A stretch of 64,000 nt of DNA from Spirochaetota bacterium (GTDB taxonomy: Bacteria; Spirochaetota; Spirochaetia; Treponematales; UBA12059): positions 1 to 64,000 of the forward strand of contig JADFDI010000005.1 in assembly GCA_018262985.1 (NCBI GenBank), written 5' to 3'. Position numbers and translations under genes: made by a program. The notes below the pieces were generated by a model. It was not told the DNA's origin, did no database searches, and worked only from the letters and a program-made list of their open reading frames with translations. This document shows, one piece after another, positions 1-64,000 of the stretch. The stretch's first letter is position 1; every line of letters starts with the position of its first letter.

Positions 1-386
1 ACAATCAAGTACTCCCTTGCTAGCGTCATACTAGCTACGATGACTAGTAAAAATGAATTTAGAAAATCTAAATGAAAAATAGTACTCCCAAAAACTATTA
101 CTACTGCATTGACACAAAAACCGAAAAGGAGCAATGCATGAAAATCGCCATCCAGGTTTCTTTTTTTATAATCGTCGTTTTTTAATAGTCGAATATTGTT
201 CAGCGCATTGCCATAGGGTATACTAATGACTGATGATAAACTTATAAGCGAAATAATTAGTCCATAGTCCCCCTCACCCTTAACTAATGCAACCTTGGGC
301 AAAATAACTAGTTGAGTTATTAACAATGGCAAACTAACTGATAGTATATTTAATGTAGAATCAAATATGAATTTCTTTTTTTCCAT
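1..386 (-). CDS. Wzx-like polysaccharide flippase, N-terminal part (runs off left edge)
   Basis: An open frame starts at ATG 386-384 on the minus strand and runs uninterrupted for 128 codons to the edge. It begins MEKKKFIFDSTLNILSVSLP, followed by alternating hydrophobic segments (about residues 10-35, 45-65, 90-110 and 115 onward). This is the layout of the N-terminus of MATE/MOP-superfamily O-antigen or capsule flippases (Wzx), which move lipid-linked oligosaccharide across the inner membrane. It is far more AT-rich than the rest of the window, as is usual for transferred polysaccharide genes. Its position downstream of the wbp sugar-nucleotide genes supports the role. The family call rests on topology and context because the conserved parts lie outside the window; another multi-TM polysaccharide protein is possible. 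Confidence 0.62.
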   Translation of the reverse strand, partial: MEKKKFIFDSTLNILSVSLPLLITQLVILPKVALVKGEGDYGLIISLISLSSVISIPYGNALNNIRLLKNDDYKKRNLDGDFHALLLFGFCVNAVVIVFGSTIFHLDFLNSFLLVIVASMTLAREYLI

Positions 387-589
387 GCTTCCACCCAAAT
401 CCCTTCAGAAGTTGCTTAACATTTGGAAGGTATTTTGTATAACATTAACTACTCAGTACCTATATTCATTCGAGCATATGAATGAGCCCATGATTTCGGA
501 CATGGTTGAAGGGTAATTAAGGTGGATCTGACTCCTTCATGATCACAAGTAAGGAGTCGTAGAGTAGTAATCATAATATGTGTCCCTTC
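387..589. other. AT-rich intergenic stretch, no gene seen
   Basis: About 200 bases between the flippase start and the IS3 remnant. I see no credible coding frame, tRNA or strong terminator. The flippase promoter, if separate, would lie here. Confidence 0.4.
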
Positions 590-1660
590 GGGAAGAGAAG
601 ACATTGCAGGAGCTTGGAGACGCCCAGAAGGCGCATCTCAACATAGTCGCACTTTGGAAGAAGCATCTTCTCGAGAGCGTGGAGTAGCTCTTTGAGAAGA
701 CAAGGAAAGATGCGGAAGCGGCGAAGCGGCGAAGCGGAAACATGACGAGCCGTAAACGCAGATTGGCCAGTTCCAGGTCGAGAAAGAGGTTTAAATTATA
801 GTCCACTGAATGGAACCGATCCGAAGGTATAGAACCTGACCACTTCGAATTTTCGATTGCCGAGTAATAATGGAACCTTTCGATTAGCCACTCAACGTAA
901 TACTAATGGCCCGAAGTTCGCGATAACAAGCGGGAAATCACGCTCCTCGGAATCATCCTCTATGAACTCCGAGAGCGACCGTTCTACGGCTACCGCAAGT
1001 TCTGGCGTGCGGTTCGGGACTTGATGTGACACTCAAACAAGTCCGTAGAATCATGAATCTTGTGATCCTTAAGCCCTTGTACAAGGCAAGAAAACCTCGA
1101 CCCCCAGCAAGGGACGGGCGCGCTACCCTTACCTGCTTAGCATAAAACGCATTTGGCTGATGAACCTGGTCAAGGCTACGGAAGCACCTGCATCCGGGGC
1201 AATTGCAGGTACGGCCACCACGTCGCAATAATCGATATGTTTCTGAGGAAGGTGCTGTCGTGACGGGTATCGAACACCATGAACGCTGAGTTCTACACGT
1301 CGGTGCTCGAAGAGCACCGTCGCCGCATGGGGCGTGGCTACTACCTTCAACACCAACAAATGCAGTCAGTACATATTCGATGCCTTTGGCAGAATTCTTG
1401 AAGTCCGATGAATCTGCGTCAGCATGGACATCAAAGATAGGACTCAGGACTACATCATTATCGAGCACTTCTAGCACTCTCTGAAAGTACGAGGATGTTT
1501 ATTTTACTGAACACCTGACGAGCTAAGAGTCGAAATTCTGACTGAGGCGCTTTTTCGATTTTATTAGCACCGAACGTTTTCACACTTGCCTCGATCACGC
1601 GACCTATGCTGAACGATTGGATGAAGCCGGTAGGCCGTTCGTGCTGACGCGCAGAAACAC
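590..1660 (+). pseudogene. Decayed IS3-family insertion sequence (orfA and orfB remnants)
   Basis: Pieces of an IS3-type transposase can be read in order on the plus strand in shifting frames. At about 601-735 an OrfA-like stretch includes VALWKKHLLESVE, then a stop, then LFEKTRKDAE. Near 764 the OrfA end QIGQFQVEKEV follows in another frame. At about 833-870 the OrfB start reads GIEPDHFEFSIAE. At 946-1030 ELRERPFYGYRKFWRAVRDL matches the OrfB region before the DDE domain. At about 1235-1370 IIDMFLRKVLS and FNTNKCSQYIFDAFG match DDE-domain blocks. At 1556-1640 FISTERFHTCLDHATYAERL matches the OrfB C-terminus. Frameshifts and stops throughout make it inactive. I did not find terminal inverted repeats. 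Confidence 0.75.
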
Positions 1661-2023
1661 AAGAAGGGGGACCAATCTTATGATTCTTTAGAATCTGTTT
1701 TGACGAAATGGCTCATCATATCTCTCGTTCTTCAATGGTCAAGATTTACACCTCCCGCTCTGTTTGCTAGACTCAGCGACGGATCGTCTTCGCGGGACTA
1801 TCTATCACTGAGGACATCAACACACTTGCTAACTAGAGTGTTTAATTCTCCGACACTTGGTCGAAGACTAGTTTTATTGTCCGCTCCTTGACTTTTGTCG
1901 GGAAGCTACTCATGGTGTTAATATCGATATCAACTTAATCTTCTCGACCTCCTGTCAACCCAAGTCAGTCCCCTTCATTCATAAATCTTTACAGATCATT
2001 CATGATGTAAGGTTGCTTTCTAA
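1661..2023. other. Intergenic region downstream of wbpA, nothing identified
   Basis: About 360 bases of moderate GC between the IS remnant and the wbpA stop. A 63-codon plus-strand frame at 1700-1891 has no recognisable motif or ribosome binding site and is probably not a gene. Confidence 0.4.
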
Positions 2024-3346
2024 TTATAGCTTGAATACCTTCGAGTCCTCGATGTGCACACGCTTTACAGCGTTGCGCGTGTCTACGACTAGCTTGGCCA
2101 TTCGTACAATCCAGTCCACATCGAGACAGGAATGATTGGTGGTAAACACGACGCAGTCCGCTTCCGCGATCGACCTGTCGCTCAGCTCGACGCCGACCCA
2201 CTCATGACCGTGTTCGTCTTTCACACGAGGTATGTATGGATCATGGTAGCTGACGAGCGCTCCCTTTTTCGCAACTTGCTCCATTACGAGGAGCGCGGGG
2301 CTCTCGCGCGGGTCGTCGATGTCGGGCTTGTACGCGACGCCGATGAATAGTACCTTCGACCCGTTCAACGCCTTGCAATGTCGGTTCAGGGCGAAGGCGA
2401 TCTTGTTCATCATCCGGTAGGGCATCAGGTTGTTGATGTTGCCCGCGGTGTTGATCATGGTCAGGTCGAAGTTGATGCCCTTGGCGATGTACTCGAGGTA
2501 GAACGGGTCGAGCGGGATGCAGTGCCCGCCGATGCCGGGTCCGGGGTAGAAGGCCTGGAAGCCGTAGGGCTTGGTCTTGGCCGCCTCGATGACCTCCCAG
2601 ATGTTGATGTCCATCTTGCCGGCGAGGAGCGCGAGCTCGTTGACCAGGCTGATGTTCACGAGGCGGTAAGTGTTCTCGAGGATCTTCACCATCTCGGCCG
2701 CGCGCGGCGAGCTGACGCCGTGCAGGTTCTGGATGGCCAGGCCGTAGACGCCCATGGCGATCTTCTGCGCGTCCGGACCGAGGCCGCCCACGACCTTCGG
2801 CGTGTTCTCGGTCTTGTAGTTGTGGTTGCCCGGATCGACGCGCTCGGGGCTGAAGCAGATCCAGAAGTCGACCCCTTCCTTCATGCCCGATTCGCGCTCG
2901 ATGATCGGCTTCATGAAGTCTTCGGTGGTCGTGGGGTAGGTGGTGCTCTCGAGGCTCACCAGCGTGCCCTTCTTCATGTTGCGACCGATGTCGACACTCG
3001 AGCTTTCAATGAAGCTCATGTCGGGTTTCTTGAACTTGTCGAGCGGGGTGGGGACGCAGATCATGATTGCGTCGCATTCCTTTAGTCGGCTGAAGTCAGT
3101 TGTCGCCGCGAACTTCTTTGTTTCCTTAACGACGAGCATAAGATCCTCGTCCTTCACGTCACCGATATAATTACTAGCCTCGTTTACCTGCGCCGCACGC
3201 TTATCCCACTTCTCGAAGCCAAGGACCTTCACGCCTTTCCGGGCGAAAGTTACAGCAAGCGGCAGGCCAACGTATCCGAGACCGATCACGCCGATGACGA
3301 CTTCTTTTTTTTCAATTTTCGCAAGAAACGAATCCACCACGCCCAT
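2024..3346 (-). CDS. wbpA: UDP-N-acetylglucosamine 6-dehydrogenase (WbpA-type nucleotide-sugar dehydrogenase)
   Basis: Oxidises C6 of UDP-GlcNAc to UDP-GlcNAcA with NAD, the first step toward UDP-ManNAc(3NAc)A. The 440-residue protein starts at ATG 3346, preceded by AAGGAG six bases upstream, rather than at the upstream in-frame start at 3403. It has the NAD-binding Rossmann motif GLGYVGLP at about 22-29, the central domain, and the catalytic-cysteine block GIGGHCIPLDPFYL at about 260-275, followed by the UDP-binding C-terminal domain (VAYKPDIDDPRESPA). Length and motifs fit the UDP-glucose/GDP-mannose dehydrogenase family. The UDP-GlcNAc substrate is inferred from the neighbouring wbpD, I, E and B homologues. 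It is the last intact pathway gene before the IS3 remnant. Confidence 0.88.
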   Translation of the reverse strand: MGVVDSFLAKIEKKEVVIGVIGLGYVGLPLAVTFARKGVKVLGFEKWDKRAAQVNEASNYIGDVKDEDLMLVVKETKKFAATTDFSRLKECDAIMICVPTPLDKFKKPDMSFIESSSVDIGRNMKKGTLVSLESTTYPTTTEDFMKPIIERESGMKEGVDFWICFSPERVDPGNHNYKTENTPKVVGGLGPDAQKIAMGVYGLAIQNLHGVSSPRAAEMVKILENTYRLVNISLVNELALLAGKMDINIWEVIEAAKTKPYGFQAFYPGPGIGGHCIPLDPFYLEYIAKGINFDLTMINTAGNINNLMPYRMMNKIAFALNRHCKALNGSKVLFIGVAYKPDIDDPRESPALLVMEQVAKKGALVSYHDPYIPRVKDEHGHEWVGVELSDRSIAEADCVVFTTNHSCLDVDWIVRMAKLVVDTRNAVKRVHIEDSKVFKL

Positions 3347-3472
3347 CACAGGCTCCTTGTGAATAGAATTAGGCTCTAACCAGGCTAGTAGTTGGATAAC
3401 CAAAGACGGACTGAATCGAGTGCCGGCAAGTAAAGCCGCTTGCTCCTTTTGACAATTCTCCGAGTCCTATTT

Positions 3473-4081
3473 CTATACTTCATGCTCGAGTATTGGCTTC
3501 AACCCTTCACCGGTGTGCTTGTAGGAAAAACCACAAGCCGGGCACTTAAGATCATCACCCAGCTTAACTCCGCACTTGCAAACCCAGCCGCGGACGCGGG
3601 CGGGACTGCCGTATACCATCGCGTATGGCGGCACATCCTTGGTCACCACGGCACCTGCACCAACGAAGCAAAACTCACCCAGGGTCGTGCCGCACACAAT
3701 GGTGGCGTTTGCGCCGATGGATGCACCCTTACATACCAGAGTGCGCAAGTATTCATTTTTACGTTCAACGAAGGCCCTTGGATTAATAACGTTCGTGAAC
3801 ACCATCGAAGGGCCACAAAACACATCGTCTTCAATCATAACATCGTCGTAGATCGAAACATTATTCTGAATCTTCACCCCATTGCCCAGCACCGCTCGAC
3901 TACCGACATTGACGTTTTGTCCGAGTGAACAGCGTTGACCGATAGTTGCTCCCGGCATGACGTGGACGAAGTGCCAAATCCGCGTACCCGCCCCCACAAC
4001 TGCGCCTTCGTCGACATATGCGGATTCGTGTCGCTTGTATTCTCCACCCTCGCAAGGAATGACAACCATTTCGTTAGCCAT
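3473..4081 (-). CDS. wbpD: WbpD-type N-acetyltransferase (left-handed beta helix)
   Basis: Predicted to acetylate the 3-amino group of UDP-2-acetamido-3-amino-2,3-dideoxyglucuronate with acetyl-CoA. The 202-residue protein shows hexapeptide-repeat blocks from about residue 25 to 165 (VVGAGTRIWHFVHVMPGATIG; NNVSIYDDVMIEDDVFCGPS; GASIGANATIVCGTTLGEF), including the IWHF and FTNVINPR blocks typical of WbpD/WlbB. A C-terminal CKCGVKLGDDLKCPACGF looks like a zinc ribbon (CxC...CxxC), seen in a subset of the family. The start at ATG 4081 is chosen because AGGAG lies five bases upstream. It lies 15 bases after wbpI and is probably cotranscribed. Moderate GC, lower than wbpE. Confidence 0.85.
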   Translation of the reverse strand: MANEMVVIPCEGGEYKRHESAYVDEGAVVGAGTRIWHFVHVMPGATIGQRCSLGQNVNVGSRAVLGNGVKIQNNVSIYDDVMIEDDVFCGPSMVFTNVINPRAFVERKNEYLRTLVCKGASIGANATIVCGTTLGEFCFVGAGAVVTKDVPPYAMVYGSPARVRGWVCKCGVKLGDDLKCPACGFSYKHTGEGLKPILEHEV

Positions 4082-4096
4082 GATCACTCCTGAATC

Positions 4097-5197
4097 TCAA
4101 GCCAGAAGATTGGTCAAGATGAGTTCGCCTGCGTTTCCAGTCCCATACAGCGCCGGATAACTGGCTGGTGTTTCCTGAGAGCGAATAGCCCGTTCAATTT
4201 TCGTTGGATCAGCTCCAACGATCACATTCCACCCTGAGTCGACAAGTTCAATCCATTCGGTTGAATCTCGTAACGTAACGCAGGGCTTGTGAAAGAAATA
4301 CGCTTCCTTCTGCACCCCGCCTGAATCTGTCAACACGAAGGAGCATGAGCCCTCAAGTCGAAGCATCTCAAAATAGCCAACCGGATCCAGAAGGTGCACG
4401 TGACGACCGAAGGATAACCCCTCGCGATCGAGTATTTTCCTTGTCCGGGGGTGAATGGGAAAGACAGCGGACCTGTCATTGACGGAATTGATTGCTCCGA
4501 CTATGGCTCGCAAACGTTCCGGATTATCCGTATTCTCTGCTCGATGTATGGTTATGAGATAAAAGTCTTGGGGCAGAGTACCAAGCACATGTTCAGTCTC
4601 GAGATCAGCTTTTTGGCGATAATAATTCGAAGCGTCAAGCATAATGTCCCCGGTCATTTTAACCGTCTTCCGGTCAGACGTATGGCTTCCGAACCCCGAA
4701 TCCTTAATACCTTCTGCGTTTAAATTACCAATCGCGACCTCGGTCGGGCAGAAAAGCCATGAAGACAGGTGATCGGTAAGACGCCGATTCTGCTCTTCTG
4801 GCATAGCCATCATGAACGACCTGAGCCCGGCTTCGACATGTGCCACTTGTACATGAAGCTTAGAAGCCGCCAGCGCGCCGGCCAGGGTGGAGTTCGTATC
4901 GCCATAAACGAGAAGCACGTCCGGCTTCCGCTCAAGAATAAGCTCCTCGATTCCCGCAAGCATCCGGCCTGTCATGGCACCGTGGTTTCCCGAACCAACG
5001 TTCAGATTCACGTCGGGTTTTGGGATTTCCATATCGCGGAAAAACACCTCAGACATATTCTCGTCGTAGTGCTGTCCCGTATGTACGAGCGTTTCTCGAA
5101 CTTTGTTCGAGTTTTCTTCCTTCCGAATCAACCTGCTAAGAACGGCGGCTTTTACGAATTGAGGTCTCGCGCCAACTACCGTCATAACGTGCATCAT
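4097..5197 (-). CDS. wbpI: UDP-GlcNAc(3NAc)A C2-epimerase (WbpI/WecB family)
   Basis: Non-hydrolysing UDP-N-acetylglucosamine 2-epimerase fold of 366 residues. Family blocks are VVGARPQFVKAA at about 7-18, VHTGQHYDENMS at about 38-49, VYGDTNSTLAGALAA at about 97-111, VAHVEAGLRSF at about 117-127, ITIHRAENTDN at about 215, and VLTDSGGVQKEA at about 290-301. In WbpI-type pathways the enzyme converts the gluco to the manno configuration, giving UDP-ManNAc(3NAc)A. WecB, acting on plain UDP-GlcNAc, is the alternative; the presence of wbpA, B, D and E homologues favours WbpI. Two ATGs (5197 and 5194) are possible starts, with GGGAG upstream. Confidence 0.85.
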   Translation of the reverse strand: MMHVMTVVGARPQFVKAAVLSRLIRKEENSNKVRETLVHTGQHYDENMSEVFFRDMEIPKPDVNLNVGSGNHGAMTGRMLAGIEELILERKPDVLLVYGDTNSTLAGALAASKLHVQVAHVEAGLRSFMMAMPEEQNRRLTDHLSSWLFCPTEVAIGNLNAEGIKDSGFGSHTSDRKTVKMTGDIMLDASNYYRQKADLETEHVLGTLPQDFYLITIHRAENTDNPERLRAIVGAINSVNDRSAVFPIHPRTRKILDREGLSFGRHVHLLDPVGYFEMLRLEGSCSFVLTDSGGVQKEAYFFHKPCVTLRDSTEWIELVDSGWNVIVGADPTKIERAIRSQETPASYPALYGTGNAGELILTNLLA

Positions 5198-5334
5198 CTC
5201 GCTACTCCCTTCATGTTTTTACTCCTTCGTGAACTCACAACAAGCCAATTTCTCAAATAGGTGCTACAGATAATAGTTACTGTTGATAACCAACTTGGCT
5301 CTGCGGATGATGATCGATCCCGTTATCCTGCCCG

Positions 5335-6450
5335 TTATTGATAAAAGACCTTGATTTCGTCGCAGACGTAATCTATTTCTTCTTCGGTCAGCTCGGGGTA
5401 CATCGGCAACGCGAGGATTTCCTTGGAGATCTTCTCCGCAACGGGGAAGTCGCCTTCCTTGTGCCCGAGATATTCGAAGCACTTCTGCAGATGGAGGGGC
5501 TTCGGGTAGTAAATCGACCAGCCGATCTCCTTTTCCTTGAGTCTTGCGGCGAGGCCGTCGCGGTTCGGTACGAGGATGTTGTAGACATAGTAGACCTCGC
5601 GCGCATCGGACCTGACCTTCGGGATGCGGAGCCCGGGGATTCCGGAAAGCCTCTCGGTGTAGCGTTTCGCATGCCGCGCCCGGGCGTCGATGGACTCGTC
5701 GGTGGTCCGGAGCTTCACGCGCAGGATGGCCGCCTGGAGCGTGTCGAGCCGGGAGTTGTAGCCTATGTAGTCGTGCTGGTATTTGACGGAGCTGCCATGG
5801 ACGCGGTAACTCCGGATCTTTTTCGCGAGCCCGTCGTCGTCCGTCGTCATGAGCCCCGCGTCGCCGTAGGCGCCGAGGGTCTTGGTGGGGAAGAACGAAT
5901 AGATGCCGATGTCGCCGATGGTGCCGCTCTTCAGCCACGCACCGTCGACGAGGCTCTTCATGCCCCAGGCCTCGGCCGCGTCCTCGAGCACCTTGAGGCC
6001 GTGCTTGCGCGCCAGGTCCATGACGGCCTGCATGGGCGTCGGCTGGAGGAAGAGGTGGACCGGGATGATGCCCTTGGTCTTGTCCGTGACCTTCGCGGCG
6101 GCCTGCGCGACGTCCATGTCGAGGGTTTCCTCGTCCATGTCCACGAGCACGGGCTTTCCGCCGAGCCGCGCGACGCAGCTCGTGGAGGCGAAGAAGGTGA
6201 AGGTCGGCGTGAGCACCTCCGCGCCGTCGCGGAAACCGAGGATATCGGAAGCGATGACGAGCGCGTCGGAACCGGACGCCACCGCGATGGCGTGCTTCGC
6301 GCCGAGCCAGGCCGCGGCCTCCTTCTCGAACTCGGCCACCTCGCCGCCGAGGATGAAGTCGCCCCGCGACATGACGCCCTGCACGGCCGCGTCGAACTCC
6401 GCCTTCCGCGCTCGATACTCCCGGGTTGAATCGTAGAACGGTACCTTCAT
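5335..6450 (-). CDS. wbpE: WbpE-type PLP aminotransferase (DegT/DnrJ/EryC1/StrS family)
   Basis: Predicted to transaminate the 3-keto sugar made by WbpB. The 371-residue sequence has the DegT family blocks: GSDALVIASDILG (about 60-72), TPTFTFFAS (about 81-89), VLEDAAEAWG (about 154-163, PLP-ring aspartate), and YSFFPTKTLGAYGDAG (about 184-199) with the Schiff-base lysine in the PTKTLG block. The C-terminus YNSRLDTLQAAIL is also typical. GGAGTG precedes the start. Codon use is strongly high-GC, unlike wbpD and wbpI, so the operon looks mosaic. The 230 bases upstream of it hold repeat arrays (see ACAGGAT features). Confidence 0.86.
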   Translation of the reverse strand: MKVPFYDSTREYRARKAEFDAAVQGVMSRGDFILGGEVAEFEKEAAAWLGAKHAIAVASGSDALVIASDILGFRDGAEVLTPTFTFFASTSCVARLGGKPVLVDMDEETLDMDVAQAAAKVTDKTKGIIPVHLFLQPTPMQAVMDLARKHGLKVLEDAAEAWGMKSLVDGAWLKSGTIGDIGIYSFFPTKTLGAYGDAGLMTTDDDGLAKKIRSYRVHGSSVKYQHDYIGYNSRLDTLQAAILRVKLRTTDESIDARARHAKRYTERLSGIPGLRIPKVRSDAREVYYVYNILVPNRDGLAARLKEKEIGWSIYYPKPLHLQKCFEYLGHKEGDFPVAEKISKEILALPMYPELTEEEIDYVCDEIKVFYQ

Positions 6451-6464
6451 GGTTCACTCCATTG

Positions 6465-6695
6465 AATGGACAGGATGATCAAGATGAATCAGGACAGGAT
6501 AAACAGGATGCATCAGGATAAACAGGATAAGCGCAGAAGATGAATTCCTCGACGCCGAGCACAATTGTTCAAAGATCGTCCTGTCACTCTTTTTCCATCC
6601 TGTTCATCCTGTCATGGCTGTCTTATTCTTCGGAAGATTTACATTGATTTGCTTGCCCGGGTCACTCCGGATCAGGATAGGATTAACAGGATGGG
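6465..6695. repeat. Inverted clusters of ACAGGAT/ATCCTGT heptamers, 3' side of GxxExxY gene
   Basis: ACAGGAT-like units on the plus strand occur at 6470-6476, 6494-6500, 6503-6509, 6513-6519 (TCAGGAT) and 6522-6528, mostly at 9-10 base spacing. Opposite-orientation units (ATCCTGT-like) lie at 6578-6584, 6597-6603 and 6606-6612. A further pair in the first orientation (TCAGGAT 6672-6678, ACAGGAT 6686-6692) overlaps the GxxExxY stop codon. The alternating orientations could pair as hairpins. The stretch holds no gene. Confidence 0.85.
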
Positions 6696-7078
6696 CCAGG
6701 GTTGGCAGGAGCCGCATTAAGGAATTTCCTTTTGATTTCGACTCGCGCCGGTCCGAAGTTGAGCAACAAGCCGGTTTCTATTCCAGTAGCTTTGAGATAA
6801 TTGACCAGTTGGACCTCATGCTGGACGATCAATCGGTCGACGGACTTGAGTTCCACGATCACTTTCCCGTCGACGAGGAGGTCGGCATAGAATTTTCCGA
6901 CAACGGCTCCCTTATAGAGCACATCGATCGGGAGTTCCTCGGCCACCGGAATACCCGCTTGCTCGAGCTCCAATCTCAATGCTCTCTTGTATACACTCTC
7001 CAGGAACCCATAACCAAAGGTTTGATGGACAAGGAAAGCCGAAGCGATGATCCTTTCGGTTATTTCCTCATGGATCAT
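6683..7078 (-). CDS. GxxExxY protein (predicted PD-(D/E)XK-like fold)
   Basis: 131 residues with the family signature GYGFLESVY (G24, E27, Y30), followed by a strand-rich region containing D66 and ELK at 76-78, the spacing of a PD-(D/E)XK nuclease core. The GxxExxY family is patchily distributed, and no biochemical function is established as far as I know. It sits between wbpB and wbpE, where it has no obvious metabolic role, so it looks like an inserted cassette. Its start codon is formed by the last bases of an ACAGGATG repeat, and its stop codon lies inside another repeat unit. Family call is solid; role unknown. Confidence 0.85.
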   Translation of the reverse strand: MIHEEITERIIASAFLVHQTFGYGFLESVYKRALRLELEQAGIPVAEELPIDVLYKGAVVGKFYADLLVDGKVIVELKSVDRLIVQHEVQLVNYLKATGIETGLLLNFGPARVEIKRKFLNAAPANPGPSC

Positions 7079-7130
7079 CCTGTCAATCCTTTCCCATCCT
7101 GTCCATCCTGTCTATCCTGTCCGTATTAAT
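7070..7130. repeat. ACAGGAT repeat array, 5' side of GxxExxY gene
   Basis: Read on the minus strand, this is a run of ACAGGAT units (including GACAGGATAGACAGGATGG) spaced about 9-10 bases. It ends in ACAGGATG, whose ATG is the GxxExxY start. The units are AGGA-rich and may also act as the ribosome binding site. The far end abuts the wbpB stop at 7126. Confidence 0.85.
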
Positions 7131-8220
7131 CGAACTCGCCCTTCATTTCCTTGGTCGAGAAGGTGGTGGGGAGGTCGACGGGGAGGCCGGTCTTCTGGGA
7201 TTTGTAGATGGCCAGGATGATCTCGAGCGCCTTGCGCCCCTTCTCGCCGGAGACGAGCGGCTCGCGGCCGTCGCGGATGGCGTCGAGCACGTCCGCGTAG
7301 AGCGCCGAATGGCCGAAGCCGTAAACGGTCGGCGGATCCTTCTCGGAAGGATTCAACACGACAGCCTCGGTGTCGCCGATTTTCTCCGCGTCCGCGAAGC
7401 GCCAGGTCTCCACCTTATTGACCGCGAGTCCGCCAATCACGACCGAGCCGGTAGAGCCGAACAGCGAGAGCGTCTCGTCGATATTCGTCGGGTAGACGTC
7501 GGCGGTGCCTTCGATGATGCCGACGGCCCCGCTCGCGAACTCGACGATGGCCGCCCCGAAATCCTCGGCTTCGATGGGCCTCAGGAAACGGCGGGTAGCC
7601 GCCTGAACGCGCAACGCGTCTTCGCCCATCATCCACTGGAGCAGGTCGATGCCGTGGGTGCACTGGTTCATCAGGGTACCGCCGTCGAGCGCCCAGGTGC
7701 CGCGCCACGGCGCTTCCGCGTAGTAGGCTTCGTTCCTGTTCCAGCGGATCTGCACGGCGCCGTGGAGCATGCGCCCGAAGCGGCCCGCCTCCAGGGCATC
7801 ACGTGTCTTTCGCACGGGCGCGTTGAAACGGTTCTGGAAGCAGACGGTGAGCGTCCGTCCGGCCTTCTTTGCCGCGGCGATCATCGCGTCGGCGTCGGTG
7901 GTCGAGAGCGCCATCGGCTTTTCGCAGATAACGTGTGCACCCGCTTCTGAACAGGCGATCGAGATGACCGGATGGTAGCCCGACTCTGTTGCGATGGCGC
8001 AGATATCGGGCTTGAGCTCCGCCAGCATCGCCTTGTAGTCGGCGTATACCTTTACCGACGCGTCTGGAACGGCTTTCAGGTATTCAGCACGCTTCGCTTC
8101 GGCACGATCCGTCTTTGGATCGCAGCATGCTAGAAGTCTGATCCTATCCTTGTTGTTATAAGCAGCTTCTATGTGCTTGAAGCTGATACGACCGCAGCCG
8201 ATGAGAGCGAGAGTCAACAC
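7126..8220 (-). CDS. wbpB: WbpB-type NAD-dependent UDP-GlcNAcA 3-dehydrogenase (Gfo/Idh/MocA family)
   Basis: Predicted to oxidise C3 of UDP-GlcNAcA, giving the keto sugar used by WbpE. The 364-residue protein begins with the Rossmann motif ALIGCGRISFKH (about 5-16), has the EKP block (VICEKPMALS, about 95-104) and the GFO/IDH/MocA C-terminal domain with GGTLMNQCTHGIDLLQWMMG (about 180-199). The start is GTG at 8220, with AAGGAG eight bases upstream; a nearby ATG is out of frame. It is the most upstream pathway gene and presumably heads the transcription unit. General oxidoreductases of this family are the alternative; the four other pathway homologues support WbpB. Confidence 0.84.
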   Translation of the reverse strand: MLTLALIGCGRISFKHIEAAYNNKDRIRLLACCDPKTDRAEAKRAEYLKAVPDASVKVYADYKAMLAELKPDICAIATESGYHPVISIACSEAGAHVICEKPMALSTTDADAMIAAAKKAGRTLTVCFQNRFNAPVRKTRDALEAGRFGRMLHGAVQIRWNRNEAYYAEAPWRGTWALDGGTLMNQCTHGIDLLQWMMGEDALRVQAATRRFLRPIEAEDFGAAIVEFASGAVGIIEGTADVYPTNIDETLSLFGSTGSVVIGGLAVNKVETWRFADAEKIGDTEAVVLNPSEKDPPTVYGFGHSALYADVLDAIRDGREPLVSGEKGRKALEIILAIYKSQKTGLPVDLPTTFSTKEMKGEFD

Positions 8221-8295
8221 AATTCATCTCCTTGCTATTTCTTTAGTGAATAATAAATCATATAGCCATTCGTTTACGCCTTGGCATTCATTTCT

Positions 8296-8433
8296 TCACT
8301 CTTCGAGTCTGACTCCTTTCTCGATCGCGAGAGCGAAGAACGGGTCCGAGCCGTCCTTGGAGACGACGAGGTCGAGGCGCTGCTCGCCGATACGGTCCAG
8401 GATGACGCGGCGAACACCCGGTTCAAGCCTCAT
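8296..8433 (-). pseudogene. Internally deleted MNT-type nucleotidyltransferase
   Basis: A 45-codon frame reads MRLEPGVRRVILDRIGEQRL and ends LAIEKGVRLEE. Against the intact protein at 10073-10360 it keeps the first eight residues and the last 37 or so but lacks about 50 residues between, including the GS...DxD active site. It looks like a decayed paralogue with an in-frame deletion. No partner HEPN gene remains beside it. Confidence 0.75.
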
Positions 8434-8734
8434 GCGGGCCGCCCGGCGGGGCGCGGCGAGCCGCGGGAGCCCGAAGTCCGGTGGCGGAATGCAGGATATA
8501 GGATATTTTTGTTCCTCACTATAAAGTTTCTCTAATGTTAAGGCGATTTTACACGAAATTCCTAATACCACGGGCCCGTGGGAAATGAACGCCCGCTATC
8601 GCGGGCCGGCCGCGCCTTGTGGCGAGGCCGAAAAACACTCAAGGACGCGGACGACTGGAAGCGGCCCCACAGTACGGCATCATACGATTCTGCGAGACAA
8701 AGGTCACTCGAAGCGCCCGCGAAGGGCTCTCGAA

Positions 8735-9439
8735 ATGTCATTGAACGTCAGCGCTCTCAAAAACTACCTGCGCACCTGCGACAAGGCCTACCTGGTCCAC
8801 ACCGGGCACGCGGCCACCGTGGATTACCGCGGCCTCCTCAAACGGCTCGCGTCGGGCCGCACCACCATCACCATGCCCGACGCCCTCGCGGTCATCGAAC
8901 TGCTCTGGATGGAGCTCCGGAAGGCCCTGGCCTCGGGCGAGATCGTCAAGCTTCCCTTCGGATCGTTCTACCTCTGCGCGTCCGGCACCTTCGACCAGGC
9001 CGACCAGCCCTTCGTCTACGGCGACAAGGCGCACGGCCACGACATCAGGCTGCACTTCCGCCCCAACCGTACGGAGGAGATGGCCCTGGCCGCCGAGACC
9101 GAGGTCGAGCGCGGGCAGATCTACGACAAGCAGGCGCCCGTCCTGATCCGCGCGGCGTCGGCCTCTAGCGGCGAGTACCTGACGGGCGAGCGCGGCGACT
9201 ACCTGGCCCTGAGCGGCCAGCGCCTCAAGTTCGACAAGACCCGCGAGGACCTCGGCGTCTGGTACCTGAACGGCTCCGAGCACCGGGCGGCCAGGTACGC
9301 CACCGTTACCCCCGGCACCGTCATCGCCCAGGTTCCGCCCGAGCTCGAGGCCGGCCAGTACCGGGTGGTGGTGCGCACCAGCCCGAACGGCAAGGACCTG
9401 AAGATCGCCACCCTGCCCGAGCTCGTCTCGATAGCTTAA
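8735..9439 (+). CDS. HU-family DNA-binding protein with Ig-like C-terminal domain (DUF4469-type)
   Basis: 234 residues. The N-terminal 120 or so residues (VHTGHAATVDYRGLLKRLASGRTTITMPDALAVIELLWMELRKALASGEIVKLPFGSFYL) follow the IHF/HU-like domain found in Bacteroidota and Spirochaetota proteins. The C-terminal part (about 160-234; VWYLNGSEHRAARY...AGQYRVVVRTS) resembles the DUF4469 Ig-like domain. The start at 8735 follows GAAGGG; the frame is open further upstream but without family similarity. Likely a chromosome-associated protein. It lies alone on the plus strand among MNT/HEPN loci. Confidence 0.72.
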   Translation: MSLNVSALKNYLRTCDKAYLVHTGHAATVDYRGLLKRLASGRTTITMPDALAVIELLWMELRKALASGEIVKLPFGSFYLCASGTFDQADQPFVYGDKAHGHDIRLHFRPNRTEEMALAAETEVERGQIYDKQAPVLIRAASASSGEYLTGERGDYLALSGQRLKFDKTREDLGVWYLNGSEHRAARYATVTPGTVIAQVPPELEAGQYRVVVRTSPNGKDLKIATLPELVSIA

Positions 9440-9636
9440 AGGCTTCCCTAGACCCGTTCCCGCGGGCGGCCGCGTCGGCGCGCGGCCGCCCGCTTTTCAC
9501 GCGGATCGTCATGCGGAACTTGCGGAATTCCGGGCGGAACCCGCAAGTTCCTTCCATAAAGTTCCAAGTTTCAAGTCCTCATGCCACTGTATCGGCACCC
9601 GAGGGACCAGGCCGTCGGCGACCGGCACACGGTCGA

Positions 9637-10080
9637 CTACTTGAATCGTGCGCAATATCCGTTCACCCGCCGCCCAATCTCGAACAAGTCCGGCGTCGCG
9701 GCGAGGACGGCGGCGAAGACGCCCGCGAGGTCGTCGGTCTCGTACTCGTAGCTGATCTCGTTCCGCAGATCCTTGAGCTCGCGGAGGCGCGAGACCGAGT
9801 CGACGAGGCCGCGCTTCTCGGCGCGGTTCGCCGCGTCGATGACGGTACCGGAAGCGAGGAGCTCGGCGGAGTCGACGGAGCGGAGCACCTTGTTCACGAT
9901 CAGGTCGGTGGCGCGCGCGTAGCGCGAAGTCAGGTTTTCGAAGGCGTCGAACTCGTCGGGGCTGTACCCGGTCTTGACGCCGATGGCCGAACAGCGTCCG
10001 TAGGAGCGATCGAGCCAGGCGAGCCCGGCTTCCATCGCCGCGAGGTTGGCGCGCAAAGCGCCGATCACCGTGTCACTCAT
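9637..10080 (-). CDS. HEPN-type partner of nucleotidyltransferase, histidine substituted
   Basis: 147-residue all-helical protein whose start overlaps the upstream nucleotidyltransferase stop by eight bases, the standard layout of MNT-HEPN pairs. The C-terminal helix carries LKDLRNEISYEYE. The HEPN RNase motif is RX4HXY; here it is R106-NEIS-Y111-E-Y113, so the catalytic histidine position holds tyrosine. If the alignment is right, the RNase activity could be lost or altered. The family includes HepT-like toxins and HI0074-like proteins. Function is inferred from context. Confidence 0.7.
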   Translation of the reverse strand: MSDTVIGALRANLAAMEAGLAWLDRSYGRCSAIGVKTGYSPDEFDAFENLTSRYARATDLIVNKVLRSVDSAELLASGTVIDAANRAEKRGLVDSVSRLRELKDLRNEISYEYETDDLAGVFAAVLAATPDLFEIGRRVNGYCARFK

Positions 10081-10360
10081 CGAGCCTGACTCCTTTCTCG
10101 ATAGCGAGGGCGAAAAACGCGCCCGAGCCGTCCCTGGAGACGACGAGGTCGAGGCGCTGCTCGCCGATGCGGTCCAGGATGGCCCGGCGGACGCGCAGTT
10201 TGGCCATGAGGTCGATGGAAGGGGACAGCACCGCGACGTCGATGTCGCCGCCCTTCGCCGAATCGTCGACGCGCGATCCGAAAAGCCAGACGCGGGCGTC
10301 GGGGTCGGCGGCCTTGACGGCGGAGACGATCGCTTCACGGACGCCGGTTTCGAGTCTCAT
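10073..10360 (-). CDS. MntA-like minimal nucleotidyltransferase
   Basis: 95 residues with the polymerase-beta-type nucleotidyltransferase signature VWLFGSRVDDSAKGGDIDVAVL (GS at 28-29, D39, D41). In characterised MntA-HepT (type VII) systems the MNT protein adds AMP to the HEPN toxin and neutralises it. Overlaps the HEPN-like gene by eight bases (ATGAGTGA). A deleted copy lies at 8296-8433 with near-identical termini, pointing to a local duplication. Confidence 0.8.
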   Translation of the reverse strand: MRLETGVREAIVSAVKAADPDARVWLFGSRVDDSAKGGDIDVAVLSPSIDLMAKLRVRRAILDRIGEQRLDLVVSRDGSGAFFALAIEKGVRLDE

Positions 10361-10807
10361 TCTGATTTGTATTCCTTCACGGGACGCGCCACGGCCCTCC
10401 GCCTTTCTGGATAGGCGGAGCGAGCGGGGACGGAGCTGCCGGCCGGCAGACGCGGCGGCCGGAACGCGCTCGCGGATGCTTGTGAGGTCGGCGATGTCGG
10501 ATGCGGAGGCCCGGGGCGAAAGGTTCGGGCCCGTGCTGTTCAGCTATCGTTCAGACTTTGAACAACTCTAGCACGCCGCTCCCATATATTCAATGGATGG
10601 ACTATTTGGAGTTTTGGACATTTTGTTCACGTGTACACAATCTAGCCCGCAGTAGCTCGATGCCGCGCTCCAACACCAAGGTACGCATGGCAGGCGGCAG
10701 GAGGTCGAGCCTGACCAAGTCGACTCGCGATGCCAGCGCGTCCGGCCCCCGCCCGTCATCGGATCGAAGCGGCGGGGCGCGCGGATCGGCTCGCCATGCC
10801 GGGGGAC
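10361..10807. other. Long non-coding stretch with a possible MNT remnant
   Basis: About 450 bases without an intact gene. Apart from the possible nucleotidyltransferase C-terminal relic at 10602-10745 and an AT-rich patch near 10585-10640, I see no recognisable site. Confidence 0.4.
10602..10745 (-). pseudogene. Possible C-terminal relic of another MNT nucleotidyltransferase
   Basis: The minus strand reads LASRVDLVRLDLLPPAMRTL then VLERGIELLRA before a stop at 10602. This resembles the C-terminal block of MNT proteins (a VDLVxL strand followed by PPxxRxxVLxxGxxLL). No start or active site is left upstream. The call is by eye and uncertain. Confidence 0.33.
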
Positions 10808-10845
10808 AAAAAAAGACCTCCGAAGCGGAACGCCTCGGAGGTCCG
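10808..10845 (-). terminator. Rho-independent terminator for the outer-membrane-like gene
   Basis: On the minus strand a nine-base-pair stem (GACCTCCGA/TCGGAGGTC; 10835-10843 with 10815-10823) is followed by seven T residues. It lies about 20 bases after the stop at 10864. Confidence 0.88.
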
Positions 10846-10863
10846 GGGTAGATGGGATCCCAT

Positions 10864-11400
10864 TCAGTACCGGTACCGGAACGCTCCGACGTACTGGAGG
10901 CCCAGGGTCTCGAAGGCGGCGTTGCGCATCTGGGCGACGTAGAGCACCTCGCTCATCTGCGAAAAGTGGCGGGCCAGCACTAGCTCGTAGCCGACGCCCA
11001 GCCCGCCGCCGTAGCGGACGTTGACGCCGGGCTCGTCCCAGGAATCCGCCGCGCGGATGGAACCGTGCGCGCCGAAGTTGCCGGCCAGGTAGAGCCCGCC
11101 CGAGAGCCACTCGGCGAAGTCCTCGGCGTAGACCCGGTACTGGAGGCCTCCGTAGGCCATGTACTCGAACAGGTTGCCGGCCGCGGGGTCGGAGAAGACG
11201 CCGGCGGTGAACGAAAGGCCGAGGCTGTCGAACCAGCGCTGGTAGGAGATGCCGCCCGAGAAGCCGTAGGCCGAGGTGAAGCTGGCGCCGAGGGCGTTCG
11301 GCCAGCGCTCGACGACGAGGCCTTCGTCCTGGGCGAGCGCGCCCGGGACCAGGCACAGGGAAAGCAGGGCGATCGCGATGCCGCGCGCGTACGTTTTCAT
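10864..11400 (-). CDS. Exported beta-barrel-like outer membrane protein
   Basis: 178 residues with a clear signal peptide (MKTYARGIAIALLSLCLVPG, cleavage after ALAQ at about residue 24). The rest is rich in glycine and aromatic residues in an alternating pattern (LGASFTSAYGFSGGISYQRW, GGLGVGYELVLARHFSQMSE) and ends in aromatic FRYRY, consistent with a small outer-membrane beta barrel. No specific family recognised. GGAGG precedes the start and a terminator follows, so it is probably a single-gene unit. Confidence 0.6.
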   Translation of the reverse strand: MKTYARGIAIALLSLCLVPGALAQDEGLVVERWPNALGASFTSAYGFSGGISYQRWFDSLGLSFTAGVFSDPAAGNLFEYMAYGGLQYRVYAEDFAEWLSGGLYLAGNFGAHGSIRAADSWDEPGVNVRYGGGLGVGYELVLARHFSQMSEVLYVAQMRNAAFETLGLQYVGAFRYRY

Positions 11401-11463
11401 GCATGCCTCCGTTGCCCTGAATCTAGCGCGGGAGAAGGCCCGAAGCCAATAGGCGGCGTCCGC

Positions 11464-12795
11464 TCAACGCGCCGGGCCCGACTCGGGCGCCTCGACCTCG
11501 GGGAACTCCACCGAGAAGCGGCTGCCTCGGCCGGGTTCGGACCTGACTTCGAGCCTGCCGCCGAGCTGGCCCGAGAGGGCCTCGACTATGGCGGTGCCGA
11601 GGCCGGCCCTGGCGGGCGGCCAGGAGACGCCCGCGCCGTCGTCCTCGACGGACAGGAGGAGCCGTCCCGGAGCGGCGCGCTCCAGGCGCACCGTTATGGT
11701 GCCCGGACGGTCGTCGCCGAAGGCGTGTTTCAAGGCGTTCATGCCCAGCTCGTTGACCAGGAGGCCGAGCGTGACGGCCCTGGCCGCCGGCAGCGTGAGC
11801 TCGCACGACTCGACGAGCGCCCTCACCGAGCCGCGCGGGTCGCCGCGCGTCTGACCGAGGGTGGAAACGAGGTCGCGCAGGTAGGCCGCCGCGTCGACCG
11901 TGCCCTCCGCCGATTCGCGCGAAAGGCGGTCGTGCACGAGGGCGATGGACCTGACCCGCTCGCCGAAGGCGGCGAAGGCGGCGGCCGCGGGGCCTTCGGC
12001 CAGCACGCCTTCCTGCAGCCGCGCGAGGCTCTCGACGAGGGAAAGGTCGTTCTTGATGCGGTGGTGCATCTCGCGGAGCAGCACGGAGCGCTCCTCGGCC
12101 GCGGCGCGCAGGCTTCCCGCGATGCGCTCGTTCAGCGATTGCACCACGAGGAAGCCGAAGACGGTGAAGAGGACGAGCCCCGCGAAGAGGAAGGCGGTCT
12201 CGGCGGGGGTCGCCTCGAGGAGGCCGGTCGGGCGCCCCGCCCGGACGACGGCCACGCTCGCGGCCCGGCCGAGCGCGGCCAGGCCGTTCCCCGCGAGCGC
12301 GGCCGCTCCCGCGATCCTGAGCTTCCGCCGGGAGCCTTCGAGCGACGGCAAGGTCCGCGCCAGCACCAGGGCCGCGTGGACGCTGAGCAGGGCGTTGCCG
12401 GTGGAGAAGATGAGGGCGCGGGCGGTATAGCTGTCGTGGATGTAGAGGAAGGCCACCGCCCCGACGAAGTCGGCGAGCGTCACGGCGAAGGGTAGGACGA
12501 ACGAGCGCCGCAAGCCCGCGGAGCGCTCGATGCCGTCGAGGATCAGCCAGAAGCCGATCGGCATGAGCGGCGATCCGATGACGATGCTCGCGAAGTCGGG
12601 GATGAATCCGCGGAACGCGACGAGGGCCTCGCCGAGCGCGAAGAGGGCGTAGCCCGCGGCCATGCCCCCGAGACCGCGGACCATGCGGCCGTGGCTCGCC
12701 CAGGCGGAGGCCAGGAAGAGGGCCAGAACGACCTGCGTGAGGAGGAGCGAGAGCAGAACCGTGCGCGGATCGAGACTCGCAAGCATGGAACTCAA
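11464..12795 (-). CDS. Membrane sensor histidine kinase (HisKA_2 type)
   Basis: 443 residues. The N-terminal 220 or so residues contain about six or seven hydrophobic segments and no large periplasmic loop. The dimerisation/phosphoacceptor helix is LLREMHHRIKNDLSLVESLARLQ (about 243-265), the MHHRIKNNL pattern of the HisKA_2 family, with H in the HHR motif. A HATPase domain follows: LLVNELGMNALKHAF (N box), VEDDGAGVSWP (G1), and GLGTAIVEALSGQLGG (G2). Such kinases often lack a DNA-binding partner next door; none is adjacent here. Signal unknown. Confidence 0.82.
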   Translation of the reverse strand: MSSMLASLDPRTVLLSLLLTQVVLALFLASAWASHGRMVRGLGGMAAGYALFALGEALVAFRGFIPDFASIVIGSPLMPIGFWLILDGIERSAGLRRSFVLPFAVTLADFVGAVAFLYIHDSYTARALIFSTGNALLSVHAALVLARTLPSLEGSRRKLRIAGAAALAGNGLAALGRAASVAVVRAGRPTGLLEATPAETAFLFAGLVLFTVFGFLVVQSLNERIAGSLRAAAEERSVLLREMHHRIKNDLSLVESLARLQEGVLAEGPAAAAFAAFGERVRSIALVHDRLSRESAEGTVDAAAYLRDLVSTLGQTRGDPRGSVRALVESCELTLPAARAVTLGLLVNELGMNALKHAFGDDRPGTITVRLERAAPGRLLLSVEDDGAGVSWPPARAGLGTAIVEALSGQLGGRLEVRSEPGRGSRFSVEFPEVEAPESGPAR

Positions 12796-12864
12796 GTATC
12801 GGACGCGCCGGCTGACGGGTCAACACGGGGAGCGTTCGGAAGGGCGAAGGGCGGCGCGGCGGAC

Positions 12865-13260
12865 CTACAGGAATGCAAGCACCGCTTCGGCATAGGACCT
12901 GAACGCCGACAGGTCCTCGAGCGAGGCCTCCACGCGCGCGTCGTCGATGGTGGCGTATTCATGGATGAGAAGATTCCGGAGGCCGACGATGCGGACCAGA
13001 ACGGCGGCCAGCGACTTGTCCAGGTAGCCCGCTTCCGCGAGCCGCTTGAGGCAGTCCGCGTAGGTCTTCGCGACGCCCAAATTGTTCCTGTTGACGATCG
13101 CGCACGCCGTATCGATGACGATCTGGATGGACTCGATAAGGCCGTACCGGATGGCCCACGCGCGCCCGGAAACCCCGCCCGGGTCCCCGGAGGGCTTCGC
13201 GTCCCGCAACCGCTCGAGCATGCCGAGGTTCGCTTCCAGCTGGATAAGGCGTTCACGCAT
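12865..13260 (-). CDS. hepT: HepT-like HEPN RNase toxin (DUF86)
   Basis: 131-residue helical protein with an intact RX4HXY motif in GLRNLLIHEYATID (R95, H100, Y102). HepT toxins cleave RNA through this motif and are inactivated by AMP addition to the motif tyrosine by MntA. Eight-base overlap with the upstream nucleotidyltransferase gene, as in characterised type VII toxin-antitoxin operons. Unlike the HEPN-like protein at 9637-10080, all catalytic positions are present. Confidence 0.85.
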   Translation of the reverse strand: MRERLIQLEANLGMLERLRDAKPSGDPGGVSGRAWAIRYGLIESIQIVIDTACAIVNRNNLGVAKTYADCLKRLAEAGYLDKSLAAVLVRIVGLRNLLIHEYATIDDARVEASLEDLSAFRSYAEAVLAFL

Positions 13261-13681
13261 CCGTCGGCCTCCCGAAGGTGCCCGCCTCGATGCGCTCGCG
13301 CATGAGCCGCATCTGGCGCTCGTGGAAGTCCTGGATGTCGAACCAGCGTATGCAGGCGTCGGTCTTGTAATCCGCGAAGGCGCCGGGAGTCCGCTCGAAA
13401 GCCGCGACGCCTTCGGCGGCGATCAGGTAGGCCAGGTAGGGTTCGCGCGAGGGAAGGTTCCGCAGTTCCACCAGGTCCACTTCAAGGCCCGTGGCCGATT
13501 CGAGCTCGCTCACCACACCGCCGAGCTCCAGAAGGGAGGGATCGGAATCGAAAAGCGCGGCCACGTCGAGGTCGGAATCGGGTCTTGAGTCGCCGCGGGC
13601 GCGCGACCCGAAGACGAGCGCGAGCCGTACGTCGGAGCGGGCGCCGAGGACGGTTTTTACCGCTGCAAGCAAATCGTCCAT
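13253..13681 (-). CDS. mntA: MntA-like nucleotidyltransferase antitoxin
   Basis: 142 residues with GSRARGDSRPDSDLDVAAL (GS at 25-26, D37, D39), the minimal nucleotidyltransferase active site, and the MNT C-terminal block VDLVELRNLPSREPYLAYLI. Expected to AMPylate and silence the HepT-like toxin encoded directly downstream. Not closely similar to the shorter protein at 10073-10360, so the two modules are probably independent acquisitions. Confidence 0.84.
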   Translation of the reverse strand: MDDLLAAVKTVLGARSDVRLALVFGSRARGDSRPDSDLDVAALFDSDPSLLELGGVVSELESATGLEVDLVELRNLPSREPYLAYLIAAEGVAAFERTPGAFADYKTDACIRWFDIQDFHERQMRLMRERIEAGTFGRPTDA

Positions 13682-13691
13682 AATCGGAATC

Positions 13692-14333
13692 CTACACCGA
13701 AGCGGGCGGCGTGGCCAGCGCCCGGGCCGGCCGCGCCACCCCCGCGACGAGGGCCCCGCCGCCGCCAGACCCGAGGAGCTCCACCTCGAAGCCGGCCGCC
13801 CGGATGGCGGCCACCGTGTCGCGGTCCAGCTTGCAGCCGCCCGCGACGCGACGCCAGGCCGGGGCGACGCGGCGGAACGCGGCGGCCATGCCCGACCGCG
13901 CGGGCAGGACGTGCTCGACGAAGCGCCATTCGCCGCCGGGCGCGAGCACGCGCCGTATCTCGGCGAAGCCCGCCGCGGGGTCGGGGACGGAGCAGAAAAG
14001 CAGCGTGGAAACGACCGTGTCGAACGAGGCGTCGGGGAAGGGCAAGGCCGCGACGTCGGCCTCCACCGGATCGGCCAGTCCGAGGCGGCCGGCCCGGAGC
14101 GAAAGGAGCGGGGCGAGCTTGAGGTCGCTGAGGGACAGAGCTTCCACGGCGCCGTCGTACCAGCGCAGGTTGGCGCCGGTGCCCGCCCCGACCTCGAGCA
14201 CGCGCCCGCGGGCGCCGGACGCCGTCAGCCTTCGGAAAACCACCAGGCCGACCGAGTCGAGGGGCTTCAGGAAGGCCTCGAAGAGCCGCCCTCCCGAGGT
14301 GTCGCCGACGCGCGTCCCGGTCGTGAGCATCAT
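13692..14333 (-). CDS. Class I SAM-dependent methyltransferase
   Basis: About 213 residues (from ATG 14333; a GTG at 14363 is possible but has no better ribosome binding site). SAM-binding motif I is RGRVLEVGAGTGANLRWY, with an acidic strand-2 region (ALSLSDLKLAPLL) and the post-motif block VAALPFPDASFDTVVSTLLFCSVPDP, the Methyltransf_11 pattern. The substrate is not recognisable. It begins 10 bases upstream of the nothing-related mntA-like stop-start boundary on the same strand, so it may be cotranscribed by read-through. Confidence 0.78.
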   Translation of the reverse strand: MMLTTGTRVGDTSGGRLFEAFLKPLDSVGLVVFRRLTASGARGRVLEVGAGTGANLRWYDGAVEALSLSDLKLAPLLSLRAGRLGLADPVEADVAALPFPDASFDTVVSTLLFCSVPDPAAGFAEIRRVLAPGGEWRFVEHVLPARSGMAAAFRRVAPAWRRVAGGCKLDRDTVAAIRAAGFEVELLGSGGGGALVAGVARPARALATPPASV

Positions 14334-14391
14334 GGATTGAATATAGCGAATCCATGATGCCACGGGCGACTGGAGTTCGAGGCGCCGCGGC

Positions 14392-14485
14392 GAGCTCTGT
14401 CCCCGGTCCCGATCCGCGAGCTCTGTCCCCGGTCGCGATCCGCGTGGTCTGTCCCCGGTCGCGATCCGCGGGGTCTGTCCCCGCG
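14392..14485. repeat. 26-bp tandem repeat carrying the GGGGACAGA motif
   Basis: Three full 26-base units (14392-14417, 14418-14443, 14444-14469) and a partial fourth (14470-14485). Each contains TCTGTCCCCGGT followed by CGATCCGC. The same GGGGACAGA core (either strand) recurs at several other places in the window. Lies in the gap between the methyltransferase and the rnf terminator; no gene. Confidence 0.88.
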
Positions 14486-14499
14486 CGGGTGGGGAGGCG

Positions 14500-14533
14500 G
14501 AAAGAAAACGCCCCCGGCGGATGCCGGGGGCGC
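14500..14533 (-). terminator. Rho-independent terminator of the rnf operon
   Basis: Minus-strand stem CGCCCCCGGC with GCCGGGGGCG (about 14509-14532) followed by TTTTCTTT, about 110 bases after the rnfB stop. Confidence 0.82.
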
Positions 14534-14641
14534 GGGGTGTAGAGGCGGCGCGATGGGGCGGGCGGGCCTTCCGGGAGGGTCGAAGCGAGCTTGAGTCGAA
14601 GCCCGTTCGCCTTCCCCCCCGGAAGTTCCCGAACGCCCCGC

Positions 14642-15502
14642 TCAGACCTCAGCGGGGGCGGCGTCGACGCCGGACTTGCGGACGACGACGCTCTTGCCCT
14701 CGATGGTCTCGAGGAGGTGGTAGCACTTGGTCGGGCACTTCTCGACGCAGACGCCGCACGAGGTGCACTTCGAGTAGTCGGTGACGGGGATGCCGTTGAC
14801 CATCGCGATGCACTTCTCGGGGCAGGCGCGCACGCAGGCTTCGCACTTGATGCAGCCCACCTTGCACGTCTTCATGACGTTGGCCTTGACCACGTTGCGG
14901 TTGGAGCAGGTGACCACGGAGCCGACGCGGGCCTTGGGCGCCATCTGGAAGAGGAGCTGCGGGCACTCGGCGGCGCACATGCCGCAGCCGGTGCACTTGT
15001 CGTAGTCGACGTGCGGCAGGCCGTCGTCGCCCATGTGGAGGGCGTCGAACATGCACACCAGGGCGCAGTCGCCGAAGCCCATGCAGCCCCACTGGCAGAG
15101 CTTGGTGCCGCCCGTGGAGATCTTGGCGGCGCGGCAGGTCTTGACGCCGACGTACTCGCCCTTCTGCGGGGCCTTGTCCTTGACGCCCTGGCAGAGCAGG
15201 ACCGCGACGACGTCCTCGGCGCTGGCCGTGACGCCCATGAGGGAGGCGACGCTTTCGGCGACGCTCTTGCCGCCGGGGGCGCACTTGTCCACCGGGGCCT
15301 GTCCCGCGGCGACCGCGTTGGCGTAGGCGTCGCAGCCGGGGTAGCCGCAGGCGCCGCAGTTGGCGCCGGGGAGCGCGTCGCGCACCGCCGTCACGCGCGG
15401 GTCGACGGGCACCTCGAAGAGCTTCTTGAAGACGCCGAGGATGAGCCCGATGGCGAAGGCCAGGGCGAAGGCGAAGCCCAGGGTGATCAGTACGATGTTC
15501 AT
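14642..15502 (-). CDS. rnfB: Rnf complex electron-transfer subunit RnfB
   Basis: 286 residues. An N-terminal membrane anchor (MNIVLITLGFAFALAFAIGL) is followed by the RnfB-specific cluster region GANCGACGYPGCDAYANAV (about 47-65), and further cysteines in CQGVKD, CRAAK and CQWGCMGFGDC. Two ferredoxin-type pairs follow: CTGCGMCAAECP, CIKCEACVRACP and CTSCGVCVEKCP. RnfB is the entry Fe-S subunit for ferredoxin electrons into the Rnf ferredoxin:NAD oxidoreductase, which pumps Na+ or H+. Last gene of rnfCDGEAB. Confidence 0.95.
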   Translation of the reverse strand: MNIVLITLGFAFALAFAIGLILGVFKKLFEVPVDPRVTAVRDALPGANCGACGYPGCDAYANAVAAGQAPVDKCAPGGKSVAESVASLMGVTASAEDVVAVLLCQGVKDKAPQKGEYVGVKTCRAAKISTGGTKLCQWGCMGFGDCALVCMFDALHMGDDGLPHVDYDKCTGCGMCAAECPQLLFQMAPKARVGSVVTCSNRNVVKANVMKTCKVGCIKCEACVRACPEKCIAMVNGIPVTDYSKCTSCGVCVEKCPTKCYHLLETIEGKSVVVRKSGVDAAPAEV

Positions 15503-15512
15503 CTCTGCGGCC

Positions 15513-16088
15513 TCACTTTATCAGCCCGGAGAAGCCCATGAAGGCCACGGCGAGCAGGCTCGTCGCGACGAAGAGGCTGGGCGTCCCCTTGATGAAGGCG
15601 GGAAGGTTCGCGGTCTTCATGCGGTCGCGGATGCCGGCGAGCAGCACGAGCGAGAGCGTGAAGCCGACCGAGGCGCCGACCGAGTAGACGATGGACTCGG
15701 CCAGGTCGTAGCCCTTGGTGATGTTGTCGAAGGTGACGGCCAGGATGGCGCAGTTCGTGGTGATGAGCGGCAGGTAGATGCCCATGGCCGCGTAGAGGCT
15801 CGGCACGTTCTTCTTGAGGAAGAACTCGACGAGCTGCACGAGAGCGGCGATGACCAGAATGAACACCAGGATCTGCAGGAAGCCGAGATTGAGCGGCGCC
15901 AGCACGAAGTGGAAGAGCGGCCAGGTGACGGCGCTCGCGAGCACCGTGACGAAGGTTACCGCGCCGCCCATGCCGATGGACTTGGACACGTCGTTCGACA
16001 TGCCGATGAAGGCGCAGAGCGCCAGGAAGCGCATCAGGATGGCGTTGTCGACGATCGCGGCCTGGAGGAAGATCTTGATAAGGTTCAT
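15513..16088 (-). CDS. rnfA: Rnf complex membrane subunit RnfA
   Basis: 191 residues with six hydrophobic segments and the RnfA signature VDNAILMRFLALCAFIGMSN (compare ILVNNFVLxxFLGLCPFLGVS) and ITTNCAILAV in the second half. The two half-repeats hold the cysteines that bind the intramembrane Fe-S cluster together with RnfE. Overlaps rnfE by four bases. Confidence 0.94.
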   Translation of the reverse strand: MNLIKIFLQAAIVDNAILMRFLALCAFIGMSNDVSKSIGMGGAVTFVTVLASAVTWPLFHFVLAPLNLGFLQILVFILVIAALVQLVEFFLKKNVPSLYAAMGIYLPLITTNCAILAVTFDNITKGYDLAESIVYSVGASVGFTLSLVLLAGIRDRMKTANLPAFIKGTPSLFVATSLLAVAFMGFSGLIK

Positions 16089-16711
16089 GCCGCCTCCTTC
16101 GCCGCGTCCGCGGCCGCGGGGAAGACCTTCTTCAGCCAGAAGTTGAGCGAGATGAAGAGGCCGAAGACCAGGAAGCCGCCGGGCGGCAGGGTGAAGAACA
16201 GGATCGGGACGTAGGCGTCGGGCATGATCTGGATGCCGGCCAGGGTGCCGTTGCCGAGCAGCTCGCGGAAGGCGCTGATGCCGACGAGCACCCAGGTGTA
16301 GCCGACGCCCATGCCGAGCGCGTCGACGCCGGCGTCGAGGGGCTTCTCCTTGGAGGCGAAGGCTTCGACGCGGCCCATGATGATGCAGTTGACCACGATG
16401 AGGGGGATGAACACGCCCATGGCCTTAGAAAGGTCGGGCGTGTAGGCCTTCATGACGAGGTCGACCATGGTGGTGAACGCCGCGATGACGATGATGAAGA
16501 TCGGGATGCGCGCGGAGTTCGGGATGAGCTTGCGGAAGAGCGAGATGACCACTTCCGCGAAGAAGATGACGAAGGTCATGGCGGCGCCCATGCCGATGCC
16601 GTTCTGCACGCTCGTGGTGACCGCGAGCGCGGAGCAGAGGCCGATCATGAGCATGAGTAGCGGGTTCTCGACGACGATGCCCCGCGAGAAGATGTTCCAG
16701 AGGCGCTTCAT
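16085..16711 (-). CDS. rnfE: Rnf complex membrane subunit RnfE
   Basis: 208 residues, six membrane spans. NPLLMLMIGLCSALAVTTSVQNGIGMG near the N-terminus and IVVNCIIMGRVEAFASKEKPLDAGVDALGMGVGYTW in the middle are RnfE/NqrD family blocks. Pairs with RnfA to form the core with a membrane-embedded cluster. Start overlaps the rnfG stop (TAATG). Confidence 0.94.
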   Translation of the reverse strand: MKRLWNIFSRGIVVENPLLMLMIGLCSALAVTTSVQNGIGMGAAMTFVIFFAEVVISLFRKLIPNSARIPIFIIVIAAFTTMVDLVMKAYTPDLSKAMGVFIPLIVVNCIIMGRVEAFASKEKPLDAGVDALGMGVGYTWVLVGISAFRELLGNGTLAGIQIMPDAYVPILFFTLPPGGFLVFGLFISLNFWLKKVFPAAADAAKEAA

Positions 16712-17325
16712 TACTTGCCCCCTTCGGCGAAGGCCTTGAGCCGGGCGTAGCCGGCGTCGCCCGCGGCCTTCACGATGCGCGTCAGGGCCTTGCTGGTGAT
16801 GGTCGAGGCGGTGATGGCGACGACGTCGTTCTTGACCTCGAAGGCGTCGGACAGGCTCTTGCCCTTGAACTGCATGGGCCAGGTGGTGCCGGACGAGCGG
16901 TCCACGAAATAGTTGGGGCTCGTGGCGTTGGCGCCGAGGCCGGGGGTGTCCTTGAGGGTCAGGATCTTGATGCCCGCGATGCCGTTGCCCGCGTCCACGC
17001 CGACCAGGATGGAGGCGTCGCCGCCGTAGCTCGGGCCGAAGGCCTTGATGGCGATGCCGACGCGCTCGCCGGGGCCGGTGACGGCGACGTAGCTCTCGGT
17101 GAACCGCACCGCGGGATCGGCGGAAACGAGGGTCTCGGGCATCAGCTGGAAGCTCGTCGCCTGGGGGAAGAGCTCGGCGAGCGACTCCTCCGTCTGCTTC
17201 TTCTCGAGGCCGTCGATGGTCGGCGCGGTGATCGAGTAGACCACCGCGAGCGCGACGCAGGCGCCGGCGGCGAAGAGGGCCAGGGTCAGGCCGAGGCTCG
17301 CGGATTCCTTGAGGGTGGCCTTCAC
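16711..17325 (-). CDS. rnfG: Rnf complex flavoprotein subunit RnfG
   Basis: 204 residues from a GTG start at 17325 that overlaps the rnfD stop as GTGA. One N-terminal membrane span (LGLTLALFAAGACVALAVVY), then a periplasmic FMN-binding domain with TPGLGANATSPNYFVD. The covalent FMN site, usually S/T-G-A-T-x-S/T, reads TASTITS here (about 180-186); the flavinylated threonine position is kept but the G and A positions differ. Acts between RnfB/RnfD and NAD reduction. Confidence 0.9.
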   Translation of the reverse strand: MKATLKESASLGLTLALFAAGACVALAVVYSITAPTIDGLEKKQTEESLAELFPQATSFQLMPETLVSADPAVRFTESYVAVTGPGERVGIAIKAFGPSYGGDASILVGVDAGNGIAGIKILTLKDTPGLGANATSPNYFVDRSSGTTWPMQFKGKSLSDAFEVKNDVVAITASTITSKALTRIVKAAGDAGYARLKAFAEGGK

Positions 17326-18356
17326 TTCGCGGCCTCCTTGGCGGGTTTCGCCGGCGGCACGAAGCCGAACTTCTTCACCCTGAGCGTGTCGAGGAAGGGG
17401 GTGATCGCGTTCATGAGCAGGATGCCGTAGGTGACGCCCTCGGGAAAGGCGCCGAAGCGGCGGATCAGCACCGTCAGGAGTCCCGCGCCGACGCCGAAGA
17501 TCGCCTTGCCCTTCGGGGTCATGGGCGAGCTCGAGTAGTCGGTGGCCATGAAGAAGGCGCCGAGGACCACGCCGCCGGAGAGCACGGCCAGCACGGGGTC
17601 CAGGCCGAGCGCCCACGATCCGAGGAAGACCGAGCCGATCATGGCGACGGGGATGATCCACTGGATGACGCCCAGCGCCAGGAGCAGGGCAGCGCCGACC
17701 AGGATGAGCAGGATGGAGCTCTCGCCGAGCGAGCCGGAGCGGTTGCCGAGGAACATGGTCCAGTAGAGGCCGCCCATGTCGCTCGCGCCGAGCTGGTCGA
17801 GGAGTTGCGCCATGGCGCCGGAGGCCGCGTCGGCCGCGGTCGAGCCGGCCTGCACCAGGGCCTGCTCGGCGGTCTTGTAGACGCCGAGCGGGGTGGCGGT
17901 CGCGACGGCGTCCGCGAAAGGCTTGGTCCAGCCGGTCAGGGCCGCGGGGAAGCTCATCAGGAGCATGGCGCGGCCGGCGAGGGCCGGATTGAAGGGGTTG
18001 GCGCCGACGCCGCCGAAGAACTCCTTGACCACCACGATGGCGAAGACCGCGCCGAGCGCGACCATCCAGAGCGGGGTGGCGGCGGGGATGACCAGGGCCA
18101 GGAGCAGGCCCGTGACCGCGGCGGAAAGGTCGCCGATCGAGACGCTCTTGCGGATGAGGGCGCGGAAGCCCCATTCGGAGAGGACCGAGGTCGCCACGCT
18201 CGTCAGCACGACGAGCAGGGCGGGCACGCCGTAGAGGACGATGCCGTAGACGGTGGTCGGAAGCAGGGCGACGATCACGGCCGCCATGACCTTCCGGGTC
18301 GAGCCGCCCGCGAAGGCGCTCGGGCTCGACGAGAGCAAGAGGCTATTTGCCGGCAT
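17322..18356 (-). CDS. rnfD: Rnf complex membrane flavoprotein RnfD
   Basis: 344 residues, many membrane spans. Family blocks include LTGLLLALVIPAATPLWMVALG-type text near 83-105, GGVGANPFNPALAGRAMLLMSFP (about 114-136), and ATATPLGVYK (about 150-160), where the threonine in the SATPL-type motif carries covalent FMN. Overlaps rnfC by 14 bases and rnfG by four, consistent with coupled translation. Confidence 0.93.
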   Translation of the reverse strand: MPANSLLLSSSPSAFAGGSTRKVMAAVIVALLPTTVYGIVLYGVPALLVVLTSVATSVLSEWGFRALIRKSVSIGDLSAAVTGLLLALVIPAATPLWMVALGAVFAIVVVKEFFGGVGANPFNPALAGRAMLLMSFPAALTGWTKPFADAVATATPLGVYKTAEQALVQAGSTAADAASGAMAQLLDQLGASDMGGLYWTMFLGNRSGSLGESSILLILVGAALLLALGVIQWIIPVAMIGSVFLGSWALGLDPVLAVLSGGVVLGAFFMATDYSSSPMTPKGKAIFGVGAGLLTVLIRRFGAFPEGVTYGILLMNAITPFLDTLRVKKFGFVPPAKPAKEAAK

Positions 18357-19689
18357 GCTTCGCCTCCTTGGCTATCTTGTTGCGCAGGAGCTGCTTGCCG
18401 ACGCGGAAGCGCTGGACCAGCTGGATGCGCGCGGGGCAGACGAAGCTGCAGGTGCCGCATTCGATGCAGTCGAGGACGCCGATTTCGCGGGCCAGGTCCA
18501 GGTCGCCGGCCTCGAGGGCCTTGTTGAGCAGGGCGGGCGAGAGGCGGCACGAGCAGGCGCGCATGCAGCGGCCGCAGCGGATGCAGGGATCCTCGGCGGG
18601 AGCCTTGGCCTCGTCCGCGTCGAGGAAGAGCACGCCGGAGGTGTTTTTCTGCACGGGGAAGGTCCAGTTGGGGACCGGCACGCCCATCATCGGGCCGCCG
18701 GCGATGACCTTGCGGACCTTCGCCTCGTCGACCTTGAGCACCTCGGGCACGAGGTCGGCGATGACGGTGCCGATCGGTACGTAGAGGTTCTTCGGGCTCT
18801 CGAGGGCGCCGCCGGAGGCGGTGAAGCCGCGCTCGATGAGGGGCTTGCCGTCGCGGAAGGCCTCGCAGACGGCGACGAAGGTGCCGACGTTCTGGACCAC
18901 GGCGCCGACGTCCATGGGCAGGCCGCCCGAGGGCACTTCCTTGCCGGTGACGGCGACGATGAGCATTTTCTCGCCGCCCTGCGGGTACTTGGTCTTGAGG
19001 AGGACGATCTCGATGGCGGCGCCGCGCGCGCGCTCGGCGACGGCCTTCTCGAGCCCGGCGACGCAGTGCTTCTTGTTCTCCTCGAGGCCGATGACGCCGC
19101 GCTTGACGCCGAGCAGGCGCATGACGACGGCCATGCCCTCGACGAAGTCGCCGGGCTTCTCGGTCAGGACGCGCTCGTCGATGGTCAGGTAGGGCTCGCA
19201 CTCGGCCGCGTTGGCGATGACCACGTCGATGGGCTTGTTCGGCGGCGGGGCCAGCTTGACCCAGGTGGGGAAGCCCGCGCCGCCCATGCCGACGATGCCC
19301 GCCTCGTGGATGCGGGCGAGGGCCTCTTCCTTGGTGCAGGCGAAGCCGTCGAGCGGGCTCATGAACTCCGTCGCCCCGGAGCCGTCCGGCTCGATGACGA
19401 CGCAGAGGCCCTCCACGTTGTTCGGCTGCATGCGCGGCTCGATCTTCTTCACCGTGCCCGCGATGGACGCGTGCACGGGGCAGGTCATGCGTCCGTCGGA
19501 GTCGGCGATCTTCTGGCCGCGCTTGACGGAGTCGCCGACCTTGACCAATGGCTGGATCGGCGCGCCGAAGTGCTGGTTGACGGGAATGACGACCTGCTTG
19601 ACCTGCTCGACGCGTTCGATCGGCAGTTCGGCGGATCGTTCCTTCCTCTCCGGCGGGTGGGCTCCGCCTCGGAACGTCTTGGTGCTCAT
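18343..19689 (-). CDS. rnfC: Rnf complex NADH-interacting subunit RnfC
   Basis: 448 residues; first gene of the operon. The N-terminal barrel-sandwich domain (HFGAPIQPLVKVGDSVKRGQKIAD) is followed by GMGGAGFPTWVKL (NADH/FMN-binding glycine-rich loop, about 130-142), NAAECEPYLTIDERVL, a SLBB region, and two 4Fe-4S motifs CIRCGRCMRACSC and CIECGTCSFVCP near 370-420. RnfC docks NAD(H) on the cytoplasmic face. AAGGAG lies about 11 bases before the ATG. Confidence 0.95.
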   Translation of the reverse strand: MSTKTFRGGAHPPERKERSAELPIERVEQVKQVVIPVNQHFGAPIQPLVKVGDSVKRGQKIADSDGRMTCPVHASIAGTVKKIEPRMQPNNVEGLCVVIEPDGSGATEFMSPLDGFACTKEEALARIHEAGIVGMGGAGFPTWVKLAPPPNKPIDVVIANAAECEPYLTIDERVLTEKPGDFVEGMAVVMRLLGVKRGVIGLEENKKHCVAGLEKAVAERARGAAIEIVLLKTKYPQGGEKMLIVAVTGKEVPSGGLPMDVGAVVQNVGTFVAVCEAFRDGKPLIERGFTASGGALESPKNLYVPIGTVIADLVPEVLKVDEAKVRKVIAGGPMMGVPVPNWTFPVQKNTSGVLFLDADEAKAPAEDPCIRCGRCMRACSCRLSPALLNKALEAGDLDLAREIGVLDCIECGTCSFVCPARIQLVQRFRVGKQLLRNKIAKEAKHAGK

Positions 19690-20062
19690 ATCGGAACGGT
19701 TCTCCTTTCCGGGTTCTCCGGTCGGACCGGTTCTTCCTCGGGCGGCTTTCGCCCGCCTGCGGTGTCGCGAGAGACGGGAAATCGGATGCGGGGACGGAAC
19801 GAAGACGGGAAGCGCGCGGGGCGCCCGGACCTTAGCTGCTCGTTCTGCCGACGCATGGCGCGGACGCCGGGCGCCGGCGACGGAGGCGCGTCCCGACGCG
19901 CCATCCTAGCCCGCGATTCGGGACCGGTCAAGCGACCATGTGGGCATTTTGGACATATCTGTCAATATAGATATTGTGATATATAAGCTGGAAAACATTG
20001 GGCCCGGGCTATATGCGGGCAGGCGGAGCCCCGCGCCGGACCCGGCAGGCCGCGAGGCCCGG
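19690..20062. other. Intergenic region between corA and rnfC with an AT-rich palindromic patch
   Basis: About 370 bases. It should hold the rnf operon promoter and leader. An AT-rich patch at 19953-19990 contains ATATCT...AGATAT as an imperfect inverted repeat, which could be an operator or promoter element. I could not fit a convincing -35/-10 pair on the minus strand. Confidence 0.4.
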
Positions 20063-21160
20063 CTAGAACCATCGCTTCCGCTTGAAGAAGACGAGCATGC
20101 CGATCGCGATGGCGGCCATGAGGCCCCAGACCGCCGGATACGCCCAACGCTCGTCCAGCTCCGGCATGTGGACGAAGTTCATGCCGTAGACCCCCGCGAT
20201 GAAGGTGAGCGGGATGAAGAGCGTCGAGATGATGGTCAGCACCTTCATTATTTCGTTCATGCGGTTCGACACCGAGGAGTTGTAGACGTCGCGGATGCTG
20301 GCGGCGCTCTCGCGGTAGGTCTCGAGGGCCTCCAGGGCCTGCACCACGTTGTCGTGGAGGTCGCGGAAGAAGGGCTCGAGCCCTTCCTCGATCAGGTCCG
20401 ACTCGAGCCGCTGGAGCGCGGTAACCGTTTCGCGCACGGGCCAGACGATGCGGCGCATGCGGCTGAGCTCGGTCTTGGTCCGCTGGAGGTTCCCCATGAA
20501 GGAAGGGTCGGAGCCCGCGGCGTCGACGAACTGCTCCGCCTCCTCGAGCCGCGATCCGAGCCCTTCGAGCACCGAGAAGTAGTTGTCGACGATGATGTCG
20601 AGCAGGCCGTAGGCCAGGTAGCTCGCGCCGCGCTTGCGGAGCTTGCCGGTGCCCGCGCGGATGCGCTCGCGGACCGGACCGAAGCAGTCGCCCGGCTGTT
20701 CCTGGAAGGTCACGACCACGTTGCGCGCGAGGATGAGGGAAACCTGCTCGTACTCGATGCCCCCGTCCGGCAGGTTGCGGATCATCTTGCCGATGACCAG
20801 CACGTAGCGGCCGAAATCCTCGACCTTCGGACGGTGCGAGGTATTGAGCACGTCCTCGACCGAGAGGGGATCGACGCGCAGGTAGCCGCAGATCGTCTTG
20901 ACCAGCTCCAGGTCGCCGAAGCCGTTGACGTTGATCCAGTTGACCCGGTCCTCCTCGAGCATGGCGAGGATCTCCTCGGCGCACGACGGGGTGGCGAAGG
21001 TGGCGTCGTCGGGGCCGTACTGGATGAGGGAGACGGCAGCGTCGGCCGGTTCGCGGTCGCCGAGATAGATGGCGGCGCCCGGCGGCGCCCCGGCCTCGAC
21101 CGTCGGCTTGAAGGGCGGAACGATGGGGCGGGCGGGGCGACCCTTGATCCTGCGACTCAT
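20063..21160 (-). CDS. corA: CorA-family divalent cation transporter
   Basis: About 365 residues from ATG 21160; a GTG at 21196 would add 12 residues without family similarity. A long acidic/helical cytoplasmic domain (GTGKLRKRGASYLAYGLLDIIVDNYFSVLEGL) is followed by the C-terminal two-TM region with the signature YGMNF (IAGVYGMNFVHMPELDERW) and a basic tail KRKRWF. CorA pentamers conduct Mg2+ and sometimes Co2+ or Ni2+. Monocistronic and divergent from the suf operon. Confidence 0.93.
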   Translation of the reverse strand: MSRRIKGRPARPIVPPFKPTVEAGAPPGAAIYLGDREPADAAVSLIQYGPDDATFATPSCAEEILAMLEEDRVNWINVNGFGDLELVKTICGYLRVDPLSVEDVLNTSHRPKVEDFGRYVLVIGKMIRNLPDGGIEYEQVSLILARNVVVTFQEQPGDCFGPVRERIRAGTGKLRKRGASYLAYGLLDIIVDNYFSVLEGLGSRLEEAEQFVDAAGSDPSFMGNLQRTKTELSRMRRIVWPVRETVTALQRLESDLIEEGLEPFFRDLHDNVVQALEALETYRESAASIRDVYNSSVSNRMNEIMKVLTIISTLFIPLTFIAGVYGMNFVHMPELDERWAYPAVWGLMAAIAIGMLVFFKRKRWF

Positions 21161-21279
21161 GCACCGATTGTACGCCGGCTCGGGCGGAGACGCCACCGTC
21201 GACGGCTCGACCGCTCGGGACGGACTGTCATATACATTACTTTTTTGGTATACTTAAAGAAACCACGGGGGAGCCGACC

Positions 21280-21585
21280 ATGCCGACCGAAGCCGAACTG
21301 TTCGCGGCGCTCAAGCAGGTGAAAGATCCGGAACTCGACATGGACGTCGTGTCGCTCGGACTCGTCTACGGCGCCTCGGCGCTGCCGAACGGCCGCGTCG
21401 AGGTCGTCTTCACCCTGACCTACCCCGGCTGCCCGGCCGCGGGGGACATAGCCGAAGAGATCGGCGAGCGCCTCGCCCGGCTGCCCGGCGTCAGGACCGT
21501 CGTCCCGAAGCTGGTCTGGGATCCGCCGTGGGATCCCTCGCGCATGAGCGAGGAAGCCCGGCTCGAACTCGGCTACCCGGTGTAG
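21280..21585 (+). CDS. SufT-like Fe-S assembly factor (MIP18/DUF59 family)
   Basis: 101 residues: [21 protein letters not shown], then [20 protein letters not shown], and [20 protein letters not shown] at the C-terminus, the full MIP18 (DUF59/PaaD-like) pattern. The conserved cysteine is in YPGCP. First gene of the suf unit; GGGGGAG lies upstream. These proteins help mature Fe-S proteins. The symbol sufT is plausible but some family members act elsewhere. Confidence 0.85.
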
Positions 21586-21644
21586 CCGCGCGAAGCGCCG
21601 GGAACGGCCCGCGGTCCGTTCCGACGACCGCGCAAGGAGCGTAC

Positions 21645-22460
21645 ATGGACCTCGTCATACGGAACCTCCGCGCCTCGGTCGCGGGGAAACCGATTCTTCG
21701 CGGCATCGACCTCGAGATCCGCGCCGGAAGCGTCGCGGCCCTCATGGGGCCGAACGGCTCGGGCAAGAGCACCCTGGCCAACGTGCTCATGGGCCATCCG
21801 GCCTACGCGGTCGAATCGGGCAGCGCCACCCTCGGCGGTGTCGACGTCCTCGGCCTTCCGCCCCACGAGCGGGCGCTGCTCGGCCTCTTCCTCGCTTTCC
21901 AGTACCCGGTGGAGATACCCGGCGTCACCGTGGCGAAATTCCTGAAGCGCGCCGTCGAGGCGCGCGAGGAGGCTTCGGCCCGGGCCGCGGGTCGGGAGTA
22001 CGGGGGCATGGACGTCTCCGCCTACCTCCGCGAGCTCCGCGCCGCCATGGATTTCATGGGCGTGGACCGATCCTTCATCAACCGCGCCCTGAACGAGGGC
22101 TTCTCGGGCGGCGAGAAGAAGCGGATGGAGGTGCTCCAGATGCTGATGCTCAAGCCGCGCCTCGCCCTCATGGACGAGACGGACTCGGGCCTCGACATCG
22201 ACGCGCTCAAGGTGGTGGCGGCCGGCGCGAACCGCCTGCGCGGCCCGGATTTCGGCGCCCTAGTCATCACGCACTACAACCGCATCCTCGAGCACCTGAA
22301 GCCCGACGTCGTCCACGTCATGTACAAGGGCCGCATCGTCGTCTCGGGCGGACCCGAGCTGGTGGAACGGCTCGAGGGCGAAGGCTACGACTGGGTGCGC
22401 GAAGAGGCCGCCGCGGCGCCCGCCGAAATAGAGGCCCTGGCGGCGGAGGCCTCGGCATGA
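21645..22460 (+). CDS. sufC: Fe-S assembly ATPase SufC
   Basis: 271 residues, starting at ATG 21645 after AAGGAG. Walker [10 protein letters not shown], SufC-typical [13 protein letters not shown], signature FSGGEKKR, Walker [17 protein letters not shown], and ITHYNRIL in place of the usual H-loop block. SufC drives the SufBCD scaffold on which Fe-S clusters are built. Overlaps sufB by four bases. Confidence 0.95.
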
Positions 22461-23974
22461 GCGCGCCCGTCCCGGCCGGCCCCGTCGCCGCGGTCCCCGC
22501 CGCCGGCAAACCGAGCTCCGTCCCCGCCGCCGCTGCCGCCGGCCCCGTCGCCGCGAGCTCCGTCCCCATCGATGCCCCCGCGAGCGCGGACCCGGGCGTC
22601 GGCGAGTACCAGTTCGGCTTTTCGTATCCCGACAAGTCCGTCTTTCGCACGCGCAAGGGCCTCGACGAGGAGGTCGTGCGCGCCATCAGCGAGCTGAAGG
22701 AGGAGCCGGACTGGATGCTGGCGAACCGCCTGCGCGCGCTGGCCGCGTTCGGCAAGAAGCCCATGCCCGCCTGGGGAGCGGACCTTTCCGACATCGACTT
22801 CGACGAGATCGTCTATTACGCCCGGCCCCAGGACCGGCCGAAGGGGAGCTGGGACGAGCTGCCCGAGGAAATCCGCGAGACCTACCGCCGCATCGGCGTG
22901 CCGGAGGCCGAGCGCAAGTTCCTCGCGGGCGTGGGCGCGCAGTACGACAGCGAGATCGTCTACCACTCGATCCGCGCCGACCTCGAGAAGAAGGGCGTGA
23001 TCTTCTGCTCGCCCGAGGTCGCGGTGAAGGAGCATCCGGACCTGGTGCGGAAGTACTTCGGCACGGTGATCCCCCACAACGACAACAAGTTCGCCGCCCT
23101 CAACACGGCGGTGTGGTCGGGCGGCTCTTTCGTCTACGTGCCGAAGGGCGTGAAGGTGGACATCCCCCTGCAGGCCTACTTCCGCATCAACTCGGAGAGC
23201 TTCGGCCAGTTCGAACGGACCCTGATCATCGCGGACGAAGGCTCCTTCGTGCACTACATCGAAGGCTGCACGGCGCCGGTCTACGCCACCGACTCGCTCC
23301 ACAGCGCGGTGGTCGAGATCATCGCCCTGCCCGGCTCGCGGGTTCGCTACTCGACCATCCAGAACTGGTCGAGCGACGTCTACAACCTGGTGACGAAGCG
23401 CGCCGTCGCCTACGCGGGCGCGACGATGGAGTGGGTCGACGGCAACATCGGCTCGAAGCGGACCATGAAGTATCCCGCGGTCTTCCTGATGGGGGAAGGC
23501 GCGCACGGGGAGGTGCTCTCGATCGCTTTCGCGGGCAAGGGGCAGGAGCAGGACACCGGCGCCAAGATCATCCACGCGGCGTCGAACACGAGCTCGACCG
23601 TCACCTCCAAGTCGATTTCGAAGGACGGCGGGGTCGCGAGCTACCGCGGCATGGTCAAGGTCGGCGAAGGGCTCCGGGGCATCCGTTCGCGCGTGGTCTG
23701 CGACGCGCTCATCGTCGACCCGCGCTCGACCTCGAACACCTGGCCCACTATGGAGGTGCTGAGCGACGACGTCGCCATGGAACACGAGGCCCGCGTCTCG
23801 AAGATCGGCGACGAACAACTGTTCTACCTGCAGAGCCGGGGCCTCGGCGAGGCCGAGGCGTCGGCCATGATCGTCAACGGCTTCCTCGACCCGCTCGTCA
23901 AGCAGCTGCCCATGGAGTACGCCGTCGAGCTCAACCGCCTCATCGAGCTCGAAATGGAAGGATCGGTAGGATGA
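22457..23974 (+). CDS. sufB: Fe-S assembly scaffold SufB
   Basis: 505 residues. From about residue 47 on it follows SufB ([60 protein letters not shown]-type block; [19 protein letters not shown] with the conserved cysteine; [23 protein letters not shown] near the end). The first 46 residues are an Ala/Pro/Val-rich extension containing two copies of a GAGCTCCGTCCCC-bearing element (22513-22525 and 22555-22567), absent from typical SufB. Confidence 0.95.
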
Positions 23975-23999
23975 CGGGAAGCGGAGCGAGGGACAGAGC

Positions 24000-25319
24000 A
24001 TGCGCGACGAACTGAACGATATTCCCCGCGGCGCCGCCGCGGTCCGGGCAGCGGGGGCCGCGCGGCTCTCGGCGTTGGCCGAACCGGAGCCCTGGGACGA
24101 GGACTGGAAGCGCTGCGCCTTCCAGCCGGCCGAGCTCACTGCTTTCCGGCCCTACGGGGACGGAGTACGGGCGGAAGCGCTACCGAGCTCGCCGGGGACA
24201 GATCCCGATCCATCGAATCCGGAACCGGTCGCGTCGGGGACAGAGCTCGCGGAAAGTCCGGCGCTCCGCCTGGTCTTCGAACGCGGCCGCCTCGCGACGC
24301 TCGAGCTGTCCGACGCCGCGCGCGCCTCCGGCGTCCGCGTCGAGGGGCTCGACGTGCTCGACGCCGCCGCGGCGGAGCGCCTCGCCCGTTTCGCCGTCGA
24401 CAGCCCCGACCGGGCGGACGCGCGCGCGTGGGCGGAACTGAGCCATGGCGCGCGGATCCTGGTCCCCGCCGGCGTCGGGCTCGAGGCGCCGATCGTCGTC
24501 GAATTCCTCGAAGGAGGAGAAGGCGCCTTCGCGGCGCCGCGGCTCTTCCTCGAGCTGGGACGGAACGCCCGCGCGGGCTTGCGGGCGCGATTCCGCTCCG
24601 CTGGCGCGGGTTCGGACGCCGATTGCGCGGTCGCGGGAGGCGTGGTCGCCGAGCTGGCCGAGGGCTCCCGACTGGACGGCGCGATCCTCCAGTCATTCTC
24701 CGACGGAACGCCGGCCTACCTCAGGCTCGACGCCGCGCTCGGCGCGAACGCGGTAATCGTCTGGCGCGAGTTCCACCTGGGTTCCTCGCGCGTCCGCGCC
24801 CGCTCCTCGGTCCGGCTCGAGGGCGAAGGCGCTCGCGCGGACCTCGAGGGCGCCTGGGTACTGGCGGAAAAGCAGGTCGCGGACCTCGGCACCGTGCAGC
24901 GCCACCTCGCGCCCCGAACCGCGAGCGACGCGCTCTACAAGGGCGTGGTGGCGCCGGGCGGGCGTTCCGCGTTCCGCGGTCTCATCGAGGTGGCCAAGGC
25001 CGCCTCCAAGACCGACGCCTACCTCGCCAACCGCAACCTGCTTCTCGGCCCCGGCGCCCGCGCCGACAGCCTGCCCGCGCTCGCCATCGGCACCAACGAC
25101 GTGCGGTGCACCCACGGCTCGACGACCGGGCGCGTCGACCCGGCGCAGGTCCACTACCTGGAGACCCGCGGCATCCCGTCCGCCGAGGCGCGCCGGCTCG
25201 TGGCCGACGGCTTCGCGGGGGAGATCGCCGACCGGGTTCCCGAAAGCATGCGGGACCTCGTGGCCGCGGCGCTCGCGGAGCGGATGGCGCGGGCGGCCGC
25301 GGGAGGCGTCCATGCCTAG
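24000..25319 (+). CDS. sufD: Fe-S assembly protein SufD
   Basis: 439 residues. C-terminal SufBD core: LEGAWVLAEKQVADLGTVQRHLAPRTASD, YKGVVAPGGRSAFRGLIEVAKAASKTDAYLANRNLLLG, and RCTHGSTTGRVDPAQVHYLETRGI with the conserved histidine. An N-terminal linker at about 60-85 (SSPGTDPDPSNPEPVASGTE) is encoded by two GGGGACAGA-type elements at 24194-24203 and 24236-24246. The ATG itself directly follows a GGGACAGAGC copy. Partner of SufB/SufC. Confidence 0.92.
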   Translation: MRDELNDIPRGAAAVRAAGAARLSALAEPEPWDEDWKRCAFQPAELTAFRPYGDGVRAEALPSSPGTDPDPSNPEPVASGTELAESPALRLVFERGRLATLELSDAARASGVRVEGLDVLDAAAAERLARFAVDSPDRADARAWAELSHGARILVPAGVGLEAPIVVEFLEGGEGAFAAPRLFLELGRNARAGLRARFRSAGAGSDADCAVAGGVVAELAEGSRLDGAILQSFSDGTPAYLRLDAALGANAVIVWREFHLGSSRVRARSSVRLEGEGARADLEGAWVLAEKQVADLGTVQRHLAPRTASDALYKGVVAPGGRSAFRGLIEVAKAASKTDAYLANRNLLLGPGARADSLPALAIGTNDVRCTHGSTTGRVDPAQVHYLETRGIPSAEARRLVADGFAGEIADRVPESMRDLVAAALAERMARAAAGGVHA

Positions 25320-25638
25320 GTGGGTCCGAGCCGCCGACGACGAGGCCCTCGGGAAATCCGTCGGATCCGCCCTGCGCGTCGTGATCCACGGCGAGGAACT
25401 GGCGCTGTTCCGCCTGGCCGACGGCGTGCGCTGCCTGGACGACGTCTGCTCGCACGAGTACTCGCGGCTTTCGGAAGGCGAGGTCTGGGACGACTCGGTC
25501 TACTGCCCGAAGCACGGATCGCGCTTCGACATCCGCACGGGCGCGGTGACGGGCCTGCCCGCCACGAGCGGCGTCCGGACCGCGGCGGTCAAGGTGGAGG
25601 ACGGCGCAATCTACGTCGACCTCGGGAGCCTTTCGTGA
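25312..25638 (+). CDS. Rieske-type 2Fe-2S ferredoxin in the suf operon
   Basis: 108 residues with the Rieske cluster motif C46-S-H48 and C65-P-K-H68 (VCSHEYSRL...VYCPKHGSRFDIRTG). Overlaps sufD by eight bases and sufS by four, so it is firmly part of the operon. Similar small Rieske proteins occur in suf operons of several bacteria, but their role there is not settled; an electron donor for assembly is one idea. Confidence 0.88.
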   Translation: MPRWVRAADDEALGKSVGSALRVVIHGEELALFRLADGVRCLDDVCSHEYSRLSEGEVWDDSVYCPKHGSRFDIRTGAVTGLPATSGVRTAAVKVEDGAIYVDLGSLS

Positions 25639-26903
25639 GCGCCCCGATCCCCCGCGGCGCGCCGGAAACGCCTTCTCGCCCGGACGACCGCCCGCCCCTC
25701 GATCCGGCGGTCCTGCGCGGGGAATTCCCCCTGCTGGCCGCGAATCCGGACTTCGCCTACCTGGACTCCGCCGCCACCACGCAGAAGCCCGGCGCCGTGC
25801 TCGACGCGCTCGACCGCTTCTACCGCGAGTCCAACGCGAACGTGCATCGCGGCCTCTACCCGCTGGCCGAAAAGGCCACCGCGGCGTACGAAGGCGCGCG
25901 CGGGGAGGTCGCCCGCTTCCTCGGGGCGCTCGCCCGGGAAGTGGTCTGGACGCGCGGCACCACCGAGTCGATCAACCTGGTGGCGCAATCCTGGGGCCGC
26001 GCCTCGCTCGGTCCCGGCGACGCGGTCCTCCTTACCGGCATGGAGCACCACGCGGGCCTCGTGCCCTGGCAGATACTGGCCGCCGAGCGCGGCTTCGAGC
26101 TCCGCTTCCTGCCTTTCGACGCGCGCGGCGAACTGGAGCTTGAAAGGCTCGAGGCCCTGTTCGAAGACGGTCGCGTACGCCTGGTCGGAGTCGTCCACGG
26201 ATCCAACGTGCTCGGCACCATCAACCCGGTCGAGCGCATCGCGGCCTTCGCGCATGAACGGGGCGCGCTCGTCCTCGTCGACGCGGCCCAGACCGTCCCG
26301 CACCGTCGCGTCGACGTCCGCTCGCTCGGAGCGGACTTCCTCGCCTTCTCGGGCCACAAAGCCTACGGACCGACCGGCATCGGCGTCCTTTGGGCGCGCG
26401 AAGCCCTCCTCGAGACCATGCCGCCCTGGCAGGGCGGCGGCGACATGATCCTCTCGGTGCGCCTCGAAAAATCGACCTGGAACGAACTCCCCTACAAATT
26501 CGAGGCGGGCACGCCCGACATCGCGGGAGCCGTCGGCCTCGCCGCCGCGCTCCGCTGGCTCGACTCGCTCGGCCGCGATCGGATCGCCGAGGCGGAGCGT
26601 TCCCTGACCGCGTACGCCGTCGGGCGGCTGGCCGCCGTGGAAGGCCTCCGCCTCCTGGGCGAACCCGACGAACGCGGTCCGCTCGCCGCGTTCGACCTGG
26701 AAGGCGTCCATCCGCACGACGTCGCGCAGTTCCTCGGCAAGGAAGGCCTCGCGGTGCGCTCCGGCCACCATTGCGCGCAGCCGGTGCACCGCGAGCTCGG
26801 CCTGGCCGCGAGCGCGCGCGCGAGCTTCGCGGTCCACACGACCCGCGACGAGATCGACCGCCTGGCCGAAGCGCTCGTCCGCTGCCGGAGGTACTTTTCT
26901 TGA
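25635..26903 (+). CDS. sufS: Cysteine desulfurase SufS
   Basis: 422 residues from GTG 25635 overlapping the preceding stop (GTGA). PLP-enzyme blocks: LDSAATTQKPGAVLDALDRFY, HRGLYPLAEKATAAYE, RGTTESINLVAQSW, MEHHAGLVPWQ, DAAQTVPHRRVDV, FSGHKAYGPTGIGVLW (PLP lysine), and C-terminal VRSGHHCAQPVH with the catalytic cysteine. Supplies sulfur for the SufBCD scaffold, probably through SufU downstream. Confidence 0.94.
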   Translation: MSAPIPRGAPETPSRPDDRPPLDPAVLRGEFPLLAANPDFAYLDSAATTQKPGAVLDALDRFYRESNANVHRGLYPLAEKATAAYEGARGEVARFLGALAREVVWTRGTTESINLVAQSWGRASLGPGDAVLLTGMEHHAGLVPWQILAAERGFELRFLPFDARGELELERLEALFEDGRVRLVGVVHGSNVLGTINPVERIAAFAHERGALVLVDAAQTVPHRRVDVRSLGADFLAFSGHKAYGPTGIGVLWAREALLETMPPWQGGGDMILSVRLEKSTWNELPYKFEAGTPDIAGAVGLAAALRWLDSLGRDRIAEAERSLTAYAVGRLAAVEGLRLLGEPDERGPLAAFDLEGVHPHDVAQFLGKEGLAVRSGHHCAQPVHRELGLAASARASFAVHTTRDEIDRLAEALVRCRRYFS

Positions 26904-27358
26904 GCGACTTCGACGAGCTCTACCAGGAGATCATCCTCGACCACTACCGACGGCCGCGCGGGGCCGCCCGGCTCGACGAGGTGCCCGAGGGCGAGATCCA
27001 CGAAAACCCCACCTGCGGCGACTCGCTCAAGCTCAAGGTCGAATTCGGGCCCGACGGCCGGATCGCCCGCGTCCTGCACGAGTCGCGCGGCTGCGCCATC
27101 AGCGTCGCGAGCGCCAGCATGCTGACCGGCGCCGTGGCGGGACTGGTCCCGGCGGAGGCTCTGTCCCTCGCGGGCGAGGTCGAGGCGGCCTTGCGCGGGG
27201 AAGGAGACGATCCGCGCGGCTTTCTCGAGGGGAACGGCGAGCTCGCGGCGCTCGCCGGCGTCGCCGCCTTCCCCGCGCGCGTGAAGTGCGCGAGCCTCGC
27301 GTGGCGGGCGCTGGAGTCCGCCCTCGCGCCGCCTCCGGGGACGGATCGCGGCTCCTGA
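26900..27358 (+). CDS. sufU: SufU-type sulfur transfer/scaffold protein (IscU-like)
   Basis: 152 residues from a TTG start at 26900 overlapping the sufS stop. LYQEIILDHYRRPRG, then NPTCGDSLKLKVEF (Cys 1), ESRGCAISVASASMLTGAV (Cys 2 with the SufU-type spacing) and FPARVKCASLAWRAL (Cys 3): the zinc/sulfur-binding cysteines of SufU. The last residues (PPPGTDRGS) are encoded by a GGGGACGGATCG element, so the C-terminal tail may be repeat-derived. Confidence 0.9.
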   Translation: MSDFDELYQEIILDHYRRPRGAARLDEVPEGEIHENPTCGDSLKLKVEFGPDGRIARVLHESRGCAISVASASMLTGAVAGLVPAEALSLAGEVEAALRGEGDDPRGFLEGNGELAALAGVAAFPARVKCASLAWRALESALAPPPGTDRGS

Positions 27359-27399
27359 GTCCCGGCGCGAAGGCGGTCGCCTCGGATCGGGGCGGCGCC

Positions 27400-29883
27400 T
27401 CACTCGTCCGCGGCCTCGAGCTCGGGCGGGTCTTCGAATGAAGTCGCCGCGGGTTCGGGTCGTCCGAACAGGAAGCCCTGTCCATGGTCGGCGCCGTACT
27501 CGAGGAGCGCCGCGGCCTGGTCCTCCGTCTCGATTCCCTCCGCGATTATCCTTATTCCGAACTCATGAGCCAGGGAGATGATGCCCTTGACGATGCCGCG
27601 GGCGACCCGGGCTTTCGGCAGGCCCGCGGGGTCCTCGGGGACGAGGTCGGCCACGAAGGAGCGGTCGACCTTGATGATGTCGACGGGGAAGCGGTGCAGG
27701 TACGAAAGCGACGAGTAGCCCGTGCCGAAATCGTCGAGCTCGAAGCGCACGCCGGCCGCGCGCAGCCGGTCGATGCCGGGCCTGGTCGCGTCGCCTCCCG
27801 ACATCAGGGCGTTCTCGGTGATCTCCAGGAAGAGCGAGCCCGCGGGGAATCCGGTGCGCTCCAGGACCCCGAGCACGGTGTCGGCGAAGCCCGGGTCGGA
27901 AAGCTGCACCGCGCTGACGTTGACGGACAGGTGGCGCGACGACTCGTCCGGATCCTTGCCCCGCAGCGACTGCGCGGCCGTACAGGCCTCGCGGAGCACG
28001 TAGATGCCGAGCGGCTGCGCGAGCCCCGAATTCTCCGAGATGGGAATGAAGACGTCCGGCGCCACCACGCCGAGCACGGGGTGCGTCCAGCGCGCCAGGG
28101 CTTCCCGGCCGACGACGGCCCGCGTCGCCAGATCCACGATCGGCTGGTAGGCTATGCCGATGGCCCGCGAGACTATGGCCTCGGAGAGCCCGTCAACCAG
28201 CCGCGAACGCTCCTGCACGTGGAGGCGCATCCTTTCCTCGAAGACCGCGTAACGGTTCTTTCCGGTGCCCTTCGCCTCGTACATGGCGATGTCCGCGTCG
28301 CGGAGCACGTCCTCGGGACTCGGATAATCGCGCTCCGGGAACAGGACGCCGACGCTCGCCGAGGGAATGATCGACCGGCCGTCCTTGAAGATGGGCACCG
28401 CCAGGTCCTCCGAGACGCGCTCCGCCACCTCGCGCGCCTCGTCGATCGATCGCGCCTCGTCGAGCAGCACCACGAACTCGTCGCCGCCGAGCCGCGCCAC
28501 GGTGTCGACGGTCCGCACGCAGCGCACCAGGCGCGAGGCCACCTCGCGGAGGAAGGCGTCGCCCATGGCGTGGCCGTAGGTGTCGTTCACCCGCTTGAAG
28601 TCGTCGAAGTCCAGGAAGAGCACCGCGAAGCGCCACGACCCGTCGCGCCGCATGCGTTGCACCGCCAGGTCGAGCCGGTTCAAGAGCAGGCTGCGGTTCG
28701 GCAAACCGGTGAGCGAGTCGTGCAGCGAATAGAAGAAGAGCTGCTTCTCGGTCTGCTTGCGGGTATCGAGCTCGTCCCGCAGGCGCTCGACGGCCGCTTC
28801 GGCCTCCGAGGTACGGATGCCGACGAGCCTTTCGAGGTCTTCGTTGGTCTCGCGCAGCGCGGTCTCGGCGTTCGCCCGCCGGGTCTCGTCGTGGAGGATC
28901 AGCGCCCAACCCCGCGGACTGCCGGAGCGCTTCGCCACGGGCACCCACGCGGCCTCCCAGGAGCCGCCGTCCAGGACGAGGTCGTCGGCGTCGACGCCGA
29001 CCGGCGGCAGGCCCGCCTTCGTCCCGAGCCGGCTCCGGAGTTCCTCGTAGGACTCGTGGGGGGGAATCTCTCCGAGCACCCGCTCCGCGCTCGCGTTCGC
29101 GTACTCGATGCGTCCGTGCCCGTCCACGATCACTATGCCGTTCCTGGATCGGTCGACGAGCGCCCGGCGGGCCGCGCCCACGAAGGGCCTTAGCCGGAAG
29201 CGGAACACGGTATAGCCGAGGAAGAATCCCGAGACGCAGAACGCGACCGTGGTCGGATCGTTGACGCCGAAGGGGCGGAGCCCCAGGACGTAGGAGGCGT
29301 TGGCCGCGATGGGCAGCGCGACCGCCGCGCAGGAGGCGGCGAGCACGGACCTGGCGCGAATGGTCCGGAGCATCCAGGCCAGCAAGCGGTACGTGCCGCT
29401 CAGGATCAGGAAGTACGACCACGCGGACCAGGCCCAGAAGACCGGACCGTATGTCTTTCCGATCGGAGCGAGGCCGCCCGGGTTGAGCAGGCGGAAATCC
29501 GAACGAACCAGGCCGAGCGCCGGATCGAACCAGACCAGTATCGCGACGAGGACTGAAGGCGCGAAAAGCCAGGGAGAGAAGCTCCGGCCGGCCGCTCCCC
29601 CGCCATCCAGCCTCAACGCGCGGCCGAAGGCGTGCCAGAGCACCGGCACCGACACGATGCCGAGGTACTCGAGATTGCCGAGGAACATCTTGGCCGGGAG
29701 TCCGCGCGCCAGGTACTCGAGGACGTTGAGGGCGCCCCACCAGGCGATGGCCAGGGACAGTCCGCCGAAGCGACGGGCGCCGCTACGGCCGATCCGCGTG
29801 GCGAGCACGGCCAGGCCCAGCAGGAAGGACCCGAGCGAAGACGCGCCGATGAGGAAGAGGGGGAGCATACGCAGTATCGGCAT
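27400..29883 (-). CDS. Membrane PAS-GGDEF-EAL cyclic-di-GMP enzyme
   Basis: 827 residues: an N-terminal seven-TM sensory region (about 1-225, histidine-kinase N-terminal 7TM type), a PAS domain (about 230-340, NGIVIVDGHGRIEYANASAE), a coiled coil (about 345-390), a GGDEF domain (LTGLPNRSLLLNRL to RLGGDEFVVLLDEA) and an EAL domain. The GGDEF motif is intact, and RTVD five residues upstream forms an inhibitory I-site. The EAL residues also look intact: EALARWTHP, LEITENALM, LDDFGTGYSSL, IKVDRSFV, AEGIETEDQ. It could both make and degrade c-di-GMP. Convergent with sufU; AGGAG precedes the start. Confidence 0.93.
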   Translation of the reverse strand: MPILRMLPLFLIGASSLGSFLLGLAVLATRIGRSGARRFGGLSLAIAWWGALNVLEYLARGLPAKMFLGNLEYLGIVSVPVLWHAFGRALRLDGGGAAGRSFSPWLFAPSVLVAILVWFDPALGLVRSDFRLLNPGGLAPIGKTYGPVFWAWSAWSYFLILSGTYRLLAWMLRTIRARSVLAASCAAVALPIAANASYVLGLRPFGVNDPTTVAFCVSGFFLGYTVFRFRLRPFVGAARRALVDRSRNGIVIVDGHGRIEYANASAERVLGEIPPHESYEELRSRLGTKAGLPPVGVDADDLVLDGGSWEAAWVPVAKRSGSPRGWALILHDETRRANAETALRETNEDLERLVGIRTSEAEAAVERLRDELDTRKQTEKQLFFYSLHDSLTGLPNRSLLLNRLDLAVQRMRRDGSWRFAVLFLDFDDFKRVNDTYGHAMGDAFLREVASRLVRCVRTVDTVARLGGDEFVVLLDEARSIDEAREVAERVSEDLAVPIFKDGRSIIPSASVGVLFPERDYPSPEDVLRDADIAMYEAKGTGKNRYAVFEERMRLHVQERSRLVDGLSEAIVSRAIGIAYQPIVDLATRAVVGREALARWTHPVLGVVAPDVFIPISENSGLAQPLGIYVLREACTAAQSLRGKDPDESSRHLSVNVSAVQLSDPGFADTVLGVLERTGFPAGSLFLEITENALMSGGDATRPGIDRLRAAGVRFELDDFGTGYSSLSYLHRFPVDIIKVDRSFVADLVPEDPAGLPKARVARGIVKGIISLAHEFGIRIIAEGIETEDQAAALLEYGADHGQGFLFGRPEPAATSFEDPPELEAADE

Positions 29884-30047
29884 CCCGTCTCCTCGACGCG
29901 GACGGACGGCCGGGCCGTCGACGCGAACGTACCTTTACAATAGCGCGCGCGCGTTCCGCGTCAAGGGTTCGTCGGGCCGCGCGCCGCTGTCGCGACCGCG
30001 CCCGCGCGGCGATTGCCCTCCGGTCCGGGACGGGTTACCATCCCGGA

Positions 30048-31316
30048 ATGGTCGAAAGCATTTCGGCGAAGGAAGCCCGGCGCCTGGCGCTCGCCGCCGG
30101 GGCGTCGCCGTTCAAGCCGGTCGGGGCAGGGATCGACGGTGCGCTCGACGCGATCCGCGGCGCCGGATTCCTCCAGATCGACACCATCGGCGTGGTCGAG
30201 CGCGCCCACCTCCACGTGCTCAGGACCCGCGCCCCCGATTGCGGCGCCGATCCGCTCCCGTCGCTCGAAGGCGTCGCGCGGGACGGCCGCGCGCGTCAGG
30301 TCATCGAGTACTGGGCCCACGCGGCGGCCTGGATTCCGCTGGAGGACTGGCGCTTCGGCCTCCCGCGCATGGAGCGCATCCGCCGCGACGGACACGAGTG
30401 GTTCCGGGTCGAGGATGCCGCCGTCGACCACGCGCTCGCGCGCATACGCGCCGAGGGCCCCTTGATGGCGCGCGACTTCACCGAGAAGCTCGCGGGCCGC
30501 AAGGGCTGGTGGGACTGGAAGCCAGCCAAGGTGGCGCTCGAGTTCCTGTTCCATTCCGGCGTTCTGGTCTCGGTTACCCGACGGGGCTTCCAGAAGGTTT
30601 ACGACCTGGCGGAGCGGGCCCTGCCCGCGGGGCTGGACCTCCGCCCTCCCTCGCCCGCCGAGCACGCGCGCCGGCATCTCGACCGGACCGCCCTAGCGCA
30701 CGGGGTCTTCTCGAAGGAGGAGGCCGCGTACCAGCGTCGGGACGGGGTCGAAGGCATCGCGGATGCTCTCGAGGAGTCGACCGAGGAGGGCTCGCTCGTG
30801 CCGCTCCGCGTCGAAGGGCTCGAAGGCCGGAAGTACTACGCGACGCGCGAGGCCCTGACGGAAAGCGCCGCTCCGGAGTCCGGATGGAGGGCGGCAGTGC
30901 TCTCTCCGTTCGACCCGTGCCTCATCGACCGCAAGCGGCTGGCGCGGCTCTTCGGCGAAGACTACACGCTCGAGTGCTACCTGCCCGCGACGAAACGGGC
31001 CTTCGGCTATTTCGCGCTGCCCGTCATGGCGCGCGCCCCGGACGGCGACGGCTTCGTCTGCGGCAAGGCCGACTGCAAGCTCGATCGCGCCGAAGGCCTG
31101 CTCCGGGTTCCGCGCCTGGAGCTCCGTCGCCCCGCGTTCGCGGCGGACGCCGACCCGGAGCCGCTCGCGGAAGCGGCGGCGGACGCGTTCGCGCGCTTCG
31201 CCGCCGGACTCGGCGCGAACCGAATCGAAATCGCGCGCTTCGACGAGGACGACGGACCGCTGCGCGCGGCCGCGGCCCGGGCTTTCGCCCGATCGGGCAT
31301 CGACGTCGGCGGCTGA
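30048..31316 (+). CDS. YcaQ/AlkX-type DNA glycosylase (HTH_42 family)
   Basis: 422 residues with the family's N-terminal block GFLQIDTIGVVERAHLHVLRTR. The Q43-I-D45 motif matches the QxD catalytic motif of YcaQ (AlkX)-type enzymes, which unhook interstrand crosslinks and other alkylated bases. Further family text: EYWAHAAAWIPLEDW, KGWWDWKPAKVALEFLFHSGVL, and LSPFDPCLIDRKRLARLFGEDYTLECYLPATKRAFGYFALP. Single gene on the plus strand. Confidence 0.87.
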   Translation: MVESISAKEARRLALAAGASPFKPVGAGIDGALDAIRGAGFLQIDTIGVVERAHLHVLRTRAPDCGADPLPSLEGVARDGRARQVIEYWAHAAAWIPLEDWRFGLPRMERIRRDGHEWFRVEDAAVDHALARIRAEGPLMARDFTEKLAGRKGWWDWKPAKVALEFLFHSGVLVSVTRRGFQKVYDLAERALPAGLDLRPPSPAEHARRHLDRTALAHGVFSKEEAAYQRRDGVEGIADALEESTEEGSLVPLRVEGLEGRKYYATREALTESAAPESGWRAAVLSPFDPCLIDRKRLARLFGEDYTLECYLPATKRAFGYFALPVMARAPDGDGFVCGKADCKLDRAEGLLRVPRLELRRPAFAADADPEPLAEAAADAFARFAAGLGANRIEIARFDEDDGPLRAAAARAFARSGIDVGG

Positions 31317-31375
31317 GCCCGGCTCCGGGAGGACATCCCGGCGCCTCCTCGGGTCGGCTCGCCTTATGACAACCA

Positions 31376-31412
31376 AAAACGGGGGCGGCCCGGCGGACCG
31401 CCCCCGTTCCAT
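31376..31412 (-). terminator. Rho-independent terminator after the repeat protein
   Basis: Minus-strand stem ACGGGGGCGG with CCGCCCCCGT, loop about nine bases, followed by a TTTTT run, about 14 bases after the stop at 31426. Confidence 0.85.
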
Positions 31413-31425
31413 AATCGAAGCGTGC

Positions 31426-32841
31426 TCACTCCAAGGGCGAGAGGGTCTCGACCCGCCAGAAATACTCGCCGCCGTCGACGTCGAGCCTGACGTAGAAGCT
31501 GCGGGAGAGCTCGTCCTCCACCAGGCCGACCAGCTCGGTGATAGTGGCCTCCAGGCCGACGTACGCTTCCATCTCGTCGACCCAGAAGACCAGTTCCGAT
31601 TCGCCGAGCGGACGATGCTTGCCGACGAGCACCCGGTCGCCGACCTTGTAGCCGTAGCTGCCGGGCCGGCCGCGGCCGAAGAGCGTAAGGTTGCGCACGC
31701 GCCATACATAGTCGTTCGAGTCCACGGAAACGACCAGGAATCCGTCCGAGTCGCTTCCGACGAATTCGGTCACCTTGGCGCGCTTCCCGACGAAGGCGGT
31801 CATTTCGTCGGCCCAATTCAGGCCGTACTCTCCGTCGCCGTCATCGTGGCGGCCGAGCACGACCACCGACCCGACCTTGATCAGGCCCGGGCTCTCCTCG
31901 GCGTAATCCGAGTACTCCAGGTCGTCGCCCGAGAAGCTCCCGTCGCCGTCGCCGACGTAACGCTCGACCAGGAACATGTCGGCGATGCGCCAGTAGTAGC
32001 TGCCGTCGTCCGCGTCGACGTAGACGATGGCGTAGCCCCACTTGTCCCGGCCGACGTGCTCGGCGACGAAGGTTTCCTCCCCGACGTACGCGTTCATGCC
32101 ATCGGCCCAGAACAGGGAAGCCTCGTCCTTCGGGTCGACCATGGTGTGGGCGCCGAGCACGACCGTGGAACCGACCGGCAGCAGGAGCTCGGGATCCTCG
32201 GTCGCCAGGTATTGGTCCTCCATGGCCTGGAAGTCCGCGACGTCCGTTTCGCCGACGATTTCGATCGCGTAGCCGGGCACCCACCAGGAACGGGCGGTCA
32301 GCATGCGCGGGAAGTCCTCGGGAACGTATTCCGCGAAGATGCTGGCGTCGAGGTAATCGTCCCAGACGACGAGGAACGCGTCCTCGTAGGACCGGTCTAT
32401 GGGGGTGGGGAACCAGTATCCTTCCATTCCCACGCCGACGCCGCCGTAGCCCTCGACCGCGTACACGCGCTCGCCCGGTCGCATCGCGAGCTCGAGGTAG
32501 TCCATCCAGAGCTCGTCGTCGGCGAAATCCTCGTAGGTCATCGGTTCGTCGACGATCCGGACCGCCGCGCCGAAGACGAAGCCCTCGTCGCCGGCCGCAG
32601 TCGCGACCTTGTGCCACGGAGCCTTGCGGCCGCCGACCGTGGCGGTGGCGGTTCCCGCCGCCACGACGCGAACCGGGACGCCGCTGGCGAGCTCGGCGAC
32701 GACCTTGGCCGTGGCCGAACCGCTGGCGCGAAGCTGGGTGGCTTCGGTGGTCACGGCCACCGTTCGCGGCGCTTCCGCGAACGCCGCCATTCCGGATGCG
32801 AGCAGCGCGAGGGCGACCAAGGCCGCCTGAATCCTTCTCAT
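31426..32841 (-). CDS. Exported protein with an SH3-like domain and three beta-rich repeats
   Basis: 471 residues from ATG 32841 (AAGGAG seven bases upstream). Signal peptide MRRIQAALVALALLASGMAAFAEA, then a bacterial SH3-like domain (about 25-95: TTEATQLRASGSATAKVVAELASG). The C-terminal 270 or so residues hold three repeats of about 65-80 residues, each with a GSxVVLGxH-like opening, an FWADxMNAYVG-like centre and a YxWRIxxL-like end (about 235-310, 330-400, 405-471). I do not recognise a named family for the repeats; they resemble small beta-barrel (SH3/Mind-bomb-type) units. Likely envelope-associated. A terminator follows. Confidence 0.65.
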   Translation of the reverse strand: MRRIQAALVALALLASGMAAFAEAPRTVAVTTEATQLRASGSATAKVVAELASGVPVRVVAAGTATATVGGRKAPWHKVATAAGDEGFVFGAAVRIVDEPMTYEDFADDELWMDYLELAMRPGERVYAVEGYGGVGVGMEGYWFPTPIDRSYEDAFLVVWDDYLDASIFAEYVPEDFPRMLTARSWWVPGYAIEIVGETDVADFQAMEDQYLATEDPELLLPVGSTVVLGAHTMVDPKDEASLFWADGMNAYVGEETFVAEHVGRDKWGYAIVYVDADDGSYYWRIADMFLVERYVGDGDGSFSGDDLEYSDYAEESPGLIKVGSVVVLGRHDDGDGEYGLNWADEMTAFVGKRAKVTEFVGSDSDGFLVVSVDSNDYVWRVRNLTLFGRGRPGSYGYKVGDRVLVGKHRPLGESELVFWVDEMEAYVGLEATITELVGLVEDELSRSFYVRLDVDGGEYFWRVETLSPLE

Positions 32842-32972
32842 GTGAGCTCCTTGGCGCGTCCTCATATCGCGCCGCCCCGGCGACGCGCCGGGGACCGCAG
32901 ACATGGCCTGTCGGAAAGAGTATAGGACGCGGGACGCCGCTTTTCGAGCCGGAAGGGTACCGGAACGCGCCT

Positions 32973-33215
32973 TCAGCGCCCGGCGCGGAAGATGTTCGCG
33001 CCGAGCAGTCCGGCCGCCACGAGCGCCGCGCCGAGGACGAGAGGCAGGACGACGTAGCCGATGAAATGGATCCTCGAACCGGCCTCGGCGCCGAAGCGCT
33101 CCTTCAACTGCGCGAGCTTGCCGAAGGCGGCCTCCCGGCCCCTCGAACGCAGCGCCAGGACGACGATGCCGTAGACGATAGAGAACGCGCCGACCGCGAT
33201 CGTGGTGAAGTTCAT
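32973..33215 (-). CDS. Small two-TM membrane protein, unknown function
   Basis: 80 residues: hydrophobic segments at about 3-22 and 53-75, with a basic/charged loop between (RSRGREAAFGKLAQLKERFG). Codon use is like the neighbours and GGGGG lies upstream of the ATG. No family recognised. Confidence 0.6.
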   Translation of the reverse strand: MNFTTIAVGAFSIVYGIVVLALRSRGREAAFGKLAQLKERFGAEAGSRIHFIGYVVLPLVLGAALVAAGLLGANIFRAGR

Positions 33216-33259
33216 GCCAGCCCCCTGTTCACATCCGGCTCTCCGCGAGGGTCGGGAGG

Positions 33260-33461
33260 GCGCCGGGCGCTCCGCGCCCGGACGGCGCCGAGCCTGCGCT
33301 CGGCGCTTCCCTCTGCCGTCTCCACGCTCACTTCCGGTTTTTCAGCAGGTCCGCGAACAGGCGCCGGGCGCTCCGCGCCCGGACGGCGCCGAGCCTGCGC
33401 TCGGCGATTCCCTCTGCCGTCTCCACGCTCACTTCCGGTTTTTCAGCAGGTCCGCGAACGG
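33260..33461. repeat. 101-bp tandem duplication covering the tex 3' end
   Basis: Two copies (33260-33360 and 33361-33461) are almost identical. Each contains two strong palindromes (CCGGGCG/CGCCCGG and CGCCGAGC/GCTCGGCG) and the sequence coding for the last 11 residues of Tex plus its stop. The functional tex end is in the 33429-33461 copy; the other is a non-coding duplicate downstream. Confidence 0.9.
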
Positions 33462-35870
33462 GTTGTAGGTGGTGCCGTCGTCCTCGCGCTCCGGCTTCCG
33501 GCCCTGGTCGCGTCGCGGATCGGGCCTTCGCTCGTCGCGGGGGCGCGCACCCGCGCCACCCGAAGGCCGCGCCGCGGGACCGGCCTCCGGCCGGTCGCCC
33601 TTCCGCGCCACCACGACGCGGCGGGCGCCGTCAGGCCGCGCTTGGGGCGTCCGCTCCGCGTCCTCGCGTCGCTCGGGTCCCGCCCCTCGGCCGCCGCCCT
33701 GGCCCTGCCGCCGCGCCCCCTCGGAGCGCAGCGACAGCCCGATGCGCTTCCGCACCGGATCCAGGCTGATGATGCGGAATTCCTTGACGTCGCCCACCTT
33801 GAGCACGTCCATCGGGTCGGACACGAAGCGGTCCGCCAGCTCGGAGACGTGGATGAGCGCGCTTTCCTTGATGCCGAGGTCGACGAAGGCGCCGAAATCG
33901 ACGACGTTCTTCACCTTCCCCGTGACCGTCATGCCTTCGTGCAGGTCCTCGAAATTGAGGACGCCCTTCTGGAGTATGGGTTTCGGGAAGTCCTCCCGGG
34001 GGTCGCGGTTCGGCTTGCCGAGCTCGGTGACGATGTCGTCGATGGTGGCGTCGCCGACGCCGTACTTCGCCTTGAGAGCCTCGCGGTCCTCGCGCGACGG
34101 CTTGCCGCCGGACTTCACGAGCGGCAGCAGCTCCTTCGCGAGCCCGTAATTCTCCGGGTGGACCCAGGTGTTGTCGAGCGGGTCCGGGCTCTCGGGAATC
34201 TTGAGGAAGCCCGCGCACTGCTCGTAGGTCTTCTCGCCGAGGCCGGGGATGTTGAGCAGCTGCGAACGGCTCGTGATCTTGCCGTTCTCGTCCCGGAACT
34301 TGACGATCTTCTTGGCGACGCCCGAGTTGATGCCGGAGACGTACTTGAGGAGCGAGTGGCTGGCCGTGTTCAGGTTGACGCCGACGCGGTTCACCACCGA
34401 ACCGACCACCTCGTCGACCGAGTCGGAGAGTCGCTTCTGGTTGACGTCGTGCTGGTAGAGCCCGACGCCGATGCTCTTCGGGTCGATCTTCACCAGCTCC
34501 GCGAGCGGGTCCTGCAGGCGCCGCCCGATCGAGATGGCGCCGCGGATCGTCAGGTCGAGCTCCGGAAACTCCTCGCGCGCGACGTCGCTGGCCGAATAGA
34601 CCGAGGCGCCATCCTCGTCCACCACCGTGTACTGCACGTCGAGGGCGTTCTCCGAGATCGTCTCGGACACGATCTTCTGCACCTCGTGGCTCGCCGTGCC
34701 GTTCCCGACCGCGATCAGCTGGACCGCGTGCTCCTTGACCGCCTTGGCGATGGCCTTTTTCGCCTCCTCGGGCTTGAACTCCTGGTTGATGACGAAGTAG
34801 CCGAGGAACTTGCCGGTCTCGTCCATGGCGGCGCACTTGGTGCCGGTGCGGATGCCGGGGTCGATGCCGAGCACCCGGGTCCCCTTGATCGGCGGCGACA
34901 TCAGCAGATTGCGCAGGTTGGTGCCGAAAACGTCGATTCCGTGTCCGTCAGCCTCGTCGGTGGCGTCGGAGCGGATCTCGCGGAGCACCGCCGGCGAGAG
35001 CAGGCGGCGGACCGAGTCGTCCACCGCCTCGGCGTGGTACTTGTTCGCCGGGTTGACGCGGTTCGAAAGCAGCGTTACCGCGACGTCCTCGTCGACCTCG
35101 AGGGTGACCGCGAGCTCGCCCTCCCTCTCGCCGCGGTTGACCGCCAGGACGCGGTGCGGCTTGACCTGCGAGAGCGGTTCCTTGAAGTCCCAGTACATCT
35201 GGTAGACGGACTTCTCTTTCTTCGCCTCGTCGCCCACGCCCTTTACGACCAGGTGGCCGTCCTTCAAATAGAAGGCTTTCACCGCGGAGCGGTTGTCCGG
35301 ATCCTGCGAGAGCCGCTCGGCCACGATGTCGCAGGCGCCCTGGATGGCCTCGGCGACGCTCGCCACGGAGAGTTCCGGCTTCTCCGCGTCCTCCCGGACG
35401 AATTTGGCGGCTTCGGCTTCGACCGCGGCCGCGTCTTTCGAGACGAGGATCTCGGCCAGCGGCTCGAGCCCCTTCTCCATCGCGAGCATGCCGCGGGTCT
35501 TCTTCTTCTTCTTGAACGGCGCGTAGATGTCCTCGATCTCCACGAGGGTGGCGCACTTCATGATGTTGCGGTAGAGGGTGGCGTCGAGCTTGCCCTGCGC
35601 GTGGATGGACTTCACGACCTCTATGCGGCGCGTCTCGAGATTGACATACGATACGCTGAGGTGGGAGACGTCGCGGACCTGGACCTCGTCGAGCTCGCCG
35701 GTCCGCTCCTTGCGGTAGCGGCTGATGAAGGGAACGGTGCAGCCTTCGGCGAGCAGGTCCACCACCGCCTTCACCTGGGCGGGGCGAACCTTGAGTTCGT
35801 CCGCGATCCGGTCGACGATCGCGGTCGAGTTGACGGAGAGGCCGTCGATGAATTCCTGGTCGAGTTCCAT
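33429..35870 (-). CDS. tex: Tex-type S1 RNA-binding transcription accessory protein
   Basis: 813 residues. Tex_N with VPFISRYRKERTGELDEVQVRDV, the YqgF-like RNase H fold (VLGIDPGIRTGTKCAAMDETG, ..AVGNGTASHE), the helix-hairpin-helix region (NTASHSLLKYVSGINSGVAKKIV; LLNIPGLGEKTYEQCAGFLKI) and an S1 domain near 640-715 (MTVTGKVKNVVDFGAFVDLGIKESALIHVSEL). A low-complexity R/G/P/A-rich tail of about 90 residues follows. Tex/Spt6-like proteins bind nucleic acid and influence transcription. GGAGAC precedes the start. Confidence 0.94.
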   Translation of the reverse strand: MELDQEFIDGLSVNSTAIVDRIADELKVRPAQVKAVVDLLAEGCTVPFISRYRKERTGELDEVQVRDVSHLSVSYVNLETRRIEVVKSIHAQGKLDATLYRNIMKCATLVEIEDIYAPFKKKKKTRGMLAMEKGLEPLAEILVSKDAAAVEAEAAKFVREDAEKPELSVASVAEAIQGACDIVAERLSQDPDNRSAVKAFYLKDGHLVVKGVGDEAKKEKSVYQMYWDFKEPLSQVKPHRVLAVNRGEREGELAVTLEVDEDVAVTLLSNRVNPANKYHAEAVDDSVRRLLSPAVLREIRSDATDEADGHGIDVFGTNLRNLLMSPPIKGTRVLGIDPGIRTGTKCAAMDETGKFLGYFVINQEFKPEEAKKAIAKAVKEHAVQLIAVGNGTASHEVQKIVSETISENALDVQYTVVDEDGASVYSASDVAREEFPELDLTIRGAISIGRRLQDPLAELVKIDPKSIGVGLYQHDVNQKRLSDSVDEVVGSVVNRVGVNLNTASHSLLKYVSGINSGVAKKIVKFRDENGKITSRSQLLNIPGLGEKTYEQCAGFLKIPESPDPLDNTWVHPENYGLAKELLPLVKSGGKPSREDREALKAKYGVGDATIDDIVTELGKPNRDPREDFPKPILQKGVLNFEDLHEGMTVTGKVKNVVDFGAFVDLGIKESALIHVSELADRFVSDPMDVLKVGDVKEFRIISLDPVRKRIGLSLRSEGARRQGQGGGRGAGPERREDAERTPQARPDGARRVVVARKGDRPEAGPAARPSGGAGARPRDERRPDPRRDQGRKPEREDDGTTYNPFADLLKNRK

Positions 35871-36006
35871 GGGGTCTCCTGGGAAGCGCGAACGGTCCGC
35901 CCGAGGCGGCCGGATTCGCTCGATTGGCGCCGGCTACGATACGGAGGACCGCGCCCGCGGTCAAGCCGCCTCTTTCGCTGCCCTTGCAAGAATTGTGTCA
36001 TAAATG

Positions 36007-36034
36007 TTGACATTATGGATATAATTGCTATAAT
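36007..36034 (+). promoter_or_regulatory. Sigma-70 promoter for the HTH-receiver operon
   Basis: TTGACA (36007-36012), 16-base AT-rich spacer, TATAAT (36029-36034). Both hexamers match the consensus. About 50 bases upstream of the ATG at 36085. Confidence 0.82.
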
Positions 36035-36084
36035 TATGAATCGTCCGGTGCTATATCCGGGTCAAACTGAGTAGAGGGTGCTTC

Positions 36085-36717
36085 ATGCCCAAAAGCGCGC
36101 GCAAGGTCCGGATTTTCTCGGCGCTCGAAGTCGCCAACCTCTGCGGCGTCGTCAACCAGACGGCGATCAACTGGATCCGTAATGGATATCTTAAAGCCTT
36201 CACGACGCCGGGCGGCCAGTACCGCGTTTACGCCGAGGATCTGACCGGCTTCCTCGAGCAGCGCGGCATGCGGATCCCCGCCGAGCTGGTCGAAGGGCTT
36301 CGCGAAGATCTCGACTGGAACGTCGCCATCGTCATCGACGACGACGCCGAGCTCAACAACATCGTTCGCAGGTATCTCGAAAAGCGCTTCCCCACGATGA
36401 GCGTCATCCAGGCGTTCGACGGCTTCGAGGCCGGTCGCCTGCTCTCCGAGAAGCATCCCGGCTTCGTCCTCCTCGACGTGGACCTTCCCGGCGTCGACGG
36501 CCGCTCGCTTTGCAAGCGCATCAAGGAAGACCCCGCGTTCGGCAAGCCCTTCGTCATCTCGATGACCGGCCTGGACGATCCGGCCGAGCGCGAGCGCATG
36601 CTGGCCGCCGGCGCCGACGCTTTCTTCGGCAAGCCCCTCGACTTCGACCTTCTCGTCTCCACCCTCAGCGAGTTCGCCGCCAAGGTTCACGCGGATGACG
36701 CACGACATGGCGCATAA
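36085..36717 (+). CDS. MerR-type HTH domain fused to a response-regulator receiver
   Basis: 210 residues. Residues about 8-60 form a MerR/excisionase-like winged helix (IFSALEVANLCGVVNQTAINWIRNGYLKAFTTPGGQYRVYAEDLTGFL). A receiver domain follows (about 78-200): acidic pair IDDDAEL, phospho-acceptor LLDVDLPGVDG, T in SMTGLDD, and lysine FFGKPLD. Single-protein HTH-receivers like this are frequent in Spirochaetota. The next gene's start lies inside its 3' end, so the two are translated together and may share a kinase signal. Confidence 0.88.
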   Translation: MPKSARKVRIFSALEVANLCGVVNQTAINWIRNGYLKAFTTPGGQYRVYAEDLTGFLEQRGMRIPAELVEGLREDLDWNVAIVIDDDAELNNIVRRYLEKRFPTMSVIQAFDGFEAGRLLSEKHPGFVLLDVDLPGVDGRSLCKRIKEDPAFGKPFVISMTGLDDPAERERMLAAGADAFFGKPLDFDLLVSTLSEFAAKVHADDARHGA

Positions 36718-37078
36718 CAGGAAGGCCACCGTCCTCGTGGTCGAGGACGAGGACTCGATACGCCTTACCCTGCGCGACTACCTGAAGCGCAAGGGCTTCG
36801 ACGTGGTCGTCGCCTCCGACGGCGTCGGGGCCATCAAGCAACTACTCGACAACGAGGTTCGGGTCGTGGTGACCGACTATCGCATGGACGTCCTCGGCGG
36901 CGACTACTGGATCAAGTTCCTGTCGCGCTTCTGCGGCGACCTTAAAGTGCTCATCACCTCCGGCTTCCTCCGCCCGGACTTCGACATCCCGTTCCCCGTG
37001 ATCTACAAGCCCTTCGACTATTCCGATCTCGAAGCCCGCATTTCCGAGCTCCTCGGCGAGGATGCGCCCCGCCGCTGA
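36695..37078 (+). CDS. Stand-alone receiver-domain response regulator
   Basis: 127 residues: VLVVEDEDSIRLTL (acidic pair), VVVTDYRMDVLGG (phospho-acceptor D), VLITSGFL (T/S), and IYKPFDYSDL (K). No output domain. Start 36695 overlaps the upstream gene by 23 bases; M at 36707 is an alternative. The stop overlaps the acylphosphatase start by 17 bases. Confidence 0.87.
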   Translation: MTHDMAHNRKATVLVVEDEDSIRLTLRDYLKRKGFDVVVASDGVGAIKQLLDNEVRVVVTDYRMDVLGGDYWIKFLSRFCGDLKVLITSGFLRPDFDIPFPVIYKPFDYSDLEARISELLGEDAPRR

Positions 37079-37355
37079 ATCCCCCGTCGCCTACGTCGCC
37101 CGCGTCTCGGGGCGCGTGCAGGGCGTCGGATTCCGCTATTCCGCGCTCGAGCGGGCCCGCTTTCTCGGCCTGGCAGGTTGGGTCCGCAACGCGGACGACG
37201 GCAGCGTCGAGACCCGTTTCGAAGGACCGAGGCGCGCTTGCGAAGCCTATGCGTCCTGGCTCCATAGCGGACCGCCCGGCGCGCGAGTCGACGAGGTGCT
37301 TCTTCATCCGAGCGCCCCGACCGGCGCCTGGTCCGATTTCACCGTCGAGTACTGA
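37062..37355 (+). CDS. acyP: Acylphosphatase
   Basis: 97 residues with the family signature GRVQGVGFRYSALERARFLGLAGWVRNADDGSVE, including the phosphate-binding R25 and catalytic N43. Hydrolyses acyl phosphates such as acetyl- or carbamoyl-phosphate. It is translationally coupled to a receiver-domain gene, which is unusual: acyl phosphates can phosphorylate receivers, so a functional link is possible but only inferred. Confidence 0.92.
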   Translation: MRPAAESPVAYVARVSGRVQGVGFRYSALERARFLGLAGWVRNADDGSVETRFEGPRRACEAYASWLHSGPPGARVDEVLLHPSAPTGAWSDFTVEY

Positions 37356-37367
37356 CCCCTCCCCGCC

Positions 37368-37396
37368 TTGACGCCCCCCGCCCCCGCAGGTATATT
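37368..37396 (+). promoter_or_regulatory. Promoter for the tRNA-Gly locus
   Basis: TTGACG (37368-37373), 17-base C-rich spacer, TATATT (37391-37396). Transcription should start near 37403, just before the first leader repeat. Confidence 0.78.
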
Positions 37397-37406
37397 CACG
37401 AAAGCC

Positions 37407-37487
37407 AAGCATCCTTCGAGCGCCGAACAAGCGCCCCTTGAGCTCTTTGCAAGCATCCTTTGAGCGCCGAACAAGCGCCCCTTGAGC
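37407..37487 (+). repeat. Duplicated 37-bp leader of the tRNA-Gly locus
   Basis: Two 37-base copies with one mismatch (37407-37443, 37451-37487). Each ends in CGCCCCTTGAGC, complementary to GCTCAAGGGGCG found after both the intact tRNA (37554-37565) and the tRNA-like copy (37801-37812). Confidence 0.88.
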
Positions 37488-37556
37488 GACCGTCGTATAC
37501 CGGTATTACCCGAGCTTCCCAAGCTCGTGAAGCGGGTTCGACTCCCGTCGGTCGCT
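37486..37556 (+). tRNA. tRNA-Gly (anticodon CCC)
   Basis: 71 nucleotides. Acceptor GCGACCG (37486-37492) pairs with CGGTCGC (37549-37555), discriminator T. D arm GTA/TAC with GG in the loop, anticodon stem CGAGC/GCTCG around loop TTCCCAA (anticodon CCC), short variable loop, T arm GCGGG-TTCGACT-CCCGT. CCA is not encoded. The acceptor stem continues into the flanks as a perfect palindrome (CGCCCCTTGAGCGACCG with CGGTCGCTCAAGGGGCG) ending in TTTCTGTTT, so the tRNA sits inside a terminator-like hairpin. Confidence 0.92.
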
Positions 37557-37578
37557 CAAGGGGCGTTTCTGTTTACAG

Positions 37579-37803
37579 GCGACCGTCGTACCTCGGGCCG
37601 CTACAGCGGCCCGAGGACCGAAGTCTACCGAGGACGTGAGTCGCGCCAGCGACGAACGGCCATCGGAGACTTCGGATAACCGGTATTACCCGAGCTTCCC
37701 AAGCTCGTGAAGCGGGTTCGTAGCGCAGGTCGCGCGAAGCGCGACCATTACGATCGCTTCCACCCGCTCCGGCGCCGAAGGCGCCGACTTCCCGTCGGTA
37801 GCT
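37579..37803 (+). ncRNA. Expanded tRNA-Gly-like element with structured inserts in the D and T loops
   Basis: A second copy of the same tRNA split in three. The 5' piece GCGACCGTCGTA (37579-37590) is followed by an 88-base insert (37591-37678). Then comes ACCGGTATTACCC with the anticodon arm and T-stem 5' half, identical to the intact gene (37679-37720). A 66-base insert follows (37721-37786), then the T-stem 3' half and acceptor 3' strand (37787-37803). Insert 1 has an 11-bp hairpin (37591-37616) and a 9-bp outer stem (37618-37626 with 37667-37675). Insert 2 has two GAA-loop hairpins (37728-37746, 37770-37786). The acceptor has one mismatch (CGGTAGC). Could be a decaying tRNA invaded by palindromes or a structured RNA; function unknown. 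Confidence 0.75.
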
Positions 37804-37844
37804 CAAGGGGCGTTTCCATACATAGGCGACCGCCTTTCCTCGTC

Positions 37845-38687
37845 CTAGGCTTCATCCCAGGAAAACGTCGCGCGACCCGCCCCGTCGTTCCCGAGCGCGT
37901 CGGCGAGATAGGGCAGGCATTCCTCGAGCGCCGCCTTGAGGCCCCAAGGCGGATTGAGGACGGCGAGGCCGCTGCCGTACATGCCCCAGCCGTCCTCGGG
38001 CTCGGGTCCTACGCGAAGCTCGATCCGCGCCCTCGTTCCGCCCCCGAGCGAAAGGACGCGCTCGGGCAGGAAGCGGGCGGCGTCCTTCGTCAGGACGGGA
38101 TACCAGACTGCGTAGCAGCCTCCCGGGAAACGCCGCCGCGCTTCGTCCACGGCCTCGACCACCGCGTCGTATTCCTCGTCGCGTTCATAGGGCGGATCGA
38201 TCAGGACGAAGGCCCGCCGGTCGGGCGGCGGCAACAGGCCGCGCAGGGCCGCGAGTCCGTCGGACTTGGCGACGCGGAAGCGCCGGTCGGATCCGAGGGC
38301 GATCTCCAGCTCGGTCGCGTCGGCTGGATGCAGCTCGAACATGAAGCCGCGGTCCTCGAGGCGGAGCACGGCGGAGGCAACGAGGGGAGATCCAGGATAG
38401 CGCCCGAGCGACCCTTCGGGATTGAAGCCCTTCACCAGCTCCCGATAACGCCGAAGCGGCTCGGGCAAGTCCGTCGACGACCAGATACGGCCGATTCCGT
38501 CGAGGAACTCCCCCGTGCGGGCGGAGAATCCGCCTCCGAGCGGGCTCGAGCCCGGCCCGGCGTGCGTGTCGATGTAGCGGAGCGGCGCCGGCTTTCCGAC
38601 CAAGTAGCGCAGCGCCTCATGAAGCACGAGATGCTTCAGGACGTCGGCGTGGTTCCCGGCGTGGAAGCCGTGTCGGTAACTCAGCAT
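37845..38687 (-). CDS. rlmJ: 23S rRNA (adenine2030-N6)-methyltransferase RlmJ
   Basis: 280 residues starting MLSYRHGFHAGNHADVLKHL, the RlmJ N-terminal signature. SAM-site YIDTHAGPG, target-adenine motif LIDPPYE, and GGCYAVWYPVLTKD late in the protein. Methylates A2030 of 23S rRNA. Convergent with the tRNA-Gly locus; its stop is about 30 bases from the end of the expanded copy. Confidence 0.92.
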   Translation of the reverse strand: MLSYRHGFHAGNHADVLKHLVLHEALRYLVGKPAPLRYIDTHAGPGSSPLGGGFSARTGEFLDGIGRIWSSTDLPEPLRRYRELVKGFNPEGSLGRYPGSPLVASAVLRLEDRGFMFELHPADATELEIALGSDRRFRVAKSDGLAALRGLLPPPDRRAFVLIDPPYERDEEYDAVVEAVDEARRRFPGGCYAVWYPVLTKDAARFLPERVLSLGGGTRARIELRVGPEPEDGWGMYGSGLAVLNPPWGLKAALEECLPYLADALGNDGAGRATFSWDEA

Positions 38688-38789
38688 TTCGCCAGAGCCT
38701 CCCGTGGTGCGCGAATTATGCCGAGACGGGACCGTTCGGGCAATGGAGTCCGGCGTCCGGCCCCGCCCCGTTCCGCCCGCGCCGAACGG

Positions 38790-38820
38790 AAAACGGCGCC
38801 CCCGGAGGAGCGCCGTTCTT
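38790..38820 (-). terminator. Rho-independent terminator after the sigma factor gene
   Basis: Minus-strand stem AACGGCGC with GCGCCGTT (38810-38817 and 38792-38799), followed by TTTTCC. About 30 bases after the stop at 38852. Confidence 0.8.
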
Positions 38821-38851
38821 CAATGGAAGGCGAAAGCGTACGGACGGACTT

Positions 38852-39727
38852 TCAGGCCACGTAATCCTCGAGCAGTTCGGTGCGGCCGGGCTGCTGGAGG
38901 CGCTTCAAGGCGCTCTTCTCGATCTGTCGGATGCGCTCCTTGGTCAGCTTGAAACGGTCGCCGATTTCCTTGAGGCTCATGGCGCGTCGGCCGTTCAGGC
39001 CGAAGCGGAAGCGGATGACCTCGGCTTCCTTCTCGGAAAGCGTCTCGAGCACCGCGTCGATGTCGTCCTTGAGGTTGTTTTCGATGACGGTCTCGACCGG
39101 GGTGGTGTATCCGGAGTTTTCCACGAAATCCCCGACCACGCTGGAGTCGCGTTCGTCGAAGACCGGAGTCTCGAGCGATACGAGGTCCCGCGATACCGCC
39201 ACGAGGTCGGCGACGTGGGAGGCGTCCATGTTGAGCATGCGCGCGATCTCGCGGATCTCGCCGTCCTCGGTGCGGCTTCCTTCGATGTACTTGCGCGCCT
39301 TCTCTATCTGGACAAGCTCGTTGGCGCGGTTCAAGGGAAGGCGGATCATGCGGCTCTTCTCGCACACAGCCTTGAGGATGGACTGGCGGATCCACCAGAC
39401 CGCGTAGCTGATGAAGTGGAAGCCCTTGTCGACGTCGTAGCGTTCGATCGCGTTGATGAGGCCGATGTTCCCCTCGCTGATGAGGTCGGAAAGGGGCAGG
39501 CCCTGGTTCTGGTACTTCTTGGCGACGTTCACGACGAAGCGAAGGTTCCCCTTGACGAGCATGTCCTTCGCGGACTGGTCGCCCTTGGCCGCGGCGCGGG
39601 CGTACTTGTCCTCGTCCTCGCGGGAAAGGAGCGGTATCCGGTTGATTTCCTTGAGGTATATGGAAAGGGTGTTCTCGTCGGCGTTGGTGCGGGCGGCTAC
39701 GGGCTTGCGGGTGCGGGCAGTGGTCAT
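38852..39727 (-). CDS. Sigma-70 family RNA polymerase sigma factor, group 2-like
   Basis: 291 residues, lacking region 1.1. Region 1.2 (DENTLSIYLKEINRIPLLSREDE), region 2 (NLRFVVNVAKKYQNQGLPLSDLISEGNIGLINAIERYD, then ISYAVWWIRQSILKA for -10 recognition), region 3, and region 4 (RFRFGLNGRRAMSLKEIGDRFKLTKERIRQIEKSALKRL). The short N-terminus fits a primary-like alternative sigma (RpoS-like or HrdA-like group 2) rather than RpoD. A terminator follows. Confidence 0.85.
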   Translation of the reverse strand: MTTARTRKPVAARTNADENTLSIYLKEINRIPLLSREDEDKYARAAAKGDQSAKDMLVKGNLRFVVNVAKKYQNQGLPLSDLISEGNIGLINAIERYDVDKGFHFISYAVWWIRQSILKAVCEKSRMIRLPLNRANELVQIEKARKYIEGSRTEDGEIREIARMLNMDASHVADLVAVSRDLVSLETPVFDERDSSVVGDFVENSGYTTPVETVIENNLKDDIDAVLETLSEKEAEVIRFRFGLNGRRAMSLKEIGDRFKLTKERIRQIEKSALKRLQQPGRTELLEDYVA

Positions 39728-39974
39728 GAAGGTCCTCCCACCCCCATTACTGCAAACGCCGTGCCAACCCTTCCTGCAAGCTACTCACCAGACCACCAGT
39801 TTCCGACCTCCGGTCCCGTCTGGCTATTTCTTTGCCTGACGATGACTTGGAACACCGTGTGCGGTCTGGCCCGGCCCGTCCCTGAAGACAACGGACGGTG
39901 GGTTACAGGAATCCCGAGAAGGAATGTGTGGAAAGGAAACGAACGGAACCCTGCGCCTCAGAATTGTATGAAAA

Positions 39975-40649
39975 CTACCCACGCGGACGTTCTGACGGTG
40001 AACTCGTGCGCCCGCAGCACATCCGCCAGGGAAGGCCGGAGCCGCAAGTGCAACGGTCGGCGGGATCGAGCCTCCGCTCGCGCCGGAAATCCACGGCGAC
40101 GATCCGAGCGGCTGCGCCGCGCTCGTCCGACATCGCCGCCGGAATCCTGGCGTCGACCTTCCGGAAGAGCTCCAGCTTGCCGGCGCAATCCAGCCCGTCG
40201 AGCAGACCGGACGAGGTGATGGACAACCATGCGTCGGCCAGCGAATGGGAAACCGCTTCCCGCTCGAGTTCGTCCCGAAAAGCCTTGCGTTCGCCCAGGT
40301 AGCGCGCCGCCTGAATCGAATAGAACGCGCGAAAATCGTCATGATCCTCGCAGGAGGATTTGGCCATGCCGTATCCGTTCACCATGCGGCCGTACAGGGC
40401 TCGGGCATGGCTCCTCGGGGCGAGCTTCTGCGCGGACGCGAGGCTTTTTACCGCCAGGTCCAGGCGGCCGAGGCGCAACAGGGCTATGGCCAGCCAGTAG
40501 AGGCGATTCGAGAGGAGCCGACTTCCTGGAGGCAGCGCGTCTACGGCGGACCGAAGCCGCCTGAGCGCTTCCAGATCCCGGTGCCGGGCAAGCGCGCGCC
40601 GACCGGATGCATAGCCCGCTCCCGGGCCGCTCGTAGTTCGCTTCATCAC
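39975..40649 (-). CDS. Helical protein with C-terminal SEC-C zinc motif
   Basis: 224 residues. The N-terminal half is TPR-like (LALARHRDLEALRRLRSAVDALPPGSRLLSNRLYWLAIALLRLGRLDLAVKSLASAQKL type). The C-terminus has DRCTCGSGLPWRMCCGR (about 198-214), a SEC-C motif (CxCGSGx5-6CC) that binds zinc. Function unknown; SEC-C tails often mediate protein or ribosome contacts. Confidence 0.6.
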   Translation of the reverse strand: MMKRTTSGPGAGYASGRRALARHRDLEALRRLRSAVDALPPGSRLLSNRLYWLAIALLRLGRLDLAVKSLASAQKLAPRSHARALYGRMVNGYGMAKSSCEDHDDFRAFYSIQAARYLGERKAFRDELEREAVSHSLADAWLSITSSGLLDGLDCAGKLELFRKVDARIPAAMSDERGAAARIVAVDFRRERRLDPADRCTCGSGLPWRMCCGRTSSPSERPRG

Positions 40650-40736
40650 GAAATGAAAATACTTAAGAAATCCTTCCGAGCCAAGCGCGCCCGCCGGTGC
40701 CGTTCGCGGCGGCTTCGCCGGGACGTCGGATGAGCC

Positions 40737-42890
40737 TCAGACCTTCCTGGCGAGCAAGACGGCCATCGAGCGCGGCTTGAGCACGTAGGAACCCTGCGGA
40801 ACCAACAACTCCTCCTCGCCGAGTCGCAGGGCGTCCCTGGGCGACTCGAGCCCGGTGTCGACGGAGCGGAACCATCGTTGCCCCACGGGGGCCTCGCACA
40901 CCGAGAACCGCAGCTCCTCGGCCGAGGCGTTGAACATGAGGAAGAAGTCGTTGTCGTCGCGATCCGCCACGATATCCGCCCGCGAGCCGTCGACTCGGAT
41001 GGCCACCGCGCGCTCGTCCGTCGCCCAGTCCACCTCGCCGCCCGACGGACGGAACCACGAGATGTCGGGAATCGCGTTGAAGCTGGAATCCTTTCCCGTG
41101 AAGAACTCCGGACGCCTGAAGGACGGGTGGCGCATCCTGAGCTCGACCACCCGCGCCGCGAAGCGCAGGAGGTCCGCGTTGTCCTTGGCGAGGCCCCAGT
41201 CGATCCAGGATACCTCGTTGTCCTGGCAGTACGCGTTGTTGTTGCCGCGTTGCGATCGCCCGAACTCGTCCCCGGCCAGCAGCATGGGGGTGCCGATCGA
41301 AAGCAGGGTCGTGGCGATGAAATTGCGCTGTTGCCTCGCGCGCACGGCCTCGATGGCCGGATTCCTGGTCGGCCCCTCGAAGCCGTGGTTATAGCTAAAA
41401 TTCGAGCCGTGGCCGTCGTTGTTGTCCTCGCCGTTCTCCTCGTTGTGCTTCCCGTTGTACGAGACGAGGTCGCGGAGCGTGAATCCGTCGTGGCTGGTCA
41501 CGTAGTTGATGGAATGGAACGGTTTGCGCCCGTCGCGTAGGTAGAGGTCGGAGGAGCCGGTGATGCGGGTGGCGAACCCGCGGAGCGCGTGCGCGTCGCC
41601 GCGCCAGAAACGCCGGATGTCGTCCCGGAAGCGGTCGTTCCACTCCGCCCAGCGCCCGCCGGGGAACCATCCGACCTGGTAGGCGCCGCCCGCGTCCCAA
41701 GCCTCGGCGATGATCTTGGTGTGTCGAAGGATGGGATCTTCCGCGATCTGCTCGATGACCGGCGGGTTCTCGAGCAGGCGCCCGCGCTGGTCCCGTCCGA
41801 GTATCGATCCGAGGTCGAAGCGGAAGCCGTCGACGTGCATGTCCACGACCCAGTAGTGCAGGCAGTCCATGATGAAGTTCCGCACGACCGGATGGTTGCA
41901 GTTCAGCGTGTTGCCGCAACCCGAGTAGTTCTTGTAGTAGCGGGGGTTGTCGTCCAGCATGTACCAGATCGGATTGTCGAGGCCGCGGAAGGATAGCGTC
42001 GGACCGAGTTCGTTTCCTTCGCCCGTATGATTGAAGACTACGTCGAGGATCACCTCGATGCCGGCCGCGTGGAGCTCGCGCACCATGGTCTTGAACTCGG
42101 CTACCTGGCCTCCGAGCGACCCGTCCACCGCGTAGGATCCCTTGGGCGCGAAGAACGAGATGGTCGAGTATCCCCAGTACTGCCTGAGGCGCTCGCCGGT
42201 GCGCGGATTTCGCCGCGCGTTCTCGAAGGAATCGAATTCCTGGACGGGAAGAAGCTCGAGGCTGGTGACGCCGAGCTCCTTGAGCCTTGGGATGGTCTCG
42301 ACCACCCCGAGGAAGGTTCCGGGATGCGCCACCCCGGAGCTCGGATGCATGGTCAGGCCGCGCACGTGCGCCTCGTAGATGACGCAATGACGGAGCGGAT
42401 AGTTGAGGGGCCGGTCGCCTTTCCAGTCGAAATCGTCATCGACGACGACGCATTTCGGCATGTCGCCCGAGTCGTCCGTCGCGGAGAAGGAAAGATCCGA
42501 GTCGGGATCACCGGGCACGTAGCCCGAGGCGGACGCGAATTTCCAGGCGAAATCGGAAGTCAGGGCCCGGGCGTACGGATCGAGCAAAGCCTTGTGCGGA
42601 TTGAAGCGGAGCCCGCGCTCCGGTATGAACGGACCTTCGGCGCGCCAGTGGTAGAGCGCGCCGGCGCCCAAGCCCTCGATGAAGCAGTGCCAGATGTCGC
42701 CGGTACGGTTCTGCCGGGGATCGAGGGTCAGCGAGAACGTGGGTTCGGCGTCGGTCGAGCGTTCGTAGAGGCAGAGGATCATCGACGTGGCGTCCCGGGA
42801 GAACACCGCGAAGTTGACCCCGCCCGACGCCAGCGTCGCGCCGAAAGGCCTGGGATATCCGTGATGTGCTACGAAAGGCCGGGACGGCAT
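40737..42890 (-). CDS. glgX: Glycogen debranching enzyme GlgX (GH13 isoamylase type)
   Basis: 717 residues. N-terminal CBM48-like domain (GYPRPFGATLASGGVNFAVFSRDATSMILCLYE), then the GH13 barrel: VILDVVFNHTGEG, GFRFDLGSILGRD (nucleophile D), KIIAEAWDAGG (acid/base E), and NYVTSHDGFTLRDLVSYN (transition-state D). Cleaves alpha-1,6 branches of glycogen or maltodextrin. Monocistronic. Confidence 0.93.
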   Translation of the reverse strand: MPSRPFVAHHGYPRPFGATLASGGVNFAVFSRDATSMILCLYERSTDAEPTFSLTLDPRQNRTGDIWHCFIEGLGAGALYHWRAEGPFIPERGLRFNPHKALLDPYARALTSDFAWKFASASGYVPGDPDSDLSFSATDDSGDMPKCVVVDDDFDWKGDRPLNYPLRHCVIYEAHVRGLTMHPSSGVAHPGTFLGVVETIPRLKELGVTSLELLPVQEFDSFENARRNPRTGERLRQYWGYSTISFFAPKGSYAVDGSLGGQVAEFKTMVRELHAAGIEVILDVVFNHTGEGNELGPTLSFRGLDNPIWYMLDDNPRYYKNYSGCGNTLNCNHPVVRNFIMDCLHYWVVDMHVDGFRFDLGSILGRDQRGRLLENPPVIEQIAEDPILRHTKIIAEAWDAGGAYQVGWFPGGRWAEWNDRFRDDIRRFWRGDAHALRGFATRITGSSDLYLRDGRKPFHSINYVTSHDGFTLRDLVSYNGKHNEENGEDNNDGHGSNFSYNHGFEGPTRNPAIEAVRARQQRNFIATTLLSIGTPMLLAGDEFGRSQRGNNNAYCQDNEVSWIDWGLAKDNADLLRFAARVVELRMRHPSFRRPEFFTGKDSSFNAIPDISWFRPSGGEVDWATDERAVAIRVDGSRADIVADRDDNDFFLMFNASAEELRFSVCEAPVGQRWFRSVDTGLESPRDALRLGEEELLVPQGSYVLKPRSMAVLLARKV

Positions 42891-42978
42891 CGGGACCTCG
42901 AAGGGTCGAACGTTTACCGAAGTATACCATGCCCCCGGAAACCGTGCGCGTCGAAGCGCCCCGATGCCGATCCGGACC

Positions 42979-43746
42979 CTACATGGCCATCCCGCCGTCG
43001 ACCTTGAGCACCTCGCCCGTCACGTACGCGGACAGATCCGATACCAGGAAGAGCGCCGCCGCGGCCACGTCCTCCGGCGAACCGGTCCTGCCGAGCGGGA
43101 TGCGGGATTTGAGCGCTTCCTTGGCCTGCTCCGGAATCGCCTCGGTCATCGCGGTGTCGATGTATCCGGGCGCGAGCACGTTCACGCGTACGCCCCGACC
43201 GGCCACTTCGCGCGCCAGGCTCTTGGAAAAGCCCACCACGCCCGCCTTGCTCGCTGCGTAGTTGGTCTGGCCCCCGTTACCGGTCAGGCCCACCACGCTG
43301 GAGACGTTCACGATGCTCCCCGCGCGGCGCTTGATCATGTGGCGGGCCACGGCGCGCGAGACGAGGAAGACGCTCGTCAGGTTAGCGCCGAGAACGGCGT
43401 TCCAGTCCTCGAGCGACATGCGGAACACGAGTCCGTCCCGGGTAATGCCCGCGTTGTTGACCGCGGCGTCGAGTCCGCCCGACTCGGCGATGGCTTTCTC
43501 GACGGCGGCCTCGACGGAGACCTCGTTCGAGACGTCACAGGCATGGTGCGCGAGGGCGCCGCCGCGCTCCGCGGCGAGCAGGGCCAGCTCGTGGTGGTCC
43601 TCGGCGCGGTTGCGGGAAAGGTACCAAACCCTGGCGCCCTCGCGGAGAAAGCGCTCCACCATAGCGCGGCCGATGCCGCGGGAGCCGCCGGTGACCAGCA
43701 CCGAGCGTCCCGCTAGCAGCCTGGAATCGTAGCCCGGATTCGCCAT
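42979..43746 (-). CDS. fabG: 3-oxoacyl-ACP reductase FabG
   Basis: 255 residues from ATG 43746, two bases after the fabD stop. SDR motifs: TGGSRGIGRAMVERF (NADP), NNAGITRDGLVFRM, catalytic S and YxxxK in NVSSVVGLTGNGGQTNYAASKAG, and PGYIDTAMTEAIPEQ. Reduces 3-ketoacyl-ACP in fatty-acid elongation. Coupled to fabD. Confidence 0.93.
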   Translation of the reverse strand: MANPGYDSRLLAGRSVLVTGGSRGIGRAMVERFLREGARVWYLSRNRAEDHHELALLAAERGGALAHHACDVSNEVSVEAAVEKAIAESGGLDAAVNNAGITRDGLVFRMSLEDWNAVLGANLTSVFLVSRAVARHMIKRRAGSIVNVSSVVGLTGNGGQTNYAASKAGVVGFSKSLAREVAGRGVRVNVLAPGYIDTAMTEAIPEQAKEALKSRIPLGRTGSPEDVAAAALFLVSDLSAYVTGEVLKVDGGMAM

Positions 43747-43748
43747 GC

Positions 43749-44696
43749 TCAGGCCGCCCGCTCGTCCGCGGAAAGCGCCTCGACGATGGCGTCCAGGTCG
43801 GCCAGGGTTCCGCAGGCCCGGCACTCGACTTCCGGGTGCGCGCCCTTCATGAGCCCCGCGAGGACGCTTCCCGGCCCCACCTCGATGCACGAGCGCACGC
43901 CGGCCGCGATCATGGCCGACTCTTCGTCGATCCACCGGACCGGGCTGACTATCTGGCTCGCGGCGAGCCGCTTCAAGTCGAATCCGTAGCGTACAGGGCC
44001 ACCGGTGACGTTCGAGAAGAAGTCGACCGCCGGATCGTCGAAGGAGATCCCGTCGAGGAGGATCTTGAAGGCTTCGTACGCGGAAGACATGACCGGAGAG
44101 TGGAAGGCGCCGGACACCTTGAGCCGGATGACGCGCTTGGCGCCTGCCGACTTCAACGCGGTTTCCGCGAGGGCGAGCCCGGCGTCGGTGCCCGCGATGA
44201 CGGTCTGAGTCGGAGAATTCCGATTGGCGACCCAGGCTTCGGCTATTCCGGCGGCCGAGAGGGCGTTGCCGACCTCGTCGGGCCAAAGCCCCATGACGGC
44301 GGCCATTCCGGAGCCCCCGGAGCGTTCCCCGGCCTCGTCCATCAAGCGTCCGCGCGCGGCGACGAGCCTGAGCATCGTTTCCATGGGGAGGGCGCCCGCC
44401 GCCACCATGGCTGGCCACTCCCCGAGGCTGAAACCGGCTACCGCCGACGCCTCGACGCCGCGCTTCCGAAGGGCCAGGACGAGGGAGTGCTCGACGGCGG
44501 CCAGCGCCACCTGGGCGATGCTGGTCCGCTTCAGGTTCTCCTCGTCTCCGGCGAAAACGGCCTTCGGAAGGTCGAAGCCGGCGGAATCGGACGCGGCCTC
44601 GAATACCGCGCGTGCCTCTGGGTCGGCATCGTAGAGATCCTTGCCCATTCCGACATATTGGGCGCCCTGGCCCGGGAAAAGAAAACACGCCTTCAT
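43749..44696 (-). CDS. fabD: Malonyl-CoA:ACP transacylase FabD
   Basis: 315 residues. GQGAQYVGMG at the N-terminus; active-site block GFSLGEW (Ser90; most family members have GHSLGE, so F replaces H beside the nucleophile); KVSGAFHSPVM with the catalytic His. Loads malonyl groups on ACP for fatty-acid synthesis. First gene of the fabD-fabG pair. Confidence 0.92.
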   Translation of the reverse strand: MKACFLFPGQGAQYVGMGKDLYDADPEARAVFEAASDSAGFDLPKAVFAGDEENLKRTSIAQVALAAVEHSLVLALRKRGVEASAVAGFSLGEWPAMVAAGALPMETMLRLVAARGRLMDEAGERSGGSGMAAVMGLWPDEVGNALSAAGIAEAWVANRNSPTQTVIAGTDAGLALAETALKSAGAKRVIRLKVSGAFHSPVMSSAYEAFKILLDGISFDDPAVDFFSNVTGGPVRYGFDLKRLAASQIVSPVRWIDEESAMIAAGVRSCIEVGPGSVLAGLMKGAHPEVECRACGTLADLDAIVEALSADERAA

Positions 44697-44754
44697 CTTG
44701 CCTCCTCGCCGCGAAGGCCCGAACGGACCCGCGCGTCAACGACAAGACACTATT

Positions 44755-44776
44755 ACACTTAGGGTTTTATTGTCAA
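44755..44776 (-). promoter_or_regulatory. Possible fabD promoter
   Basis: On the minus strand TTGACA (44776-44771) is followed by an AT-rich stretch with TAATAG about 15 bases on. The -10 match is weak. Nothing else in the fabD upstream region fits better. Confidence 0.4.
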
Positions 44777-44825
44777 CATACACAAAATCGCTATCCCGAT
44801 CCCTCGCCGCCTGTATACTGTGGTC

Positions 44826-45131
44826 ATGACCAGCAGCCAACTGATCGTCGAGGTTCTGCGGAGCATCCCCCGGGGACGGGTCGCGAGTTATGGAGCGGTC
44901 GCGGCTCGGGCGGGCCTGATGAACGGCGCCCGCCAGGTGGCGAGACTGCTCCACTCGTCGTCCGAGAAGGAGAACCTGCCCTGGTTCCGCGTGGTGAGGA
45001 GCGACGGCGGCATCGCGCTCGGAGAAGGTCGCGGATTCGAGGAACAGGTCGCGCGCCTGGCGGCGGAAGGCGTCGAGGTCGGGGCCGACGGCCGCGTCGA
45101 CCTGACGCGTTACGGCTGGCCGGACCGGTAG
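44826..45131 (+). CDS. Alkyltransferase-like protein (ATL), MGMT family without the active cysteine
   Basis: 101 residues. The MGMT DNA-binding core reads LIVEVLRSIPRGRVASYGAVAARAGLMNGARQVARLL and ENLPWFRVVRSDGGIAL. At the place of PCHRV it has P52-W-F-R-V, so the alkyl-accepting cysteine is tryptophan; such ATLs bind O6-alkylguanine and hand lesions to nucleotide excision repair. TATACT (44814-44819) lies six bases before the ATG and there is no Shine-Dalgarno, so the mRNA may be leaderless. Confidence 0.85.
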   Translation: MTSSQLIVEVLRSIPRGRVASYGAVAARAGLMNGARQVARLLHSSSEKENLPWFRVVRSDGGIALGEGRGFEEQVARLAAEGVEVGADGRVDLTRYGWPDR

Positions 45132-45190
45132 GAGCCTCGCCAAGGAGCAAGGCGCCTCATCAGGGGATCGACGAACGCGAGTCCGGCGCC

Positions 45191-45265
45191 GTGAGGGTGC
45201 GAAGCGCCCTCACGAGAGATCGCCGAGCGGAGCTCGGCGCCGCGAAGGCGCGAAGCGCCTTCGCG
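45191..45265. repeat. Pair of GAA-triloop palindromes
   Basis: Perfect hairpins with GAA loops at 45191-45213 (10-bp stem, one G-T) and 45241-45265 (CGCGAAGGCGC/GCGCCTTCGCG, 11 bp). They fill the gap between the convergent ATL and UPF0158-GNAT genes and may serve as 3'-end structures. Confidence 0.8.
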
Positions 45266-46195
45266 CTAGTCCTCGGCGGCCTTGATCCAGCGCGCGCCGA
45301 ACGCCTTGTAGCCGACGGCGCCGAGCGATTGCCCGAACTCTTCGCCAAGGAAGGGCATGTCCACGATGACATGGTGGACGGAGCTCGCGGCGAAGCTTTC
45401 GCGGGCCGCCTCGACCAGGCGGCGACCGAGCCCCAACCTCCGCCTTTCCGGCTTGACGTATAGGTAGACGATCTTCCCGAACGACCGATCGGCGACGAAG
45501 ATGGTTCGCATGACGATGACGCCGGCGGCCTCTCCCGGCACGGCCTCCGCGACGAGCACGCGGAGGCCTTCGTCCGGGCCCGCCGCGATCTCCGCCTCCA
45601 GGCGGGTGTATTCGTATTCCACCACCGCTTCCGGAAACCGCTCCAGGGCTTCGGCGATACTGGCGCGGAAGATAGGCTGGAGGTCGAGCCACAGATCCCG
45701 CCCGCCTTCCCGAAGCTCGAAATCCTCGGCGATCAGATCGTCGAGGTCGTCGGGTTCCGGACCGAGCCGTTCCAGGCCTTGCCGCTCGCGAAGGTCGTCG
45801 TACCACTCGACGATCACGCGCCGCATCGCCTTGTGCTTGTACTCGTACCAGCGCTTCTCGATCTCGGGACGCGCGTCCAGGACGTTCTTGAACGCGCGGA
45901 AAACGCCGCGCCCCCGGGCCAGCGCGGCCAGGAGCTCTCCGCGGACGACCGCGTCGTAGACGGTCCTCGAGAAATCTTCCATGAGCTTGAACCCAGCCTG
46001 GCTCGACCATTCGGGCACCCGCACGCGAGGCGTCGTGGCCGCATCCAGCTCGGCGAGCTCGACGTCCTCCGCGTCCGCGTCCTCGCAGGATCGCTCGAAG
46101 AGGGTTCCCGTCTCGAAATCGATCCAGGATTCGCAGTTCTGGTTTTCCATCCCGAAGATGACCTCTTCGACGACGGCATCGGTCAACTCGAACAT
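45266..46195 (-). CDS. UPF0158-GNAT acetyltransferase fusion
   Basis: 309 residues. The N-terminal 150 or so residues match UPF0158 (VVEEVIFGMENQNCESWIDFETGTLF; MEDFSRTVY; ALARGRGVFRAFKNVL). The C-terminal part (about 165-305) is a GNAT domain: FADRSFGKIVYLYVKPERRRLGLGRRLVEAARE has the acetyl-CoA pyrophosphate-binding RRxGxGxxL motif, then VDMPFLGEEFGQSLGAVGYKAFG. Such fusion is seen in some bacteria but the substrate is unknown. Confidence 0.75.
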   Translation of the reverse strand: MFELTDAVVEEVIFGMENQNCESWIDFETGTLFERSCEDADAEDVELAELDAATTPRVRVPEWSSQAGFKLMEDFSRTVYDAVVRGELLAALARGRGVFRAFKNVLDARPEIEKRWYEYKHKAMRRVIVEWYDDLRERQGLERLGPEPDDLDDLIAEDFELREGGRDLWLDLQPIFRASIAEALERFPEAVVEYEYTRLEAEIAAGPDEGLRVLVAEAVPGEAAGVIVMRTIFVADRSFGKIVYLYVKPERRRLGLGRRLVEAARESFAASSVHHVIVDMPFLGEEFGQSLGAVGYKAFGARWIKAAED

Positions 46196-46315
46196 CTCGG
46201 CGTCCCCCCGGAATGGCTGGATATCCTAGCCATCGCTCCGTTGACGGTCAAGGAGCGCCGGGTAGGCGCTTTCCCGCGCTTGCGAAGCGCTCGGGGCGGC
46301 GCTACGCTGGGGCGC

Positions 46316-47215
46316 ATGAAGGCCGACCTTCACGTCCACTCGGACTGGTCAGATGGCACCTTGTCCCCGCCGGAGCTCTTACGACTCGCAGCCGCCGCCG
46401 GGCTCGAAGGCTTGGCCTTGACCGACCACGACACCATGGCCGGCGTCCCGGAATTCCTCGCGGAAGCCGGCGCCTTGCGCATCTCCGCGTGGGCGGGCGT
46501 GGAAATCGATTGCACGGTCAAGGAGCTCGGTTATCGAAGCGAAGTCCTGGCCTACTTCCCCGCCCCCGCCCCTCCCGCCACGCTCGCCTTCCTCTCGAAC
46601 CTGCGAGCGCTCCGCCTCGAGCGGACCAAACGCCACGTCGAAGAAGCCCGCAGACTGTTCGGAAGGACCGATCTTTCCTTCAGCGAGCTGGAGGAGATCC
46701 GCCTGGCGGCTCGTCCCGCGATCCATGAAGCGGGACTATCCTGGAGCCGCCTCGACGTGTATCGCTACCTCGTGCGCAAGGGCGCGATCCCTGAGGCTGC
46801 CGGCTACCGCGAGTTCCGCAGGGCGTTCTTCGAGACCGGCCTGCTACGGGACGGAAAGTACCGGAAACCCGCGCTCTCGGAAGCCATGGCACCGGTGAAA
46901 ACCGACGGCGGTTTCGCGGTGATTCCGCATCCCGGCCACGCCTTCGGGAACGACCCGGAGCGACTCGAGCGCGAACGCCCGCGCCTCGTCGCCTTCCTTG
47001 AGCGCTTCCGCGACGAGGGAGTTCGGGGTATCGAGGTCTATGCCTACGCGGATCCGCGCCGAGACCGGATCAACGACATCATCATGACCGTCGCTGGACC
47101 GATGGGATTCGAATTCACCTTCGGCTCCGATTGCCACGGCCCCGGATCCGGCCGGACGCCGATCGGCGGCTTCTTCGGAAATTTCGCCGGATTCCCGTGG
47201 GACGCGCCCCGATGA
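46316..47215 (+). CDS. PHP-domain phosphoesterase (TrpH/RNase AM-like)
   Basis: 299 residues from ATG 46316. Metal-binding PHP motifs: ADLHVHSDWSDGTLSP (I), LTDHDTMAGVPEF (II), GVEIDC (III), FAVIPHPGH (late His), and GSDCHGPG (IV). Related proteins are 3',5'-nucleotide bisphosphate phosphatases or 5'-3' oligoribonucleases (YciV/RNase AM). An insert of about 60 residues (LSWSRLDVYRYLVRKGAIPEAAG) matches the family. Confidence 0.85.
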   Translation: MKADLHVHSDWSDGTLSPPELLRLAAAAGLEGLALTDHDTMAGVPEFLAEAGALRISAWAGVEIDCTVKELGYRSEVLAYFPAPAPPATLAFLSNLRALRLERTKRHVEEARRLFGRTDLSFSELEEIRLAARPAIHEAGLSWSRLDVYRYLVRKGAIPEAAGYREFRRAFFETGLLRDGKYRKPALSEAMAPVKTDGGFAVIPHPGHAFGNDPERLERERPRLVAFLERFRDEGVRGIEVYAYADPRRDRINDIIMTVAGPMGFEFTFGSDCHGPGSGRTPIGGFFGNFAGFPWDAPR

Positions 47216-47342
47216 ACCGTCCGACGCCGATCCCGCCTCCCCCATCAGGCGATCGGGCCTCGCGGGAGCGTCGCCCCCGCGATGGTTGACGCGCGCCGCG
47301 TTGCCGGACAAGATTCGCGACAGACCGAACCAGGGAGGCCCC

Positions 47343-48179
47343 ATGGCGCACACGACCGTGCCTGAAGCAGAGGACGTCCTCGACCGCGAGTTCCCCGTGC
47401 TCGACAAGGGCTTCGTCCGACTCGTCGATTACCTCGGGGGCGACGAGCGCATCGCCCAGGCCGCGCGCGTCTCGTACGGCGCCGGAACGCGGACGGTCCG
47501 AGAGGACGCCGCCCTGATCGACCACCTTCTGCGGAACGAACATACCTCTCCCTTCGAGCAGGTGGTGCTGACCTTCCACGTCAAGCTCCCGGTCTTCGTG
47601 GCGCGTCAGTGGATACGCCACCGCACCGCCAGGGTCAACGAAATTTCCGGACGCTACTCCATCATGAAGGATGAATTCTACGTCCCGGCGCCGGAGGACG
47701 TGGCCCTTCAGAGCCGGGACAACAAGCAGGGTCGCAGCGACGACCCGGTGGCGCCCGAGGCCGCCGCCGCCGCCATCTCCCGCATGCGCGCCGACCAGAA
47801 GGCCGCGTACGAGTCCTATTCCGCGCTGGTGGAATCAGGCCTCGCCCGAGAGTTGGCGCGCATCAACCTGCCCCTCTCGCTTTACACCGAGTGGTACTGG
47901 CAGATAGACCTGCACAACCTGTTCCGCTTCCTCTCGCTCCGCCTCGATCCGCATGCCCAGCGCGAGATCCGCGAGTACGCCGCGGTGCTCCTCGACCTGG
48001 CTCGCAGGGTCGCGCCGGTCGCCTGCGCCAGTTTCGAGCGGCACTCGCTCGGCGGCACCCGCTTCTCCGCCGACGAGATGCGGGAACTCAGGGCCAGGCT
48101 CGCGGGAGGGCCGGGCGGCCTCGCCGGGAAGGAACTCGATCGCTTCGAGGAAAAACTGCGGAGCGGCCGCCAGACCTGA
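47343..48179 (+). CDS. thyX: Flavin-dependent thymidylate synthase ThyX
   Basis: 278 residues. ThyX signature RHRTARVNEIS (R92-H93-R94...S102), EHTSPFEQVVLTFHVKLPVFVARQW before it, and LPLSLYTEWYWQIDLHNLFRFLSLRLDPHAQREIREYA. Converts dUMP to dTMP with FAD and methylenetetrahydrofolate. Start at ATG 47343 after GGAGG. Confidence 0.95.
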   Translation: MAHTTVPEAEDVLDREFPVLDKGFVRLVDYLGGDERIAQAARVSYGAGTRTVREDAALIDHLLRNEHTSPFEQVVLTFHVKLPVFVARQWIRHRTARVNEISGRYSIMKDEFYVPAPEDVALQSRDNKQGRSDDPVAPEAAAAAISRMRADQKAAYESYSALVESGLARELARINLPLSLYTEWYWQIDLHNLFRFLSLRLDPHAQREIREYAAVLLDLARRVAPVACASFERHSLGGTRFSADEMRELRARLAGGPGGLAGKELDRFEEKLRSGRQT

Positions 48180-48204
48180 GCGCCGCCGGACGCGGGCTCG
48201 TCGC

Positions 48205-48276
48205 CTTCGGGGCGCGAAGCGTCGTTTCGAAGGATCGACGCGCGCGGGATCGCCGCCGCAAGGGCGCGAAGCGCCC
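48205..48276. repeat. GAA-loop palindromes after thyX
   Basis: An imperfect GGGGCGC-GAA-GCGTC hairpin near 48209 and a clean GGGCGC-GAA-GCGCCC hairpin (48262-48276), in the gap between the convergent thyX and DUF2804 genes. Same loop and core as the repeats at 45191-45265. Confidence 0.6.
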
Positions 48277-48281
48277 CGACG

Positions 48282-49232
48282 CTAGATTCGAAGGTCCTTC
48301 CGCTCGCCCATGCCGTAGAGGCTCTCGAGCTCGACCTTCTCGCCGTCACGGCTCTTGATGACGCCCTTGAACGATCCGAAGGGTCCACGGTAGTCGGCGC
48401 GGCCGAGCAGCAGGTCGCGCCGGAAGGTGTTGGGCACCTCCGGCTTGAACTCGAGGTCGACGAGTCCTTCGTAGTCCTGCACGATCCAGACGCCCATGAT
48501 TCCGTGAGGCCTGGTGACGCGGACCGGCGGCAGGGAGAAAACCCGGGAGTTGATCCAGAGGCAGTTCTCGTTGTAGCGCTCCTGGTCCCGCACCTGGTTG
48601 TCGGTAAGGTTGAATCCGACGCGACGGCCCTTCTGGTCGAGACCGAAGCCGGAGACCCAGTCGTAGTGCATGCGCCACGGGTAGAAGCCGCGGTGTTCGT
48701 CGAGCATCCCCATGGCGTCGGGCCCGCCGATGGCGAATCGCTCGTCCCCGATGGCGAGGAAGCCCTGGATCGGGCTGAGGATTTTCAGGGAGAAGATGGC
48801 CCGGTTGAGCCCGAGGGGAAGACAGACCGCCTGCGGCCCCACCGAGCGCGGCGCCATGCCATACTCGAGGAAGAGGTCGAAGGGAACCGCGTCGCGGGCC
48901 GTGGATCGGGCCCGGATTCGCGCCTTCGCGCTGGAACGGTCCAGGTCGAGCGCGATCCGCGTGCGGTGGGATCGGCACTCGATGCGCGAACGGTCGAGCG
49001 TCGTGCCGAACCGGAAGGCCGAGCCCGGGAGTATCCTGCGGAAGCCGAAACGACGCCGGGCGACCTTGTCCCATCCCGTTATCAGCGCGAGCGAGAAGAA
49101 CTTGGCGTCGTAGAGCGCCGCCATGCCGTAGAAACGCTCGTTCCCGAAATGAAGGGCCCGCCACTCCTTCAACCTGAGATCCTTCACGAACCTCGGCACC
49201 GGATAGTGGTAGGGCCGCTCGACGTCGAGCAT
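48282..49232 (-). CDS. DUF2804 family protein
   Basis: 316 residues from ATG 49232. RLKEWRALHFGNERFYGMAALYDAKFFSL, then FRFGTTLDRSRIECRS and YGMAPRSVGPQAVCLPLGLNRAIFSLK; ends with NTFRRDLLLGRADYRGPFGSFKG, fitting DUF2804. These are single-domain proteins of unknown role, possibly lipocalin-like. In-frame sequence upstream (GRFVFGRFRDAPERVN) also looks coding; a CTG at 49328 overlapping the previous stop as CTGA could be the true start. Confidence 0.75.
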   Translation of the reverse strand: MLDVERPYHYPVPRFVKDLRLKEWRALHFGNERFYGMAALYDAKFFSLALITGWDKVARRRFGFRRILPGSAFRFGTTLDRSRIECRSHRTRIALDLDRSSAKARIRARSTARDAVPFDLFLEYGMAPRSVGPQAVCLPLGLNRAIFSLKILSPIQGFLAIGDERFAIGGPDAMGMLDEHRGFYPWRMHYDWVSGFGLDQKGRRVGFNLTDNQVRDQERYNENCLWINSRVFSLPPVRVTRPHGIMGVWIVQDYEGLVDLEFKPEVPNTFRRDLLLGRADYRGPFGSFKGVIKSRDGEKVELESLYGMGERKDLRI

Positions 49233-49324
49233 GTTGACGCGCTCCGGCGCGTCCCGGAAACGACCGAAGACGAAGCGGCCGGCCTCGACGACCGCTACGG
49301 GCGGATCGAGGAAATCGTCGCCGC

Positions 49325-50209
49325 TCAGATCCTGCCCTCTTTATATAGAAGATACAGGGCTTGGGTACCGAGCTCGCCCTTCCCTTCCTTTTCGACGAGC
49401 CCGAAAAGGCGCTCGGCTAGTTCGAGCAGGGGCAACGAAAGCTTCATGGCCTTCGCCGAGTCCAGAGCGATGCGAAGGTCCTTGAGGAAATGCTTGGCGT
49501 AGAAGCCCGGCGCGAAATTCCCGTCGAGCACGCGGGGCATCATGCTCGAGAGCTGCCACGATCCCGCGGAGCCGGAGGAGACGCTCTCGAGGACCCGCCG
49601 CGGATCGAGCCCCGCGGCCTGGGCATAAACCATCGATTCGATGGCCCCCGTGAGGTTCCCGGCGATGACGATCTGGTTGGCCATCTTGGTGTGCTGGCCT
49701 GAACCGGCCGGGCCCTGGAGTATGACGGTCTTTCCGAGGACGCGGAGCAAGGGCTCGACTTCGGCGAAGTCCTCCTTGTCGCCGCCGACCATTATGGTCA
49801 AGGTGGCGTTCCGGGCGCCCAGGTCGCCGCCGGAGACAGGAGCGTCCAGCGCGCGCAGGCCGGCCGCCCGGGCCGCGTCGTGGATCCGCCGCGCCAGGTC
49901 GGGTCGGCTCGTGGTCGTATCGATCAGGATGAGGCCCTCGCGGCCGTTCGCGACCAGTCCGCTGGAACCGAAATAGACTTCATCGACGTCCTTCGGATAG
50001 CCGACCATGGTGAAGACGACATCGCACTCGCGGGCGAGCTCCGCGGGCGTCGCGTGCCATACCGCGCCGGCATCCACGAGGGCCTTGGCCTTCTCCGGCG
50101 TCCGCGTGAAGACGTGGAGTGATGCCCCGGCAGCCATCAGGTGGCCGGCCATGGGTTCGCCCATCACGCCGAGACCGACAAAGCCGACTTTGGTTCCCTT
50201 GGGTTCCAT
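49325..50209 (-). CDS. Beta-hydroxyacid dehydrogenase (HIBADH family)
   Basis: 294 residues from ATG 50209, with GAGGAGG upstream. NAD-binding VGFVGLGVMGEPMAGHLMAAGA; substrate-binding DAPVSGGDLGARNATLTIMVGG; catalytic lysine block GSGQHTKMANQIVIAGNLTG. Could be 3-hydroxyisobutyrate, tartronate semialdehyde or a related beta-hydroxyacid reductase; substrate not determined. Overlaps or touches the DUF2804 gene, so the two are probably an operon. Confidence 0.85.
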   Translation of the reverse strand: MEPKGTKVGFVGLGVMGEPMAGHLMAAGASLHVFTRTPEKAKALVDAGAVWHATPAELARECDVVFTMVGYPKDVDEVYFGSSGLVANGREGLILIDTTTSRPDLARRIHDAARAAGLRALDAPVSGGDLGARNATLTIMVGGDKEDFAEVEPLLRVLGKTVILQGPAGSGQHTKMANQIVIAGNLTGAIESMVYAQAAGLDPRRVLESVSSGSAGSWQLSSMMPRVLDGNFAPGFYAKHFLKDLRIALDSAKAMKLSLPLLELAERLFGLVEKEGKGELGTQALYLLYKEGRI

Positions 50210-50313
50210 CCGAGACCTCCTCGCGACCGACGCGGACAGATTACCACGGCACGTGGTCCTGTTCAAGTTTGGCACACACCGTCAACGAATCGGCAATAAC
50301 GAATGTCTATTCA

Positions 50314-50342
50314 TTGAAAAGGCCGCGGCCCTTGTCTATATT
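50314..50342 (+). promoter_or_regulatory. Promoter of the RND efflux operon
   Basis: TTGAAA (50314-50319), 17-base spacer, TATATT (50337-50342). The predicted transcript would begin near the AGGAGG at 50346-50351. Confidence 0.75.
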
Positions 50343-50359
50343 CTCAGGAGGAGCCTCGA

Positions 50360-50383
50360 ATGTCGACAACGGTCCTTCCATGA
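50360..50383 (+). CDS. Seven-codon leader frame before the RND operon
   Basis: ATG at 50360, eight bases after AGGAGG (50346-50351), reads MSTTVLP and stops at TGA 50381-50383, which overlaps the ATG of the membrane-fusion gene (ATGA). The strong ribosome binding site serves this mini-frame, not the main gene, so translation of the pump gene may depend on termination and restart. Confidence 0.55.
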   Translation: MSTTVLP

Positions 50384-51459
50384 AGCGCGGTCTTTCTCCG
50401 GGCAAGCTCGCGGCGATCATCGTTCTCGCCCTCATACTCGCTTCCTCGATCTGGGCGCGCGTATCCGCCGCCAGGAAGGTCGCCCCTCCACCCGAACAGG
50501 TCGCCATGCCGGTTCGGGTCGAAGAGCCCCGCTACGCGCCCCTGGTCAAGGAGTTGCGGCTCAACGCCTTCATCGAGAGCGACTCCATGGTGACGGTCCT
50601 CCCCCTCGTCTCGGGAATGCTCCAGGAGTTGTCGGTAGACGTCGGCCAAGCCGTTTCCAAGGGCCAGGTCGTGGCGCGCATCGACGCGGCCCGTTACGAG
50701 CTCCAGCTCAGGCAGGCCGAGGCCGCCTGGCTTTCCGCCAAAGGAACCTTCGAACGGATAGAGCAGCTTTTCCAGGCCGGGGCGGCCAGCCAACAGAGCT
50801 ACGACCAGGCCCGCGGCCAGTTCGACGCCTACCTCTCCCAGTACGAACTCGCCAGGCTTCAGCTCGAGTACGCGACCGTGCGGAGTCCGCTCGACGGCGT
50901 CGTCCTCGTCCGACACCTGACCGTCGGCTCCATAGCCGCGCCGGAACGCCCGCTGCTCACCATCGGCGACCTATCCCGGCTCGTGGTCAGGGCCCGCGTG
51001 CCGGAGCGCTACTACGCCGATTTCGGCAAGCCGGAGAACGGCGTGGAAGCCCGCGTCGAGCGCCCCGGCGGTGAATCGTACGCGGCGCGGCTCGCTTCCG
51101 TCAGTCCCTTCGTCTCCCCGGAGAACCGGACCTTCGAGGCCGCCTGCGAGCTCGCCGAAGGCCTGGAAACGCTGCGCCCCGGCATGTCGGTAGTGGCGGT
51201 ATTCTCGCTGGCCAGGAAGGACGGGGCATGGTCGCTACCCTTCGACGCGCTGGCGGGAGAAACCGGCCTCTGGTACGTGGAAGGCGACGGCTCGGGATAC
51301 TCGATCGCGCGCCGGCTGTCAATCGAACCCGGATTCTCCACCGACGACCGCTTCGAAGTTCCGGGCGCCTACTCCGATCATCGCTTCATCGTCGAAGGCC
51401 AGCACTTCCTCAAGGATGGATCGCCGGTCCGGATCATCGGTGAACGGGCGACCCGATGA
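50380..51459 (+). CDS. RND efflux periplasmic membrane-fusion protein
   Basis: 359 residues: N-terminal membrane anchor (LAAIIVLALILASSIWA), barrel-sandwich/lipoyl part (VSGMLQELSVDVGQAVSKGQVVARID), alpha-helical hairpin (YELQLRQAEAAWLSAKGTFERIEQLFQAGAASQQSYDQARGQFDAYLSQYELARLQLEYATVRSPLDGVV), then beta-barrel domains. Links the inner-membrane pump to the TolC-like channel. Overlaps the pump gene by four bases. Confidence 0.92.
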   Translation: MKRGLSPGKLAAIIVLALILASSIWARVSAARKVAPPPEQVAMPVRVEEPRYAPLVKELRLNAFIESDSMVTVLPLVSGMLQELSVDVGQAVSKGQVVARIDAARYELQLRQAEAAWLSAKGTFERIEQLFQAGAASQQSYDQARGQFDAYLSQYELARLQLEYATVRSPLDGVVLVRHLTVGSIAAPERPLLTIGDLSRLVVRARVPERYYADFGKPENGVEARVERPGGESYAARLASVSPFVSPENRTFEAACELAEGLETLRPGMSVVAVFSLARKDGAWSLPFDALAGETGLWYVEGDGSGYSIARRLSIEPGFSTDDRFEVPGAYSDHRFIVEGQHFLKDGSPVRIIGERATR

Positions 51460-54400
51460 AGCTGGCCGACTTCTCGATCCGTCATCCGGCCATCGTCGGG
51501 ATAGTCCTGATATCCCTGGTGGTATTCGCCGGCATTTCCTACATCTCCCTGAACCGCGAGATGATTCCGCCGGTCGGGTTGCCCCAGGCGACAGTCCTGG
51601 CCACCTACCCAGGCGCCGACGCCCGCGAGATTGAACGGACCGTGACCCGACCGATCGAAAACCAACTCTCCACCCTGGCCGGCGTCTCCGCCCTCACTTC
51701 GACGAGCAAGGATTCCTATGCGATCGTGAGCATGGAATTCCGCGACGGCTCGGACGTCTACCAAAAGCTGCCCCAAATCCGCGAGTTGTTGAACGCCATC
51801 GTGGATTCGCTCCCCGACGGGCTCTCCGGAGCGCCCGAAATCATCGTCAGCGAGGCGTCCGGCCTGCTTCCGATCTTTTCCGCGCTCGTCGATTCCGGGA
51901 TCGAAGCGGTGGCGCTGGCCAAGCGCATCGAGGACGACCTCGTCCCCCGTCTGGCGCGCATCGCCGGAGTCTCCAAGGTCAACGTCCGGGGTGGAGCCGA
52001 GCGGCGCGTGCGCGTGGATCTCGACCTGGCCCGCCTCGAATCCCGCGGCATATCGCCGATCGCCGTCTATGAAGCCTTGCGCTACGCGAACGTCAACATA
52101 CCCGCCGGACGGGCCGACTGGCGGGGTTCCCGCCTTTCGCTCACCAGCCGCGGCGCGTTCTCGAGCCTCGACGAGGCCGGCGGCATGGTGGTCGGCTTCA
52201 AGGACGGCTCGTCGATCTACTTGAGGGACGTCGCGGAAATCCGCTACGAGGTGGTTCCTCCGGAGTTCCGCGCGCGTTCGGGCGGAAAGGACCTGGTCGT
52301 CGTCGACGTGCTCAAGCGGGAGGACGGAAACTCCATAGAAATCGTCGCCGCCGCCCGCGAGGAGCTCGACGCGTTCACGGCCCGGCTCGGCGGACTGGCC
52401 GAATGGCGCACCATCACGGACCAGGGGGAGACGACCGAGGCCTCGCTCGCCGTCGTGATGCGCAGCGCCGGCATGGGCATCCTCCTCGCCGTCCTCGTGA
52501 TCTTCCTGTTCCTCCACGACTGGCGCGTCACCCTGATCATCGGCGCGAGCATCCCGCTGTCGATACTCCTCGCGGTCATCGGCATGCGGCTCTCCGGACA
52601 GACCCTCAACCTGCTTTCCCTCTCGGGGATCACCGTCGCCATCGGCATGATCGTGGACGCATCGATCGTGGTATTGGAAAATTCCTGGAGCTGGTACCTC
52701 CGGGTCGGAGAACGGAAGCTGGCCGCCAGCAAAGGCGCCGGCGAGGTCGGTTCAGCCGTCCTGGCGAGCACCATCACCTCGATCGCCGTTTTCGCGCCGC
52801 TCGCCTTCCTCGGCGGAATAATCGGCATCATCATGAAAGACCTTTCACTTACGATCGTCTACGCGCTTTCGGCGTCGGCGCTGGTCGCGCTCGTGGTCGT
52901 ACCCTTCCTGTTCACGAAACTCCTGCGGGAGGGCGGACCCTCGGAAAAGCCCCCCGCCATTCGCCGCTTCGAAGACTCCATCGACCGGATGCTTGCCTGG
53001 CTGGAGCGCGCCTACGGCCGCATGCTCGAGATCGCCCTAAGGGAAAAACGGCTCACGGTCGCGTTCTCCGTCTCGGTGCTCGCCGCCAGCGTGCTATTGC
53101 TCGGAACGCTCGAGGTTTCCTTCATTCCGCCCACCGACACCGGCGAGTTCGAACTGCACGTCCGCATGCCTTCCGGCTACTCCCTCGACCGGAGCACCGC
53201 CAAAATGGACGAGATCGATGCTTTGGTTTCCGGGCTGGTGCCGGAAATCGAGGCGGCGGCGTATTACGTCGGAGCGTCGAGCGCCCTCGCGATCGCGGGA
53301 TCGCCGGACCAAGGCTTCGCCCGCATCCGCCTGGTCCCGACGGCCGATCGCGAACGCACCGTGCACGAGATCATCACGGTCGTACGCGAGGCGCTCAAGC
53401 GCGAAACGAAGGACGCGGAAGTCGCGGTGCTCAACGGCGGCTTCGATTCGCTCATCGCCCTGGCCACGGGCGGTCAAGGATTCCGGCTCGCCTTCGTCGG
53501 CTCCGACATCGACCGGACCACGCAGGCCGCCGCCGCCGTGGAGCTCCTGCTGGCCCAGGATCCGGACGTCGTGAAGACCGAACTATCGGTCGACCTTTCC
53601 CGCCGGCAGCTGTACGCGGATTTTTCCCAGCGTGCGATGGCGACCCTGGGCATTACCCCGTACGAGGCGGGACTCACCGCCCGGCTGCTCTTCACCGGTA
53701 TGGAGGCGGGCGAATTCAGCGGCCCGGACGGAGCGTTGCCCATCGTAGTCACGTCACCCCTTTCCGACAGCCCCCTGCCCGCCGACACTCTGGATCGGAT
53801 ATCGCTGGTGACGCAGGACGGCCGGGTGGTGCGGTTCGCCGCTTTCTCCGACCTGGTGGACGAGGCCGGCATTTCGAGCATCTCGAAACGGAACCGCGCG
53901 GTCACCGTGGTTTTGACCGGGTACCTCGTCGGAGAGGACCAGTCCGGAGTCTCCAAGCGCATGGATGAAGCGCTCGCCACCCTCGAGCTGCCCGCGGGCG
54001 TGAGCATCGAGAAGACCGGCACCAACGAGCTGATCGGCGATTCGCTTTCCAGCCTGACCCTGATCATGGCGATCAGCATCTTCCTCGTCTACGCGGTCAT
54101 GGTCATCCAGTTCGAGCGATTCGCCCAACCCCTCGTCATCATGATTTCGGTCCCGTTCATCCTCATCGGCGTGGTCGGCGGCCTCCTGCTTTTCGGATCA
54201 GCGCTCTCCATCATCGCCATGCTCGGTTTGATCACTCTCGGCGGAACGGTGGTGAACAACGCCATCGTCATGGTCGACTATACCAACCTGCTTCGCCGAA
54301 GGGACGGGACGGAGCTCGGCGCCGCCATCCTCCAAGGGGCGACGAGCCGCCTCAAACCCATACTCATGACCTCGCTGACCACCATAGTCGGCGTCCTGCC

Positions 54401-54563
54401 GATGGCCTTCGCGCGCGGTGACGGCTCGGAGGTGTACGCACCGCTCGGTCAGGCGATCCTCGCCGGACTGAGCACCAGCACGCTCATTACGCTGTTCGTC
54501 GTTCCGGTCCTCTACGAGGTCGTGGAACGCCGAACGGCCAAGCTCAAGGAGACGACCCCATGA
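51456..54563 (+). CDS. RND efflux transporter (AcrB/HAE family)
   Basis: 1035 residues with twelve predicted TM segments in two repeated halves and large periplasmic loops. The N-terminal motif FSIRHPAIVGIVLISLVVFAG and YPGADAREIERTVTRPIENQL are RND signatures. In TM4 the AcrB-like DD pair reads IGMIVDASIVVLENSW, with one Asp and Ala. The second half has LGGTVVNNAIVMVDYTNLLRR and TSLTTIVGVLPMAFARGDGSE. Proton-driven export; substrate unknown. Confidence 0.93.
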   Translation: MKLADFSIRHPAIVGIVLISLVVFAGISYISLNREMIPPVGLPQATVLATYPGADAREIERTVTRPIENQLSTLAGVSALTSTSKDSYAIVSMEFRDGSDVYQKLPQIRELLNAIVDSLPDGLSGAPEIIVSEASGLLPIFSALVDSGIEAVALAKRIEDDLVPRLARIAGVSKVNVRGGAERRVRVDLDLARLESRGISPIAVYEALRYANVNIPAGRADWRGSRLSLTSRGAFSSLDEAGGMVVGFKDGSSIYLRDVAEIRYEVVPPEFRARSGGKDLVVVDVLKREDGNSIEIVAAAREELDAFTARLGGLAEWRTITDQGETTEASLAVVMRSAGMGILLAVLVIFLFLHDWRVTLIIGASIPLSILLAVIGMRLSGQTLNLLSLSGITVAIGMIVDASIVVLENSWSWYLRVGERKLAASKGAGEVGSAVLASTITSIAVFAPLAFLGGIIGIIMKDLSLTIVYALSASALVALVVVPFLFTKLLREGGPSEKPPAIRRFEDSIDRMLAWLERAYGRMLEIALREKRLTVAFSVSVLAASVLLLGTLEVSFIPPTDTGEFELHVRMPSGYSLDRSTAKMDEIDALVSGLVPEIEAAAYYVGASSALAIAGSPDQGFARIRLVPTADRERTVHEIITVVREALKRETKDAEVAVLNGGFDSLIALATGGQGFRLAFVGSDIDRTTQAAAAVELLLAQDPDVVKTELSVDLSRRQLYADFSQRAMATLGITPYEAGLTARLLFTGMEAGEFSGPDGALPIVVTSPLSDSPLPADTLDRISLVTQDGRVVRFAAFSDLVDEAGISSISKRNRAVTVVLTGYLVGEDQSGVSKRMDEALATLELPAGVSIEKTGTNELIGDSLSSLTLIMAISIFLVYAVMVIQFERFAQPLVIMISVPFILIGVVGGLLLFGSALSIIAMLGLITLGGTVVNNAIVMVDYTNLLRRRDGTELGAAILQGATSRLKPILMTSLTTIVGVLPMAFARGDGSEVYAPLGQAILAGLSTSTLITLFVVPVLYEVVERRTAKLKETTP

Positions 54564-55900
54564 AATCCCGGTTCCCGATCTTCCCCGCGATCGCGGCGGC
54601 GGCGCTCGCGCTGGCGTCGTGTTCCTCGGTCTTCACCGCGTCGCTGTCAGGTCGGCTGGTCGACCGGGAGATCTACGAGGCCGACGACGGGGCGAACGCG
54701 GCCATCTCCGAGGCGGCCATCTATCTATATATGGAAGAAACCGAGCGCTCCACGGACCTTTCCGCCTGGGACGGAACGGACGCCACGCTGCCCGACGGAT
54801 CCGGCGCCGACTACCGCTGGTTCGCGAGCACGACGTCCGACGAGCAAGGGGATTTCCAGTTCACCGGTATCATTTGGGAGAACCTGTTTCCCGAATTCGG
54901 CAAGACCGCCGACCGCAAGGAGGTCTTCCTCCTCTTCCACCACCCACGCTACGGACTGGTCCCCAACAAGGTCCCCGTCTACGTCCTCTCGGACTCGACC
55001 TACCGCGCGGGCATCATCAAGCTGGAGGACCGGTACAACGTCCAGTCGATCAGGGGGCAAGTCCTGGACCATGACAAGGAGCTTGACGTCGCGGATTCCG
55101 ACGACGGACTCGCTAACGCCACGGTCGCGATCTACGTGGCGGAAGAATGGACTTATGACGACACCGGAACCATCGCGACCGCGACATTCCCGAGGAATCC
55201 GACCGCGCTCGTCACGACGGACGCGGATGGATGGTGGAACCGGGAGATCTCCTTCCGGAAAGTCCCGTCCGATGCCGACGATCATGAATCCACGATAGTC
55301 CGCCTCGTTTTCTCCCGCGAACAATGGACGGCCGACGCCACTACCGATCCGGACGACATTCGAGCCGCTCCGGAGGATTTCGATCGCGATGGCGAGGAGG
55401 AACACTTCTACGAGTCAGGCTCGACGACCGGAGACTCCGAGCTAGTGGTTTCCGACTCACGTTCCGATGGTTATCCCGTGACTCTCGCGGCGGTCACGAT
55501 GCGGCGCGACGCGTTCACCGGCGCCATCGAGGGGCGGCTGTTCATCGACGACGGCGGGACCTCGGGCATTGCCGCGGACGGCATCAAGCAAGCATCGGAA
55601 TCGTGGGTCGATGGCGACGGACAGTCGGTGGAGCTCTATGTCGGCCATGAGGCCGCGCCCGATCCGGCGACGACCGAGCCCGACGACACGACTACGACCT
55701 TCCTGCGCGAAACCGAGACCCAGCTCGAACACGGCTACTTCCGGTTCCAGAATATCGAATGGGCGCGCGGCGACGCGACGAGCGAACCCAAGCCGGATTA
55801 CGGCACGATCACGCTGTGGATCCGCGTATCGACTACCTTCCGGGGTCCGTTCATCATCCGCTCCGATCGCACGACTTCGCTGTCCGTGGCGGATGAATGA
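54560..55900 (+). CDS. Lipoprotein encoded in the RND operon, unknown function
   Basis: 446 residues with a lipobox (ALALASCSS, cysteine about 21) and a long extracytoplasmic part with repeated beta-rich, Asp/Thr-rich units that look Ig- or carboxypeptidase-regulatory-like (ASLSGRLVDREIYEADDGANAAISEAAIYLYMEE; SIRGQVLDHDKELDVADSDDGLANATVAIYVAEEW; GAIEGRLFIDDGGTSGIAADGIKQA). Three such GxxxGxLxD units start near 30, 162 and 312. Start overlaps the RND stop by four bases (ATGA). Not a usual efflux component; possibly an accessory envelope protein. Confidence 0.65.
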   Translation: MKSRFPIFPAIAAAALALASCSSVFTASLSGRLVDREIYEADDGANAAISEAAIYLYMEETERSTDLSAWDGTDATLPDGSGADYRWFASTTSDEQGDFQFTGIIWENLFPEFGKTADRKEVFLLFHHPRYGLVPNKVPVYVLSDSTYRAGIIKLEDRYNVQSIRGQVLDHDKELDVADSDDGLANATVAIYVAEEWTYDDTGTIATATFPRNPTALVTTDADGWWNREISFRKVPSDADDHESTIVRLVFSREQWTADATTDPDDIRAAPEDFDRDGEEEHFYESGSTTGDSELVVSDSRSDGYPVTLAAVTMRRDAFTGAIEGRLFIDDGGTSGIAADGIKQASESWVDGDGQSVELYVGHEAAPDPATTEPDDTTTTFLRETETQLEHGYFRFQNIEWARGDATSEPKPDYGTITLWIRVSTTFRGPFIIRSDRTTSLSVADE

Positions 55901-55910
55901 GAAAACCGGG

Positions 55911-57401
55911 ATGAAGACTACGCGCCACCCGACGGTCTTGCTTGCGCTGCTGGTCGTCCTGGGCCACGCCAACGCGCAGGCGGACGAAGGCAAACTGGAG
56001 TCCGCGACGTTCGAGATCGCCGACCGGTACCTGTTTTCGCTCGATTTCAAGACTCCTTTCCATCCGGCCACCTTGGCCGCGCCACCAGCGTCCGATGACG
56101 GAATGGCGCCCTGGTCCGCCTCGGAGCTGGCATCCCTCGTCGAACTTCGCAATCCGACGCTGGCCGCGGCGCGGGCGGGGCTCCGGGCGAGCGAAGCCGA
56201 CCTCGCGCTCGCCCGATCCGCCCGCCTGCCGCGCCTCGACGCGAGCGTCTCCGGAACGCTGATCGGGAACCCGGTCGGACCGGTCTCCATCGGCGCCGGA
56301 ACGCTCGGCGAGTACGCGGGCACGCCGCTTCCCGCGGAGGACCTCAGGGTCTACGACGGTCAGGAACCATCCTGGTACGTCTTCAAGCTGATCGGCGACC
56401 AGCCGCTCGTCACATGGGGAAAGATTCCCGCGGCCGTCGACATGGCGCGAGCCGGCGTGGGCGCCGCGGTCCTCCTGTACGAGAAGGCGCGAAGGGAAGC
56501 CCGATTGGAACTCGGGGGGACTCTCGACGCGCTCGCGGTCGTCGTGGAACTTTCATTCGTGCTTGATGCCCAAACGGCCATCGCCGACCGTCTCGTCTTC
56601 ATCGGCGAACGGAGCGCCGACGCGGGCTTCATCACCGGAGCGGAGGTTCTCGAGGCGCGGATCGCGGCCAAGGAGCTGGATGCGGCCCGCGCTGAGCTGG
56701 CGAACCGTCGGGAAGGGCTCCTCCAGCGGATCCGCTCGCTCTGCGAGTTGCCCGGTCTTTCCCTGGAGGATCTCGAGCTTCCCGCGCCGGCCGCGAGAGC
56801 GCCCCGCTTCGATCCCGCCGTGGTGATTGAGATGGCCAGGATCGGCGCGCTGGACCTGGGGCTCGTCGCGGCGCTCGAGTCCGCCCGAGGCGCGGCCCGC
56901 GACCTGGCCGCCGCGAAGAAGCCCTGGCTTCCGGACCTGGGGCTTCGCGTCGAACTCTCGTACCAAGGCGCCCGTTTCCCCTTCCTCGAGACGGACTGGT
57001 TCCGGCAGGACGACTGGAGCCTCAACCTGAGCCTCGGCACCTCGTCTCGGATATTCGACGGCGGGGAAGCCAAGGCCAAGCTCGCCAAGGCGGACGCCGA
57101 ACTGGCCGAGGCGACGGCTCGCGCGGAAGAAGCGCGGCTCGGCGTCGACGGGTTCATCCGCACCGCGAGCCTCGAACTCGAACTCGCGCGCGTCCGGCTC
57201 GAATATGCCGCGCTCAAGCTTTCCGGCCATCGCGAGACCGTAAAGCGCATGGGCGCGGAACTCCTCGCCGGCGCGGGCATGGAAGCGGAGTGGCTCCGCT
57301 CCTTGCTCGACACCCTCGCGACGGTGGCTGACGGGTGGACCCGTCTGTCGGAGTATCGAGCCGCGCTCTGGAAGCTGGAAGCCTTGCTGCCAAACCCGTA
57401 G
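55911..57401 (+). CDS. TolC-family outer membrane efflux protein
   Basis: 496 residues from ATG 55911 (signal peptide MKTTRHPTVLLALLVVLGHA); ATG 55893 also fits and overlaps the preceding stop. Two long helical OEP repeats: LRNPTLAAARAGLRASEADLALARSARLPRLDASV near 75-110 and AAKKPWLPDLGLRVELSYQG / GGEAKAKLAKADAELAEATARAEEARLGVDGFIRTASLELE in the second half. Outer-membrane channel of the pump; last gene of the operon. Confidence 0.88.
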   Translation: MKTTRHPTVLLALLVVLGHANAQADEGKLESATFEIADRYLFSLDFKTPFHPATLAAPPASDDGMAPWSASELASLVELRNPTLAAARAGLRASEADLALARSARLPRLDASVSGTLIGNPVGPVSIGAGTLGEYAGTPLPAEDLRVYDGQEPSWYVFKLIGDQPLVTWGKIPAAVDMARAGVGAAVLLYEKARREARLELGGTLDALAVVVELSFVLDAQTAIADRLVFIGERSADAGFITGAEVLEARIAAKELDAARAELANRREGLLQRIRSLCELPGLSLEDLELPAPAARAPRFDPAVVIEMARIGALDLGLVAALESARGAARDLAAAKKPWLPDLGLRVELSYQGARFPFLETDWFRQDDWSLNLSLGTSSRIFDGGEAKAKLAKADAELAEATARAEEARLGVDGFIRTASLELELARVRLEYAALKLSGHRETVKRMGAELLAGAGMEAEWLRSLLDTLATVADGWTRLSEYRAALWKLEALLPNP

Positions 57402-57486
57402 CGGGCCACGCCGCGGCGTGGGGCGATCCAGATTCTCGAACGGGGACAGAGCTTTCATACCCCCGCGGCCTTCGGGGAAGGAGCTC

Positions 57487-57516
57487 TTGCACTCCCCGCG
57501 GCCCTCGCGCTATCGT
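57487..57516 (+). promoter_or_regulatory. Possible promoter of the cobalamin uptake operon
   Basis: TTGCAC (57487-57492), 18-base spacer, TATCGT (57511-57516), placing the start a few bases before the riboswitch. Confidence 0.55.
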
Positions 57517-57526
57517 GACGACATAT

Positions 57527-57752
57527 CCTCGGGTGCCCCGACCCGCGCGTTGCGCGGCATGGGGTGAAAAGGGAAAACGGTGAGCGCCTCGCGGCGCGAT
57601 TCCGTTGCAGCCCCCGCTACTGTGAACGGCGACAAGCAGGAACGACACCACTGGACCGGAATCGGTCCGGGAAGGGTTCCTGCGGGATTTCCGGTCGGCT
57701 CGACGCCGATCGGGAGAATCCGCGCCGCGAGCCAGGAGACCTGCCCGTGGAA
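57527..57752 (+). ncRNA. Cobalamin riboswitch
   Basis: Conserved elements in order: GGGTGAAAAGGGAAAACGGTGAG near 57562-57584, GTTGCAGCCCCCGCTACTGT near 57604-57623, ACACCACTGG near 57644-57653, GGGAAGGGTTCC near 57669-57680, and the B12 box GCGAGCCAGGAGACCTGCC (57727-57745). It lies about 40 bases before the btuF-like ATG, so cobalamin should repress the uptake operon. Confidence 0.95.
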
Positions 57753-57787
57753 GCGTTTTCCGACTCTTCGGAGGGAGGAGGAGGACC

Positions 57788-58960
57788 ATGCGCCGTATCC
57801 ACGCGTTCGTCCTCTCGCTGTTCTTCGTCTCGGGCGCCTTCGCGCCCGCAGTCTTCGCCATCGGCACCCGTGAAAGCACGGCCGATGCGCCGGCTCCGCT
57901 CAGGACGCTCGAGCTCCGCTACACGAAGGGCTTCTCGGTGGATTATTACGCCGGGTTCAAGGTCGTCACGGTGCGCGCGCCCTGGCCCGGCTCGACCGAA
58001 AGCTTCCGTTACGTGCTCCACGCCCGCGGCACGCCGCGCCCTTCCGATCCGCGCCTTTCCGGCGCCCGCTTCATCGAGACGCCGATCCGCTCGGTCGCCA
58101 CCTTCTCCACGAGCTACCTGCCCTCCATCGTCGCGCTCGGCAAGGCCGACACCGTGGTCGGCGTCGACAGCGCGGCCTTCGTTTACTCCCCCGAAATCCG
58201 CGCCCGCGTGGACTCCGGCAAGACGGTCGAGGTCACGCGAAACTGGATGCCCGACGTCGAGCGATTGATCGCCCTTAAACCCGACGCCGTGTTCACCTAC
58301 GGCATGGGCAACGAGTGGGACACGCATCCGAAGCTGCTCGAAGCCGGCCTGCCTGTCATCCTCAACGGCGAGTGGAACGAAACCGACCCCCTCGGTCGCG
58401 CGGAATGGGTCAAGTTCATCGCGTCGTTCTATGACGCGGAAGCGGCGGCGACCGCCATCTTCGACCGCGTCGCGACGGCCTACCTCGACGTCAAAGCGCG
58501 CGCGGCCGCCGCCGAGACTCCCCGCCCGACGGTCCTCGTCAATGGCCCTTTCCAGGGCGCATGGACGGTCTCCGGCGGACGGAGCTTCATGGCGCGCCTC
58601 ATCGCCGACGCGGGAGGCGACTACCTGTGGTCCGACGATTCCGGCACGGGAGGGCTCACACTCTCGGTCGAGGCCGTGTTCGACCGGGCGCGCGAAGCGA
58701 GGGTCTGGCTCAATCCGGCGCTCCTGCCGACCACGATCCGCGAGGTGGTCGCGCTCGATCCGCGCTTCGCCGAACTACCCGTCGTCGGGACTGGCGAGGT
58801 CTGGAACAACAACCGCAAGCTCACCGAATCGGGCGGAAATGACTACTTCGAGAACGCCGTGCTCCGCCCCGACCTCGTCCTGATCGACCTGGCCAAGATC
58901 TTCCATCCGGAACTCTTTTCCGATCGCGAGTTCAACTGGTATCGGAAGATGGCGAAATGA
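57788..58960 (+). CDS. btuF: Cobalamin/Fe-siderophore-type ABC substrate-binding protein
   Basis: 390 residues with a signal peptide (MRRIHAFVLSLFFVSGAFAPAVFA). Peripla_BP_2 fold: RSVATFSTSYLPSIVALGKADTVVGVDSA, then the long linking helix VERLIALKPDAVFTYGMGN and KLLEAGLPVILNGEWNETDPLGRAEWVKFIASF. The riboswitch directly upstream points to cobalamin (vitamin B12) as ligand; the family also binds iron complexes. GGAGGAGGAGG precedes the ATG. Confidence 0.85.
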   Translation: MRRIHAFVLSLFFVSGAFAPAVFAIGTRESTADAPAPLRTLELRYTKGFSVDYYAGFKVVTVRAPWPGSTESFRYVLHARGTPRPSDPRLSGARFIETPIRSVATFSTSYLPSIVALGKADTVVGVDSAAFVYSPEIRARVDSGKTVEVTRNWMPDVERLIALKPDAVFTYGMGNEWDTHPKLLEAGLPVILNGEWNETDPLGRAEWVKFIASFYDAEAAATAIFDRVATAYLDVKARAAAAETPRPTVLVNGPFQGAWTVSGGRSFMARLIADAGGDYLWSDDSGTGGLTLSVEAVFDRAREARVWLNPALLPTTIREVVALDPRFAELPVVGTGEVWNNNRKLTESGGNDYFENAVLRPDLVLIDLAKIFHPELFSDREFNWYRKMAK

Positions 58961-60033
58961 GCGATTCGCCCGTTCCGATTTCAGGGTTTCGGGCGGAAAC
59001 GTTGCGACGCCGGGCGGGCTTCATCCTGCTCGGCGTCGCCGGCGCGCTTCTCCTCGGCGCGGACCTGGCCTTAGGATCGGTCCGGATACCCTTCTCGGAA
59101 GCCGGGAAAGCACTGTTCGGCGCCGCCTCGGATTCTGCATGGAACGATATCGTCCGCATCTTCCGCCTGCCGAAGTCGTTGACCGCGGCCTCCGCCGGGG
59201 CGTCGCTCGCCCTCGCGGGACTCATTTTACAGACGATATTCCGCAATCCGCTCGCCGGACCCGACTCGCTCGGCATCGGAGCGGGCGCCAGCGTCGGCGT
59301 CGGGGTGGTGGTCCTACTTGCCGGAGGAAGCTCCGGCGCCGCCCTGCTTTCGGGGCTCGGCCTCGCCGGATGGGCCGGCCTCGCGGCCGCGGCCGCGCTC
59401 GGTTCCTTCGCCGTGCTGTTGCTCATCCTGGCGGCCGCCCGCCGCGTGGAAAACGGCGTGACGCTCCTCATCGTGGGGCTTCTCGTCGGCTATCTGGCCG
59501 GGGCTCTGGTCAGCCTCATGGTCTGGTTCGGATCGCCGCAGAAGACCCAGGTATTCCTCGGATGGACCTACGGCTCGTTCTCCGGCGTCACGCTCGAACG
59601 CCTGCCGGTACTCCTCGGCGCGTTGGGGCTGGGCGCGGCGCTCACGGGACGGAGCGCGAAACCGCTCGACGCGCTCCTTCTGGGAGAGCGTTACGCGGAG
59701 AGCGTCGGCATACGCGTCAAACCCGCTCGGGCGCGCGTACTCGTCGCCGCCAGCATACTCGCCGGAACCGTCACCGCCTTCTGCGGCCCCATCGCCTTCC
59801 TCGGAATCGCCGCGCCGCAGGCCGCCCGCCGGATCTTCCGCTCGAGCGCGCACCGCGTCCTCATGCCCGCGTCCGCCCTGATCGGCGCCGTCTTCGCCTT
59901 GGCCGCGGACGTGGTCGCGCAGACGCCCGGCGGGGGCTCGGTTCTTCCGGTGAATCCGATCCTGGCACTGATCGGCGCGCCCATCGTGCTTTCCGTCTTC
60001 CTCCGCGGCGCCCGCGGGAAGGACCCCGCATGA
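58957..60033 (+). CDS. btuC: FecCD/BtuC-type ABC transporter permease
   Basis: 358 residues with about ten hydrophobic segments. FecCD blocks: LPKSLTAASAGASLALAGLILQTIFRNPLAGPDSLGIGAGASVG (usual R-x-P-R-L replaced by RLPKSL), YGSFSGVTLERLP, and FCGPIAFLGIAAPQAARRIFRSSAHRVLMPASALIGAVFALAADVVAQ. Overlaps btuF and the ATPase by four bases each. Confidence 0.9.
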   Translation: MSDSPVPISGFRAETLRRRAGFILLGVAGALLLGADLALGSVRIPFSEAGKALFGAASDSAWNDIVRIFRLPKSLTAASAGASLALAGLILQTIFRNPLAGPDSLGIGAGASVGVGVVVLLAGGSSGAALLSGLGLAGWAGLAAAAALGSFAVLLLILAAARRVENGVTLLIVGLLVGYLAGALVSLMVWFGSPQKTQVFLGWTYGSFSGVTLERLPVLLGALGLGAALTGRSAKPLDALLLGERYAESVGIRVKPARARVLVAASILAGTVTAFCGPIAFLGIAAPQAARRIFRSSAHRVLMPASALIGAVFALAADVVAQTPGGGSVLPVNPILALIGAPIVLSVFLRGARGKDPA

Positions 60034-61157
60034 CCTCCAGCGAAGCACTGTCCCCGATAAACGCAGGACAAGGGCCGCGTCCGTCGCTCTCGGATCCGTC
60101 CCCGGCGACCTCCGCGCCCATACTCGAAGCATCCTCCCTCGTAGCCGGCTGGAAGCACGGAAAAACCGAGACGCGACTCCTTCAAGACGTGAACCTCACG
60201 CTTCCGTCCGGCCGCTTCGTCGCCCTCGTCGGACCGAACGGCGCGGGTAAATCCACCTTGCTCCGCACCCTCGTCGGCATGCAGGCGTCCCTCGCCGGAA
60301 CGGTCAAGCTACGGGGCGCCCCGGTCTCATCCCTATCGGTCGAAGACCGTGCCAGGATGGCCGCTTGCGTCTTCACCGACCGCTTCGATTCGGGGTTTTT
60401 CACAGTCTTCGACATCGTCTCGTTCGGACGCTACCCCTACACCGACGCGCGTAACCGGCTCACCGAGCGCGACCGGGAAATCGTGGGCGACGCGATTCGG
60501 GAAACCGGACTGGCGGGTTTCGAGTCGCGCCGCTTCGCGGAACTCTCCGATGGCGAAAAGCAGAAGGCTTTGACCGCCCGCGCGGTCGCCCAAGACGCCC
60601 CGCTACTCGTCCTCGACGAACCGACCGCGTTCCTCGACGCGCCCGCCCGCATCGAAGTGTTCCACCTCGCCAGCCGCCTCGCGAGATCCCGCGACAAGGC
60701 CGTGATCGTCTCCACCCATGACGTCGACCTCGCGCTCCGACACGCGGACGAACTCTGGGTCCTCGACCGCGGACACGCGTTCGCTTCGGGCGCGCCCGAA
60801 TCCATGGCGCTATCCGGCGCGCTCGGGCGCGCGTTCGACGGCCCCGTCGTGCGCTTCGATCCGGCGACCGGCGCTTTCCGCGCACCAGGCGAGCCGGCGC
60901 CCTTCGCCGTGGGTATATCGGGCGAAGACCCGGTGGCCCTCGGCTGGACGTTCCGCCTCGCCGAACGCCTCGGATGCGTCATCGAGCCAGAGGACGGTCG
61001 CTACGACGCCGTCATCCGCGTGATCGGAGCGGGAATCGAGCGCGCATGGGAGCTGGAGCGCGCGGGAAGGGTCACGCGGATCGCCACGATCGAGGAACTC
61101 TCCGAGGGGCTCGGACGCTTGGTCGCGGTCGCGCGGGAACGGAGCGAACCTTCATAA
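60030..61157 (+). CDS. btuD: Cobalamin ABC transporter ATPase with C-terminal extension
   Basis: 375 residues. Walker A GPNGAGKST (about 71-79), signature LSDGEKQKAL (D in the usual second G position), Walker B LLVLDEPTAFLDAP, H-loop VSTHDVDLALRHA. After the ABC domain (about 265) a further 110 residues (VALGWTFRLAERLGCVIEPEDGRYDAVIRVIGAG...) form an unrecognised domain. The first 30 residues (LSPINAGQGPRPSLSDPSPA) contain TGTCCCCG/CGTCCCCG elements like the dispersed repeat. Confidence 0.9.
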   Translation: MTSSEALSPINAGQGPRPSLSDPSPATSAPILEASSLVAGWKHGKTETRLLQDVNLTLPSGRFVALVGPNGAGKSTLLRTLVGMQASLAGTVKLRGAPVSSLSVEDRARMAACVFTDRFDSGFFTVFDIVSFGRYPYTDARNRLTERDREIVGDAIRETGLAGFESRRFAELSDGEKQKALTARAVAQDAPLLVLDEPTAFLDAPARIEVFHLASRLARSRDKAVIVSTHDVDLALRHADELWVLDRGHAFASGAPESMALSGALGRAFDGPVVRFDPATGAFRAPGEPAPFAVGISGEDPVALGWTFRLAERLGCVIEPEDGRYDAVIRVIGAGIERAWELERAGRVTRIATIEELSEGLGRLVAVARERSEPS

Positions 61158-61164
61158 ATGAAGC

Positions 61165-61200
61165 CGGCCCCGATTCCCGTTGCGGGGATCGGGGCCGGAA
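61165..61200. terminator. Strong hairpin between convergent btuD and adenosine-kinase genes
   Basis: CCGGCCCCGAT and ATCGGGGCCGG form an 11-bp stem. On the plus strand it is followed by AAAAAATCTT and not by T residues; on the minus strand CTTCATTT follows. It probably acts as a (weak) bidirectional terminator. Confidence 0.5.
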
Positions 61201-61215
61201 AAAATCTTGGCACGC

Positions 61216-61710
61216 TTATGCGAACTTGTAGCCGAAGCGCCGAAGCATACCCTTGCGTTCGGTTTTGTCGGCGTCGCTCTCGACGCCTTTGGGAGAAGCC
61301 CCGTCGACGACGCCGAGTATTCCGGCCCCCTGCCCGGTCCTGGCTACTATGACTTCGACCGGATTCGCCGTCGCGCAGAATACCCGACAGACCTCCTGGC
61401 AGGATTTCACGCGGTCAAGCACGTTGATGGGAAAGACGCCGGTTCCGAGCACGAGGTAGAAGGTATGCCCCGCGCCGGTCGCCTTGGCGCAGCCGACGGC
61501 GTCCGCGATCAAGCCCTGGTCGGTTCCCTCGGTTCGCACCAGGCAGGGACCCGATGCCTCGTTGAACGCTAGCCCGTACTTGGCCCCCGGCAGCGACGAG
61601 GCCATGATCTCCGCCAAATCCTCGACTGTCTTGATGAAGTGCGCCTGGCCGATGATTATATTGCAGTCCTCGGTCCAGTCGAGCCTGACATTCTCGATGT
61701 TCATGATCAT
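61216..61710 (-). CDS. Adenosine-specific kinase family protein (DUF355)
   Basis: 164 residues from ATG 61710, with GGAGG ten bases upstream. Family blocks: NIIIGQAHFIKTVEDLAEIMASSLPGAKYGLAFNEASGPCLVRTEG, AGHTFYLVLGTGVFPINVLDRVKSCQEVCRVFCATANPVEVIVA, and TGQGAGILGVVDGASPKGVESDADKTERKGMLRRFGYKF. The archaeal member was described as an adenosine-specific kinase; bacterial function is not firmly known. Confidence 0.88.
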   Translation of the reverse strand: MIMNIENVRLDWTEDCNIIIGQAHFIKTVEDLAEIMASSLPGAKYGLAFNEASGPCLVRTEGTDQGLIADAVGCAKATGAGHTFYLVLGTGVFPINVLDRVKSCQEVCRVFCATANPVEVIVARTGQGAGILGVVDGASPKGVESDADKTERKGMLRRFGYKFA

Positions 61711-61785
61711 CAGAGGTTTCCTCCGGAACCGAGGATACGCGTCCGCGGGACGGTTAGCAAGCGGCGCGACGAAAGGAGCTTCGAC

Positions 61786-62589
61786 ATGGCCGTGCCGCAT
61801 GCTGGCGACATTCTGGAACGAAGGCTGACGGATATCGGTAACTCGCTGCTAACGGACTCCGAGGGACTGGGGCTCCTCGCCCTTGGATCGGTCGGCGTCG
61901 AAACCGCACGTCGAGACGCATGGTCGGACCTGGATTTCTTCGCGATCGTCCAACCCGGATCCAAGCCGCGTTGGCTCGCGGACATCGCGTGGCTCGAGGC
62001 AGTCGCCCCGGTAGCCTGGAGTTTCGAGAACACGAAGGACGGCAGGAAGCTGCTATTCGCCGATGGCGTGTACGCGGAATACGCTGTTTTCACGCCGGAC
62101 GAACTCGCCGGCGCAGCGTTCGCGGAGGGACGATGGATCGTTCGCCGGGCGGAGCTTCCGGATGGGCTACGGGTGACAAAAAACGATTCAGGCAGGATAA
62201 GGCCACGCGCGGACACAACGTGGTCGGCCGGCGAGCTGGTTTCTTGCCTTTACGTAGGTCTCTGCAGGTTCCATCGGGGGGAGCGGTTATCGGCATGGCG
62301 TTTCGTCCAGACCTTTTGCCTCGATCGATGGCAGGAACTGGTGGAACAGCTTGAGCCCGTCTCGGAGGCGCTCGCCGATCCGTATGGTCGCGACCGTCGC
62401 TTCGAAGCCCGCTGGCCGAACGCGGCGGCCATGCTTCCACGGCTCATCCGGGGACTCGAAGAGACCCCGGCGGCGGCGCTCGCATACCTGGAGTGGCTCG
62501 AGGCGCGGAACCTCGCCCCTCCAGCCATGTCATCGGAAATCCGCCGCTTGGCGGGAAGCGTGTACCCGCTCGAGCCTTGGTTGCCTTGA
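61786..62589 (+). CDS. Nucleotidyltransferase-fold protein, unknown substrate
   Basis: 267 residues from ATG 61786 (AAGGAG eight bases upstream). The N-terminal GLLALGSVGVETARRDAWSDLDFFAIVQPG has the GS...DxD signature of polymerase-beta-type nucleotidyltransferases. The C-terminal helical part (LVSCLYVGLCRFHRGERLSAWRFVQTFCLDRWQEL) resembles aminoglycoside/lincosamide adenylyltransferase relatives. No resistance role can be claimed from the sequence alone. Divergent from the adenosine-kinase gene. Confidence 0.68.
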   Translation: MAVPHAGDILERRLTDIGNSLLTDSEGLGLLALGSVGVETARRDAWSDLDFFAIVQPGSKPRWLADIAWLEAVAPVAWSFENTKDGRKLLFADGVYAEYAVFTPDELAGAAFAEGRWIVRRAELPDGLRVTKNDSGRIRPRADTTWSAGELVSCLYVGLCRFHRGERLSAWRFVQTFCLDRWQELVEQLEPVSEALADPYGRDRRFEARWPNAAAMLPRLIRGLEETPAAALAYLEWLEARNLAPPAMSSEIRRLAGSVYPLEPWLP

Positions 62590-62598
62590 CTTTATCCG

Positions 62599-64000
62599 CT
62601 ACTTGTAGAACCTCGCCGTCTCCACCGCCGCGCGCCACCGCTCGAGCAAGCGCTCCCGCGTCGACTCGGCCATCTCAGGCAGGAACTCGCGCTTCTTCCG
62701 CCAGTTACGCTCTACGTCCTCGAGGCCGGACCAGAATCCGACGGCGAGTCCGGCCAGATAGGCCGCCCCGAGCGCCGTCGTCTCGTTGACTTCCGGCAGG
62801 ATGACCGGACGGTCAATTACGTCCGCCTGGAACTGCATGAGGAAACTGTTCGCGCTCGCGCCCCCGTCCGCCTTGATGTACGGCAAGGGCTGCCCGAAAT
62901 CCTTTTCCATGGCGTCGAGGAGGTCCCGCGACTGGTACGCTATCGCCTCGAGCGCGGCCCGGACGATGTGCGCCTTGGTGGCGCCGCGCGTCAGTCCGAC
63001 CAGGGTCCCGCGCGCACCAGAGTCCCAGTACGGCGCGCCCATGCCGACGAACGCCGGAACCAGGTAGACCTCGCCGTTGTCGGGAACGGATCTGGCGAGC
63101 GCCTCGGTTTCGGCCGCTTCCTTGACGAGACCGAGCTCGTCCCGCAGCCATTGCACCACAGCGCCCGCGATAAAGACCGAGCCTTCCAGCGCGTAGGTTG
63201 GGCCATCCCCGAGATCCCAGGCGATGGTGGTCAACAGCTGGTTGCGCGAAGGGACGGGCATGGAGCCCGTGTTCATCAGGGTGAAACAGCCCGTCCCGTA
63301 GGTGTTCTTCGCCGAGCCGGGGGCGAAGCACGCCTGTCCGAAGAGCGCGGCCTGCTGGTCGCCCGCGACGCCGGATACCGGAATCCCGACGCCGAAGAGT
63401 TCCGGCTTGGTCGTGCCGTACAGGGCCGAGCTCGGCTCCACGTCTGGAAGGATCGACTCCGGAATGTTGAAGAGCCGAAGCATCTCAGGATCCCAGCGTC
63501 GCTCATTTATATTGAAGAGAAGCGTTCGCGATGCGTTGGTGACGTCCGTGGCGTGGCGGCCGCACAGCTTCCAGAGCAACCAGGAATCGATGGTTCCGAA
63601 GGCGAGGTCGCCCCGATCGGCCCTGTCCCGCAATCCGGGGATTTCATTGAACAACCATACGAGCTTGGTTGCGGAAAAATACGGGTCGAGCACCAGGCCT
63701 GTGCGCGCGCGGACCTGATCGCTTGCCCCTAGGGCCCGAAGTTCGCCGCAGATATCAGAGGAACGTCGACATTGCCACACGATTGCGTTGTGGACAGGCT
63801 CTCCGGTCTTCCTGTCCCAGACCACGGTCGTTTCGCGCTGGTTCGTGATGCCGATCGCCGCGATCTGGTCGCTCCGGATCTGCGCCGCCTCGATCGCGCC
63901 CCGCGCCGCCGCGAGTTGCGTCGACCATATCTCCGCCGGATCGTGTTCCACCCAGCCGGGCTTCGGATAGATCTGCCTGAAGGGCAATTGCCGCATACCG
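62599..64000 (-). CDS. glpK: Glycerol kinase GlpK, N-terminus beyond the right edge
   Basis: At least 465 residues. FGGY-kinase blocks: [108 protein letters not shown], and [19 protein letters not shown]. The family's first 30 or so residues (ATP-binding DQGTTSSRA) are missing because the window ends. Phosphorylates glycerol to glycerol 3-phosphate. Confidence 0.94.

What the first reader, a model, noticed from the sequence alone, without database searches (positions are those of the whole stretch)
37368..37833. tRNA-Gly locus with a second, hypertrophied tRNA copy and nested pairing of its flanks
Seen directly: an intact tRNA-Gly(CCC) is followed by a copy in which the D loop carries an 88-base insert and the T loop a 66-base insert. 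The interrupted tRNA pieces, including the whole anticodon arm, are unchanged, and both inserts are self-complementary hairpins. Two CGCCCCTTGAGC leaders precede the locus and two GCTCAAGGGGCG tails follow the two copies, so inner and outer stems could nest. The A at 37800 that breaks the second copy's acceptor stem restores a 13-bp pairing with the first leader (37432-37444 with 37800-37812). A third GCGACCG fragment lies at 37826. Inference: either palindromic elements invaded a tandem tRNA gene, or this is a structured RNA built on a tRNA scaffold.
Basis: partly seen in the sequence, partly recalled or inferred. Interest (0 to 1): 0.85.

Follow-up and report, generated by a model that had tools for sequence, protein, structure and literature searches.

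The report
Spirochete glycine-tRNA genes with hairpin cassettes
In a group of spirochete bacteria, two glycine tRNA genes have repeatedly grown extra folded RNA segments built partly from copies of the tRNA's own strands; the overgrown second tRNA seen here is one such segment, and it may let the RNA choose between alternative folds, though nobody has yet tested whether it does anything.

Summary
A tRNA-Gly(CCC) with a 13-15 bp extended acceptor helix is followed by a second copy carrying an 88-nt D-loop insert and a 66-nt T-loop insert. It is neither an assembly error nor a private pseudogene. A congener has the same locus with three D-loop units and a third copy, in perfectly nested order. 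The locus is 97-100% identical between them, against 86-88% for flanking genes.

The wider finding is new. In several families of one spirochete order, the CCC and UCC tRNA-Gly genes are preceded by 89-122-nt cassettes. Each starts with a copy of the tRNA's 5' strand, carries a complement of that strand that changes with it, and has one or two hairpins. A covariance model of cassette bodies finds them only at these genes; nothing in Rfam matches. The window's D-loop insert shares a cassette hairpin that occurs nowhere else in these genomes.

Best explanation: an RNA strand-exchange leader in which cassette strands compete with the tRNA's own strands; the window copy is a locked form. Structure and distribution are shown; transcription and function are inferred. 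Main rival: neutral tandem duplication.

The parts
37368..37396 (+). sigma-70-type promoter TTGACG-17-TATATT
   Evidence: 1 found, 0.1 expected in shuffles; 44/47 identical in congener G002
37407..37487 (+). leader: two 44-nt repeats giving four strands, La 37407-37421, Lb 37429-37444, Lc 37451-37465, Ld 37473-37487; Ld extends the acceptor helix of tRNA 1, Lb pairs trailer 2
   Evidence: leader 81/81 identical in G002
37486..37557 (+). intact tRNA-Gly(CCC)
37554..37568 (+). trailer 1, pairs with Ld (extended acceptor helix)
   Evidence: I1; helix covaries in 4 genera and two families: 10 of 15 pairs with two-sided changes, 0/500 shuffles
37579..37590 (+). copy 2: tRNA 5' strand (acceptor 5' side, positions 8-9, D-stem GTA)
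   Evidence: D6
37591..37616 (+). D-loop insert, hairpin 1 (CCTCGGGCCGC/GCGGCCCGAGG)
   Evidence: (I5)
37617..37678 (+). D-loop insert, hairpin B: outer stem CCGAAGTCT/AGACTTCGG enclosing hairpin GTGAGTCGCG..AGCGACGAAC that is shared with the cassettes at tRNA-Gly(UCC)
   Evidence: (I3); covariation across 4 units, 97.6% paired, 5 pairs with two-sided changes
37679..37720 (+). copy 2: unchanged tRNA core, rest of D arm to T54-G57
   Evidence: D3, 100%; 42/42 identical to G002
37721..37786 (+). T-loop insert, two hairpins (37727-37746 and 37770-37786)
   Evidence: 68/68 identical to G002 over 37721-37788
37787..37803 (+). copy 2: T-arm 3' side and acceptor 3' strand, with A37800 breaking the acceptor stem
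   Evidence: the base is C in both G002 copies
37800..37815 (+). trailer 2, pairs with leader strand Lb (outer shell)
   Evidence: I4, 16 nt, 94%
37826..37832 (+). GCGACCG remnant, probably the start of a lost third copy (G002 retains a third copy)

Best explanation
The locus is one member of a spirochete-specific class of structured extensions of the two tRNA-Gly genes with anticodons CCC and UCC. Shown: (i) the primary form is a tandem cassette upstream of the tRNA: [copy of tRNA 5' strand]-hairpin-[complement of that strand]-hairpin-A/T linker, repeated 1-5 times and ending in the intact tRNA. (ii) The complement follows changes in the tRNA's own 5' strand. (iii) In the window's genus, cassette-type units lie inside the D loop of a second tRNA copy, and the strand pair there has changed jointly to other sequences. 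(iv) An extended acceptor helix and nested leader/trailer shells enclose the copies. Inferred: the region is transcribed as one RNA with two mutually exclusive folds. In fold A the cassette strand pairs with its own complement and the tRNA forms. In fold B the cassette's 5' strand takes the tRNA 3' acceptor strand, the tRNA's own 5' strand is held by the complement, and the cassette loops out of the D arm. Fold choice during transcription or processing would set how much tRNA-Gly(NCC) matures. The window's copy 2 would be fold B made permanent.
For: Cassettes at tRNA-Gly in many genera. The genome-wide pattern scan gave 46 hits; the 12 that end in a real tRNA are all tRNA-Gly CCC/UCC, all in spirochetes (L143 by its contig being G110, same order). 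A covariance model of cassette bodies without tRNA parts: 26 of 30 fetched hits lie just upstream of tRNA-Gly CCC/UCC, 3 are cut by contig ends, 1 is weak; built on one family it also finds members in the window's family. Complement tracks the tRNA strand: ACCGTCGT/ACGACGGT, ACTGTCGT/ACGACAGT, CCAGTCGT/ACGACTGG, GCCGTCGT/ACGACGGC, GCTGTCGT/ACGAAAGC. RNAfold of cassette plus tRNA prefers fold B at 8 loci and fold A at 3. D-insert hairpin covaries; extended acceptor helix covaries. Locus 97-100% conserved beside 86-88% flanks. Promoter present.
Against: No expression or processing data. In the UCC loci of two genera (5' strand CCGGTCGT) the complement matches only with a bulge or mismatches. The A/B preference differs between loci and the energy gaps are small (0-7 kcal/mol). 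Cassette number varies and many relatives have none, so it is not essential. No ligand or sensor is identified. Conservation between congeners could partly reflect gene conversion between tRNA copies.
Confidence: 0.42

Rival explanations
1. Neutral expansion: hairpins and tRNA strand copies make the locus prone to replication slippage and template switching, so it gains and loses tandem duplicates without function. The apparent covariation comes from inverted-repeat correction (one arm copied from the other) rather than selection. Copy 2 is a tolerated pseudo-tRNA.
For: Copy number varies from 0 to 5 between close relatives. Copies inside one array are nearly identical. Perfect inverted arms are expected from arm-to-arm correction. 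Copy 2 is not a callable tRNA.
Against: The locus is more conserved than the flanking protein genes. Cassette architecture persists across families with diverged sequence. It is restricted to two tRNA-Gly genes; the other 40 tRNAs checked in this genome have no 5'-strand copies. Arm correction does not explain the complement tracking a tRNA strand whose sequence is fixed by acceptor pairing.
Confidence: 0.33
2. The long copy and cassettes are made as separate stable RNAs (tRNA-scaffold small RNAs or tRNA-fragment decoys) acting in trans, for example as sponges for RNase P, glycyl-tRNA synthetase or other RNAs.
For: Very stable independent folds. Each cassette starts with the natural RNase P-type 5' end of the tRNA. 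The G002 third copy keeps acceptor and T arm but has lost the anticodon arm.
Against: No separate promoter for copy 2. Cassettes are always in cis and next to the tRNA, which favours a cis role.
Confidence: 0.13
3. Mobile palindromic elements (REP/REPIN-like, moved by a Y1/RAYT transposase) or mini integrative elements with a tRNA-Gly target site.
For: RAYT-type genes (PF01797) occur in 8 of 10 genomes tested, and lie directly next to a tRNA-Gly locus in genera g5 (G016, G022) and g9 (G010, G015). Cassette boundaries fall at the D-stem/D-loop junction, with the 5' strand regenerated, as integrating elements do.
Against: The D-insert hairpin is found only at the two tRNA-Gly loci, none elsewhere at 2 mismatches or fewer, and cassettes only at tRNA-Gly, so no dispersal. 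RAYT flanks in the window genome carry a different repeat (GGGACAGAGCT) and no cassette. No integrase was seen beside the arrays.
Confidence: 0.09
4. Assembly error or collapsed repeat.
For: G001 contigs break inside the same locus, so it is hard to assemble.
Against: G002, an independent genome, carries the same anatomy with different unit sequences. A finished chromosome of a cultured species (G031) carries the extended acceptor helix and a cassette.
Confidence: 0.03

Closest known systems
RNA switches with mutually exclusive pairing (attenuators, T-box riboswitches)
   Same: A leader strand can pair with one of two partners; some tRNA-Gly leaders here have terminators just upstream of the tRNA (L021, L023, L074, L002).
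   Different: The output is a tRNA, and the competing strand is a copy of the tRNA's own 5' strand. No Rfam T-box or other family matches.
REP/REPIN palindromes with RAYT transposases
   Same: Short hairpin repeats in bacteria; RAYT genes present and sometimes adjacent.
   Different: Not dispersed; confined to tRNA-Gly; carry tRNA strand copies.
Tandem tRNA gene arrays and tRNA pseudogenes
   Same: Repeated tRNA pieces in tandem; copy 2 keeps tRNA segments.
   Different: The repeats are 5'-strand-plus-hairpin cassettes with a covarying complement, not degraded whole tRNAs.
Integrative elements using tRNA genes as attachment sites
   Same: A piece of tRNA sequence is duplicated and the tRNA is regenerated.
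   Different: Only 89-122 bp, no integrase, and it is the 5' strand, not the 3' part, that is duplicated.
Pre-tRNAs with extended acceptor stems
   Same: Leader and trailer pair to lengthen the acceptor helix.
   Different: Here they are multiplied into nested shells around several tRNA copies.

Membership tests
Functional tRNA (Rfam RF00005), copy 2 | scores as a tRNA by covariance model or ARAGORN | tested here: not met
   Only 37486-37557 is called
Functional tRNA (Rfam RF00005), copy 2 | intact acceptor, anticodon and T stems | tested here: inconclusive
   Anticodon arm intact; acceptor has the A37800 mismatch in the window but is intact in G002 copies; D and T loops interrupted
REP/REPIN (RAYT-mobilised) | many dispersed extragenic copies | tested here: not met
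   D-insert hairpin only at the two tRNA-Gly loci
REP/REPIN (RAYT-mobilised) | flanks a RAYT gene carrying the same palindrome | tested here: not met
   RAYT flanks of five G000 copies read by eye show GGGACAGAGCT-type or other repeats, no cassettes
T-box riboswitch | match to a T-box model and a specifier/antiterminator | tested here: not met
   No Rfam match besides tRNA in 20 loci; only weak unrelated hits below gathering score
Known Rfam RNA family | gathering-score match over cassette or insert | tested here: not met
Cis-acting RNA switch (works like) | two competing conserved helices | tested here: inconclusive
   Complement covaries with tRNA strand; both folds predicted, depending on locus
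Cis-acting RNA switch (works like) | condition-dependent change of tRNA output | not testable with these tools
   Needs probing and tRNA measurements
Integrative element at tRNA | integrase or excision site | tested here: not met
   No recognised protein gene between the acylphosphatase and RlmJ genes in the window, nor between cassettes and tRNA in relatives read

The most novel reading that the evidence does not exclude
A new class of RNA switch whose output is a tRNA: tandem cassettes carry spare copies of the tRNA's 5' strand and matching complements, so that strand exchange decides whether a normal tRNA-Gly or a tRNA with the cassettes looped out of its D arm forms. In one genus the looped-out form has been fixed as a separate, nested RNA.
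Probability: 0.35. Interest if true: 0.9.

Novelty: new variant of a known kind. Interest (0 to 1): 0.74.

Why it matters
tRNA genes are usually among the plainest genes in a genome; their supply is thought to be set by promoter strength, copy number and processing. A lineage-wide, covarying leader made from the tRNA's own strands, confined to two glycine isoacceptors, would mean that the amount or form of a tRNA can be controlled by its own folding. It would also give a natural case of large inserts tolerated in D and T loops. A cultured, sequenced spirochete (Treponema caldaria H1) carries both elements, so the idea is directly testable.

Tried and rejected
RAYT/REP mobility: looked promising because RAYT genes sit next to tRNA-Gly in two genera. 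It was dropped as main reading because the RAYT-associated repeat is GGGACAGAGCT and the cassette hairpin is not dispersed.

T-insert palindrome AGGTCGCGCGAAGCGCGACC: occurs elsewhere in the genome, but only about twice as often as the reversed control at 3 mismatches (13 v 6 in G000), so no element family is claimed.

Known ribozyme, group II domain 5 and integron attC resemblances were considered by eye only; no tool supported them and Rfam gave nothing.

RNAalifold on the second cassette type gave a weak, low-depth consensus; it is not relied on.

Literature searches found no description; only open-access PMC papers were searched.

Full report
OBSERVATION. tRNA-Gly(CCC) is at 37486-37557. 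The second copy keeps the 12-nt 5' strand (37579-37590), the 42-nt core with the anticodon arm (37679-37720, 100% identical) and the 3' end. It has 88 nt in the D loop and 66 nt in the T loop. Leaders, trailers and the A37800-T37444 pair are as stated. The RNA fold of 37405-37815 is -226 kcal/mol, z = -11.75 against dinucleotide shuffles, and shows tRNA 1's extended rod inside an outer rod formed by leader Lb and trailer 2. Copy 2 itself is not called as a tRNA.

NEIGHBOURHOOD. The locus lies between an acylphosphatase gene (PF00708, 37062-37355) and a converging RlmJ methyltransferase gene (PF04378, 38687-37845). A promoter TTGACG-17-TATATT is at 37368-37396.

SAME LOCUS IN RELATIVES. G002 (same genus) has the same genes around it, the same leader (81/81), tRNA 1 (72/72), spacer (21/21), tRNA core (42/42) and T insert (68/68), while the flanking genes are 88.5% and 86.2% identical. 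Its D loop holds three tandem two-hairpin units instead of one, and a third copy follows that has lost the anticodon arm. Read from the sequence, its three trailers pair with three successive leader strands in perfectly nested order: trailer 1 GCTCAAGGGGCG with Ld, trailer 2 GCTCAAAGGATG with Lc (CATCCTTTGAGC), trailer 3 GCTCAAGGGGCG with Lb. The window looks like the same structure with the trailer-2 to copy-3 part deleted, which leaves the 37826 fragment and joins copy 2 to the outermost shell; this deletion is an inference. G001 carries the start and end of the locus on two contigs. G008 has the tRNA with a degenerate trailing piece.

COVARIATION. Outer stem plus inner hairpin of the D-insert hairpin B, four units: 97.6% of cells paired, 5 pairs with two-sided changes, covariation score reached by 0 of 500 shuffles, and slid controls collapse. 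The extended acceptor helix, seven sequences from four genera in two families including a finished chromosome: 96.2% paired, 10 of 15 pairs with two-sided changes, 0 of 500 shuffles. Shuffles do not keep relatedness, so these are strong but not final. The other 40 tRNAs of the window genome show 0-5 extension pairs, except one Val tRNA with 11; the CCC tRNA-Gly here shows 15.

THE WIDER FINDING. tRNA-Gly(UCC) in the same genome (G000 C15) is preceded by two tandem cassettes. Each starts with the tRNA's 5' strand GCGCCGGTCGTA (the second copy with one change) and ends with the hairpin ACGTGAGTCGCGGAAGCGACGAAC, the hairpin found in the window's D insert. With up to two mismatches that hairpin occurs in the genomes of this genus only at these two tRNA-Gly loci. 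Similar cassettes, 89-122 nt, 1-5 copies, precede CCC and/or UCC tRNA-Gly in other genera of the family and in other families. None of 40 other tRNAs in G000 has an exact 5'-strand copy within 600 nt. A pattern scan of 84,980 species genomes gave 46 hits. Only 12 end in a real tRNA; all 12 are tRNA-Gly CCC or UCC. Eleven are named spirochetes and the twelfth (L143) has the length and sequence of G110 contig 89, which lies in this order. In a draw of 394 genomes of the order the strict pattern occurs in 13: 5 in the window's family f1, 7 in f4, 1 in f5, 0 in f3.

A covariance model made from nine cassette bodies, without any tRNA part and from one family only, was run over 197 genomes. Of 30 fetched hits 26 lie just upstream of tRNA-Gly CCC or UCC, three run off contig ends, and one is weak (E = 0.004) with no tRNA. 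It also recovers members in the window's own family (G001, G005, G009). G050 has five units at the CCC gene and three at the UCC gene. Nothing in Rfam matches.

CASSETTE LOGIC. Each cassette contains a complement of the tRNA 5' strand, and the complement follows the tRNA when the latter differs: ACCGTCGT/ACGACGGT, ACTGTCGT/ACGACAGT, CCAGTCGT/ACGACTGG, GCCGTCGT/ACGACGGC, and GCTGTCGT/ACGAAAGC with one mismatch. Exceptions are the CCGGTCGT loci of two genera. So two pairings compete. In fold A the cassette strand pairs with its complement and the tRNA with itself. In fold B the cassette strand pairs with the tRNA 3' acceptor strand, and the tRNA 5' strand with the complement, which loops the cassette out of the D arm. 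RNAfold gives fold B at eight loci and fold A at three, with differences of 0-7 kcal/mol. The window's copy 2 has exactly the fold-B order: 5' strand, hairpin 1, then complement CCGAAGTCT, hairpin 2 and strand AGACTTCGG, then the rest of the tRNA. Its inner strand pair has changed jointly so that it can no longer take part in exchange; G002's three units have three different compensated pairs. I read it as a locked fold B. This step is inference.

MIRROR ELEMENTS. Downstream of several tRNA-Gly genes (UCC: L002/L049, L053, L054, L057; CCC: L074) a reverse complement of the tRNA 3' half is followed by a structured body and, at least at the UCC loci, a further 3'-half copy. The T-loop insert may be the corresponding locked form on the 3' side; this was not tested.

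MECHANISM AND RIVALS. The best explanation is a cis-acting strand-exchange leader (0.42). Neutral slippage with arm-to-arm correction is the main rival (0.33): it explains copy-number variation but less easily the restriction to two tRNA genes, the cross-family architecture and conservation above flanking genes. Trans-acting scaffold RNAs 0.13, mobile palindromes 0.09, assembly error 0.03. No expression data exist here.

TEST ORGANISM. G031, a single contig of 3,239,340 bases, matches the published chromosome length of Treponema (Spirochaeta) caldaria H1 (PMC3739177). It carries the acylphosphatase-linked CCC gene with an extended acceptor helix (the acylphosphatase assignment there is by eye) and a UCC cassette, so the model can be tested in a free-living cultured spirochete.

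NOVELTY. No described family fits. I file it as a new variant (structured leaders and switches are a known kind) because function is unproven; if the exchange is shown to control tRNA output it would be categorically new.

Noticed in passing
L051 1843-2373, L052 1858-2409, L074 1472-2002, L021 upstream of the tRNA: RAYT/Y1 transposase genes directly beside tRNA-Gly loci in two genera; RAYT flanks carry a GGGACAGAGCT repeat in many copies.
   Followed up: partly
L002/L049 downstream of tRNA; L053, L054, L057, L074: Inverted copies of the tRNA 3' half, a structured body and often a further 3'-half copy downstream of tRNA-Gly genes, sometimes with a duplicated terminator.
   Followed up: partly
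L021, L023, L074, L002 upstream of tRNA-Gly: Intrinsic-terminator-like hairpins with T8-T9 tails just upstream of the tRNA or first cassette; in L021, L023 and L074 they follow a conserved leader with CCTATTTCAGTCC or a close variant; possible attenuator.
   Followed up: no
G050:C27 5257-5303 and G030:C53 120697-120729: Short 3' pieces of tRNA-Gly 5-7.5 kb from the gene, typical of integrated elements using tRNA-Gly as attachment site.
   Followed up: no
window 57514-57762: Cobalamin riboswitch, 102 bits.
   Followed up: no
G000 tRNA-Val(CAC): One other tRNA with an 11-pair acceptor extension.
   Followed up: no
G000:C21 around 115600-115900 (L042): Several different GC-rich palindromes in a row with a repeated CTCCCTCAGTTCAA motif.
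   Followed up: no
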